From positions 12,975,207-13,039,206 of the forward strand of contig NC_064769.1 of NCBI RefSeq assembly GCF_011397635.1: a stretch of 64,000 nucleotides of DNA. Reading direction: 5' to 3'. Origin of the DNA: Epinephelus fuscoguttatus. Its lineage: Eukaryota; Chordata; Actinopteri; Perciformes; Serranidae. The stretch's first letter is position 1. Each line of letters begins with the position of its first letter. Shown here in pieces: positions 1 to 64,000 of this stretch. Below the pieces are notes generated by a model, which made no database searches, was not told the origin of the DNA, and saw nothing but the letters and a program-made list of their open reading frames with translations. A program made the position numbers and the translations under genes.

Positions 1-130
1 AGTCCTCCTCGCCATCACTTTTCTTTGCCCTCTGTTTTATAATGTTGCCAAACCCTTGCGTGGTACCTCTGCCCATAGTAGTGGTGGAATAGAAACACTG
101 CACACACTGTAATGACTCTGTTCCTTGCAG

Positions 131-356
131 AGTCATCCTGCCCAGGGAGCTCCACCCACCGGAGGCGTCACCTTTTATAACCCTGCACAGTTTGCACAGG
201 TGAGGATTTTTTTAAAAAAACTCTGTTTTGTGTTCCTTTTCACTTCATCTTCCTCACTGTTGTTTTCACCTCTTTCCCCAGACAAGTGCACCATCAGGAG
301 GTGGACACCGCCCTGGACGCTTGGGTGGTCAGCGTCAGTACCCAGTGATGAAATAA
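131..356 (+). CDS. C-terminal exons of a probable Sec16-family protein (partial gene)
   Basis: These are the last two coding exons of a gene that starts left of the window. Exon 131-199 follows a TTGCAG acceptor and ends CAG before gtgagg. Exon 282-356 follows a pyrimidine-rich acceptor and ends in TAA at 354-356. Joined in phase 0 they give 47 residues, containing GGVTFYNPAQFAQ and the basic tail GRLGGQRQYPVMK. A short FYNPAQ-type motif followed by a Gly/Arg-rich tail ending in a Q-R-x-Y-P pattern is what I recall from the extreme C-terminus of Sec16A, the scaffold that organises COPII vesicle budding at ER exit sites. No catalytic or structural domain is visible in so short a piece, so the family call is from memory of the tail only. 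Bases 1-130 are intron. Confidence 0.5.
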
Positions 357-1745
357 CCATCTTGCAGAGAGATTGTGTAAACAGACTTGTTGGATAGAGT
401 GATATCCTACCTGGAAGGAAATCAAGCACATGGACATACTGATCTCTGCCTAAAGGACCCTTATTTTTGCCCGCACCTAAGAAGAGCATAATCACAGTCC
501 CCATCATGTCGATCTTTGTCAACAGCTTAACCACTCTATCATCTTCCTCCTTGGTTCAGTAATCATCACTGGTACATTTTTAATAAGGACTGTGTTTTCT
601 TGAAGGGCTTTTTTCCTGCATCCAAACAGAAAACAGACAGTTGTGTAATGGTGTTAACATACACACACACGTAAAGTTTTCACCAACAAACTACGTGTTC
701 ATGGACAGTAAATGTGTCGCTCCTCCCAGCTGTCCAGCTTCCCCTCAAATCTAACACTGTTAACAGACTGATCATCCCAGACTGTGTTTTAGGTTTGCGT
801 CTGAAGTCCTCATGTCTGTGTTTGACTGATTGTATGTGAGATGGATGGATAGAAACAAAGTGGCACCTTTTTCATTTCATACTGTGGACTTGTATGTTCA
901 TTTGTAGCTCTTCAGTGTTCTTCTGTCAACTGGAGATGGCATTTTGCGTGAGAATGAATCGTGTCAATAATGCATCGTCTGCTGTGTTGTTTGCTTTTCC
1001 TCAGTCGCCCTCCAGTAAAGGAAAGAAGTTGCATGACACAGGAGAGACACTCACAACCTGAGGGTTGGAGGGAGCCCGCAGTGTCTGGGTGCAGCCCGTT
1101 TCAGATATTTATTTAAATGTCCTCCTCATCAACAACTCTTGATTTTAAAGATGTGTCAGGGTCATTCGTCCGAGTCAGGCTTCGGTTTCTCCTCCGAGAA
1201 ACGTGACAGCATTACTGAAGCGAGGGGTAGGAATTGGAATTAAAACAGCGTCTTAAATGTCGCTAAAAATAAATCTATCCAAATATTTGTATATCAGATT
1301 GATTGTATTTATGAGCTGTAGGCATAAAGGTGTGTGTGTGTGTGTGCGTGTGTGAAGAGCAACTAATTTTTCCTGATTAGCTTTGAAGAAAATGCATTTA
1401 TGATTCACCAGAGATGACATGGATTCATATTCTGATCGTTTGTATTGGCCGCTTCTGCAGACAAATAAATCTTTATCTAAATTGTGAAATGAGAGTTAAT
1501 TGTACTCTAAATACTTCCTTGTCATTTTAATTTACTGATATAATTTTTTAATTCAGCTGTGTTTCATCCCGAATGTTTTTGATTCAGTGGTTTTGTAGAC
1601 ATCACATTATGATTTTTAAAGGTCCCCTTTTTGTTTCAGAGGAGGAGTTGTTTCCCCCAGTGTTTTAGAATTCCTCATGTAAAAAATCTTAACATAAGAC
1701 GGTAAATACAAAAGGTGGAAACAAAATGGTAATAAAGTTATTTTT
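357..1745 (+). other. probable 3' UTR of the left-edge gene
   Basis: This is non-coding sequence after the TAA at 354-356. AATAAA hexamers occur at 1464-1469 and 1731-1736, and either could serve as the poly(A) signal. A (GT)n run lies near 1331-1348. No ORF here resembles a protein. Confidence 0.4.
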
Positions 1746-3680
1746 TGCGCTCTGTAGCACTTTGAAAGAGATGTCTGTTGGTTTCATTCATTAGAGTTTT
1801 GTGTTTTTCAAATAAGGTCACTCAAATTAAATATTAAATCAGGGTATCCACAGGTATCAGACACTTAACTTTAATGCTTTTTTAAAAAGGTAATTTTTAA
1901 CTGAATGTAAGAGTGATTTTTGGACAAATCTTTCTTACTCAATCTTTGCATATATGTATATATCTGTATATATGTGTTCCTGTGCAGAGTAATATGGTTA
2001 ATAGAGTGAGGTAGGTTAATCTATATTTTGCCAACAAGCATTAAAAAAAAGCCAGTAGTAGGTTCAGTGGTAGGTTCAAAGATATGTAACATCAGAGATG
2101 TGAACTTTCAGACAGAAGAGCTCGACTTATTTTGATAAAGATAAAAGATTGATCAGTTAAATAAGATTAAATGTTTGTGGCAATTAAGACCTCAAATTCA
2201 AATTGGTGACTGTATTAATGACTTTAAAGGCCTAATATTTATAAAACTGAATTTCGACTTTTTAATGATGTGCAGACACCCTTTAGATTTGTGCTTAATA
2301 TTGAATGCTTGACTTTTTGCAGGATTCTGGCTGATCTTAAAAAGCCTTACAAGGCATTAAATTCCTTATCTATAAATAAGGCCTTAATTGGGATTACAAT
2401 GTCTTAAATCAATCTTTCAAAAGTCTTTGAAATGGTAAGACATGGGAAGTAGGACATTATGAATGAATCTTAAATCTTAAAATAATTCTAATCAAAGGTA
2501 AAATGAACACACTTTTTTCGAAGCAAACCAAATACTTTTATGATAAGATAATATGTTCATTGTTTTCTTTGTGTTCCACTCAAAAGTTTTAATATTTTTT
2601 CAGCATTGAAGTAGATCATCCAACTTTTCAACTAGATCAGAAAAGTAATGTTATTTATTACAGTAAATTGACCCTAAAATGTAAAACTGGTCTTAAATAT
2701 CACTCCGAGGGTCTTAAATCTTTTCTTATGACATTTCTGTTTACATGTTTGAAATAAATAAAAATCTAAATCTAATGTGGCTTAAGATGTAGCAAACGTT
2801 TTGGCAAGCGCGTGTACCTACAGAAAACAAAACCAGTGGAGCTGCCACATTTGCACATAACTCGTAATGCAAATGTGATGAAAATATGATCAGTGACATT
2901 AAAGACAGTATTGGCTGATAGAGATCTAACAAGAAATGAACTGCTAGCAAGGGAACACAGGCTATGCTAAGACATTTTGTTCCACAGCGTATTAGAGGTT
3001 CAGATACCAGGAGGTAGGTGAAATGTTGTGGAGCAGTGGGATGGTGATGAAGGGGATTTACAGTCAGGTTTGCATTTAATTTCTACTTAATATACATGCA
3101 AATGCACCAGTGTGACCCTGGTAAGACATTTCAATCAGGACCAAAGTGATGGACTGTCAGATCACAACTGACATCCACAGAGCCATGTCATGTGCATGGC
3201 TAAAAATTTGCAGCATCCTTAGTTTTATATAATCTGCTGTATTTCTGTTAGCAAAGACATTTCACCATCTCACAGTTACATTGTTATGTACAGTACAAAA
3301 ACAAAATCTAATAAATTGTCATAGCATGACCGTTGGCAACACTTATTTTACAGCCTTACAATTAAATCCTCTCTTTTTACAAACATTTTCATCAAGCGAC
3401 ACTGGCACTTGCACGTGTTCAGTCCACTGATCTGAGAAAGACGATATTGTACTAGCAAATTGAGCACCTCTGCTAAAAAAGGGGCAATATCAGCTTACTT
3501 TCAACTAAGAAAAGGCTCATTAGACTGTTTAATTATTTACAGTAAGTCCAGTCAAATGTAGACCTTCCAACAGTCAGTATAAAACAAACATAGCTACTTA
3601 TATAAGTAATTTGTATTACCATGATCTCCTGGAGTAATGTGCCAGCTCTTCCCAACATTATGTTATCTGAGTTCATCAAA
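1746..3680. other. AT-rich intergenic stretch, nothing recognised
   Basis: This lies between the 3' ends of two convergent genes. It is AT-rich with many stop codons in all frames. I see no conserved ORF, RNA gene or clear repeat boundary. Confidence 0.5.
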
Positions 3681-3684
3681 GTCA

Positions 3685-3690
3685 TTTATT
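3685..3690 (-). terminator. poly(A) signal of the tri-MLLE gene
   Basis: TTTATT on the plus strand reads AATAAA on the minus strand, about 47 bases past the TGA at 3739-3737. This makes a very short 3' UTR. Confidence 0.55.
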
Positions 3691-3736
3691 TGTTAATGTC
3701 TCATTCTGTGTGCAAATAGTTCCTGTCCTCTTCTCT

Positions 3737-5253
3737 TCAAGTAGAGAGAGTTTGATTCTGAGTGTCAAGCGCTGCTTGTGCTTTCTGAACGGCAACTTCC
3801 AGCATCGAGTGGTCACTGAGCAGCTGTTGGAGAGCAGCTGGGTCCATCTCCAGCAGCATACCTGCACACATAGATGAAAGGGTACAAAACCAAAATATCA
3901 TTAGTGCTATAAACATTTAGTCTTTATCCATGAAATGATTAACTTCCAAAGATGCACTGTCATGTCACCTGTAATATCATTTGCATGAAGTGGATCCAGC
4001 TCCTCCACCAGTGAGAAGATCTTCTCTCCAAGCCTCTCTGTGTCATCAGCATCCGACATGTCACTAATGTCTGTCTCCTCCATGTTCTGTCTGAAGAGAA
4101 GCAGCAGGAACATTCATTCAAACAAGTGCTTTAACTGTAATTTCTTAATAAATATTAGTTCTTTTGTAATGTTTTATTTTTTAGATTAAATTACAAGTAA
4201 CAATAATAAAGCACATACTCCTTGAGAGTCTTCAGGGCGAAGTTCACCTGCTCTTCCAGCAGTTTTGGATCTGAAAGAAGGTTTAACACGACCTCTTTGT
4301 GCTGCTCCAGAAGCATTCCTGTTGAAGAACAGCAAATCCTGCTTTGATGCATTACACACTAGTTGCTCGTAATTTTTTTTTGGTGTATACATGATAGTGA
4401 AACTAAGAGTCCAAGCTAGAGCTTCAAAGGCTTTACTTCGGTATATGCTGATGTTGCTTCATGTCTAGGTGGTATTTTGCTGCATTATATCAGGTGTTTG
4501 CTGAGTCACAGGACTGGTTGCTTACCTGTGATTTTCTGCGAGTGGCCTGTGTTGTAAACATCCACCAGGTCAAACAGCTGCTCCCCCAGAGAGTCAGAGG
4601 ACACAGATGCGTCATCCTCGTCCTTACATGTTACTTTGCTGCAAAGAGGTGCAGTGACATGAGAATGCACAGTCCTTCCCAAAAAAAAATACACTGAAAT
4701 TTGGTTGTAAATAACTGATGTTGCATTAATGGGCAAAACCACCCCTGTAAAGACATGTCCTCAGACAATTTGATGGTGTAATAGTGTTTGTTACATTAAA
4801 TATGCCTTTCTGCATCTGAACGCTACCTCAGTCCTCTGCTGGGAACGTTTTAGGCTCAGAGGACTTATGAGAACAAACATTTTAAGACCAGTATGTTCAT
4901 GATGATGGAGAGAAGGAGATCAGGTCTGCTGCTGTACCTGGGATCCTGTGCCAGCTGCAGGGCTCTGAGGGCTTTCTCCACAGCAGCAGTCAGCGTGGCT
5001 TCATCCTGCAGCATCTGACTCAGCACAGGACCTGGCAGCTCCAGCAACATACCTAGGACACACACAGGCTTGGAAACTGTGATTTTATGTCAGTTATTAT
5101 TATGCAAATATGTTTAACAATGTTACAAAACCATCAAAGTGAGTCATAGTAAGTCATCTCACCTGTGAGTTTTCCAGCATTCTCTTTGTGTTTGGGGTAA
5201 ATCAGAATGTACAGTTTCTCACCAAGTGTCTCCAGATCTTCTTCTTCGTCCAT
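3737..5253 (-). CDS. triple-MLLE (PABC) domain protein without RRMs
   Basis: Six coding exons on the minus strand: 5253-5163, 5052-4938, 4638-4526, 4318-4219, 4090-3969 and 3861-3737. They total 666 bases (221 residues plus TGA), all with GT-AG borders and consistent phases. The start is the ATG at 5253, opening MDEEEDLETLGEKL. The protein is three repeats of the MLLE fold of poly(A)-binding protein. Each has an LGE-x-[LI]-[FY]-x-L-[IV] helix and a [LI]TGMLLE signature, at residues 29-35, 105-111 and 179-185. Known MLLE domains (PABPC, UBR5) bind PAM2 peptides of translation and deadenylation factors. The aromatic residue that stacks on the PAM2 Phe (Phe567 in PABPC1) is Tyr15, Phe91 and Phe165. 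The Lys before [LI]TG is kept in units 1 and 2 and is Asp178 in unit 3. Acidic Ser/Asp linkers join the units. No RRM, HECT or other domain is present. Function is inferred: a soluble multivalent PAM2-binding adaptor or competitor. Confidence 0.85.
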
Positions 5254-5878
5254 ATTTGACTTTTCACATTAAATCACTGCTTGCAGGTGCCATGTTACAC
5301 CGCGCTGTAACGTTACAATGAGCCGTTTTACAGAAGATTTTACCTCTGACAACTTTTTAGTCCTCAGCTTCTTCCAATCACATCAACATTCAGACATCCA
5401 CAAAATACTTCATAAAATCTGCGTCATATAATGTTAATTTTTACTAAAAGATTCGTCTTATTTATTCTGTGCTTTCCCCCCGACACAGACTCATATTATA
5501 ATCCAAACTATACCTTCCGTGCTTAATATTAAAGCAGCTGACATCTGGAAATTGAATTTATGACGGCTGTCTGTAAACACGAGGCGCACATTAATGACGT
5601 TGACTTTTACAGAGTGCGCTGAGGACGTGTCCCTCCGCTGAGCTTGTGGAAAACTAGTTCTCAATAATATGCCGTTCAAAAATATGGCATAGCGTCAAAA
5701 TACTAACGACACCACGACTTTAACAATAATTGTGATTTTATGTAAATTTTAAACGTTTTAAAGTGTGTGTTTTATGCTAAATATTGTATGAGCAAGTAGC
5801 CGTATGTGCGCAATGATCTGTGACAGAGGTTCCGTAAAGCGGTTTCCGGTCTCTCCGGTCCTCTTCCTCCGCTAAAAG
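5254..5878. promoter_or_regulatory. divergent promoter region between tri-MLLE gene and rpl28
   Basis: About 600 bases separate the minus-strand ATG at 5253 from the start of rpl28. The rpl28 side carries a pyrimidine tract (CTCTTCCTCC, 5861-5870) just before a GT donor at 5879. This fits a 5'TOP transcription start and a short untranslated first exon ending at 5878. No TATA box is obvious on either side. The shared-promoter idea is inference. Confidence 0.5.
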
Positions 5879-6414
5879 GTAACGTGGTCGCCTCGGCAGC
5901 TATAAGCCGCTAACTAAAGTGTATTTATTATGTCTCCCTATTAGTATTAAGCGTCAGAAAGTCAGATATTATTGTTGTGTTTATTGTTAAAGACCCACTG
6001 TGACGGTAAATGTCCAAGTATAGTGTAAAAATGGAAAGATACATTTGTGAGCACGTCGTCCGGGTTAGGCCTCATCGTGCTCCTTCAGTCCATTGAGCTG
6101 AGCTATGGAGCTAACTTTAGCAAACTGTTTCAGTCTAACAGCAGCGCAGTGTTTTCTTGGGATAAGACGTAAAATATATGTTTTTCGTGTTACATTATTT
6201 TGACATTGGCCATTAAACCAAATAGATAATCTAAAGTTGTGAAAGCAAGTGGTCACGTTGAGCTAAAGTTAGTTGCTAAGAAAATAGTAGCCGACAGAAA
6301 TGACGCCTGTCAGTTGCAAGCAGTGTCTGTATGTATTGCCGCTTTTAATGTTGCTTTGACTTGGATTTGTGAATTTATTCAGTAACACTTTGTCTCGTTT
6401 TGTCCAGGTGCATC

Positions 6415-8323
6415 ATGTCGTCCCATTTGCAGTGGATGGTCATCAGGAACTGCTCCAGCTTCCTCATCAAGAGGAACGGACAGACCTACAGCACTGTGAG
6501 TACACTGCCTGCCTCTCTGCTCAGACCACCTGACTGACAGACCTGACTTCACGTTACATGAGTGCTACAAGGGTTTTGAGTGTGTGATGTGATCACAATT
6601 AGGTGTTCTCAAAAATCATGTGGCGTAGGAGGTAGAGGAAGTCATCCTTTTATCACAAAGTTGGCTGTTTGATTCCTGACTCCTGTCCGAATGTTGAAGT
6701 ATTCTTGAGCAAGATACTGAACCCCAAGTTGCTCCTGATGGGCAGACAAACGCCTTGCAAAGGAGCTCCACCATCATTGGTCTATGAATGTGTGTATGAA
6801 TGAGTGAGTGAGAGGCAAACTGTAAAGCACTTAATCTGGCAAGGCAGAAAGGTGCCATTTAATTAAAACATTCAGAAAGCAATTTTTGAGCTTGCTGTTG
6901 GCCAACACTGCAATATACATAGGTAGTTAGTAGCTCAGCCAGAAAACTGTTTGAGGAAGATTTTGAAAATTTCTTTTAAATTTAATTGATGTCCAAAGCA
7001 CTCACATTGCATTGTCTCCCACATTGCACTTTGTTTTCTTGCACACTTAACAGCAAAGCTAACATATTACTGTAATACTGTCGGTACACTGTAAGTGCAC
7101 AGGGTGGATTCTGTTGCTGACAGAATATGATGGGACTGGTCTTGGTGGTGAAATAAATATTTAATTTTCAGTTTTTGAATTTACTGTCAACTGTGACAAC
7201 ACATGCTGTCCAGTGGTTTATCTACATTAAATACATTTATGTGACAGGAGCCCAACAACCTGAAGTCCAGGAACTCTTTCCGCTTCAATGGTTTGGTGCA
7301 CAAGAAGACTGTAGGTGTGCAGCCAGCTGCCGATGGCAAGGGAGTCGTCGTCGTGCTGAAGAAGCGTGCAGGTAAACATGTGACATGGTTTTCATCTTCA
7401 GCTACTTCCTGTCTGTAAAACAAGTGATTAACTGCATGGAATACAGGTCTTTTGATAATTAAATGCAAAAAAAAGCTGTACATATACATTGTACAACCTG
7501 CCAACTGTTCTTAATGAATGTCAGCAAAACACTTTTTTTTAAACATGAAAAATTGACGTATTTGTTGAAAGGATTTTTCATTCATGGGTGGGATTTTAAG
7601 GGAAAGCAGCTACTGTTTTTGTGATCTACTGATGCTTCCTTGAATCAAGTGTGCTTACCTCCAGTTAATACAAATTTATTGTAGTATAATTGCTCACGCT
7701 GTGACTTGCTGAGATTAAAAATGGCTAATAAGCAGTTTTAGGAAGTTGTAGTTATTTGCAGGGATTAAAATAAGTGTCCAGTATATCTTTCTCGGTAGTC
7801 AGAGTGGATTCCTGGAATAGGCTAACATGCACTGAGCTATCAGGGCAAGAAATATGAGCATTGCACTTTCAGGAAGATGTAGCAAGTTGACATAGCCTCA
7901 GACTTTTTGTGGTCGCAGGTTGTGTTTTTGGCTCGTAATTGCTAATGTGGTAATGTTGGAATGTTTCCGTGTTAAACAGGTCAGCACAAACCTGCCAGCT
8001 CATACGAGAAGATCACCATCAACAAGAACTCTCGCGCCACCCTCAACAGCCTGAGGCACATCATCAGCAAGAACAAGTACAGGAAGGACCTGCGCATGGT
8101 GAGCTTAATCTGTGATTTTAGATAGCTAAATTTTAAATGTTGTTACCGCAGTTTTATGTTAGGACCCTTTATATTTGTAGTTTGCATTTCAAAGCTTTCA
8201 GGAACATAATGTACGTCTGATTTGTTTTCCCAGGCTGCCCTGCGTCGTGCCAGTGCCATTCTGAAGAGCCAGAAGCCTGTTGTGGTCAAGAAGAAGCGCA
8301 CCAGGGCTGCCAAGACAGCATAA
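6415..8323 (+). CDS. rpl28: 60S ribosomal protein L28 (eL28)
   Basis: Coding exons 6415-6495, 7248-7371, 7980-8098 and 8234-8323 join to 414 bases, 137 residues, the exact usual length of eL28. The ATG at 6415 opens [17 protein letters not shown], the conserved eL28 start, and the last exon ends in a basic [11 protein letters not shown] tail. eL28 is a structural protein of the large ribosomal subunit. A non-coding first exon (to 5878) with a 5'TOP-like start implies growth-linked (mTOR/LARP1) translational control, as known for ribosomal protein genes. AATAAA signals overlap at 8339-8348, just after the stop. Intron 2 carries a tRNA-derived SINE. I looked for a snoRNA in the introns and found none I could support. 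Confidence 0.97.
6621..6870 (+). repeat. tRNA-derived SINE in rpl28 intron 2
   Basis: The head resembles a tRNA promoter: an A-box-like part near 6621-6638 (TGGCGTAGGAGGTAGAGG) and a B-box-like GTTTGATTCC near 6668. The body has the teleost-type core TTGAGCAAGATACTGAACCCC, a tGAATGtGTGTaTGAATG stretch and a tail reading TGTAAAGCACTT. A second copy of the same family lies at 21235-21502. It is diverged and therefore not recent. Confidence 0.65.
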
Positions 8324-8349
8324 ACTGATACACATGATAAATAAATAAA

Positions 8350-9475
8350 AGCTTCTTGTTTGGGAAAAAAACACCACATTGTCCTGAGTCTTGACTTGCA
8401 CCTGGAGCCTGATTATATCTGCAGTTTCTAATATGCAGGATAGTGTGAATATAAATGAATCCCAACTTAAACGCCACTGTCATACCATCATTTTTGTTGG
8501 TAGACTGTAAATGAGCAAAACCTCCTGGAAAGATGAGCCACAATCTGATCAATGAAGGGTTAAGTCAGGGTTTAGAAGCATGGATAAGTCCTTCCAGCTT
8601 GATCGTTTTCTCACCCATGGCAATGTGGATATATTGTACAAAAGACAGCATTTGAACGTGCAGGAAATGTCTTGTAAGCTGAGCAACCTGATGTTTCTGT
8701 GGGTTGCTAAATGTTAGTAATAACTTTGTTGACTTGTTCATGAGTCATGGTATTTCCTGTGCACTAAACATCCTAAAACCTGACGTAGGTAGTTTAGCTG
8801 TTGTGGCTAGAAATGGCCAGTAAGTGGGCACTTAGCTTGTTGCACCCTCTGCCAAAATATCTGTTTACCAGACCAACCTCTGGAGGCTGGTAAAGTTTAG
8901 TTGACAGCCACATGACTAGGTAATAAAGCTACAGCAAAGAAATTGTACCATCCCCTTGACCTCACTGCTCTGTTGCTCAGTGATGATGTGCATGCTGTAT
9001 ATGTGGTATAAATGAGCTGCAGCTAATCAAACACCAGGAGGCTGTCTGTATTGATTATTGATGCACCCAACTGGCATGTTGCTTCCCTTTTCACCCAAAT
9101 TTTTGGACTCTATTTTATATCAATTCCTGAGGATCTGAGTGCATATTTATTTTTAACACTGCACAAGTTAAACATAATTTTCATTTGTAGATTATACTGG
9201 AGCAAACAGGGACTCCTCTGCTGCTTTAGTCATAGTGATCACTGATGTGGAAACATTGGATAGATTTTGAAGTAGCCCCACTGGCAGCTTTCCACTCATG
9301 GCTTTTGAAAGACAGAACAAACTGCTGTCGCCTCCCCGTGAGTTTAAGCTGGTAAAGTATACTGCACCAATCATCTCTGAATTGAAGCACATCTCTTTGA
9401 CACGGGATTGGGACGTGCCTACGGGAGGGATGGCTCTGTGAAGATGTGGTAGAGAGGCTGTGAGCTGTGGTTGCC
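8350..9475. other. intergenic region upstream of the orphan coiled-coil gene
   Basis: Non-coding between the rpl28 poly(A) signals and the ATG at 9476. Short ORFs on both strands have no recognisable features. The transcription start of the downstream gene probably lies in the last 100 bases, but no core promoter motif is clear. Confidence 0.4.
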
Positions 9476-11703
9476 ATGAGGGGACTAAGGCCAGTGCTTC
9501 TGTGCATGCCCTTGGCTCTGCTGGTCTTGCAAGGTCGGAGCTTTGAGCTGCAGGATACCATTCATGCACTGATAGAGGAGAATATTCACCTTCATGACCG
9601 GCTGGAGAACCTCACCCAAGCCCTCAGGGAACTCAAACGGATGCTGTGGCATCACTCGAATGGTACTGAGTTTTCTTTACATGTTTTTTCTTTCAATGTT
9701 TGTCCTTCATATTTTTGTCTCTTATTCTGATTATTGCATTGCATTGTCATTGCACACTGGTACACACATGGCATGAGAATGTGCAAATAAAACCTTTAAA
9801 TTAAACTGAAAAACAGCACTTTATTTTCTGGTTCTGCAGAATTTATTCTGAAGACACAGGATCTGTAATATATGCTCTCTAGTGCATCGTGGGATCACTA
9901 TTGGAATGCATATTAGTTTTATGAAATGTTATGTTTTTTCAGTCCCCAAGGTCAAAACAGCTGCCTGCTTTCCTTTCATTTCCCTTACTCTCATTTCCTG
10001 TTTGTGTCCTGTCTGTTTCTCTTAATCCTCTCCATGCTGTCTTTATTCATTTATGTTCTCATGTAGCTTTCTCATTCTAGTTATTTGACCTCACCCGGAG
10101 GACTAATAATTTGTTCATGATTTTTGTGTTATGATTAATCCAGACCCAGATCACCATGAACACCACGGACATCACAATGAGGATATCCAGCATCTGTGGG
10201 ACGAATGGTCACAACACGGTGTGTATCATGTCACGCTTGTCTCTTCAGCTGACCAAAACATTTCAAAGCTCCAAACAGATTTACTGTATCGAGCGTGCAA
10301 GTTGTGTTAGAGCCCATACCATTAGTTGGTATCGATTTCAGGGCTCATGCAGGCTGCAGATAGGCTCACAGGTCACGTAGCACCAGGGGGATAATGAAAT
10401 GTTAATCAACTCTGCCACAAATGAGCCTGCTAGCAGCACACAAATGATAGATTAAAGGGACAGTTCATCTCAATATGAAAAATACATATTTTTCCTCTTA
10501 CCTGTAGTGCTGTTTATCAAGCCTGTCAGGCCATATTGTGCGTTTAGCTCCTTTAAAGGGACAGTTCACCTCAAAATAAAAAATACACATTTTTTCCTCT
10601 TACCTGTACTGCTACTTATGAATCTAAATTGTTCTTGTGTGAGTTGCAGAGTGTTGGAGATATCGGCTGTACAGATGTCTGCCTTCTCTCCAATATAATG
10701 GAACTAGATGGCACTCAGCTTGTGATGCTCAAAGCGATAAAAAATACATTTGAAAAAAGCAAACAGGAATGTCTCTTTCCAGAAATCATGACCCGGTTAC
10801 TCAAGATAATCCACAGACTTTGCTGTGAGCAGTTTCATGTAGGAACTATTTTATTCTACCAAACTACACCCACCAATCGTATTTCCGAGCTGAAGGAAGA
10901 GGGCATCTACTCATGGAGGAGAAGCTCAGGCTCTTGACAGGGTGAGATGTAAACAGTGGTGTCCTGAGCTGTGACATTAGCTAGCACAGTGATGCTAGAT
11001 GCTAGGTGAGCTAGTCGACACAGTGACTGGCCTTTTTCACAGCAGAAAAGCACAGGTGTATTCCATTTAGGGCCGGACCTGGTATCGTGCATGTAGGCTC
11101 ACTGAAATAGCTTACTGGCACACTTAATGGAATTGAGCCATTGCTAATGTTATCAGTTTCACCTGTGATTTTCCTGCTGTGACAAGACAAAATGTCTGCT
11201 GTGAAAAAGGTCGGCAGAAAAAAATAGTTCCTACATGAAACTGCTCACAACAAGGTCTGTGGGTTATCTTGAGTAACCAGGTCATGATTTCTGGAAAGAC
11301 TTGAGTTTTTCAAATGTATTTTTTGGCGCTTTGAGCACCACAAGCAGAGTGCCATCTAGTTCCATTATATTAGATAAAAGGTAGACATCTCTACAGCTGA
11401 TATCTCCAACACTCAGCAACTCACACAAGAACAATTTAGATTCATAAGTAGCAGCACAGGTAAGAGAAAAAATGTGTATTTTTTATTTTGGGTTGAACTG
11501 TCCCTTTAAAGGAGCTAAATGCATGATATGGCCTGATTATATTTCTCCTCCTGGCAGGCATCAGTGCAGAAACCCACCTTCTGTTGGAGCATGCTTTTTG
11601 TGGACATGACCTACACGACTCAGCTGTTCCCCTCCATGAAGAAACAACCCTCCTGCTGCTGACGTTATCCTGCCTCACTCTGCTGTTGATGAGATACTTC
11701 TAG
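9476..11703 (+). CDS. unrecognised His-rich coiled-coil protein with hydrophobic ends
   Basis: Three exons, 9476-9662, 10144-10218 and 11558-11703, join in phase to 408 bases (135 residues). The ATG at 9476 begins MRGLRPVLLCMPLALLVLQG, a good signal peptide or signal anchor. Residues 25-57 form a likely coiled coil (Leu/Ile heptads through IHALIEEN and LENLTQAL). It carries one N-glycosylation site, Asn45. Residues 63-73 are a His cluster (DPDHHEHHGHH), and more His follow to 114, suggesting metal binding. The C-terminus, residues 118-132, is a run rich in Leu and Thr followed by only Arg-Tyr-Phe. That fits a tail anchor or a GPI-addition signal. I do not recognise the family. The layout (N-terminal hydrophobic stretch, glycosylated coiled coil, C-terminal hydrophobic stretch) is that of tetherin-like proteins, but I see no sequence match and make no such call. 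Support for the model is open frames with clean GT-AG sites in matching phase. Confidence 0.6.
10452..10522 (+). repeat. partial terminal copy of the foldback element
   Basis: Starts TTAAAGGGACAGTTCATC and matches the first ~70 bases of the full foldback element that begins 100 bases later at 10552, in the same direction. It looks like a duplicated or older end of the same family. Confidence 0.55.
10525..11535 (+). mobile_element. long foldback (inverted-repeat) non-autonomous DNA element, copy A
   Basis: Core 10552-11510 starts TTTAAAGGGACAGTTCA and ends TGAACTGTCCCTTTAAA. The two arms remain complementary for about 300 bases (for example TCCACAGACTTTGCTG on the left against the reverse of CAACAAGGTCTGTGGGTT on the right). 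The complementarity also extends outside the core into CAGGCCATAT-type flanks at 10527 and 11535. No transposase frame is present. The right end lies about 22 bases before the exon 3 acceptor of the coiled-coil gene. Related copies are at 26004, 28102 and 31969; copies A and D have the same centre orientation, B and C the reverse. Confidence 0.75.
11031..11210. mobile_element. short MITE nested in foldback copy A
   Basis: Perfect 15-bp terminal inverted repeats, CCTTTTTCACAGCAG at the left and CTGCTGTGAAAAAGG at the right, enclose 180 bases with no ORF. It sits in the central part of foldback copy A, so it inserted later or was captured. A related diverged fragment (ACCTTTTTTCACAGCAGAC) is at about 12317. 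Confidence 0.65.
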
Positions 11704-13020
11704 GCTACATTAGCCTGGTGTCCACTGAACAGCTACACAAAACTTTATCTGCTGTGGTGTCGCCCAGTTTTTCATACAAAGTTATTATCTTGTGGTCAAT
11801 GGCGATAAGTGCGCACTATGCTGTGTAATTTGCAGTAGTGGGTTTTGATATGATTCTAGCGATTAGCTCTAGCCCCGAGAGTGACCATTAAGTGGAAAGG
11901 ACTGGATGAGTCAACCTATCCACAATCTGTGTTAGATGAATAACATCTGTAGGATTTATTGAACTGGAAAGGAGCCTGTGGATGCTGGTGTTTCATCAGA
12001 GGAAGCTGAATTACAGCAGGTTAAAACTGGTGACTCCTCTTATTACTTCCATTGTGGTTATGTGGGTAACTTTATCACCTTTTTGTTGATATAATAGTTA
12101 TTAGAATAGATTAATTACATAATCTACTCAAATTTTGGCTCCTCAGTGGACTAAAAAATGTAACTTTGTCCAAATTTTTAGATATAAACAAATAAAACTG
12201 TTATTTTTACTATTTTTTTTTTTTTTACATAATTATGACTTCTTATTTTAACTGTTCAGCTATAAACACTGAGAAACATACAATAGTTTGGATTCCTTGA
12301 AAATAATCATGGGTATAGACCTTTTTTCACAGCAGACATTTTCACTTGTAAAAAGCACAGGTTTAGCCAATAACCGTAAGGAGGGCTCTGTCTCAGCAGT
12401 TAACATTAATTACACCTGTATTAAATATGTAAATATTTGTATTAATCTGTGCTGATCTGCGAATACAATAAATGGCTATTAATATAATGCAGCCCAAATG
12501 TGTTTAAACTTTGATCACACACATCACATGAAAAATGAACATTTAAGCTTAATTCGTTTACTGTCTTTGGCCGATGGGGGACAGCAGAAGGAGCTGTAAA
12601 CAAAGCACTGACAATTATAACCTTATAAAGTTTTTATGGTGAATGCGCCAGCAAGAAGTTGCGTGTAAACATCTAGCACAGACGCAGCAACATGGGCACT
12701 CATTTAGAGTTGTGTTTCCAGCCACCCAACAAAAAAATATTCTTAGCTTTGCTCCTGAGGGAAATATCTGGCTGTGTAGCTGGTAAATGTTCCACTATGT
12801 TCACCAGCTAGTTTGTAACTTTGCCTGTCTGCTGTTCGGTGCTGTGCAGGTAGTGTTTGTTTGCTTTTTTGGCTGAAAACTCAGCTGGAAATGAGATTAA
12901 TGAGAGCAGAAAACTAAAACAATGAGCTTTAAGAAGCTAAAATGCTCAGTGGAGCTGATGGTAAATGCAGAACTGGGGACTGTGGGTTCATTAACATGAG
13001 CGACTCCTTTCACATTAGTC
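11704..13020. other. 3' side of the coiled-coil gene and intergenic sequence
   Basis: It contains AATAAA hexamers at 12191-12196 and near 12467 that could end the coiled-coil transcript. A diverged piece of the short MITE family lies near 12317. No coding potential is seen. Confidence 0.4.
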
Positions 13021-13379
13021 TAAAGGCCTTCACATACTCCACAAGAACAGAAAAAGTTGTTCTCTAGCAGGGCTGCAAGAAAAGAATGTTGTCATTTTTT
13101 TTTCCTTGCAGCCCTGGTTTGGAAGTTCTTGCAGCTTGTTCTTGACACATCATCTGGGCAGAACTTTTTTCTTGTGTGGTGTCCGGGAACTATTGTGTGA
13201 TTGGTCAGAAATTTGAAGTGGCCGTTGTTAATGCAGAAAAGCGTGTGTGATGTATGCGGCAGTGGGAGGGGCCTATGAGGACTTCCCACGAGTTCTGCAC
13301 TTGAGTTTCTCTTGAGGTATGATAAAAGAACAAATTTCTCTGTTCTTGCGGAGTATGTAGAGGGCTTTAATCCACTGTT
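13021..13379. mobile_element. MITE with imperfect terminal inverted repeats
   Basis: The left end TAAAGGCCTTCACATACTCC pairs with the right end, whose reverse complement is TAAAGCCCTCTACATACTCC; ACAAGAACAG / CTGTTCTTGC continue the pairing. There is no internal coding sequence. It lies between the orphan gene and the pdcl 3' end. Confidence 0.6.
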
Positions 13380-13495
13380 ACCATTAAAATATTGAGTAGT
13401 GCTTTAATATTTCTGAGATCCTCCTTCTTATTTCATCATCTATCATCCCTACCTTGGAAGAGAAAATACAACAGGCAGTGAGTCCAAACATTTCT

Positions 13496-13501
13496 TTATT
13501 T
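13496..13501 (-). terminator. pdcl: poly(A) signal of pdcl
   Basis: TTTATT on the plus strand (AATAAA on the minus strand) lies about 515 bases past the pdcl stop at 14017-14019. It is the best candidate for the transcript end. Confidence 0.5.
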
Positions 13502-14016
13502 TCCCACTATCTGAAATGGTACAGGACATATAAAAGTTATAAAATTAACTAAAAGTCAGTTTGGGCTGCAGGATTTGTACTCTACAGAGTGAAACACATT
13601 TAAGACAATGAAGATGCACGTGAAACAAAACAAGGAATGTGTTTAAACACAACGAATAAATAGTCAACAGTCACAGCTCAAACAAAACACTTAGAACCTA
13701 ACATCTAAATCATTCTCACTGTGTATAACAGGTCCTTGATATTAATAATGGCTAGAATTTACTTTAATCATTACGACTTATGTTTACCATGGATCGATGT
13801 AATTATGAAACTCACTGAGTTGTGATGTTTTGTGTGCATTTACTTTTGGTTATGCGTCACTGCTGGTTGTATGTTGCTGTGTGAGTAGTTAACATGGCAA
13901 ACCTGGCTCAGTCCATCATCACTACGGGGGTCCACATACATAAAAGTCATCTATAGTCCATGCAGACTGTGTTTGCGTGTTTCCAAAGCATATGGTGCAT
14001 GTTAGATATTATGGCT

Positions 14017-15692
14017 CTAGTCTATATCGAGGTCGGAGTCCTCATCACTCACAGTGTTCTGAATGATGGCTCCATTGCGAACCGTCTTCGGGACGATGGG
14101 GGCCTTGTCAGGCAGCATGCCGTACTCCTGCAGCAGGGCCTCTACGTCTACAGCAAAGAAGTCTTCCCCGAGCTGGTCTGTGACTCTCACAAAGTTGCCG
14201 ATCAGGTCTCCTCCTTTGTAAACAAGCAGAGCGGGCAGAGCGCTGTCTCTGAACAGTGCACTGGTGCTGATGGCCGAGCTGCGTACACTGCAGAACTTGA
14301 CAAGCGGGTATTCCTGAGCCAGACACATGAGGCTGCCGCTCATGGCCTCACAGCCAGGGATGTCCGGCTCGTAGATGTGGATCATGACCAGTGTGCTTTT
14401 GTCCTCCTTGTCCAAAGCCTCAAGGAAGTCCTCTCCGCTATTGAGCTCATAGACCTGTGCAAAGCGTTTGCCGCGGCAGAGCTGGCGCCGCATCTCTTCA
14501 ATGCGCTGCATGCGGTAATGCTGGAGGAAGTCTTCATCATCCTCTTCTTCCTGGAGCATGTTGTATTCTTGCATGGTCATCTTTAGAGTAGACAAAGACA
14601 AAAATGCATAAAGTTAGTAAAAGGAACTATGTAATGTTTTAAGAAATTTGCTTTCTTGCCAAGAATTAGGTTTGCAGAATGATTCTGCTCTAAAAAGTGT
14701 GTCGTAAATTTGACACCCAGATGATGATTAGCTTTGCTTAGCACAAAGACTGGAAATGGGGGAAAACGGCATGCCTACGGTAGCTCCATCCAAAGGTAAC
14801 AAAATCCACCCATAAAGACATTCAAAGCTCACTACATAACATATTATATCTTGTTTGTTTTATCAGAACAAAAGCATAAAAAAGCCAATTCACCATTTTA
14901 CATGGGTTATGTGCTGAACTATTTCCCGGCCAGGACCAACTGTCACGCAACCAGCAGAGACTTGGCCGGTCCCAGCCAAGAAATAACCCAAAACAAAACC
15001 CATAAGAAAGTGAATTGCCATTTAACAAATAAAACTCTCTCTCTCACAGTCTCCACTTCTTCAACAGATACTTTGATGAATCCAATCTTTATCCGGGACT
15101 GTTAAATTGTTCTAAATTGGCAAATTATAACTCTATGACAAGGATAAACTTGTTTTTTGGACACAAGATAGTATGTCTATGTGTCAGATATTTGACGGGT
15201 GCATAAGTGCAAGTTGAAAAAGTGTGTCAAACTTACTTTGCCTTTGATTTTTTCCTGCAGCTCTTTCTGTTTCTCTTTGTCTTTTTCCATGTCGAGGTCA
15301 GAGCGGCAGGTCATCGACAGCTTCTTGATCAGTCTTTCCATCTCTTTCTTCTGCTCTTGTTTCTGCTCCACCTCCAGCTGCTTGTACTTCCTCCAGTCAT
15401 TGATGACACCCTTTGGTCCTAAAAGAGAGAATAGCCAGTGTCACTATCATTGTAATTGTGCACAGTCTTCTTATTAGGGCAGTACTTCACTTAGTGTGTG
15501 TTTGCTTGTATTGGTACCTGTGTTGACAGCACTTCCATCGGCGCTGTAGTCTATCTCAGGCTCATTGACGTCAGCGTTCCGGATGGTTTTGTTCTCCCCT
15601 TCCTCATCCTCGTTGTCGCTACCTTCGTCCTCGCTGCTGCTGTAGTAGTACTGCAGCTTCTCTCCCAGAATCTTGTCATCCAGAGTCGTCAT
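14017..15692 (-). CDS. pdcl: phosducin-like protein (PDCL/PhLP1)
   Basis: Coding exons 15692-15518, 15418-15237 and 14580-14017 total 921 bases, 306 residues (human 301). A 5' untranslated exon probably ends at 16877 and joins the acceptor before 15715. The N-terminus MTTLDDKILGEKLQYYYSSS followed by an acidic run is the known CK2-phosphorylated segment. GPKGVINDWRKYK at the start of exon 2 is the conserved G-beta-gamma-binding helix, and KKLSMTCRSDLD follows. The last exon encodes the thioredoxin-like domain (KFCSVRSS, PALLVYKGG, GNFVRVTDQLGEDFFAVD) and ends EDSDLDID. The family is known to act with the cytosolic chaperonin CCT to fold G-beta and assemble G-beta-gamma. The last intron is largely made of a repeat. 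The next gene on the same strand is ptgs1, as in other vertebrates. Confidence 0.97.
14620..15120 (+). repeat. dispersed teleost DNA repeat in pdcl intron
   Basis: Contains TTTGCTTTCTTGCCAAGAAT followed by TTAGCTTTGCTTAGCACAAA and GACTGGAAATGGGGGAAAAC. The same blocks (gcTTAGCTTAGCATAAAA, GAAAACTGGGAG) recur at 23060-23563. It is a non-coding, diverged DNA-transposon-like family; the right boundary is uncertain. Confidence 0.5.
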
Positions 15693-15714
15693 GACAACGG
15701 CTGACAATGGCTCA

Positions 15715-16985
15715 CCTGAGGCCAACAGTTAGATAAGGCATCAGTGCAACTCACTAATACAACTTTGTACAAAACACAATGCCCTGAATGCTGTCATATG
15801 AAATGGGATCATTATTAAGATGACAGAGCTCATCCTTCATCTTTGAGCTGTCTGCAGAGAGTAAGTCTATATGGCCCAGTCTTAAATTCACAGACTGTAT
15901 TTGAATAAGCACACTAACCTCCATTTTGTTGGGTCATTTGACTAATAACCTGTATAAGCATTGCAGCTGGCAGGAACACAACACTGCCATCATTTGCTTT
16001 ATATTCAAAGCCTCATTGACAAAAACCTCTCCAGATTGATAACGGCTTTATCACACAACACTACGGCAGATCACATTAAATCAGTGGAGCAGAATAATCC
16101 AGACTGACAGCCATCCAAGCTGTCACAGGTCGCACTGAAAGGGCTCATTTCAAAAATAGGACATCTACACTATACATAGCTTATATTAAGTGTGTCAACA
16201 ACACTTGGGCTGCCTGAGAGGCTTTTAATGATGCACTGAGCCGTACGTAAGCCAGCTCGTGTACGCAGATGGAGAGACAAGGAGGCAGACACCACGGATA
16301 AATCCCTCTCACTTTTGACAGTGGTCAGGCACCAACATGGACAACAATATAATGCCAGACTACAGCTCCTTTGTCTAATACTGTGGCCATTATGTGACGA
16401 TACATGACAATATCTTTCCACCGCCTATGAATAACATGTCTTCAACATATGTAAACAGTAGGAGCGAAGGCCTACAGCCAACACCTTGCTAACCAAACTG
16501 TCTGTGAATCCCTGGAGAAGTGACAGCTACCATAGCTAACTCAGCTAGCCTCCGTTAGCAAGCTCTGAACTGTTATTGTTATTTCATTAACTATCTAAGC
16601 GCTTGTGGAAAGAAGATAGCGACAATCCAATTAGCTTCATTATTAAGTAGGACACAGGCTAAACCGGTATGTGCAGCTAGTGTCTGTGAAAGTGAGCTAG
16701 GTGAGCGTTAGCCAGCGGAGCTAGCCTCTCTTCCACGGATTTCCTGTGTCCACCAGTAAACATTAAGTTAGCTAAACATAAACCGAGTGTAGACTGACTA
16801 TACTTCCTATTCAGTATACACCGCTACAAGAGGATACAAATATCAATTATCTATGAATAGCTGATTTCGATCTTACCTCGACTGTATGACCAGCTCACGT
16901 TAGTAAGATATCACCAGCTCCCACTGCCCACTCTAGCTAATCTGCTAACGTTAGCTCAGCTGTCGCAAACCACTCTCCCGAAATA
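15715..16985 (-). other. pdcl: pdcl 5' intron and untranslated first exon
   Basis: The plus-strand cttacctcg at 16873-16880 reads as a donor (CGAG|GTAAG) on the minus strand, so a non-coding exon covers about 16877-16985. The intron between this exon and 15715 shows no further gene. The start ATG at 15692 lies 23 bases into the second exon. Confidence 0.45.
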
Positions 16986-17174
16986 TGATGCCTTCAAGGT
17001 TCCCGAAAATGTCGTAATTATGAAGTACAGGCGCAAAGCGTCAATAATCAGTGGCCAACATTTGCACTCAATTTTTAGTTAGTATCATAATAACTAAACC
17101 ACATCTAGAATGTTAAGTTTTCAGATATTGCGACCAAATTAATTGTTGAGGTGGAGGGTGTGGCCATGCGAGTT

Positions 17175-17193
17175 GTTTTTTTTTTTTTTTTTG
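17175..17193. repeat. poly(T) tract
   Basis: A run of T upstream of a T-rich stretch reaching 17260. It could be the tail of a minus-strand retroelement, but no body was identified. Confidence 0.4.
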
Positions 17194-17319
17194 CTTTGTT
17201 TATCTGTCTTTTTTGTCGTTCTTTTTTGTTTGTTTTCTGCTGATTCTTATTTTGTCTCCTTTTGTTGTGGTGAGTAGAAGTACAAGCTCAATGTACTGTT
17301 AATTGATTCTTAATTAACA

Positions 17320-17441
17320 TCCTCATTATGTACTTGTGGTACTGGTCTGTATGTCTTTTTTCCTCATGGCACACTTTAAAAGGTTATAAACACATAAACA
17401 TATACGTATATGAGACATGTGACATGAATGTGTCCGTATAT

Positions 17442-17476
<35 letters not shown>

Positions 17477-17622
17477 CTTATCTAATTACCTATTGTGCTC
17501 TGTTGCCTCTTGTCAAATGTGTAATCAGTTGTAAATTTTAATTACTGCCTTTTAATTGTATTTGTGCTTTGGCAACACATGTTAAATGTAATGCCAATAA
17601 AGCCCATTGGATTGAACTGAAT
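17320..17622 (+). repeat. probable LINE 3' end, L2/CR1-like
   Basis: The last part reads TGTGCTTTGGCAACACATGT, then ATGCCAATAAAGCCCATT and GGATTGAACTGAA. This matches the style of 3' ends of fish L2/CR1-type LINEs, which finish with CCAATAAAG and short ATTGAA-like tails. No reverse-transcriptase frame is left. An (AT)n run at about 17444-17475 interrupts it. Confidence 0.45.
17444..17475. repeat. (AT)n microsatellite
   Basis: About 16 uninterrupted AT units. Confidence 0.9.
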
Positions 17623-18450
17623 AGGTAGGGTTACGAGGTGGTCGTGGTGTAAAGCTGTACTTTACTGAGAGTACTTTATGGCAACACGACACCACGGTTT
17701 ATCCGGGTTCCTCCCACTGACGTATAAAACGTAGGAAGATGCTGGAGGCGTTATTATGCAGTTCCCACCTTCACCACTAGAGGACAAGATGACTATTATA
17801 TAATGCTTAGTACTACTTGTACTACTACTGTTACATCCGCTGCTGACAGGCTCAGAGTTGCCAAGTGAAACATTTTGACTTATTATGTTATATTACATAT
17901 TTTCCACAAAAGGTACCAATTATGTAATTAGACAGTCACTCTCTCTTTTGTTAATACCAGTGACTACATTTTGTAAATAATCTGCAAAGACAGCACACAT
18001 GTAAGACCTTGTAAGATCTTGTTAAAAGGTGTCTGTGGATTTATGTGTGTTTTCTGGCTGGTCCATCACATGCCTAATCACATGTATCCTGATATACCCA
18101 AAAGTTCTAAAACACAAGGTAACCAGGCTTCACCTTTATGTGTCTTTAAAAACCTTGCTGTAAAAAGTTTAACTGTGAAAACCTACACCCTGCTGTGGGC
18201 TGAGTCTTTCTTGTGTTCCCATCAGTATTCAGCTTCAAGCCAAAAGAAACAGGATTCACCAGAAGCAGTGAGTGAGAGGTGGAAGTGGGAATGCAGAGGT
18301 ATAGAACAATGGATAGTCAAAACAAAGATTTTAATCACTAAAACTTTAAATTAATGGACAATAACCCACATAGTGTCTATAGTTTTATTTTAATTAATGG
18401 TTATATTATATTGCAATCACTTCTTTCAAAATAAATCTACAGACAGTACA
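17623..18450. other. intergenic between pdcl and ptgs1
   Basis: No gene, RNA or clear repeat is recognised. One 111-codon open frame (18019-18354) has no family features. Confidence 0.4.
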
Positions 18451-18453
18451 TAC

Positions 18454-18459
18454 TTTATT
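18454..18459 (-). terminator. ptgs1: poly(A) signal of ptgs1
   Basis: TTTATT on the plus strand is AATAAA on the minus strand, about 300 bases past the ptgs1 stop at 18757. Confidence 0.5.
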
Positions 18460-18756
18460 TTACTGGACAGTGAACATGACTGCATTTCAGTCTTCAGGCA
18501 CAAAGCAATTAACAAAACAATGTAATGTCTATGTTCTCACTGATGTGTTCATGTGTTAGCGTGTGAGTAGGTTAAGGAAGAGGCGGGTTTTCATACTGAG
18601 CCCTGAGTCCTGTATGATTCTCCAGTGCTGTTCAAACAACCTTTACTGTGTGTTCTCCACACGGGCATCTTCAGCACGTGTTTGTTTTCTTAGCAGCTGC
18701 CTCTTTTACCTTCATATAGTGAGCTCAAATCACAACCACCTGGCATCTGCAAAGAC

Positions 18757-21700
18757 TCAGAGCTCATCGGTCCTTACTGCACTGTCATCGTTCCCTCTGT
18801 GCTCCTCTTTTGGTACTCTAAACGCCACATAAGGACACGTCCTGGTGTTCAGACAGACCAGCTTCTTCAGTGTGGCAGAGTTCACTATGTCAAAGCCCAC
18901 TTTACCGCCAAAGGTGCTGGGTTTCCAGTACTCTGGAGAACATATGGGGTTTCCCAGTAGGCCTTTAAGGGAGAAGGGGGCGCCCATCTCCACCATGCTC
19001 TCTCCAAATATGGCCCCCTGTCGTGTTTTCTCCAACATCAGAGCAGGATAAAACTCAAGAGCATCAATGTCACCGTACATTTCTTCAAGCTCACGCGCTA
19101 TCTCCTCATTATCTGCAAAAGGACATCACGAGTATTGCACAGTTAATAAAAGTATCCACAATACAATGCATTAAGGTCTAAGCTATAACCGGTTAGCCAT
19201 GCCTGTAGCATGACACTAGGTATCCATTGCTAACCTTCAGGGGATGGCAATGGAAAACATCCTAATAGCAATCAATTACAGTCTATGAGAAAATGCCTTT
19301 AAGGAAGCCATTAATTTCAAGAATGTGAGCTTGTAAAAGTTGAAAATTGCATGCTTTGAATTGCACGTCATGTTGTGTGGTCTCTACACAGACCTGCTTT
19401 TCTTACCAGTGAATTGTCTGAACGATGTGTACGGCTTGAGGTTAAAGCGCTTTCTGTACTCGTTAAAGGGCTGCAAACGGAGTTGGCGGGACTCCTTTAT
19501 GGTCCCCACAGCCACTTTGGTCACCACAGCGTTGATGTTATGACCACCACCAATCTGTTGACAAAGATTTGACAATTAAACATCTAATATAAAAAAGACA
19601 TTATTCAAAATACAAAATGAATGGTGATTTTAAAATCAGTGAGACACTGCGTTTATTTAGAATGTTTTAAATGGAAGATTAATACATAATTAAAATATTC
19701 AAAGGTATGCTATGCACATTGTTGGTTACTGTTTGTGCACACACTCGCCTACAAAAGTTAAATCACAAACCAACCCAAGATTCACTCTCTTTTGGCATTT
19801 CTTCTCGCTCTATTTGTGTTTTTTGGCGCTGTATCTCTTAGATGCCTGCTGCTTACGCTCTGGCACCTGGCCGCTACCTTTTTATAAAGCCCTGACTTCA
19901 CCTCAAAGCACTGTGAGGGCACACGCCCATAAACATCCTAAGCACAGAAAGTAAGAGGAAAACAATATAGGCACATGGCAGAGTCTCTACAGATAAATAC
20001 ACCGCCACACACAGAGAGTGGGGTCATAAGTGATGATTGAGAGGGATTACCTCTGAGTGAGTCTATACACACATCATGCATCATGTCTTTAAATGTTCAA
20101 CATGTACCATGCATAAAGCAAACATTAAAATGTATGTCGAAATGACATAACCCGTTTTCACATATGCACACTTCAAATCTGTGATTTTAAAAGTTGGTAT
20201 CCTGTAAGAAGGATTTTCCTGGATTTTTACGTGTTATTTGATACAGACATGAAGTGTGAATGCCAAAAACCACTACATGGATACTTGAAGCCAGCAACAC
20301 TGCAGATTATATCCCATAGTTATACCTAACTAAGAGTTAGTTGTAACTATGGGAACTTCCAAACAACTGTACTAGATTTAATGTAATTATTTCTTCATGT
20401 TTCTGATGTTGCATTGTCTGTGGTCTGTTACCTGGCCAGCCATTTGCCGAGAGAAGGCGTCCACCAACTTCTCAATGCCGTAGTGTGTGAGAACAGAAGT
20501 GTTGAAGAGGAACTGCGTGTACGACAGTTCCTCTCCATTTATAAGGAAGGTGTCCGGCATCAAGGGGTGCCAGTGGTAGAGCTGGCTGAACTCCAGAGCG
20601 ATGCGGTTTCCGTACTGGAAGTTGGAGTTAAACAGCAGAGTGGGATCAAACTTCAGCTGCAGCAGGTATCCGCTGAGGTGCTGCACATACTCCTCTATCA
20701 CGATTTTTATTGTCTCACCTGAGGGCAGACAGATTATGATTAAGTCACCCTTCCCGATACTTCCCGAGCCATGACTGAACAGCTCCAAGTTGACGTTAGT
20801 AAAGTTATCATCCTTAAGTTTATGTGTGGGCGGGAGTGGGGGTGGGGTTGCTGACATCTTAACGATTGACATCAAACATCAAGTACACCAGCACGAGACA
20901 AACAGAACAAAAAAGAGGAATATAAAAAAATGTAAATGCATTAATGGATAGTTTAACGAGAAGATAAACACCACTCTCATATCATGCCAGATATTAGTCT
21001 GGCTCACAGGATGTCAGGGATACCTAACTTGCTTTGCCCAGGGGCCACTTTTGCAAATGACAGGAGGCCAGGGGCCAATCGCAGCAGCCAAGCAGAAGTT
21101 AGATGTATACAAGGGAGTTCCTAGGATTTGAGGACATGTGGGACTCTGTCGGGGGGTCTGGGGGATTCTCTGGATTTTTTTTTTTTTTAAATAAACAGTC
21201 TCTATTTTGATGCCTTTTTATTCAAGTACGAAAAAGTCCACCAATCGGAAGATCAGCGGTTCGATCCCCGGCTCTTCCAGTCTGCATGTTGAAGTATCCC
21301 TGAGCAAGTTACTGAACCCCAAACTGCTCCCGATGATGCTTCCATTGGTGTGTGTGTGTGTGTGTTTAAACTGAGTAGCAGGTGACACCTTGTATGGCGG
21401 CCTCGGCCACCAGTGTGTGAATGGATGAATGTGTGTAAAAAGCGCTTTGAGGTCGGATGACTAGAAAGGCGCTATACAAGTGCAGGTCCATTTACTATTT
21501 ACCACATGAAACAAGTCTTGCATGGCAAGATCTATCTCCACACTTTGTTACAGTGTGCCTGAAACAACCTTGGAGCTAGTAACCTGCACAATTTAACATC
21601 TTCTAATGTTTTATGTCAGGGGTGGCCAACCCACGGCTCGCGAGCTGCATGCGGCTCTTTGCCTATCAGTGTGCGGCTCTTCGATCCATTCATTAAAACT

Positions 21701-21914
21701 ATCGGCGTGCGGCTCTTCCGTCATAAAAAAAAATCAATTTATTGTTATGAGTGTGTATGGCCCTTTAAGAAATATAACAGGCTTAAGTGGAGCGAGTGAG
21801 AGAGAGAGGAGTGCGCGCGGGCAGGTGAGAGGGTGTGGAGTTCGGGAGGAATGCAGGACTGCAGCTCGGTGGTGATATCGCACAACAAAAAATGTCAGGG
21901 CAGAAATGCGTGCC

Positions 21915-21951
<37 letters not shown>

Positions 21952-24900
21952 AGAGAGTATGAGAGAGGGAGAGACTGTGTGTGGATGTGTGTGAAGTAGT
22001 GTTGCACGGTATACGGTCAGCAGTCATGACTGCTCAGAAATACCTGAACAGCCGAGCCATGGCGGCACACAGGTATGTGACGTGTCAGAGGAGAAACAAG
22101 CCGTTCACATTTCTCTTTGTGTCAGGTAACGGTTCACAAACCTCACCGCACTTTAGGCACTGTTCTTTACTTATGAAGGGACTGTCAGGGGAGGAGGGTG
22201 GCTGATTGATTTTTATTTTATTTATTTATTTATTTTATTTTGATCCCCCCTATATTAATCACTTATTGATGCTGTTTTTGAAGTATGAATAAGTCAATAA
22301 GTAATTTATTCCATTGAAATATCAGTGATGTGTTATAGAAAAGTGATCTATCTTTTTATAAATGACAAAAGGCACATCTGCCTCATTTTCACTGTGGTAT
22401 CCTGACGCTACTCAGAACCATGATACTTTCACTGGTATTGTACCATGGGTCCCAATTTTGGTACCGTGACAACACTAATCTGGAGAGAGTATGAGAGTGG
22501 GAGAGACTGTGTGGATGTGTGTGGAGAGAGTGGGAGAGGGAGAGACTGTGGGTGTGGAGGGGGGATGGAGAAAGATAGTATGAGAGGGAGAGACTGTGTT
22601 TGTGTGTATCTCTATTCATGGTTATTCATTTGTGTGTGAGATAAATAAATCTGGCTTTGAAAATTGGAAATGTATGCATTTTGATTTTATGTCATTTCAT
22701 GTTTGTGTGAGAGAGGGAGTGTGTTTGTAAGCACAGGGTGTATGATGTGGCTCTTTGTACTACCACGGTAATTTTTGTGGCTCTTGGTCTCTAACTGGTT
22801 GGCCACCCCTGTTTTATGTGGTATTTCCTCTGGCAGAGTTTTAGCTATTTTATTGCTACTGCTCACTTAACCACTAAAACAAGTTCCCTACCAACATTTT
22901 TTTGCAAGGGCACCATCAAGGGCTTAATGCCACCCAAGGCGACTGTGATTGGTTCCAAGAAATACAAACAATCTAGCACGTTTTTCCCCTTTGAGTGAAG
23001 TTATGATGACTGAGGTAAGTGTGGCCATGTGAGACTAGTCAAATATAAACCGATAGTCAGGGGTCGGTTAGCTTAGCTTAGCATAAAATTTGAAAACTGG
23101 GAGAACAGTTTGTCTGGCTCTGGCTAAATGTAAAATATATTTGCCTACCAGCCCTGTGAGGCTTATCCGTGAACATATTATATCTTGTTTAATTTGTGCA
23201 ACAGCCAGAGTGAAAAAGTTACATTAAAGTACAGGGGTAATATGCTTGACTATTTCTTGGCAGAGTGGAGTGCTTCCCCGGAGTCTTGTTGGCATTAGGA
23301 AGAAACCAGTAACCACAAGAGAGTCCAGAAAGTAAGACAAGAAGTTGGACAAGAAATAGTCCAGCAACAAATGAGACATAAGGTTTGAATTTGTGAGCTT
23401 TAGACAGAGGAAAAGCTAGCTGTTTCCCCCTGCTTCCAGTCTTTGTGCTAAGCTACGCTAACCAGCTGCTGGCGGTTGCCTTATATTTACCACACAGACA
23501 TGGGAGTGGTATCTATCATTTCATCTAGTCAAGTTATTTCCCAAAATGTTCCTATTCCTTTAAATTTCTGTCCAGCTCACCAATGATAATGAAGCGTGTG
23601 GTCTGGAAAAGCTGCTCATCGTCCCAGGTGGGATGCTCTGCCTTCAGGATGTCACAAACTCGGTTATGCTCCCTCAGCCAGAGCGTGGCATACATCCCCA
23701 AACCAGGGAGGAGTCCAAACACTTCCTGACCAATAGCCATCTGAGCCTCAGGAGGGATCCCAGGAGGGTAGCTCATCCTAATGGGTGCCTCAGCTACAGT
23801 TGGAGGGTACATCTCTCCATCAACTAACTAATGGGAAAAACAGTAATTAATGAATATGCATTAAACTCAATACAAACCTCTCCACTTTATCTGACAGTAT
23901 ACCACACTTCACATTCCTGCAGCAACATGTTATGTCAAAAAAGCCCTACAGCAGATGAAGTGAAATGATAAATTATTGACAGTACTGCTAGTGAGCAACA
24001 GATTTGACTGGAAACAACACAGTGGTGATTTACTTTTGGAATATAAAGGAAACATTCCAATCTTGATCAGCATGTTGAGATTCATCGTTGTGCATCATGT
24101 TTCCTCTATTCACAGATTTGATTCTTTCACCTGATACTTGAGTTTTCCGTCTTTGTGAAGCCTGAGTTGGAGCTGACGTTCCAGGTTGTCTCCATAAATG
24201 TGCCCTGCATCCACCTGCATGTGTCATGGGACAGGACAAAACATGAAGTGAGAGAATGAGAGCAAAGCAAGAAAGCAAAGTTGTTAAACGACAAAAACAG
24301 AATATAATTGTAGCCAAACTGTGGGAGGCTTTTTCTACTGCAGCCACACTGAAATCATTGTCTCTCTGTCCTTGACCTGATCGCCTCACTTAAAAATATA
24401 AATTCCCCAAAGCAACCACAACCCCAACGTCTTATTCAAGGAATTCTCAAGCAAGACAAGTGCTTTTCAAATAAAGTCTGCTATCCCTATATATATGGAC
24501 AAAAGCTTTAACTGGACTAACCCCATGCGCTAGAGCCTTAGTGAAGCCCACACCCATGCGATTGTAGGTCTTAAAGAACTGGTGGGTGAAGTGCTGTGCG
24601 AAGAAGGCGAACATGAGATTGGTGCCCCGGGGGTCGGGCCTGAACGTCCTCCTCTTCAGCAGCCTCTCAACCAGCAGCTCAGGGTCAGGCAGCCCAGCCA
24701 TGCCTGAAGAGAAACACCACAGTGTCAAACGCAGCACAGGGCAAAACACAGATACACCCCGCCTCTAGTCATAATACCGAAATAGAGCATCTGTGAACAC
24801 CGCACTGATAGAGTTAACACATCGCTGCAATTCTGAACTGTCCAAGGTCAATAATCTGCACGCATATCTCTGTGGTGAACTGTTTGACTTGAGCTGGAAC

Positions 24901-27900
24901 AACACTGGGAAAAAGACATGTTCTGCGTTAGAGATTACGGATACTGTCACATTTTTGCAGATCCTAATGAAATATAATGTAAAAAATACGCAGTGTTGGA
25001 AAGTACATTGACTCAAGTACCACACTTTAGTTTTTAGGTTACTTACTTATTTTAGGTAAATACAATACATAGATTTTGGTACAGATATCGAAACCACATA
25101 TTTATCAATACCTAGATAAAACATAAGTGAGTGGCTGACCTTTGACCCCCAGAGGTGTGGGGCAGTCCTCTGGCACTGGGGGCAGCAGCCGAGTGTAGTA
25201 GCTCAGATTATAGTAGGACTCCCAGCTGAGGTAGCTATATTTTGAGTTGTAGGTTGGAGGGTTGGGTATTAAGTTGGACCTCACTGTTCATTCAAAAGAA
25301 CAGTTATTAGATACATTGAAAATATGACAGCCATGAATTCTATTTTTTTTTTAATGAATGAATAGCTAACTCTGGACCTGTTAGAACCACCCGCATGATG
25401 ACGTCCCGTAGGAAGGTACAGTTGATGATATCCCAGAGCCAGTGGAAATGAGTGAGAATGTAATGCACCACATCTGGGCTGGGTTTGAGGAACTGACGCA
25501 CCCTGGTCCAAAACTCCGCTGCAGTGGGAGGACAAATGAAAAAAACAGTCTTGTTCTTACGGGAAGAGGCTTGGAATTCAAAGTGGAAATGTGCACAGGG
25601 ATAACAAAGTCATTATGTCACAGTTCATGAGGATACTCAGCAGTCTTGGCCTTGGTGTTACAGCATGATTCCAGACCTCTGAATAACCACCCACATCACT
25701 GACTTGCTCAGCAACTCAGTGAATGAAGTTACACAAAATGGCATTTTAGTCTGATCAGTTTTAATATCTCTGTGATACGGCTGGCTCCATTAAAGATCAG
25801 TATTAACTGATATGATAAAGGCCTTGCTTTATTACTTTATCTTGACCCCCTGTGTCAATATCTGGTTTCAAGACATTCATTGTTTCAGTTTTGTGCTCAT
25901 TTGTTGAATTTCTAAATCAGTTTTTGTTTCATTAAATTAGCAATAATTTGGAGCGGTGTTTCTGACCACCTGACGAATATACAGTAGTCCAGTATTTACT
26001 CTCTTTAAAGGGATAGTTCACCAAAATATCAAGAGCACATGTTTCACCTATTACCTGTTGTACTATTTATTTTAAGTGAGTTGCTGAGTGACACAGATAT
26101 CAGCCATAGAGATGTTTGCTTTCTCGTGAATACAATAGAACTAGATGGCACTCAGCTTGTGGTGCTCAAAGCGCCAAAAATAAATGAATGAATAAATAAA
26201 TAAAGATTTGAAAAACTCAACAGCAAGTCTCTTTTCAGAAATCATGACCAGGATACTGAAGATAATCCACAGACCTTGTTGTGAGCAGTTTCATGTAGGA
26301 GCTATTTTCTTTTTACCAAACTACACCTGCCGACCATATCAACGCTGCATCTACTGCTAGTTCACCTAGCACCACCGAGCTAGGTATCGTTAAAGCACAG
26401 CCAAGGACGCCATTAATGTTTACATCTCACACTGTCACAAGCACAAGCCTCTTGTCCATGAGCAGATGCATAGTTCCTTCTGAGCGGTAATATGGTTGGT
26501 GGGTGTGAAGTTCGCTAGAGAGAAAATAGTTCCTACATGAAACTGCTCACAACAAGGTCTGTGGATTATCTTGAGTAACCAGGTCATGATTCCTAGAAAG
26601 AGACACTACTTTTCATTTTGTTTCAAATCTACTTTTTTTTTGCACTTGTAGCACCACAGGCCGTGTGACCTCTTGATCCATTATAATGGAAAGAAGGCAG
26701 ACATCTCTTCATCCAATATCTCCAACACTCTGCAACTTACACCAAAACAATCTACACTGATAAACAGCTTAGCAGGTAATAGGAAATATATGTACTTTTT
26801 ATTTTGGCATAAACTGTCCCTTTAAGCTCTGTTTTTGGTCTCTACCAACTCTTGAGGGAAACATCTGGCTCTTTAGCTACTAAATGCTCCACTATGTTCA
26901 CCAGCTAGTCTGCTAGTCACCAGCTAGACTTTGTCTATCTGCTGTTTGGGGAACTTCATTCACAACCTCAGTGTTTCTACAATCCCGAAGCTCCGTAAAG
27001 CTGTTTCTAAGTTAATTCTGTTTGTGTAACATGAATTTCATGTGTGGCTACTCTACCGTAAGTAGGAAACAAAAGTATTATTTTAGGTAAATGTTATCAT
27101 TCAATCCCATTTCTCCATTTACTGTCTGACTTTCTTTGCCTTTCTCTCCCCTCCCCCCTCCACTCGCTGTCTTTTTTCTCTCTACACAATCAAAGCGATG
27201 GTTAATTGTTATTTTGAGCGTGATGCAACTACATAACTGTCAGCCAAATACATCACATCCGATTAGGGACTACAATGTGTGAGGTTTCCTTGTTAATGAG
27301 AAGCAGAGCAGCAGAGTTAGTTGGTGGTTCAGTAACGAGATCAGCCGAAGCAGCTTTGACGCAGCTGGTGTCTTTCTGGCATTTGCTCCTGTTCCTTCAA
27401 TTTTTCCAAATATTTGGGTCTAGACGAGAAGTCCTAACTCTCTGAGCCAGGAGTTGTGTGACACTATTTCCTGACTTGACAACAACATGAAACAGCCTTT
27501 TTCATGAGCCCACCATCTAATCCTTTCCGTCCATGTACGAGGGAATAACAGAATATTTCAAATTCTTTGAAAATGCAATAATGAGGGAGGATATGAGAAC
27601 TGGTCTCATGTGGATAAATAGACTCACGGACAGTGCAGTTTTCTCCGCTGTAGCCGGTACGAGTGCAGTCACACTCATACTTGTCCTCGCCATACCTTAC
27701 ACACACACCCCAGTGCTGACAGGGTAAATAACAGCATGGGTTCACTGTGGAAAACAAGAGGAGCAGATTATGTCAAAACCCGTGAGAAACGCTTACATAA
27801 AACGTACTGTATATTTGACACCGTGACATTGTGAGATCAAATATTGATTTGACACGGTTACTTCCTGCACGGTGATTTAGTTCCTACCCAAAAACATCTG

Positions 27901-30900
27901 TCGTAGCAAAGATTGGATCACCCCTTGTGCCTGGTTGACATAGAGTCCAGGGGGAAAACATTTGGTTATCTTTATTCCCCTGTTTCCAGCAGCAATCGGC
28001 TGCTATCTGTAGACTGATATTTAATCGACAGATCTTCTCAGTCAGAAATCAAATAAATGTTAAACTATTTAAGAGAAAAAATAATATAAAATCTGGAATT
28101 CTTAAAGGGATAGTTCACCCCAAAATCAAAATACATATTTTTCCTCTTACCTGTAGTGCTATTTATCAGCGTAGATTGTTTTGGTGTGAGTTGCCGAGTC
28201 TTGGAGATATCAGCCATAGAGATGTCTGCCTTCTCTTTAATATAATGGAACTAGACATCACTCAGCTTGTGGTGCTCAAAGCGCCAAAAAACAATACATT
28301 TGCAAAACTCAACAGTAAAGTGTCTTTCCATAAATCATGACCCGTTTACTCAAGAAAATTCACACTCCATATTGTAAGCAGTCTCATGTAGGAAGTATTT
28401 TCTTTCGACCGAACCACACCCACCAACCATATTACTGCACTGGAGGAAGCATACATTTACTGCTAGCTCACACCTAGCACCACTGAGCTAGCTAACGTTA
28501 CAGCTCAAATGAGGTGGACGCCAATGTTTACATCTCACGCTGTCATAAGCACAAGCCTCTTGTCTGTGAGTAGATGCACACTTCCTTCTGAGCTACGATA
28601 CAATTGGTAGGTGTAGTTTGGTAGAAAGAAAATAGTTCCTGCATGAAACTGCTCACAACAAGGTCTGTGGATAATCTTAAGTAATGTGGTCATGATGACT
28701 GGAAAGAGACATTGCTGATGAGTTTTTCAAATGTACTTTTTTGGTGCTTTGAGCACCACAAGCTGAGTGCCATCTAGTTGTATTATATTTGAGAGAAGGC
28801 AGACATCTGTACGGCTGATATCTCCAACACTTGGCAACTCACACCAAAACAATCTACACTGATAAATAGTGCTACACGTAAGACAAAAAAAAATGTATTT
28901 TTGGGTGAACTGTTCCTTTAAAATGGAATGTTAAACCCGAGTTCAGTGTAGTTAAGTTTATATTTGTGTAATTGAATAACAATCCAAACCAATAAATGTG
29001 CCAAAAACTTTTGGCTAATAATGAAGAGGCCTTTGTTCTTGCACAGAGAACCAGAGGGAGGATGGGGGGGGGGGGTGGGGTGGTGGGGGGGTCTAACAGA
29101 CGCAGTGACAAGATAAAACAAGCAACCTCGTAAATTACAGCATGATGACAGATACAGCTGTTTACATCACACATTCTTTTATCCTACGATTTACGCACGG
29201 ATTACTACAAGTTCATAATATTATAGCTATACAGATAAGCATGTTATGTGAACTGTGTGGTAAACTATAAAACATCCAGGTAAAGGGCAAGCTCTTCTGA
29301 CATTATATACACTTACCCGCACATGGAAAAACATGCCTCTCCCTGCCCACGCAGCCCCCCATCCCTGTTTCCTGGCAGCACACCCAACATCTCAGCCACC
29401 TCATTTGACTGCTATGTAAACTACATGTGCCTTACGTGATTTCACAGGTCACACTTACCTCAAACCTCACACGTAACAGGAAAATTCAAGTATTGCACCA
29501 TAAATCTGAATGAATCACTGCCTCAACAATTTACATGTAAAACGTTTTTCCTCACGTGACTCAATCTGTCTCTGAACCCTCGAGTGCAACAATGACACAG
29601 CATCTCATTCAGAATTTGTAAGGCTTGGCAGTACATAAAAAAAAAAAACCAAATGACAGGAAAAAGGTGTTGAAACTTTTTGTTGACGTGTATGAGAGCT
29701 GATACAGTTGGTCTGAGGGCAGGATGGTATAATGTGCCAAGCTTCCTGCCTGGCCTGTGGGGGCTACATGTTTGGCATAGGGCCAACAGGTCAGGCAGGA
29801 AAAGTCTGTCTGGGGAGAAGTACATGCATCCATCCAGGGTCATGAGTCTGTCAGTGCTGAGTCTTGAAACCGTATCTTTCAGGGAACTAGGAGAGCAAAT
29901 AATCCTTTCGTTTGATGTTAAACAAGTTAAAGGCATAGTTCAGATTTTTTGAAGTGTAGTTACCCGTAGTGTATTACATACAGCAGATCTCAGCTGGCAT
30001 GAAAAGGAGTCAGAAAAAAGAAGCTAAACCATGTACTGCTGTGGAGTAGTCAGTAACAAAACACATTTTTGCCACCTGACAAAGTCCTACAAAATCAGTA
30101 TGAGATTAAGTGTATGCTATACTGAGAATATTTTCACTGCTTTACCTTGCCTTCAGACAGCAATTTCCAACGAGGATCTGAAGCCATTATATCGTTACCT
30201 TCAAAGCCAGACTCCATTAGGAAAAACACTGATTTAACATTGCAGAACACAGGAGCTGCTGGTCTAAAGCTGCCTTGAACAGTTAGTTTGTTTGTGTTAC
30301 TGTATGACTTTGGCATTTAAAAGTGTTCACTCAGTTTCCCCAAAGTCACACAATAACAGAAACTAAATAACTGACTGAGGCAGTGGTAACCAGTAGCACA
30401 TATGCTCAGCAAGCTAAAATTACTGTTTTTGTCAATGGGATCTGGTAGCACAGATGGGGGACTGGCGCAATGAATAGCTTGCCAATTGAAACTGTCTGTC
30501 TGACGGCAAGGTAAAGCAGAACAAATACTTCCAATATAGCAAACACTTAAACTGTTTGCGATTTTTTTTAAGGGGCTAAAATACATTTTGTTGCGAACCC
30601 CTCCACAGCAGTAGTTTTGTGTCAGTACTCCTGCTGCTTCTCCAAACTGGGGGCATGCAGACAGAAATATATTATATGTTATATATTGACTATGGATAAG
30701 TGACTCATACAACCCCACTTCAAAAAATCCGAACTATCCCTTTAATATGAATATGAAAAATCCACAATTAGGATGCTACCTTTTCCACATTGTTATTAAT
30801 TTGAGAAGGAACAAAAAGAAAAATAACGTGCAACATATTTTTGTCATATTATTTTTCTTGGCAGTGACTCTTCAGTTGATGGATTATATTACTGTACCAG

Positions 30901-31323
30901 AATCAGGCCTGTCAGGACGTGTCTTTGTTATCAGGGTTACCGGAATGTCTGAAGACCTACAGACAGCTTATCCCGGGGTTCTGATAAAACCTCAGGAAAA
31001 CACACGCTGGCACGCACATTGATTCACACCGTGTTAAACATATGTTTCCTGCATATGACCAGTCAGCCTCTAAAGCAAACACCCAGACTAACATATATCA
31101 CAATGCAAGCATAACACCCTGTCCAACCCCGCTGACCTCTCACTTACCTGTGTTGGAGGTAACCTCATCTCCGCGGCATGCAGGCTCCCGCAACAGCAAG
31201 AGCAGAACGCAAACTGATCCTAGGGCAGTGGCTGTAGAAAAACAGTCTGAAATCAATCTGTGTTTGAGGAAGGGAAAGGGAAAGCAGCAACACAAGCAAC
31301 AATCAGACGTACTTACATCTCAT
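18757..31323 (-). CDS. ptgs1: prostaglandin G/H synthase 1 (cyclo-oxygenase-1)
   Basis: Eleven coding exons on the minus strand: 31323-31317, 31231-31148, 27744-27628, 25518-25378, 25283-25140, 24713-24532, 24214-24131, 23827-23581, 20718-20432, 19554-19407 and 19112-18757. They total 1797 bases, 598 residues (human 599). The first exon codes only ATG AGA T; the second completes a signal peptide ([16 protein letters not shown]). Then come the EGF-like module ([28 protein letters not shown]), the membrane-binding helices and the peroxidase/cyclo-oxygenase domain. Visible residues, sheep numbering: Arg120 (VLTVRSN), His207 (AQHFTHQF), Tyr355, Tyr385 and His388 (LYHWHPLMP), Ser530 (GAPFSLKG), and N-glycosylation sites NCT, NLS and NTS. 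The C-terminus TDEL is the ER-retention type, and there is no COX-2-type C-terminal insert. It converts arachidonate to PGH2 in the ER lumen. Residues aligned with 513 and 523 are Arg and Val, as in COX-2. The neighbour pdcl supports the ptgs1 name. Confidence 0.96.
19556..20431. other. ptgs1 intron, no repeat or RNA recognised
   Basis: An 880-base intron between the exons ending at 20432 and starting at 19554. A short inverted TAACTATGGGA motif (about 20316-20352) is the only structure noticed. Confidence 0.4.
21022..21100 (+). repeat. hAT-type MITE fragment
   Basis: CAGGGATACCTAACTTGC followed by TTTGCCCAGGGGCCAC resembles the end of a hAT-like fish element with a CAGGGGTaCC terminus. Only about 80 bases are recognisable. 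Confidence 0.35.
21235..21502 (+). repeat. tRNA-derived SINE in ptgs1 intron
   Basis: The B-box GGTTCGATCCCC is at about 21259. It is followed by TTGAAGTATCCCTGAGCAAG, TACTGAACCCCAAACTGCTC, a (TG)n run, AAAGCGCTTTGAGGTCGG, CTAGAAAGGCGCTATACAAG and the tail CCATTTACTATTTACC. It is the same family as 6621-6870 but better preserved at its 3' end and shortened at the 5' end. Confidence 0.7.
21617..22811 (+). mobile_element. hAT-superfamily non-autonomous DNA transposon with 8-bp target duplication
   Basis: It begins CAGGGGTGGCCAAC and ends TTGGCCACCCCTG, classic hAT-style terminal inverted repeats. The 8 bases before it (21609-21616) and after it (22812-22819) are both TTTTATGT, a perfect target-site duplication. 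Subterminal GCGGCTCTT / GTGGCTCTT blocks recur. The interior is GA- and GT-rich, with a (GT)n run near 21916-21950, and encodes no transposase. A second element is nested inside. The whole unit sits in the ptgs1 intron between the exons at 23581 and 20718. Confidence 0.85.
21997..22477. mobile_element. MITE nested inside the hAT element
   Basis: The left end TAGTGTTGCACGGTATAC is inverted at the right end as GTACCGTGACAACACTA. The sequences on each side belong to the GA-rich interior of the host element, and similar GAGAGAGTATGAGAG motifs occur on both sides. I saw no clear target duplication and no coding sequence. Confidence 0.6.
22905..22998 (-). repeat. fragment of another dispersed repeat
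   Basis: GGCGACTGTGATTGGTT and CTAGCACGTTTTTCCCC are blocks of a common fish DNA-element end, read here in reverse. It abuts the repeat starting near 23000. Confidence 0.35.
23060..23563 (+). repeat. dispersed teleost DNA repeat beside ptgs1 exon
   Basis: It starts with GGTCGGTTAGCTTAGCTTAG and ends AAAATGTTCCTATTCCTTTAA. It shares blocks with 14620-15120 and is non-coding. Its right end lies only about 17 bases inside the intron from the donor of the ptgs1 exon at 23581-23827. Confidence 0.6.
26004..26825 (-). mobile_element. foldback element, copy B (ptgs1 intron)
   Basis: Ends TTTAAAGGGATAGTTCACC and AAACTGTCCCTTTAA; arms are complementary over about 250-300 bases (GGTCTGTGGATTATCTTGAG pairs with the reverse of the left arm). 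The centre carries GTTTACATCTCACACTGTC and GCACAAGCCTCTTGTCCATG, the reverse orientation to copies A and D. It lies in the intron between the ptgs1 exons at 27628 and 25518. No coding potential. Confidence 0.75.
28102..28922 (-). mobile_element. foldback element, copy C (ptgs1 intron)
   Basis: Ends TTAAAGGGATAGTTCACCCC and GGGTGAACTGTTCCTTTAAA. Arms carry GTTGCCGAGTCTTGGAGATA and its complement. The centre, GCTAGCTCACACCTAGCACC ... TCTTGTCTGTGAGTAG, is in the same orientation as copy B. Confidence 0.75.
29061..29091 (+). repeat. G-rich run, possible quadruplex
   Basis: An eleven-G run followed by GTGGGGTGGTGGGGGGG within about 31 bases of the ptgs1 intron. On the transcribed (minus) strand this is C-rich. 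Confidence 0.6.
29927..30745. mobile_element. second foldback DNA element family (ptgs1 intron)
   Basis: The left end TTAAAGGCATAGTTCAGATT pairs with the right end, whose reverse complement is TTAAAGGGATAGTTCGGATT; both continue with TTTTGAAGTG. Inner arms pair too (GCTGTGGAGTAGTCAG against CCCTCCACAGCAGTAG). It shares TTAAAGGGATAGTTC with the A-D family but has different arms. No ORF of interest. Confidence 0.7.
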
Positions 31324-31700
31324 TACAGCAACCTCAGTTCAGGAGAATTTCATTCCAACTCATAAAACTGTGAGAAGAGTGTGGAGAAACATCCAGGGCA
31401 GGTTCAGAGAGTTGTGAGGAGGAGAGGCAGCTACTGACAGACACAGAGGGGGAGTATGAGAGCAGCAGGAGCAGCAGTCCAACAGGTTAACTCCTGTGTG
31501 TCTGTGTGTGTGGGTGCTGCAGCCCCGTCGCACTGCGCCTTTACCTGCTGTCACACGGAAAAAGGGAAAGTGGGACGGAGGCTTCAGCCCAGTGCGGGGC
31601 GGCTCACACTTCTTTATCGCCCCCTGCTGGAGCACACGCCTCACTGCAACTGCGTGCTTTATACACGTCTCCTTCCCTTGACTACCTAATGACTTTGACA
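31317..31700 (-). promoter_or_regulatory. ptgs1: ptgs1 first exon and probable promoter
   Basis: The coding start ATG is at 31323, and the donor T|GTAAGTACG follows at 31316. Upstream on the minus strand the sequence becomes CpG-richer (GTGCGGGGCGGCTCAC at about 31595-31610 on the plus strand). No TATA box was identified, which fits the known housekeeping-type promoter of mammalian PTGS1. Confidence 0.4.
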
Positions 31701-31968
31701 GGACATACATTTTGGAGGATATTATGAGATAGGATGAAAGCATAGCCTACAAGCCACAGACAGCATAGAAAATACTATTTAATTAATTTCATATATTGGT
31801 TTGTTTAAAACAGGGACAGTGTGCAATAAATATATTGCAGCAGATATAGCACAATACATATTTTCATCTGCTTCCCCTGGGCTTGTACAGAATGCTCATT
31901 AAAACGACATGAAAATTGTACATTTAACATTAATAAATACACCTGTAGGACACATTAGTGCATATACA

Positions 31969-32802
31969 TTAAAGGGATAGTTCACCCCAAAATAAAAAAT
32001 ACATATTGTCCCTCTTAACCGTAGTGCTATTCATCAGTCTGGATTGTTCTGGTGTGAGTTGCTGAGTGTTGGCGATATCAGTCGTAGAGATGTCTGCCTT
32101 CTCTCCAATATAATGGAACTAGATGGCATTTGGCTTGTGGTGCTGAAAGTGCCAAAATAATACATTTGCAAATGTATTATTTTGGCCACCTGTTCAGAGT
32201 TTTTCATGAAAAACTCTACAGCAATGTCTCTTTCCAGAAATCATGACCCAGTGGTTACTCAAGATAATCCACAGACCTTGTTGTGAGCAATTTCATGTAG
32301 GAACTATTTTCTTTCTACCAAACTACATCTGCCAATAGTATCACCACGCAGAAGGAAACGTGCATCTACTCATGGACAAGAGGCTTGTGCTCAAGAGAGC
32401 ATGAGTAAAATGTAAACATTAATCGCGTTCTTCTCGGCTGAGCTGTAACGTTAGCTAGCCCAGTGGTGCTAGGTGTGAGCTAGCAGTAAATTGATGCCTC
32501 CTTAAATGCAGCAATATGGTTGATGAGTGTAGTTCAGTAGCAAGAAAATAGCTGTAACTGAGTAACTGGGTCATGATTCCTGGAAAGAGACATTGCTGTA
32601 GAGTTTTGCAAATGTATTGTTTTTTGGCGCTTTGAGCACCACAAGCTGAGTGATGTCTAGTTCCATTATATTAAAGAGAAGGCAGACATCTCTATGGCTG
32701 ATATCTCCAAGACTCGGCAACTCACACCAAAACAATCTACACTGATAAATAGCACTACAGGTAGGAGGAAAAAAAATTGATTCAAGGTGAACTGCCCCTT
32801 AA
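31969..32802 (+). mobile_element. foldback element, copy D (upstream of ptgs1)
   Basis: Ends TTAAAGGGATAGTTCACCCC and AAGGTGAACTGCCCCTTAA. The centre carries CTCATGGACAAGAGGCTTGT and TAACGTTAGCTAGCCCAGTG, the same orientation as copy A. It lies about 650 bases upstream of the ptgs1 start codon. Confidence 0.75.
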
Positions 32803-34589
32803 AGAGAGACATATCAGATTTTAATGTCAACAGGACTGTCTGTATTTCTATCATTTCTAACCATGACTTTTCAAGTAAATGTAATACACTTTCTAATAGG
32901 GAAAGAATTCCAATGTGGTTGCTGTAATTGAAAAAGCAGTTGGCGCAAATTTTGTTGAGCAATATTTATATAACAGTCTCCCCTTGCTGATGATCCTGTT
33001 TGTCTTATGTCACCATGAACTGAATCATTTGTTGAAGGGGTGGGGGAGCTAAAACATGCAGTATCTTATGAAATAAACAACAAAAAACATTCTCGGCTCA
33101 ATAAGTTGAATTTTTTATACAACATATTCATTTTCCAGGAAAGATATTTTGACTTTTTGCAGCAGGGAACGCGTACCTGTAAATAGTATAAAATGTATAA
33201 TGGCTGAATTCCATTTAGCTGCTTCAGTTTCAGGGTCCTGGTATTTTCCATGCTGGCTCAAATGTCTTAGTGGGACACTTTTATTGGTTTTCAACAGCTA
33301 ATGTTCTCCTACAACCAAAGCTCATTGCCTTTTTGGCCAGCCTCTGAGCTGCACACCTTAGTTGTAATGTTTACTTGACATGTTACTTTAGACACTGAGT
33401 TTACATAGGAGGAAACAGCACTAGCACAGGTCACAAGGTCAGAGCAGAGGAGGTCTCTCAGGACTCCGTGGATGTTACAGTGAAATGATAACAAGTCTGA
33501 ACCTGGAGTAAAGAAAGCCTAGAGGAGGTGGTGTTGCTTTGTAGTAGTAGTCTCATTCTGCATCATTTGGCTGTTTGTGCTGTAAAATGCTTCCTCAACA
33601 TGAAGTTAAGGATGCATGCAAAACTGGGTACGCATATTGCAAACAGGGAAACATGTAAATTATAAATTAATTAAATTAATTAAAATTATGTTAAAAAAAA
33701 GGAGACAAAAAATGTACATGTGAGGCTGAAAAAAATTAAGTAGCAAGTGAAACTGGCAGACGTGCAGCTTTACAAAGTAAAAATAACAACAGTATGTCAC
33801 AGGGGTGGAAAGCATCTTGACAGTGCAGAGGAGAAACCCTGCGGCAGTACCAAGATTCATGTTGAGAAATACTGTTGCTGTGAAATACTCTCAGGCTTAT
33901 CTGCGATTGACGCCACACTCTGCCTCTGCAGTGTCAGGTTACAGATCATGTTAGACTTGCCAGATGCACCAACAGATAAACCAGCCACATGTGTTGACAG
34001 TGCAGAGGCAGGTACTGCAGGGAAATGAGAAAAACACAGCTTAATATACTCTTCCAGTTTATTGAAAAAGACTTAACTGTTACCTGCTGTGCTTTAGAAC
34101 AAAACTTTTCACAAAGTCTTAGAACCGGTCTCAGGATGTGGATATTTCAAAGACTCAAATGTCTCTGTGCTCTTCTTTGATGCACGTTAAGGGTCTCTGT
34201 CCTGCTGGGAAATTAATCTCCTGCCTCAACAATGTCAGCTTGAATCTCGAGGCAGGCCTCCGCAGCATAAAGCTTTACTTTTCTTTTGTCAATGTGGAGT
34301 TGATCCCCCAAATTCCCACAGGCAAACATTTCCACCACCTTTGACTGCTGGTTTCCCTCACCGTGGCACTGTTTGAATCATTTGTAAACAGACTTTCTTC
34401 CAGTCGTCATCTAAGAAATCTCAATATTGTTTGGGCTCCTGCTAAATATTTAGACTTGTTTTGTGGTTAAAGTTGTTTGGAAAACTGTGGCTCTGCCTTT
34501 AAAGCTGCAGATTGCAGTTGATCTTCCAGCTGTACTTATTTTCTAAGAAGCTTGCCAGAAATTCAGAACAGCTTGACAGTTCACCTGAG
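32803..34589. other. intergenic between ptgs1 and rpl37, nothing recognised
   Basis: AT-rich non-coding DNA with only short frames. No repeat family recognised. Confidence 0.4.
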
Positions 34590-35290
34590 GCCACTGGGTG
34601 GATTATGAGACAATGGGCCCCTGGGTATGGACATGCAGAAGCCCCCACCACCTCTCCAACAAGGGAGCAAGACAAACAGGCTTTATAGTCGTTAAGCCTT
34701 TTTTGTTGTTGTTTTGCATCTCTTTGGAGTCGATACACATCTCTCGAAGGTTTTGTCTCATTGCAGTCATTTTAAGTCTCTTTGCAGTTGTTTTTTGTCT
34801 TGGCCATTTTGAATCTCGTTGTAGTCCTTTTGTGCCCCTTTTTGTGGTTGATGTATTTTTGTCTCTCTTTGCAGCTGTTTTGCATCTCTTTGTAGTTGTT
34901 TTGTCTCCCTTTGTGATAATTTTGTGTCTCTTCCATTTCAGGACCTGTCCTTTTGAATGATATTTTGCAGGTGAAGGTGGCCCCTGACACTTTGGGTCCC
35001 TGTGCTTGTACCTGGTAAGCCCATTCAGTAATCCATCCATCCATGCTAAGGTCCTATTAAAGTATCTGTATCTGACACTTGGGGCCCCTGGGCTTGTGCG
35101 TGGTAGGCCCGTTCAGTGACACATTTGTGCTGAGGCCCTTGAAGTGTCTGTATGTTGCAGGCTCCTTGATTCAGACTCCCCTCAGTCTGCAGCCACAGCA
35201 GGGCAGAGTCCTCTGGGTCTTGATGCTGTTGTGTTTAAAGGTCAAATGCTGGCTAAAAGCAAACCAGAGCTGTATCCACTCTAAATGCAC
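34590..35290. repeat. diverged minisatellite-like repeat with TCTCTTTG(T/C)AGTTG units
   Basis: Between about 34715 and 34930 a unit like GTCTCTTTGCAGTTGTTTTG, roughly 24-42 bases apart, recurs at least six times. It is flanked by GGGCCCCTGGGTATGGACAT on the left and, on the right, by two diverged copies of a block with TGGTAGGCCCGTTCAGT (about 35001-35040 and 35086-35120). An open minus-strand frame of 145 codons here is a by-product of the repeat. Confidence 0.6.
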
Positions 35291-36580
35291 TCACACTTTT
35301 AAGGGGTATTAGTGTTTTGGTGTACTGTAGTGTGTAGACTGTGGTTTATGTATTTTATTGTGCCTTCCATACTTACTGTATTGTGTTTGCATGATGTTTT
35401 AAACTGTATATTTTTAATATCATTTTAAGTCTACATGTAAAAGCCCAACTAAGGACAAGAGTTTAAAATAAGCAATAGCTATAAACTCTCTGTGCACCAC
35501 ATCAGTCCCATACTCTGTATTGGAATTATGTTTAACTGCATCATCCCTATCAAATAAAAAATAAATAAATAAAATATATCGTGTTTCGTTGATCTTTCTC
35601 TCAATATATGGCTTGGTCTAAATCAATCGTCAGCATGTGAATAAGATGTTGAGGTCTCAAGTCTGGTACTAAAACCATTTTTTTGGTCATCTCAAGTAAA
35701 TTTGGTTTTACACATTTACTCCAAGAACACTAGACTGCAAAAATATATCTCTAAGGATGTTATTTTACCAGGGTTTGCCAGTAGCAGGAGATAAAAGCAA
35801 AGAGCCATTTTAGTCAAACAATATATTTGATTAACAAAGATGACTGTAAACTGTTTTGTCAAATACATTGTGTGATACCACTGAGGAAGTCTTTGTGTGC
35901 CATTCACAGATACAAAAATTTTCTTGCATGCGTTAATGTGTTTAATTAGCAAGATATTTGATAACATATGAACGTTTGACTAAACTCTGACGTAAGAACA
36001 GGTGATTCGTGCCGTTTGTTGGACGGTTGATTTTGAATGGATCTAAATAATTCTTGTTCCGGTATTAAAAGGCAAAGTATTTCCGTTTGACACCTGAAGC
36101 CTGTCATTGTGCACGCTTTGATTAACAGATTTTTCAGCATGTTCGTTACTATTCAAACCAATTGATTTGACTTCTGAAAAGGCGTCACGCAAATTAAAAT
36201 ATTTGTCTAGTTTCACAGCCTCATGTGTGCAGCTGAATGTGACTAGTTCAACATTTAAATCTTAATTTTGCGTATTTGTTCACACATTCATTCCAGATGA
36301 AGTACCTTGAATTTTTAACTCAAAGAGCCCAGAAGCTACAAAACCTCCAACATTAAAACAGGAGTTCATTGATTTGAAAACATTTATTTCAGGTTTGTGT
36401 TTGGTTTGGACAAAAATTAAACTTTACTAAAGATTTGCACAAAATTACCAAGTGACAAAGTCTTAACACCGTGTGTGTATTCAATCTGTTGACATCAATC
36501 TTGACCTGACTTTAGCCATCACTGGTGAGACAATAAGGCTCAAAGATCAAGAGACAAGGCTGAAACTTATGTTTAACATC
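35291..36580. other. intergenic, nothing recognised
   Basis: AT-rich, with an (AAATA)n-like stretch near 35552-35575. No gene or RNA seen. Confidence 0.4.
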
Positions 36581-36583
36581 ACA

Positions 36584-36589
36584 TTTATT
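36584..36589 (-). terminator. rpl37: poly(A) signal of rpl37
   Basis: TTTATT on the plus strand (AATAAA on the minus strand) about 20 bases past the TAA at 36610-36608, giving a very short 3' UTR typical of ribosomal protein genes. Confidence 0.7.
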
Positions 36590-36607
36590 TAACCAAAAAT
36601 GTGTCTT

Positions 36608-40604
<3,997 letters not shown>

Positions 40605-40645
40605 TTTCGTCCGGTGGCTAAGGGAAAAGAGACCGGAAGAGGAGC
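40605..40645 (-). promoter_or_regulatory. rpl37: rpl37 5' UTR with TOP-like pyrimidine tract
   Basis: Minus strand CTCTTCCGGTCTCTTTTCCC lies just upstream of the ATG at 40604. A pyrimidine start of this kind is the hallmark of TOP mRNAs. The exact start site is not visible. Confidence 0.5.
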
Positions 40646-40738
40646 CTGTGCGGCATCAAATCACATCCGCGCTGCTTCCTGTGTAACACAGAAATGTGAC
40701 CCCATGTAGCATTTGGCTAACAAGCTAAAATAAACGTT

Positions 40739-40762
40739 CTTTTTTTTTTTTTTTTTTTTTTA
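40739..40762. repeat. poly(T) tract upstream of rpl37
   Basis: About 24 T residues. They could be the A-tail of a minus-strand retroelement whose body I could not identify. Confidence 0.6.
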
Positions 40763-41685
40763 CCTGTTTTTGACGTATTTAAACAAACAAACAAAAAAAC
40801 TATAATACAATGTTATGAAAACGCCCAATAATTTATGTTAGGGATTTTGTTGCTCATGAGGCAGACAATTAATACAAATAGAAATAAAAGAAGAAAAAAA
40901 AAAACCCAGAAAAATACTGCTACACTGAAACTCACTACATATTAAAATAATGTTGAACAAAACTAAAAACAGATATGAACAACTTAGTGTAAAACTTTAT
41001 ATATTAAAAATATTTTAAAAGGTAGTTGATCATTTGTGAACAGGTATGCCCTAATAAAGGTCAAGGGTCAAGCCATGGAAGGCTTACCAAGAATATGGTG
41101 GATTGCTGCTGTCATTCTTGCATAACGTTGCTGACCCAACTGAATGGGTTCAAGTACACTGGTTTGTTCATTGGTGTAAAATGGAGCATACGATTTAAAG
41201 GTGGATTAATGTTGTGCAGCTAAGTATGGGCCCACAGTATCATGTACTCTTGATGTCAAAATAGTTTTGTTTTATTTGATAGTGTGCTTTTATTTGCATA
41301 ATTGAAATCTTTGTTAAATCAAATTAAAACAAACTAATTGACACAACAAACTGGAACCCAGGTGGTAGGGTGTTCTAGCATAGGCCTATAAGAGTAGGCT
41401 ACTTCTATGGCATTGGGCAAAATATAATTGAGTCAGACAAAATGATCTTAACTCAAAGTCTAGCTTTTTCTGGGGCTTTTAGTTGTATTTCACATCTTAA
41501 GTAATTGTCATGGAGATGGCTCAGTTGCCATCATATAACCTGTAGCTTTTGTGTTAGGTCAATGCTGCAATGTGTTGTCAGCTTTGTGAACTGCACTTGA
41601 CTGTATTTGAAACTAACTTACTATATTAGGCATCATAGTGACATACAGAATAAGACTGTGAATACAAGACAGAATATAGATTAGC
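40763..41685. other. intergenic, nothing recognised
   Basis: AT-rich non-coding DNA with short frames only. Confidence 0.4.
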
Positions 41686-41689
41686 TTCC

Positions 41690-41935
41690 TCAGCAGGGTG
41701 TCTGGGATCGCTCTAATTTGTGTTGAGAGGAGTGGGTGGAAGTCTCTTGCATGCTTCCTTTTAGAGATATTCTCTGCATATCCAACTAGGAGGAGCCCTT
41801 GGGCAGACCCAGAACATGCTGGAGGGACGACAGTCTGGCCTGGGACTGCCTCAAGTCCTGAGGGCCGTGGCTTCACAGAAGTGTCTGCCTTCTTTGCTTA
41901 CAGCCTGCTGCCTCCATGACTTCGACCCAGATAGG
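41690..41935 (+). repeat. degenerate LINE 3' fragment
   Basis: Across frames the plus strand recalls the C-terminal tail of a fish non-LTR retrotransposon protein. One frame reads RPRTCWRDDSLAWDC near 41797-41842 (the family has GRPRTRWRDY followed by LAW), another FSAYPTRRSP just before it, and VSAFFAYSLLPP near 41881-41916 (family style EVWASLLxLLPPR). The pieces lie in different frames with stops, so it is an old, inactive fragment. The exact LINE clade is not clear. Confidence 0.5.
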
Positions 41936-43111
41936 CTGAGTGACAGGAAATAAATTAATTTAATGGTTAAATGTAAAAATATATATTTATAGGAATTCAA
42001 ATTTTAGTGTTGTCATCTGATCTCTAGATGATTCAGTGATGTGGGTTACTGAAAGTAAAATGGTGTGTCCCTTGTACAGTATGTGTCATTATAAGTAGCA
42101 GGCTTAACAGATTTGCAAAAGCACTCACTGATAACTCCTCAAAGTGTGGGGGCAGAAATCCTCCCACATTCCCCATTTTGAAGAGTCTGACACCATTAAG
42201 ACTGAATAAATCTTTATCAGGTATTTCTTCTTTCACACACACCTACGACTCTGCTGCTTGTAACGGTGTTAATGCACACTGCTGAAGCAGCCCAGACTGC
42301 ACCAGATGGACTTTGATGACACATTCAAACAGCCGTCATAGTGGACACTGGCAGAAATCAATGGGACTAACACAATTATCAGCAGCAGTGCTGTAAAGAT
42401 CCTCTGACTTCTGTCAGGAGTTTGGCCCTGAGGAGGTGCTGCTGTCATGGTGCCAGGGTTTAGCCACATTGTTGCTGTCAAGCTTTAAGGGCCCTAAAAC
42501 AGTGGGCAGGAGACAGTGAAACTCAAATAGCCATTAGATTAGAAAGAGAAGAGGTATCATTAAGAAAATTATTTGTCTAGCTTTTCACTTATATAAGCAT
42601 ATAGAATCAAGGGTAATATATAGGGGAGAGTGGGAAGTTTTTATATCGACACAAAATAACCTTCCATTGCTCACAGACTTCTTGAACAGAAATGGAAAAT
42701 AGTTTGATCCCCGAACACATACAGGTTTCCACTAACAATCTATCAGTTATCACAGCCCAACACAAATGAGAAAGGCACATTTGTTTTACCATTGCATTTT
42801 CCCCAAATTCCACCTTCCCGGGATGGTTGGGATGACATGTAAGTCGGAAAAAGAGCAGCCTAAATTTTAAGTTTGAACACATTATATTAACAATGTGTTT
42901 CTTTGAGAAAAACAAAAATATTAAAGATAAATTACTGAGATATGTTATTTAGCTGAGAGTTAAATAGATGAATCCAGTACATGAAAATATGCTCAGGGGT
43001 TGAAATGTGGGCCTAAATGAAGTCTATGCATTTTTTTACACTCAGTGACAAGCCTTTGTCTTGTTTTCATCTACTTTTTTATTGATTTGTAACAAGGTAG
43101 GAACTATAACC

Positions 43112-43171
<60 letters not shown>

Positions 43172-43560
43172 CATTACTAAAAACAGTATTGTGGATGAAA
43201 ATAACAAAGAACCACAAATTTATTTACACGCTTTCACATTGTAAATAAATAGGAATTGTAAAAGGTCTCCACTCCACTGAGGTTGAAAGTAAATAGGGTG
43301 TGGCTGAGTATGGGCATAGTTGCTTTCTAACTTGCTAAGAAGACCCTGCCCCAACTGCCCTCCTGTCCCAGCCGACACCGCTCTAGTGCTGCAGCAGCAT
43401 CAGCCTGAAAGACTTTTTAGATGATGTACAGTTTAGTGGCAGGTACATTTTAACAGCCTAATGGGGTCAGGTGAATGAATTGGATTTATATTTAGGCTAT
43501 TCTGAGAGCACAGGTGCATCGGTGTAAAGGAGACCATGACCTTGGGTTGTGAGCGAGGAG
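41936..43560. other. intergenic upstream of st8sia5
   Basis: Non-coding. It contains the long (GT)n run at 43119-43169. Nothing else recognised. Confidence 0.4.
43119..43169. repeat. (GT)n microsatellite
   Basis: About 25 uninterrupted TG units. Confidence 0.95.
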
Positions 43561-44164
43561 CATCTGAATGTAACGCGGCGCGCCCCCGGCTGCCGGACTG
43601 AGAAAAGGCGCATCCTCCTCCTTTAACATTTCAGTCACGCTCAGATTTGAGATGAAGCATGGAGGATGTTTTTTCTTTCCCCTGCTCGCATCAGTAAGCT
43701 AAAGGGAGAAAAATCGCGCTTGGCATCGACGCATTTGCATTATTTGATTTATCATTTCGGGATTAATTCCAGACAAATAACCTTCTGAGCGCGTTTTTGG
43801 ATCATCTGCATTGCTCACATCCGACCGAGCGACTGCACCTTGTCGAGACCAGTTTGCGCACGGTACCCGATACAAATCAAGATAAGATTTAATGTCTTTA
43901 CACCCGTCCATTTGCAAAATATACAAATATAGAGAATTTATTTTGTCGAATTGGACACAATTGAGGTCGCAACTGGCGGTACATTGAGATGCTTATCACC
44001 CAACAGCAATGATGCTGCGATATGAGAGCAGTAAGATAGACTAGACAGGTGATGGACAATGTCCTGTCCAGCGGGTACAAGACCCCTGAGCTCCTGGTCC
44101 TGAATGCAGCGGAGAGAGACACCTAACCGGGTGTCACTGTCAGCCCTGGATGCTGCGCCGAAGA
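43560..44164 (+). promoter_or_regulatory. st8sia5: st8sia5 CpG-rich promoter and 5' UTR
   Basis: CpG density rises at about 43573-43610 (ACGCGGCGCGCCCCCGGC), then a leader runs to the start codon. Several upstream ATGs are present, and one at 44150 is in frame with the coding sequence (adds MLRRR). No TATA box is clear. Confidence 0.5.
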
Positions 44165-47100
44165 ATGGGATACGCCGACCCATCGTCGGGTAAAGATATA
44201 CTCGGCAATAGATCTCTTTGCTTTATATTTATTTGCGCATTTGGACTCGTCACACTGTTGCAACAGATTCTCTATGGGAAAAACTACATTAAGAGGTAAG
44301 TGTGGATTATCTCTGTTTGGTCGTCGTTACCCAAAGGCAATTAGAGCGCAGGCCTTGCTGTTAATAACAACACTATAAGGATAACACCCAGCTCTAAAAA
44401 GCATGCCTTCATAGCTGCTTTGTGTTAATGCTCAGTGATGAATTGAATGATGAAAACCATAAGTAATGAATGATAAAAATGATAAATTGTTCAGTGTAAA
44501 TGGGAGTAGCCTGGATGAACTACATGTCAGGGGCGCATGGGGGAAAACAAGCTTTCATGGCTGAAAAGAACAAAAGCAATTAACCATCCATCTTTTTTCC
44601 CAGTGGCATAGAAACAATTTCCATTGGATTTATTTTTTATATATTTTCTGAGAACGAAGCATCACATTCATACCATACACAGTGCTCCAGCTGTGTATGG
44701 TAATGTTTTCCCTTTCTTTTTTTTTCTTCCAAAGATCTTTATTTGATTTTTACGCTTCAGCCTTCTTGACTGGTCGTAGCCTACATCTTACAGCGGCATC
44801 AGATTATCAGAATGCAACTGAAAGCTATTGGAGCTGATGATGATGATTACAGATATCAACATGATAAAGATGATGTGTATTTCTTATTGGTCCCTGTTAA
44901 ATAAATCATTTGTACCAGGCTGCATTCGGTACACACACAGCCACTGCAGAGCCATGTTTTATAATACCTCTGCAACAGTATATGTCTCCTTCATAAGGTT
45001 CTTGAGCTGGTTGGAAGTCCACTTTTGCACTCATCCACCCCCATTTAAAGACCAATTTATCTACCAAATTGCAGGCCCCTTATCTTTAGATTCTGAGACA
45101 AATTTCAGTGTGAGACGAGCAGATGCTGAGAAGCCGGGATGTTTTATCTTAAGGTGGTAAAAGAAAATCTCACAAAGAACACCAAATCTCACTCCAAACA
45201 GAAGGAACAATCTGAAAACTTATCCCCACCTCCAGATATTTAACAGACAGCACATATACTGTATGTTAAAGCAAACATATACAGCATGTGCTGCAATCTG
45301 AACAGCCCCCCACCCCACAGCTAACCCCCCTTCCCCGCCACCCTGCTGGGCTGGTCTGATGATGCTCAATGTGGATTCATGGCATCCCGACCTCTGCGGT
45401 GTGAGATGTATGAATTCAGACCAGACACACACACCTTTTCTTCACCTGTCCCCCTCTTAGGAGATAGAGGGGAACAAGCCACACAACAGAAACCAGTGGG
45501 CTCATGCAGCGGCAGCCATTTTGCTACAGTCTGTCTGCACACACACCTCAGTGCAAGTGTGGGGAGGGGGGGAGAGGAAGGAGACGATGAAAGTGAGAGA
45601 CTGAGAGGGAGTGATGTGATGGCTGTGTTTGCATGGATGTGTGTGGGGGGTGATGCAGAGAGAGAGAGGGAGAAGACGTCATCTTATGACATCTCTCCAA
45701 GCGTAAACAACCAGAAGTTGTTGTCCACATGGGTTCGACCACACCCAGCCTGGTTTCCTGTCAAAACCAAGCATGACAACATGCTGGCAGGGTGTTTGTC
45801 TTGCACTTGTGTTTCAGGGCATCACAGACATAAATATCTCTGTAAATTACCAGAGGCATCTATAGGCTCAAACCGCAGCAGAGGAGACATTTGGGTGCTT
45901 AAATTGGGAGTAACAGCTTTATCAACCTTAACCAGCTCGCCACACATGACCAAAGGGCAACGGGCTCTCCTCTAAATGTATGAAGACATCCATTAATGTC
46001 AAACTAAGTCATGAACATTCTTGTACTTAATAATTCTGGCCATTGAGTCACATGAATCAGCTCGCTGCCCGCCTTCACTCACATTAAGATGAAGAAGTGG
46101 TGAATGCAGGATTGTAAAATGGCAGTGCAGATTCAAGAGGGAAGCTCATTAAATGATCTCAGTGAGTGACACACTTCTGTGAAGGAAGACATATTAACTT
46201 TCAACTCTATTTGACTTGAAGAGGGCAATCTCTAAAAATACTCTCAGCTAGAAGGAGCAGCACCAAAGGCCCCAGGCTGGTTAGTAACCATCTGAAAATT
46301 AGTGGCTTTGCAACTGCAACAAATAGGTATCTAGACTGTCAGTTAATTCTATATCTCTAAAACATTAGAAAAATAGGTTTAAATGTCCATCACAGGTGAT
46401 TGCACAAAAACTAAACCAAACAAAAATATAAATTTACAACATTAAAGGTTCAGTGTGTAGGATTTAGGGGCATCTATTGGCAGATATGGCATATGATAAC
46501 TATGTTTAATCACCTAAGAAACTGAGAATTGTTGTGTTTTTGTTAACCTAGAATGAGCCGTTTCTAACTAGCTATGTAGCAGGTCCTCTTTCACGGAGAA
46601 CGCCTGTTGTTCTACAGTAGCCCGAACGGACAAATCAAACACTGCCTCTATATAGGGCCATTTGTGTTTGTGTGGTGGCCACCGTAGTTCTCCTACACCC
46701 TTGGCACATGGGAGAGGTTTTAGCTCTGCAACCTCACTGCTCGATGCCACTGAATCCTACACACTACACCTTAAAGCCCAGTTCAGACCAAAGATTCATA
46801 ACAAGATGTGTTGAAACTCGCAAGTACTTGCAATGCATTAGTCTGCAACATTCTGAAAACTTGCCACTTTGCACCAATGAAACTGGACAAGACGGCCTAT
46901 CATCTACATAGAACTGACTTCCTGTACTCTGAGGTCTTTTTGAGATGGCCAGGACAACTTGACAAGTTGAGTCGCAGGCAACACCTTCAGCCAGCTTGAG
47001 TCGAGCTGAGCCAGTCCACATCGCTGCAACTTTTCCCCACAACGTTCTACAACAGTTTCATCTTATTGCCAATCTTTGGTCTGAACTGGGCTTTACAAAA

Positions 47101-50100
47101 CAAAGAAAAGCAGAAATCTTAACGTTTTTAGATGCTGAAACCAGCAAATATTTGGTATTTGATAAATAACATACTCAGATGAGAGAGGCCCATAGAGAAT
47201 GAATATGTACAAGGTCCGGAATTTTGTGCTACAAGCCTGTTTACAGCAAATACTGACTCTGTTTATGAGCCCTTCTTGATGTATTATGTGTTTGCATTGC
47301 ATCCCCCTGATTCTGAGCAGCTTTCTGTGTTTTTGCAGAGCTATATGAGAATTTATTGATTCTAACACATAGCAGCACATAGAACTGCTAGTTCATAATT
47401 TAGAGGACACAGCTCCTAGACCATTTACGCTAGTGGTTCCCTGTTAAAATGCAGAGAGGAAACAAGACAGAGATCCAGAGGACATCACATCTGCTTTCAT
47501 AAATAACAGCATTAAGTTTCCTGTTTTGCCAAAGACAATTAAGTACCCATCTTGAGGAGCCCTAAGTCGTTACAGGAAATACCCAAGGACATAATAAATG
47601 GTCATCTCAGTCATTGTGCCAGGCCTTGCCTAAAAGCCAGCCAAGTCACAAAATCCAATAGTATAAACGTCCTTCCTGCTTTCAAGTCCCATTATGGACG
47701 CTCAAGGGCAGAATCAGAGCACATTAGTGCCACAGAACAACTTGTGCTTGTTGTTCGTCCGATGCTTAGATTACTGTCTGTGCTCATAATTGAGTTAATG
47801 GGAGATAAATGGACTCTTAATGTTTGGACTGAAGGCACTGGATTGATCAGTGAGTAAGAGGTGGTCACATAAGATTGATTGGGTTGTATTATTAAAAATA
47901 TCAGTACTGTATATGTGATACTGATCAAATCAAGGCTGAACAGGCTACATAAAGTTTTGTTGATGATTATGATTCATGGTATATGTGACTACATTGTGCT
48001 GGTTTGATCCACTTTTCTGCATAACAGCTGTCCTCTTTTAGGCACAGACATGTTTCTGATTTCAGCGTGTTCTTTCTCTGCAGCCGGTTACAGAGTGTTA
48101 CTGAGGAGTTGAAGTGGCACTAAGAGAATGCGCCTGCAGATCAGTACTGACATGAGTTCCCGATGATGAACGCTCAATCACATAATGCACCCAGAAAGGC
48201 TCTTTGGGTTCAGTTTCCCTGCTGAATTTAGCACAACACCCACGGAGCACTCTCAGAAATGAGTCACACATGAATACTTGCATAATAATCAGTTGGTGAT
48301 AGGAGAAATTATACACCCACTGATGTTTGGATGTATGGTATGTGAATAATCTGTTCAGAATTAAAGAACTGCGGAATTTCAAAGGATATTTAGCATCAAC
48401 AAATAACATGAAAAGACCAAATCCAAAGATGAATTGATTGCAAGTGTACCAAAAACCAAGGATCGCTTATTCCTCTGATCCATAGACCTCCACTGTTGTC
48501 CAAATAATGGGTAAAAATACACAAAATGAGCCACACAGTTGTGCATGGTGACATTTTTCCTCATTACGATGACTTTTATTTGAGTCGAATCCTGGTGCTT
48601 TAGATACCAGCCAATGCACAAAATCTCTGGCTAAAAATAGTCCCAATAAACCACACAATCAGCAGAGTAAATGTTGGCATTTTACATTCCTGCAAACCAT
48701 GCATATTTAATGTTTGTCTGTTATTATGTAGTGGATATGTTGAAACTTAACATTTTAACAATGCTGTGATCAGTCTGTGGTTATATTTAGGCACAGAAAC
48801 CACTTGGTTATGATTAACAAGAGACTATTAGGTTTCAAATACCTAAATACATAATCACTGCTGGAAAAGCCTCCCATGAATTGTCAAAAACACCTGCTTT
48901 TGGTGGCACAATTTCAGCTGGAAATGCTGATTATGGCTTGCTGAAAACAATAGGTTTTAGTGGCACAATCATGTCTGGAAATGTCACAGATGTATGGCTA
49001 AAAACAAGCCAAAACAACTGGATTAGTTGTTTGTTGGTCTCAAGCAGTGGGCTGCTGCTTGGCAGCCATCTTGCCCAGGGGTCATGCCATTCCCTCCTCC
49101 TCTCAATGACAAATTCAACTCACATGTAATCAGAACTATGTCACTTTAGAAACATTCATGTGATATGTATAGATGACACAAATGTTACACATTTGTGGTT
49201 TGCAGAAAGATACAATTCCAACAATTAATTTCTGGCAACTGGGCTGCAACAAATACACAATTTGGTCCCGTCTGAGTGAGCTAGCTGAGTTAGCTTTTGT
49301 GCAGCATCCAGCTGTTTTAGCAAATTGCTGATTGTTTTTTAAAGAGTAAAAGTATATATATTTATCTCTACTAGGAACTAATGGACTTGGATCTGAGAGC
49401 CACAGACAGGCTGGAGATTTGAAAGTTATGCATTCATGGTTTTTGTCTTTTTATGGGATTTGTTGTCAACAGCATAGAACATACCCAGCGATATTGTTAA
49501 ATACAGAATACGTTTTAGGCCTTGGTATTGTAAGTCTTCATTTGTTCTCCCATGAGGGGATTAAATCCAAAAAAAAAAGACTCTTTGTAGATTACTGTAA
49601 ACAAGCTCCCCCTCGTTCCCTAAAATTAGTTGGTGTATTCAGAATGCACAGCATCCTAATTATGAGAGCGCTATGAAGCACCTGCACCAAATGGCCTCCT
49701 CTGATGAATTCACTGTAATATTTTTAGTGAAAATATCTGATAATGCAGCCAGTAGTGCCTTTTTATTAGACACGGACACATTTGTGTTGCAAATTTGTAG
49801 TCTTGAAAAGCAAATCGAGATAATCCCTGAAGAAATCGCCTTTAAAAGTAATATCTGGCTCAAAATATGGTCTAAATCGTGGAAATCTGCTCTTGGCAAC
49901 TCAGTTGGCATCTCTTCCTCAGAAGTAATTTGACATTCACAGCAGCGCTGGCAATGACTGTTGTTCCTCCCTTAAATCACTGTGACTTTAATACATTGAA
50001 CTAAAAGTCTACCACTCCTGCAGGCCAAATATTGGAGAGTGTGAATGTTTGAATCACACTCGGGATAGTGGCAGAAGCCCAGCAGGGCATAAATGAACCA

Positions 50101-50204
50101 TTCAAACCATGATGTCATTATTAACTGAAAATTCATTCTAACCATGTTTGGTGTCATACTTTGACTTGTTTTTCTTGAGCCAAAAAGCTGGTCCCCCTTT
50201 AATG

Positions 50205-50259
<55 letters not shown>

Positions 50260-53200
50260 AGTTGAGTTTTATGAGTGAACACATGGGCTTGGTTGTATGT
50301 GTTTGACATCTGCACAGTAAGGACAATAAATCCCAAAATAAACTGATTCATTTTCTTACTAGTGCGCAACAGTTTAGCCGACTCAAAGGGGACGAGACAG
50401 GAAATTGGACCGGCCCCGTTAATTTCTCGGATGATGGATCTCTGAAGCCTGCCAGAAATGGAAGGAAAAGGTACTTTTCCAGCGTGACTGACTGCACAAC
50501 ACCTCTGAGAAAAGAGAGTGTGCGTGAGAGAGAGAGCGAGAGAGAGATAGAGTGAAAGAGAACACAACAGTTTTCAAATCCATCCTATTGACGACCCAGC
50601 CCTGCATGTGTGGACTGGGCCGCTGATACAGCACAGCAGTCTCCTCAGATGCTTTAGAGAGAACACAAAGCTGCAGCACATGTACACTTTTTTATGCTCT
50701 ACTTGTTTTGTAATCTGCAGGTTTAGGGAAGGTAGCGGGGGTGGTGATGTCACAGGACACATATTTAACTCTAACTTAACCTGTCTGCATGTTGACAGAT
50801 GTTTCCGTCAGAATTTTCAGCCAGATTCACAGATCTCCGTAATAGTCACACCCTGCCTAGCCGATATTAAGAAGAAAAAAAAAAGGTAGGCCAGTTTGAA
50901 GGCATTTTTAGTACTTTCACAGAAACCCAAGAATGCCTCTTTCTTTTTCATTACTCTGAAAGGTATAAACTCTCATATTTTTTCAGTGGTGGTTGCACTT
51001 CAGATTTGCTCTTGCATGTTGTCTGATCCCGTCCACCTCGACCCCAGATCCCCATCCCCCCCTTCAGAAGCTGGTTGAACCACGGTCTCCTGTTGATGTA
51101 CTGGCTTCTCCTCGTACGTCTGTGTCCCATCCAGCACCCATCTCCGAATGCCTTGTCCTCCTCAATCTGTGTCTCATATGTTCTGCACAGCTCTGTGTGT
51201 ATGCCATGTACATAGTGTGGACACTTCTCTCTGCTCCCCCCTATCGCCCTTTCTCACATCTGCATTGTCTCTCTCTGCGACCTGGACTTACCCCCTTTTC
51301 CACTTTACTTTCCTTGTTGCAATTAGACAGGAACGTGCCAGATTTAGTTCCCCAAAGTTCCTCCAAATCCTCATCACACTGAGCAGTAGATGTTAGTATC
51401 TGTGGTAAAATGCTGGCAAGTCTTTTTCATTCTGGATTGGTTTTTGCACCAGCATTGTACGATGAACCCCTAAAATGCCACATGAGATGAAATTCATCTC
51501 ATTAAGTGAATTACATGTCTTGCTTTTGAGATCTGAACAGAGAACACTTGCAAAGGTTTCATCATCTTAGCTAAAACAAGTATGAATAGCCCTTTTCAGA
51601 AGTGTCAGGTATTTTCTATTCAACAGATGCTCCTCTCAGTCAAACCTCAGAAATACACTGCATCATCAGGTGGATGTAGACAACCAGTTTCATTGTTCCT
51701 TATTTGTACGATTTCATCCCAGCATCTTGTTCCTTTAATGCATCCCTCCATTGTATTTGCTTGTTGTGTTCTTTTATTACTATTATTTCTTTCTAAACTC
51801 GCCTCATTTACCTCCACAGGTAATATTCTGCAATATTATCCATCCTCCAAAACACCACACTCCATCTTTCTATCTGATGAGACAAAAAAGCAACATTCAT
51901 TCTAACAAACACAGCAGTCGCTGCTATTTTGGCATCAAAGCTCGTCAATATCCGTGAAGCATTTTACATGTCAATCTGAAAACATATCACAACATTTAAG
52001 AGCTTTACAAGATTCAGATGTACCTCAGAAGGGTTATATTTTGAAACTTTAAAAGTAAAATTAGCTGCATGGATCAATATCTTTATTTATATAAACAAGT
52101 TTATTTAAATGCAACCTGTGGCCCTCTGCCCAAACCTAAAAGGAAAATTATAGATCAGGGCTAAAGAGAGAAACCCTTTGGGGGTGAGACTATTGACACG
52201 TTGGACAAAAGCATTTGGCTGATGTGAAAACATAATGCACGTTTCTCACATTCTAGTGCCTGTTCATTGCCTCATGCCTGTGTGGCAGAAATAAACAGCT
52301 GAAACATTGTATTTCCATGCAAGTTAAAAACAATTCAAAGGCCTTTTCAAGACTTTTGGTCACAGTAATTAAATTTTGTCTTCTATTTAGTGTAATACTT
52401 TAACTTTATCTTGTACCTTTCTGTGGTTATTTTACCCTTGTGTGTAATTCCCCTTAAAGTAAACACTTTGTTGAAACAATTGGTGAAACAAAATGGTGAA
52501 AATAAATGCAACAGTTTTAACTGTGTTCAGAATTTGGACAAAATCCAACAACCTTTTGATCTGTAGTATCTACCAAAAGAAAGATATTTAATTTAAATCG
52601 ATCAACACAAAGCGAGACGATGTGACTCATGCTGAAAAGTGGCCACTGTGGCCCCAAGTGGTGATTACAAGATAACAGAACACAGTAGGCGATTTGTTGA
52701 TTTTTTTTTTAACATCTATATAGTTCATTAGAGAATATTGTAATATATAGATAGATCCAAGGCAAAACTGATGGAAGTGCGGGACTCATATTACAAATCC
52801 ATCTGCTACTTTAGCACCAGAGACAACGCCTTTGATTTATTAATACAAAGACTACTGATATTTCAGAGCCATGGTCAGGGCCGTAGATTCTAACTTGCAC
52901 AAACCTCAGACAGATAACGGATCAATGAGTCAGGCAGACGAGCAGTGCCGTAACGGAAATACGTGAGGCCCCCCTCACAGGAACACCAACTGGTTGGGGC
53001 GAGAACAACTGTTGATGCAACCAGGAAATCCTCTACAAACTGTCCCATTTTGGAGACCATTTGGTTGGGCTGATGCTGCCTTCAAAGGACGTAGCCGACA
53101 TCGACCTCAAAGGAAATTAATGACAGGAGTCATAAAGTCAGCAAACAAACTTGTTAATGCTAATTTGCATACAATAGCCAACATTAGGTGATCATTTTAG

Positions 53201-56200
53201 AGAAAGTGGAGAATGTGTTTTATATTTTATGAATTCAACTTTTCATATGTAAGAGGAACAATGAGTTCTTTCTTCTTTCACATAGTCACATAGTCTCGCT
53301 TTAAAATACTGAAATACTGAAAGCAGAAGGAAATTCCAAATTTCAGAATCACTCCATTAACAACTAACTTACTAATATCCCTCTGTGCACAAAGTACTTA
53401 CATCTCATCTACGCTTGTTTCTTCAAAGTGCAGTTATGAAAATTAGACTTGTTCTTTTTTTATTCATCTTTTCAGCTTAAGAAAAATCATATATCTCCTC
53501 TGCCTAACATGATTTTCACATCTTGTAAACATAGAAAAAAAGAACGTTACACTGGTGGTTTCCTCCTTCTCCCCTTTCAAACTCCATCGTAACCACCACC
53601 TCCATCCTGTCCCAAAACACAAACACACACATTTTATCCAGACTGCAGTCTGATTGCACGTAAATACAACGTGCTGCAAGAAATGAGGCATCAGTGCACG
53701 GATAAATGGCAACATACTGACACCTTGATTTGAATTTAACATCAAGTATGAATCCTGCAGACGCATTTTGACAAATCCACCAAAAACACAGTCACACCAC
53801 CATGCTGAAGACATTATTTTTGTTTGGTTAATGTTGCCATTTCAGTGTAATGATTGTTGTATATGTGTAAAATAGATGTATGAGGTTCTTTAACTCTAGT
53901 TGAAAATATTAAATTACAAAAACCCTATTGGTAATTGGCTCCATGTTATGATTACAAGTTTGCATGAATATCTGTGTTATGTGTTTATGTGCACAATGTA
54001 TTGACACATCGTTATTTCCAGCCCAGCTGACACACATTATTACTTTTATGCAGTTAAGTATATAAATGTATAAATAATTGTACTGCTTAACATCAAAGAA
54101 GACACTCACATCAACCAGATGCTGCTATCTGATCTTATTCTGACTGTTCTTTTTTTCTCTTCTGAATTAATACACAGCATATATACACATTTTAATCACA
54201 ACGCCAGTGTCAAATTGGTTTTAAGCCATGCAAGTTCTCATCGCTACCCATTAAATAAGTGAAAATATGAGAGGTATTATTTTTCTTCAGTAAGTGTATT
54301 AGTTGGTTTAGACTAAGATGTAATAGAATCTGGTGCAAGTGTCCAGTAAACCTTATGTTAGTATCACGTTTGTGACGCCTTAAATCAGTTACATCACTTC
54401 TGTCATTTGTCATCCCACAACGCTACACTGATATACTAGTATTCATGAAGACATTTTGTAGTAAATGTGAGCTTTTTTCCTTTATGGTGTCCTTTCAACA
54501 CACTGTTTTATATACTGCTTCTTATCTCCACAGTTTTTTTTTGGTAATTGTGTTGATTCTCTTGTGTGTGTGGAGAAGTTTAGGCCGAGGATGACTGTGT
54601 CTATCCCTCCAGGTATCTGGAAAACTATGATGGCTCATATGAATACAACTCCACTGCTTGCAGGGAGCTCAGACAGGAGATTATGGACGTCAAGGTCTTG
54701 ACAATGTGAGTGTTCTTTGTGATGTAGCCCACACCTGCAGTGGACGACCTTATTTAGAGTAACATCTTTTTCCCCCTCAGGCGATCCTCAAGTACCTGTC
54801 AAGAAGTTAGGGAGACATCCCCCACTTGATTTGTGGAAACAGTGAACTGTCTGTGTTCAGTGAGAACTGTAAAACACCGTTTTAGTTTTAGCTTGTTGTT
54901 TTTAGTTCACTTTGAGGTTGCAGGATTTTCTTCCAACGCCCAGAAAGGACTAAAATAAAGAATGTAGCAGGGTCAGCTGAGGACAGCTTCACCATCAGCT
55001 CTATGAGGCTTGAGTTAAATGCTAATATCAGAATGCTAACATGTTCACGACAGTGCAAACATGCATTTTAGCGTGTTAGCATGCTAACGTTTGCTAATTT
55101 GCACAAAACAGAGTGCAGTTGAGGCTGATGGGAATGGCATTTGTTTGGCAAGTATTTGGTCAAGAAACAAGCAGTTTACTGGACAGCTTAAAAATTTGAC
55201 CTGACGTTTGACCTGATGGTGAAAACTCACCAACGTTATTACAATTTATCCTACGAACCTCTTGAGGTGACGTATGGCAATTGTGAACCTAAAAAGAAAT
55301 GTTTACCAGTAGTGATAGATTGTATTGTTTTCACCTCATGAGTCTGTGTGTGTGTCATCATGTTGAATTGTGGTCCTGGAGAACCTACCACAAAAGTCAA
55401 TTTGAGTAATGTGTTTTGCCAGGTGTTTATATGTTTGTTTATATGTCTGTCTGTCTGTCTTTCTATCTGTCTGTGGACAGATTTTGTCAACACGATAGCG
55501 TTGCAATCGTGAAAGATTTGCTGACAAAACTTGAGGTCAAAATGAAGGCAAGGTTCAAAGATGGGTGTAGTCTGAGCAAGGGGGCATGTAGGGATTAGGA
55601 AGTGGGGAAGGGGCCATTACCCCTCCACTTTCACATGATAGCATCCAGTGTGATTTGATGTAATAGCAAACATTCTGCTCACAAATATTTGTGATGCACA
55701 ATGTATTGTATATCATTTCTAGAGTCTGCCAGAGTCCCCTCTTCAGTGCAAACATTTTCCATGCGTTTTTATCAATAACGACCTCTCTGTTAAAAAGGTC
55801 TGTTGAAGAGCTATTGAGATAGATTGGGCAGATTCATCTGAATTGGTGACCATGAATGGATTTGATGACTCTTGAACATCATTTCACTCTGCTTTTTATC
55901 ATAATCATTAAGTAATCAAGTGGCAGAGACTCTGTGGTTATCTAATAAACAACAAACAGCAATTTATCCACTGCAAAAGTCAAACTGAAGGCGAGAACAA
56001 TGCCTAAGTCTTGCCACATGACATCCATTGTATCGCCAATATTTTACAGCTGAAAGTGCTTTTATTGTCAGTCTAACTGCAGCACCCTATATATATTACA
56101 TTGTATATGACACATTATGGAGTAGACCAATGCATGGATTCATTAGCCTTCCCTCCTCAATGAGCCTGCTGTGTTCACTGCAGTTTGAGCAGCACATTTC

Positions 56201-59200
56201 CTGTTGTATGAATGTGAACATTGTCCAGTGACCTTTTGTGCGTGTCCCTCAGGCTGCCAAACTTTAATGTCAAATGCATTCTGGGCGCTTGATGAAGGGC
56301 CATGAGGCAGAGAGCAGCTGCTGTCACTCTGCCAGACAGTGAAACTAATGGTGCCACCCTGCCTCCCAGAGCAAATCCCATCTCCCAATCATCTCAAAGG
56401 AAATGTCAGTTCAAGGACAGCTATTCACAGACATCCTTGATAAAGCCTCTGCCTTCGTATTAAGAAGTCTAGATCCAGTAGCATCAGTAGAGCCATCACA
56501 CAGTAACCACTGCAATTTTCCGCCCCCTCTTTGCTTGTCTTTTTGAGTCTTTTTTATGATGTTTCTTCAATCTACTACCCTTGTAGAGACATTAATCGGA
56601 AAATACATGGCCATGGGTATCCTTCCTCATTCCACAAGTCTCTCTGCCTGTCTGCCAGGGTGAAAACCTCAGACCTGTTTGAGAGATGGAGAAACCTGCA
56701 GGTGTGTAGGTGGGAGCAGAACAAGGAGGAGACCAGCAACTTTAAGTAAGCATTACTCAGTCTCAGCAGAGGAAATATACTTATGAATGACTAGATTTTT
56801 TTTTTTAAATCTTGTACATGACTTCACTACTTCTCAGTCTGCACATTGAACATTTCCCTTTTTTCCCACGGCCTCTGTTTTTTGGTGCTTTAAACCTGTG
56901 TACTCATTGAGGTTCTTGACAGCTCGAAAATACACTTAATATTGACTTATCACTTTTAGATTTTTTTATTTATTAAGAATTGCTTGATTTTTAACATGGA
57001 TATGTTTCAGCGGTTTTCTAGTAAACTGTCAGAAACAGTTGTAAAACCTTGAGTTTTCATATTCTCTATATATCTGTGATTAGTGTTGACAGAACCTCAT
57101 ATGCAAGACTATACCACCACATCTTGTATAAGTCTATTTGGATTTCTGTAACAGAGTTCTTTAACAGTTTGTTCAGAGGTCAAAAAGAGCGATTCAGTGG
57201 CATTGTATGTTTACCATGGATGTGGTTTAGGCATAAAAACACTTAAGCCCCTTTTACACTGCCAGATTTTCTGTGAATGTTGGGCCGTTTTGCCGGCAAG
57301 CTGCGAGCGTTTAGACACACAGAGCCGGATTGGTGAGTTGATCTGAGGTGTCCAATTTTCCACCTCGTAGGGTAGACATATTGGCGGAACCCTTTTAGTT
57401 TAAACAGACGGAGGCGCCCTTCCACAACAGGAGGGGCTGTTGATGACTTGTGGGAGGAGCTGTTGATGACGCTGCACATGCGAGCCACTGGCGGTGGATA
57501 AACACGAAACAGCTGATCGCAGGAATTAGTGCACAGCTAGTAGCAAGCGGGAAACGCAAACCTGACAGACACTGTAAAGATGAGCAACTGGGGAGACAAG
57601 GAATTGCGCGCCCTCCTTGTCCTCACAAACGAAGAGGCCATTAACCGTCAGATGACGGGAACAGTGAAGGGCGGACCGACTTAAGAGAGAATCACCAAAG
57701 GACTGACCAGTCGTGGCTTCCCTCCCACGTCACTGTTTACGTCACACACTGAGCTATACATTTTGTTACTTGCTCACGCCCCCCATTGCCCTGAAAAAGG
57801 CACATTCTGTATAAACAAAAGTAGGTAGGCAGCATTTTGCTGCACTCCCCGATTTTGTTTTTATACTGCCAATGCTGAAAAAAGACAGATTGGGCTTTCC
57901 TGCAAATTTGCACAATTCCTATCTAAAACGGGCTTTAGTCAGGGTTAGGAAAACATGTTTCAGTTTATAGTACCTGGTTGTTGATGCCACAAACGCTAAT
58001 GAATATGTGCCGACATCACAACCAGCACAACCCCTGCTAAGGATGCTCCAATGACACCTTAAAAAAATAGGTGGTTGTTGTTGCTTTAAACACTGATGGT
58101 AATGCCATGAACTCTTATTAAAAAATGCCCACTTTTTTTGTTACAAGCATGGCTGGAAATGTCCCAAACTCTCCTTAAAAATACTTGCTTTTGTTGCTAA
58201 AAACACAGTTGGAAAACTCTCCACTTCTTGAACATCACTTTAGGATTGTGATATGATATGTATGAAACATACAAATGTTACATATCCATGGTTTGCGGAA
58301 ATGTACAATGCCAATATTGTATTATAGCAGCTCAGCTGAACAGGAAGTTAGACCCCTGGGGTCACCCCAAGCACCCCAAGTAGCATTATTATGCAATGAC
58401 ATACTGCACATGTCTTGTCAAACAAATGGATCTGCACTTGCTCATGCACAGCCCTCTAACATATTAAACATGAAATATTTTCTTTATTAGGTACAATAAC
58501 GATGCTTTATGGTCATTTCCGCTTTTTGTCACTTCTTTAAATGTGAAAGCCCAGTTTGTGGCAAAGGAATGGATCTTTTTTACAACACTTCTTTGTATTT
58601 TTGGTTTTAAAAAGATCGCAAGAAAAGATTAAAAATGTATTCACACACAAAAAAGTTTGATTTTGCAATTGCTATTTTTACACATACAGAAGCAGGGTCT
58701 GTGGGACCCCAAACAATGAGGAGGTAAAGCCAATATCAACACAAGGGAAAAGCTAATTATGGTTTTGACTCTGGCATGCAGTCTTTTACAAGGAAACTAA
58801 CTCCTTCCTTTCTTTGGTGTCCTCCTGAAGGATGTCTCTGTCTCGCTGCTGTAATGCTCCTTCCTTTCTGTTCACCACCAAGAGGAACACTCCTGCAGGG
58901 ACCAAGCTGAGGTATGAGGTGGACACCAGTGGTATTCTTCCCATCACCACTGAAGTCTTCAAGATGTTCCCAGATGTGAGTTCATAACCTCTTCACGAGT
59001 GTTCCTCCATACTGTTTTTTGTTATTCTACCATTGGTTTGATGCTACTTAACCTGGTGATAAGAGCCATTTGATTTCAAGAGCCTGCAATGCTGTCTGTG
59101 TGAATCTAACAAAATGTGTCTGTGTCATCTAGGATATGCCGTATTCCAAATCACAGTACAAGAAATGTGCTGTTATTGGAAATGGCGGCATCATCAAGAA

Positions 59201-61203
59201 CACCAAATGTGGAAAGGAAATTGACTCAGCAGATTTTGTGTTTAGGTATATACAGGATATAATCATTCAGTGTTAATTATTGCTGTCTATGAATACAAGT
59301 TGGACTTAGTGTCAATGGCAACCAAGCATGCAGTCACATAAAAAGACTTACTCCTCAGACCCGTCACCAGAGGAAGATGTTGGTATTGTACGTCTCTGCG
59401 AAAAGCATTTGTACATGTATGTAAGCTGATTTTAGCCCCTTACCCACTGGATGAAAACCCATTAACACCTACAAAAATTTGATTTTTATAGTTAATGGTA
59501 AAGGATACAATTGGCATTCATTCCCCGGACAAATGACTCTGCAGTAGTCAGGTATTTTTTGGCTCTAGTTCCAATTAGCCCCAGTCAGCAGCCATGGAAA
59601 TACAATATTTGGGTGGATGCACTCATTCTGGCCCCTTTGCCAGTGTGATACAATAAAGGCCACCATGAAATACTGTCCATCTCCTACCAAGCAGCACTCA
59701 AACATTGTCCAGCTTAAGTTGGCAGTGATTTTGAGAGAGAAACTCAATAAGTAAGAAATATAGAAAAAAGAATTAACTGCTGTAACAATTTCAGTAGCCT
59801 CCATGCTGCTTTCTATCGTTTACTAACCTGTTTTCGGCCTGTCTATAATGTCGAACGAGACACACCAGAAATGAAAAAAAAGGTATACTTGTCTACACAG
59901 CTCTGGTCTACTGGCAATGGGAAAGAAGCCCATCACCTACTTTAAAAAGTTTTCCCGTGTTTAAAAAAGCATACATGTGCTAAAGCAGTGTATGTGTTCT
60001 GCGGCATTTCCAGATGTCACTGTGCCACCAAAACCGAGTATTTCAAGCCAAAATACAAATTTGCCTAACCATAACCAAGTGTGTTTTGTGCCTAAACATA
60101 ACCACACGTTGACCACAGTGTTGTAGAGAAGTAAAATTTCAACATATCCACTACAAATGTTACATACTCATGGTTTACATAAACGTACAATGCCAACATT
60201 TATCTGGCAGTTGGATAGCCAGTGTAGTTAAAATGCTCTGGTCTGTGATTGGGCAACATTTTATATGTGAATAGAGAGCACTTAATTTGCACAAAGAGAC
60301 CCAAGTGTTGCACTGAATAGGTTGTTACAAAACCCCAACCCACTAAGTGTTGTTATGCCTGCCAAGCTTTCTATTCTGGCACAGATGCTAAACTATGATC
60401 GGAAAATTGCTTTTCAGGAGTCAGTTAATGTTGATTTATTGTAGATGCTTAACTCCTCATCACAACCATTGAATGAGCAATTATGCAGCGGACCAGCATG
60501 CCTTATCAGTGAATTTGTGCTCTCTTTTTTGCAGGTGCAACATACCACCCATCAATGAGAAGTACTCAGCTGATGTTGGCACTAAAACAGATCTGGTGAC
60601 AATAAATCCGAGCATCATTACAGAGAGGTACTGTAAATATGGGTCTGAGCGAGAAATCAGGCCTATCTCTTTCTTTCTTTATCTGTCTATATCTCCATCT
60701 CTTTTGGCTCGTAGGATCTCATGTTTTGCTTCCTCTGCAGATTTCAGAAGCTGGAGAAATGGCGGCGGCCATTTTACGAAGTCCTCCAGAATTACGAGAA
60801 CTCCTCAGTGGTGCTTCCCGCCTTTTACAACACCCGCAACACCGATGTATCTTTCAGAGTCAAGTACATGCTGGATGACTTTGACTCCCAGAGAGGCGTG
60901 TTCTTCTTCCACCCGCAGTACCTTCTCAACGTGCAGCGTTTCTGGGCAGTGCAGGGCGTCAGGGCCAAACGGGTCAGCAGCGGCCTAATGCTCGTCACCG
61001 CCGCCTTAGAGATGTGTGAGGAAGTCCACCTCTATGGTTTCTGGGCATTTCCCATGAACCCCTCTGGCATCTTCATCACTCACCATTACTATGACAACGT
61101 CAAGCCACGGCCGGGCTTCCATGCGATGCCTCACGAAATTTTCAACTTCATTCACATGCATACTCGTGGGATCATCAACGTACACACGGGGCAGTGCACG
61201 TGA
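44165..61203 (+). CDS. st8sia5: alpha-2,8-sialyltransferase 5 (ST8Sia V)
   Basis: Coding exons 44165-44295, 54613-54705, 56659-56745, 58831-58975, 59133-59245, 60535-60627 and 60741-61203 total 1125 bases, 374 residues (human about 376). The ATG at 44165 gives MGYADPSSGKDILGN, aligned to the human start; an in-frame ATG at 44150 would add five residues. It is a type II Golgi protein with a transmembrane segment at about 18-36 (FIFICAFGLVTLLQQILY). Sialylmotif L starts at Cys164 (CAVIGNGGIIKNTKCG) and crosses the exon 5/6 border. Motif S is near 300 (SSGLMLVTAALEMCEE), motif III is HHYYDN near 334, and motif VS is HAMPHE near 347 with its His and Glu intact. The known enzyme adds alpha-2,8 sialic acid to gangliosides (GD1c, GT1a, GQ1b, GT3), mainly in brain. 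Motif content and the N-terminus separate it from ST8SIA1. The introns hold several nested DNA elements. Confidence 0.96.
44296..46441. other. st8sia5 intron 1, left part
   Basis: No exon or repeat recognised. A 198-codon open frame (45379-45975) over G/A-rich sequence shows no domain or conserved motif. C-rich runs lie near 45306-45342. Confidence 0.4.
46442..46774. mobile_element. MITE with TTAAAGGT-type inverted ends
   Basis: Begins TTAAAGGTTCAGTGTGTAGG and ends CCTACACACTACACCTTAA; the interior has GGGGCATCTATTGGCAGATA. It is a common percomorph-type non-coding element, and its last bases TTAA are shared with the next element. Confidence 0.75.
46772..47095. mobile_element. MITE with perfect 25-bp terminal inverted repeats
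   Basis: The left TAAAGCCCAGTTCAGACCAA (continuing AGATT) is exactly inverted at the right, ending AATCTTTGGTCTGAACTGGG then CTTTA. There is no coding sequence. It directly joins the preceding MITE at a shared TTAA. Confidence 0.8.
48669..49226 (+). mobile_element. long-TIR MITE family X, copy 1 (st8sia5 intron 1)
   Basis: The left end AAATGTTGGCATTTTACATT continues CTGCAAACCAT. The right end, reversed, reads TTGTTGGAATTGTATCTTTC then TGCAAACCAC, so the termini are imperfect inverted repeats. Internal GGTTATATTTAGGCACAGAA and CTTTTGGTGGCACAATTTC blocks recur in copies at 57196-58320 and 59998-60200. No ORF. Confidence 0.65.
49227..54612. other. st8sia5 intron 1, right part
   Basis: Holds a (GT)n microsatellite (50211-50257) and a GA-rich stretch (50524-50560). 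No other gene, exon or repeat boundary could be supported; an alternative exon near 50370-50470 is possible but unproven. Confidence 0.4.
50211..50257. repeat. (GT)n microsatellite
   Basis: About 23 GT units in st8sia5 intron 1. Confidence 0.95.
54995..55290 (+). repeat. dispersed teleost repeat with TTAGCATGCTAACG core
   Basis: Contains GCTAATATCAGAATGCTAAC, TTAGCATGCTAACGTTTGCT and GAGGCTGATGGGAATGGCAT, then TATTTGGTCAAGAAAC and GACCTGATGGTG. This order is a recognised fish interspersed repeat. No ends were resolved and it is non-coding. Confidence 0.55.
55441..55476. repeat. (GTCT)n microsatellite
   Basis: Short GTCT units with one interruption in st8sia5 intron 2. Confidence 0.8.
57196..58320 (+). 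mobile_element. MITE family X, copy 2, split by a Harbinger element
   Basis: The left piece 57196-57245 has GGCATTGTATGTTTACCATG and GTGGTTTAGGCATAAAAACA. After the inserted element the copy resumes at about 57935 with GTCAGGGTTAGGAAAACATG and ends AAATGTTACATATCCATGGT, TTGCGGAAATGTACAATGCC. The right terminus matches copies 1 and 3. Confidence 0.65.
57246..57934 (+). mobile_element. PIF/Harbinger-type non-autonomous element with TTA target duplication
   Basis: The element begins AGCCCCTTTTACACTG; its right end reversed reads AGCCCGTTTTAGATAGG. It is flanked by TTA on both sides (57243-57245 and 57935-57937), the TWA target of this superfamily. Inside, a frame from about 57579 reads MSNWGDKELRALLVL, then TNEEAINRQMTGTVK and ERITKGLTSRGFP. 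This is the start of the Myb/SANT-like protein carried by Harbinger elements. An in-frame TAA after GGPT replaces a Tyr codon, and the rest of that gene and the transposase are gone, so it cannot move by itself. Inserted in family-X copy 2. Confidence 0.8.
59998..60200 (-). mobile_element. MITE family X, copy 3 (truncated, reverse)
   Basis: Read on the minus strand it begins AAATGTTGGCATTGTACGTT and TGTAAACCATGAGTATG, followed by GTGGTTATGTTTAGGCAC and TTTTGGTGGCACAGTGACAT. It matches the first part of copy 1 only. Located in the st8sia5 intron before the exon at 60535. Confidence 0.65.
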
Positions 61204-63012
61204 TCCCTCACTCCTTTGCTTTAGTGTAGTCTTTTAGTTTATTTAAAATCAGGTTTACCTGTTTTATTTCAGTCAATGAAACAATATTTCCTCCCTATTT
61301 AAAAGAGAGTTGGCCTTCAGAGCGCACATGTCTTTGCTCTCACTTATTCCACGACACAGTGAAGGTTGCTTGCTTTGACTGCCAACATACTTCTTTTTTC
61401 GATGTGTACCTTAATTTGTTCACTTAGCCAATCAGATCACTATGGTTATAACCCACTCTTTAACCATAGGATGCTTGTTTTTAATGTGAAAAGTGGTCTT
61501 CATAGTGATGTTGTTTCTGTGAAGTTTTCTAGTGGCTCTGCTGTACAGAGGTGTTGTTTTCTACTCAACGTTGCACAGATATTTATGCTGAAACGGGCCG
61601 CAGTGGGTGTCTTTGTGCCCCCTCATTCCCACTCTCTTCTCTCTTTATCTTTGACACTCTGTGGGTGTGGCAGCTTTTAATGTTTGTGTAAAACAAAACC
61701 TGAACCTTGTTATTAAGAAAAAAAAGGAGAAAAAAATTGTAACATCCAATTGTCTACTTTTGTAATTAACTTCTTATTCACCAGATTCACTGGGTGAATA
61801 TTTTAAAAACACCACTGAAATGGCCTGTTTTTAGTGGCCTACTTTCTCCCGTCTAAAAGTCCTAAAGTATGAGGCGAGGCAAGGATGTTTTCTTTTTCAT
61901 TTGCTTTTTTGGCTTGTCATGATTTTGGACAAAAGCCAGATAAATATTTTAAAATGACACCACCTGAGCAAAACTTTGGCTTTCAAGGCCGTCCAATTTG
62001 TAAAGCGACACAGTACTCAGAGTACTGTTGAGCCACCCAGCCTCTCGTTGTCATTCATGTCTTAAGCCATGCTGCCTTATGAGATAATAAAACCCCTCGA
62101 TATGATATGCAATGCACCCATGTGTTTTGCTTATCTACAAATACATTAATTTCAAACTAAATCTTAGTTTGTCTCTCGAATCAAAGGACACTTAAGACTC
62201 TCTAAGGTGTAGGAATTCATGTGCGGTTCTCAGCTTGTATTCTATTGGAATTAGCGAAGTCTTACTCCCTGTAAACTCCATTCATAATCATGTAACGCTC
62301 TGCATGACTTTACTCTATACTTGGCTTTGTGTGTGCCTGCTTCAATGATCACTGAAATATGTTTACACTTAAGCCTCCACTGGAGCTCACAGTGCTTTTG
62401 GAGATAAATACACAAACCTTTTCACAGAGAGACGAATGGATTTGTTGAATTGTATAATAGTGGATGCAGTCCCCATTGAATGACGATGCACGTATGAAGA
62501 CGGTTGCTGCCCTTTTTGTGAAGTGCTTTTGTTACCACTGTATTCTTTCACCTTCCCCTTTAAACTGTGAACATTTAGTTAACACTCATGAAGGCAGTGT
62601 GCACTGACACACTGGAAAGCTGCTGTTTATGCTGTTGTACACTGCAAAAGGTTTTAAGAGACTGTAAATGAATTTTTTGTCACTCCTCCGTTCATGCTCT
62701 GCTGTGTCCATTATTTCCGCTGTATTTGAAGGACATCATTGCCGATAAGATTTATGTTGTTTCTTTGATCATTTATACAGACTCTGTGTGTTTATGCACA
62801 AGAGATATGAGTTCAGCAAATATAAACACCAAAAATGTTTTGGCTCCACCACTAAATTGTTGCACAGACACAACTGAATCAAGAATGGAAAAGGAAGGGA
62901 ACTGGTCTGTGTACTTTATGGAGGTTATATATATAACACAGTGCTTCTTAACTAACTCTAGATCATTCTTTATACTGGTATTGTGTTTGTAAATAAACTT
63001 GTTTGGATTTTC
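61204..63012 (+). other. st8sia5: st8sia5 3' UTR
   Basis: About 1.8 kb of non-coding sequence runs from the TGA at 61201-61203 to an AATAAA at 62992-62997 followed by a GT/T-rich stretch. Earlier A-rich sites exist. Long 3' UTRs are usual for neural genes. Confidence 0.5.
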
Positions 63013-63867
63013 TCACTTGTATGTTTATGGCTGAATTATTTTTGTGTGTGTACCAAAGGTATCCAATCTTTTTTATTTAATAATAGATACTTTTGCCACA
63101 TAACATGAGTCATTAATATGCTTCCCAATTTAGAAAGGGCCACAGAGCACACACAATGCTAATTTAACTGTCTCATTTCAGGCCAGTTAACCTCTGCTTT
63201 GTCTTCTCCAATTAGCTCTTCTGCAAAGCTACTGTCAACACCTCAATTATTAAGCAGTGGTGTCAGTGTCCTCTCACTGACTCACTCAGCAGAGGGTGGT
63301 GGGGAATATAGCAGATCATATCTGAGTTGTACTGTAGCTGTTGAGGTCTTCAATTTCTACCCTGTCGGCAAGCATAACAAGAGTGAATGAATCCCGTTAG
63401 AATTTAGACAGAAAGATAAAGATGCAGAAGTTAAGCAATTTAAGTTTTATAATGGCAGCTATAGCTTAATATTAAAGACAGTTATATTCAACTGAACTTC
63501 TGCACTTAGGGTATGGTGGAAGATGGTGGGCTTGCTCAATTAATTTGTAATTTTTCACTTTATTCCTCTCTCTTTCCCCTTCTGTGGCCATGTCCAATCT
63601 GTCTCTACACTGATATCTGCCCAAATCTTTTAAAAAAGTATATTTATGTATGTTCACACATTGACTCAGGAGGATATCAGAACCATATATCATACATGCT
63701 CTGATAGTCACTGGGCTTTGTTATGGTTGACCACATGGAGACCCTCAACACCTGACCACTCACCACTCAATCACAAGGTAATAATCACACTATGGAAATA
63801 TGAAGTTTTATAGCAAGCCAGCAAAGAAGCTGAATCAGCTAAAAGTAACAAACATTTTTAATTTTAT
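63013..63867. other. intergenic right of st8sia5, nothing recognised
   Basis: AT-rich with short frames only. Confidence 0.4.
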
Positions 63868-64000
63868 TTTATTTATAAAGTCCAATATCACAAATCACAA
63901 TTTGCGTCAATTTATTTCTACTTGGCACCTTGACTTTGCAGTATGTGACATCCCTCTGTCCTTGGACCCTCACAGCAGATGAGTAAAAACCACTTAAATG
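63868..64000 (+). repeat. dispersed teleost repeat running off the window edge
   Basis: TTTATTTATAAAGTCCAATA, TCACAAATCACAATTTG, then GACATCCCTCTGTCCTTGGA and CCTCACAGCAGATGAG are blocks of a common fish interspersed repeat. It probably continues past 64000. Confidence 0.5.

Follow-up and report, generated by a model that had tools for sequence, protein, structure and literature searches.

A gene of the fish Epinephelus fuscoguttatus predicted to encode a stand-alone protein of three MLLE domains

Besides human PABPC1, the only described MLLE proteins named in the accessible part of PMC9249222 are UBR5 and those of the Rrm4 type, and the excerpt available of PMC9753129 refers to EDD (UBR5) as the only other MLLE protein besides PABPC1. 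Pfam also has a plant family, PABC_AtC3H46. According to the accessible text of PMC2854688, the pocket for the phenylalanine of the PAM2 motif is lined by Gly563, Glu564, Phe567, Thr582 and Leu586, and Gln560 is situated at this pocket (PMC2854688, PMC7356810; both in part). In the section of PMC9249222 at hand, MLLE3 of Rrm4 keeps a gatekeeper glycine and binds PAM2L. MLLE1 and MLLE2 carry Ser and Arg at the gatekeeper site, and neither PAM2 nor PAM2L is bound by them (PMC9249222, same section). No paper on a stand-alone multi-MLLE protein of vertebrates was found among the openly accessible papers listed as matches, as judged by titles and the beginnings of abstracts. Here, we describe a gene for such a protein (tri-MLLE gene) in a stretch of 64,000 nucleotides of E. 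fuscoguttatus DNA (contig NC_064769.1, 12,975,207 to 13,039,206), referred to as the window. It is quite possible that this gene has been annotated automatically in fish genomes.

The tri-MLLE gene is located on the minus strand from 5253 to 3737, and its six exons (Table 1) encode 221 amino acids plus a stop codon in a CDS of 666 nt without internal stops. The five introns that are removed by splicing of these exons are all of the GT...AG type and have the phases 1, 2, 1, 2 and 1. The ATG lies in a good start context, and the in-frame TAA on its 5' side argues for a complete N-terminus, provided that there is no upstream coding exon. As computed from the 221 residues, the protein is acidic, with a mass of 24 kDa, a pI of 4.21 and a charge of about -29. 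By its look, the gene appears to be real and intact.

Table 1. Positions of the tri-MLLE gene parts and adjacent signals in the window (a slash within a motif marks the exon end)
Feature	Position	Strand	Remarks	Basis
Exon 1 (coding part)	5163..5253	-	ATG and MLLE unit 1 (first half); 3' end within Gly codon of LTG/MLLE (phase 1)	Gene model, unit-1 Pfam match
Exon 2	4938..5052	-	Second half of MLLE unit 1; phase-2 end	Gene model, Pfam
Exon 3	4526..4638	-	Acidic linker, then MLLE unit 2 (first half); 3' end within ITG/MLLE (phase 1)	Gene model, Pfam
Exon 4	4219..4318	-	Second half of MLLE unit 2; phase-2 end	Gene model, Pfam
Exon 5	3969..4090	-	Acidic linker, then MLLE unit 3 (first half); 3' end within ITG/MLLE (phase 1)	Gene model, Pfam
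Exon 6	3737..3861	-	MLLE unit 3 (second half), followed by a short tail and the stop codon	Gene model, Pfam
AATAAA polyadenylation signal	3685..3690	-	46 bases from stop codon	Direct reading of the sequence
In-frame TAA	5269..5271	-	Sixth codon 5' of ATG	Stop-to-stop frame 5134-5268, opening with CEKSN before Met
CpG-undepleted stretch	5401..6200		Observed/expected 0.99-1.36 at a GC content of only 35-45%; between tri-MLLE gene and rpl28	

The domain content of the encoded protein was determined with Pfam. The full protein gave three matches to the MLLE family PF00658 (E 1.6e-47, 159.8 bits), and each unit queried alone passed the curated cut-off of 27 bits as well, so that all four queries scored above it. 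A preliminary description of this DNA had claimed a complete 221-residue gene with three MLLE copies and without RRM, HECT or any other domain. This claim is upheld by the splicing model and by Pfam, and the search with the Pfam MLLE profile that it had proposed as a check returned its three matches at 61.0, 54.2 and 64.2 bits for units 1, 2 and 3. No other domain, such as RRM or HECT, exceeded its cut-off in the 221 residues; PABC_AtC3H46 (E 0.0057) and PMT2_N (E 0.41) stayed below their own cut-offs. The ten flanking minus-strand ORFs scanned, five of which lie upstream of the ATG, contained no Pfam match. The motif AGGNATGYTNYTNGAR, which was composed after the gene had been seen, occurs three times in the window against an expected 0.04, a number that was reached in none of 100 shuffles. 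When all six frames of the window were scanned with an MLLE HMM, the best six hits were the six exons (34-54 bits) and the next hit scored 8.0 bits, with a maximum of 11.2 bits on ten mononucleotide shuffles; this check is partly circular because three of the eight training rows are the tri-MLLE units themselves. A chance motif as an explanation is ruled out by the scores of the full Pfam profile.

Beyond the genome of origin, relatives were found neither with the protein query in 22 viral stretches nor with the alignment query in 33 stretches of viral contigs. Among contigs of bacterial and archaeal genomes, two of 30 stretches (L001 and L002) passed tblastn. The octamer KLTGMLLE is also present in L002 (6001-6045) within a bacterial ORF, which we take to resemble biotin-protein ligase. 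The octamer can thus turn up by chance and by itself is no proof of an MLLE domain; this proof comes from the full profile. In L001, an MLLE domain of plant or algal look is situated at 3518-3667, at the extreme end of a contig assigned to a gammaproteobacterial bin, and we read it as a plant or algal PABP that got there via a chimeric contig or contamination.

To the left of the tri-MLLE gene lies a plus-strand gene of the SEC16 type, for which TPR_Sec16 scored above its cut-off in two of the six L008 ORFs scanned; judging from adjacency, the frame ending at window position 356 would be the end of this gene. On the right, rpl28 follows on the plus strand, with Ribosomal_L28e matched by one of two exons scanned. 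Both genes are arranged head to head, rpl28 being close upstream of the tri-MLLE gene, and the CpG-undepleted stretch between them is a candidate for a shared promoter region. Farther along the window, there are a phosducin gene, a sialyltransferase and two frames that match haem peroxidase with scores short of the Pfam cut-off and presumably resemble PTGS2. Three stop-to-stop frames at 10557-10934 (+), 27939-28337 (+) and 28875-29183 (-) have related stretches in common, for example NIMELD.TQLV..LKA in the former two and.VHPKI in the latter two, and look like copies of interspersed repeats.

The genome of E. fuscoguttatus (1.047 Gb in 26 contigs) was searched for further MLLE loci. PF00658 detected at least five places, all five above the cut-off, which we take to be four PABPC-type loci and one UBR5-type locus; the count is a lower bound since the split exons of the window gene itself are missing from these results, and the naming is based on sequence likeness to reference chains. 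With the 221-residue protein as query and E values up to 1, ten places were obtained among the best candidates scored, namely its own six exons and the four PABPC-type loci at E 0.07-0.17. Neither search revealed a second tri-MLLE gene among the best candidates scored in this genome. Near the PABPC-type locus on C17, a long plus-strand frame (L009, around 2300; IGDSITRDIRF...VVHVGCNN) has the look of a retroelement protein.

The intron plan separates the tri-MLLE gene from these loci. In each of the three units, a phase-1 intron splits the Gly codon of TG/MLLE, and the phase-2 introns are placed between the units. At the PABPC-type loci, the MLLE exon opens within the Gly codon of L/GERL, with the acceptor present in all four and the upstream donor in L009 and L010, and closes at SLRSK/V or SLHSK/V, with the donor again in all four and the next exon in L009 and L010. 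The break of the UBR5-type locus of the same genome is at QP/AFASKITG. Inside the domain, no intron position is common to the tri-MLLE gene and any of the four PABPC-type loci or the one UBR5-type locus: TG/MLLE is absent from the PABPC-type loci, and the combination of L/GERL and SLRSK/V is absent from the tri-MLLE gene. The differing positions rule out that the gene is a recent copy of either PABPC or UBR5 exons. As the same intron plan is repeated in every unit, we infer that the array has arisen via tandem duplication of a single two-exon MLLE ancestor. In the tree, the three units came out as a single clade in 30% of the 200 bootstrap replicates and none of nine inner branches was starred, the bootstrap being unsettled with this short alignment. 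Units 1 and 3 paired at 84/93 with unit 2 outside, and long branches were obtained for units 2 and 3; a single clade for the three units was not rejected by the AU test (p 0.285). Pairwise identity among the units is 37-42%, and with human PABPC1 it is 38-42% across 52 positions of this protein, so the array is old or fast-evolving or both. For comparison, the human PABPC1 domain shares 54% identity with the PABP domain of T. cruzi, 54% with that of wheat and 42% with that of Leishmania. Between the units, dN (0.64-0.83) is lower than dS (1.36-3.63), which is compatible with constraint, a signal that is weak because dS is near saturation.

For the comparison of the PAM2 groove, the contact residues of PABPC1 were taken from the accessible part of PMC2854688, with human PABPC1 as the reference. 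Gly563, Glu564, Thr582, Gly583, Met584, Leu585, Leu586, Glu587, Ala610 and Leu614 are unchanged in all three units. Residue 567 is Tyr, Phe and Phe in units 1, 2 and 3, and each unit has the side chains that line the Phe pocket, with Tyr in place of Phe567 in unit 1; the gatekeeper glycine of this pocket is present in every unit. Other positions differ. Residue 560, Gln in PABPC1, is Glu, Asp and Glu in units 1 to 3, and residue 588, Ile in PABPC1, is Leu, Gln and Met. At position 579, the carbonyl of which accepts a hydrogen bond from the PAM2 phenylalanine, Gly, Gln and Asn are found, i.e. Gly in one unit only, and at position 580 Lys, Lys and Asp, Lys580 being altered in one unit. Lys606, Glu609, Val613 and His617, contacts of the N-terminal half of PAM2, are altered in all three units. 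Judged from these residues, the side-chain pocket for phenylalanine is largely intact in the three units and the side of the groove that faces the PAM2 N-terminus is diverged in all of them. Given the changes at 606, 609, 613, 617, 560, 579 and 580, binding to the classical PAM2 factors PAIP, TOB, GW182 and eRF3 is not to be assumed. If the gatekeeper rule of Rrm4 is applied, the glycine in each unit leads one to expect that all three are competent, probably each with a preference of its own. Electrostatic repulsion of acidic PAM2 residues is conceivable at a charge of -29.

How the protein might act can be outlined from these features. Each unit would take up a peptide in its conserved phenylalanine pocket, with an altered preference for the remaining motif; having no RNA contact of its own, the protein would act off the poly(A) tail, and as a trivalent scaffold or sink for PAM2 motifs it could gather PAM2-bearing regulators or compete with PABPC for them. 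We give an even chance to this reading of the gene product as an acidic protein that binds PAM2-like peptides at three sites, lacks an RNA-binding domain and serves as scaffold or competitor of PABPC. The preliminary description had proposed a multivalent PAM2 binder, which agrees with three predicted sites of the PAM2 type; the classical partners it had named are the part that cannot be taken for granted, given the altered N-terminal side. The strongest alternative, possible though clearly less probable than an even chance, is a real tri-MLLE protein that recognizes another short motif in place of the PAM2 factors of the PABPC network, for example the kind of PAM2-like motif that a membrane-trafficking protein carries in the Rrm4-Upa1 pair, and that would be a platform for docking with no link to poly(A). 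Such a shifted specificity would fit with the changes relative to human PABPC1 (560, 588, 606, 609, 613 and 617 in all three units, 579 in two and 580 in one), with the identity of 37-42% among the units and with the C-terminal half of Rrm4, which bound PAM2L but not PAM2 (PMC9249222, in the part available). However, Gly563, Glu564, Thr582 and Leu586 in every unit, together with an aromatic residue at 567, are what continued binding of a PAM2-type phenylalanine would lead one to expect.

Two further explanations question the gene itself. It could be a decaying or scarcely expressed, functionless relic of a PABPC-like gene, which could account for units that resemble human PABPC1 less than the PABP domains of T. 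cruzi and wheat do and about as much as that of Leishmania; we consider this improbable in view of 666 nt that are open over six exons, five canonical introns, the start context, the AATAAA signal and the lack of any lesion, of a gatekeeper glycine that has been retained three times and of intron positions unlike those of PABPC. It is very unlikely that we are dealing with the 3' portion of a larger gene whose coding sequence continues upstream, for instance into RRM exons, as in PABP or an Rrm4-like protein, given the in-frame stop shortly before a well-placed ATG, the divergent rpl28 directly upstream and the lack of Pfam matches in the five upstream minus-strand ORFs scanned. The preliminary description had itself pointed to an upstream RRM exon as the finding that would undo its interpretation; on the same grounds, such an exon is an unlikely possibility.

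An extended version of the scaffold or competitor reading, which we regard as rather doubtful, is that the protein represents a third class of vertebrate MLLE proteins: a soluble scaffold or sink with three sites for PAM2 and no RNA-binding domain, which would set what share of the PAM2 regulators (deadenylation, termination and silencing factors) is free for PABPC at the poly(A) tail. PAIP2 occupies PABPC through a PAM2 motif, and by analogy a tri-MLLE sink or scaffold would in effect be its mirror image. If true, a vertebrate protein with three MLLE domains predicted to be PAM2-competent and without RNA-binding domain would split the two roles of PABPC, the gathering of PAM2 factors and the occupancy of poly(A). 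Provided that a laboratory fish has an orthologue, the removal of one gene would be enough to probe the competition for PAM2 factors. To call the locus an undescribed system, as had been proposed, is too strong, and from its domain content we regard the tri-MLLE gene as a case of a known binding module in a new domain arrangement.

As to the known MLLE proteins, the tri-MLLE protein shares with PABPC1 and PABPC4, which have a C-terminal MLLE (PABC) domain, the Pfam family, the gatekeeper glycine, most side chains of the Phe pocket and, relative to human PABPC1, an identity of 38-42%. In contrast to PABPC, it has three MLLE copies instead of one and lacks the four N-terminal RRMs, of which Pfam found none in the 221 residues or in the ten flanking ORFs, five of them upstream; its introns in TG/MLLE differ from L/GERL and SLRSK/V of the PABPC-type loci, and the alpha-5 side of the groove is altered in its units. 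With the E3 ligase UBR5/EDD/HYD it has in common an MLLE domain outside PABP, and the top match of unit 3 among solved structures is marginally UBR5 (33.9 bits versus 33.4 and 33.1 for two PABPs), whereas HECT or other domains are absent and the UBR5-type intron is located at QP/AFASKITG. Fungal Rrm4 likewise combines three MLLE domains in one protein, but it contains RRMs, none of which occur in the 221 residues, and keeps the gatekeeper glycine only in its MLLE3 (PMC9249222, in the part available), as opposed to all three tri-MLLE units. The earlier view of a complete, stand-alone three-MLLE gene, separate from both PABPC and UBR5 and dissimilar to Rrm4, is supported.
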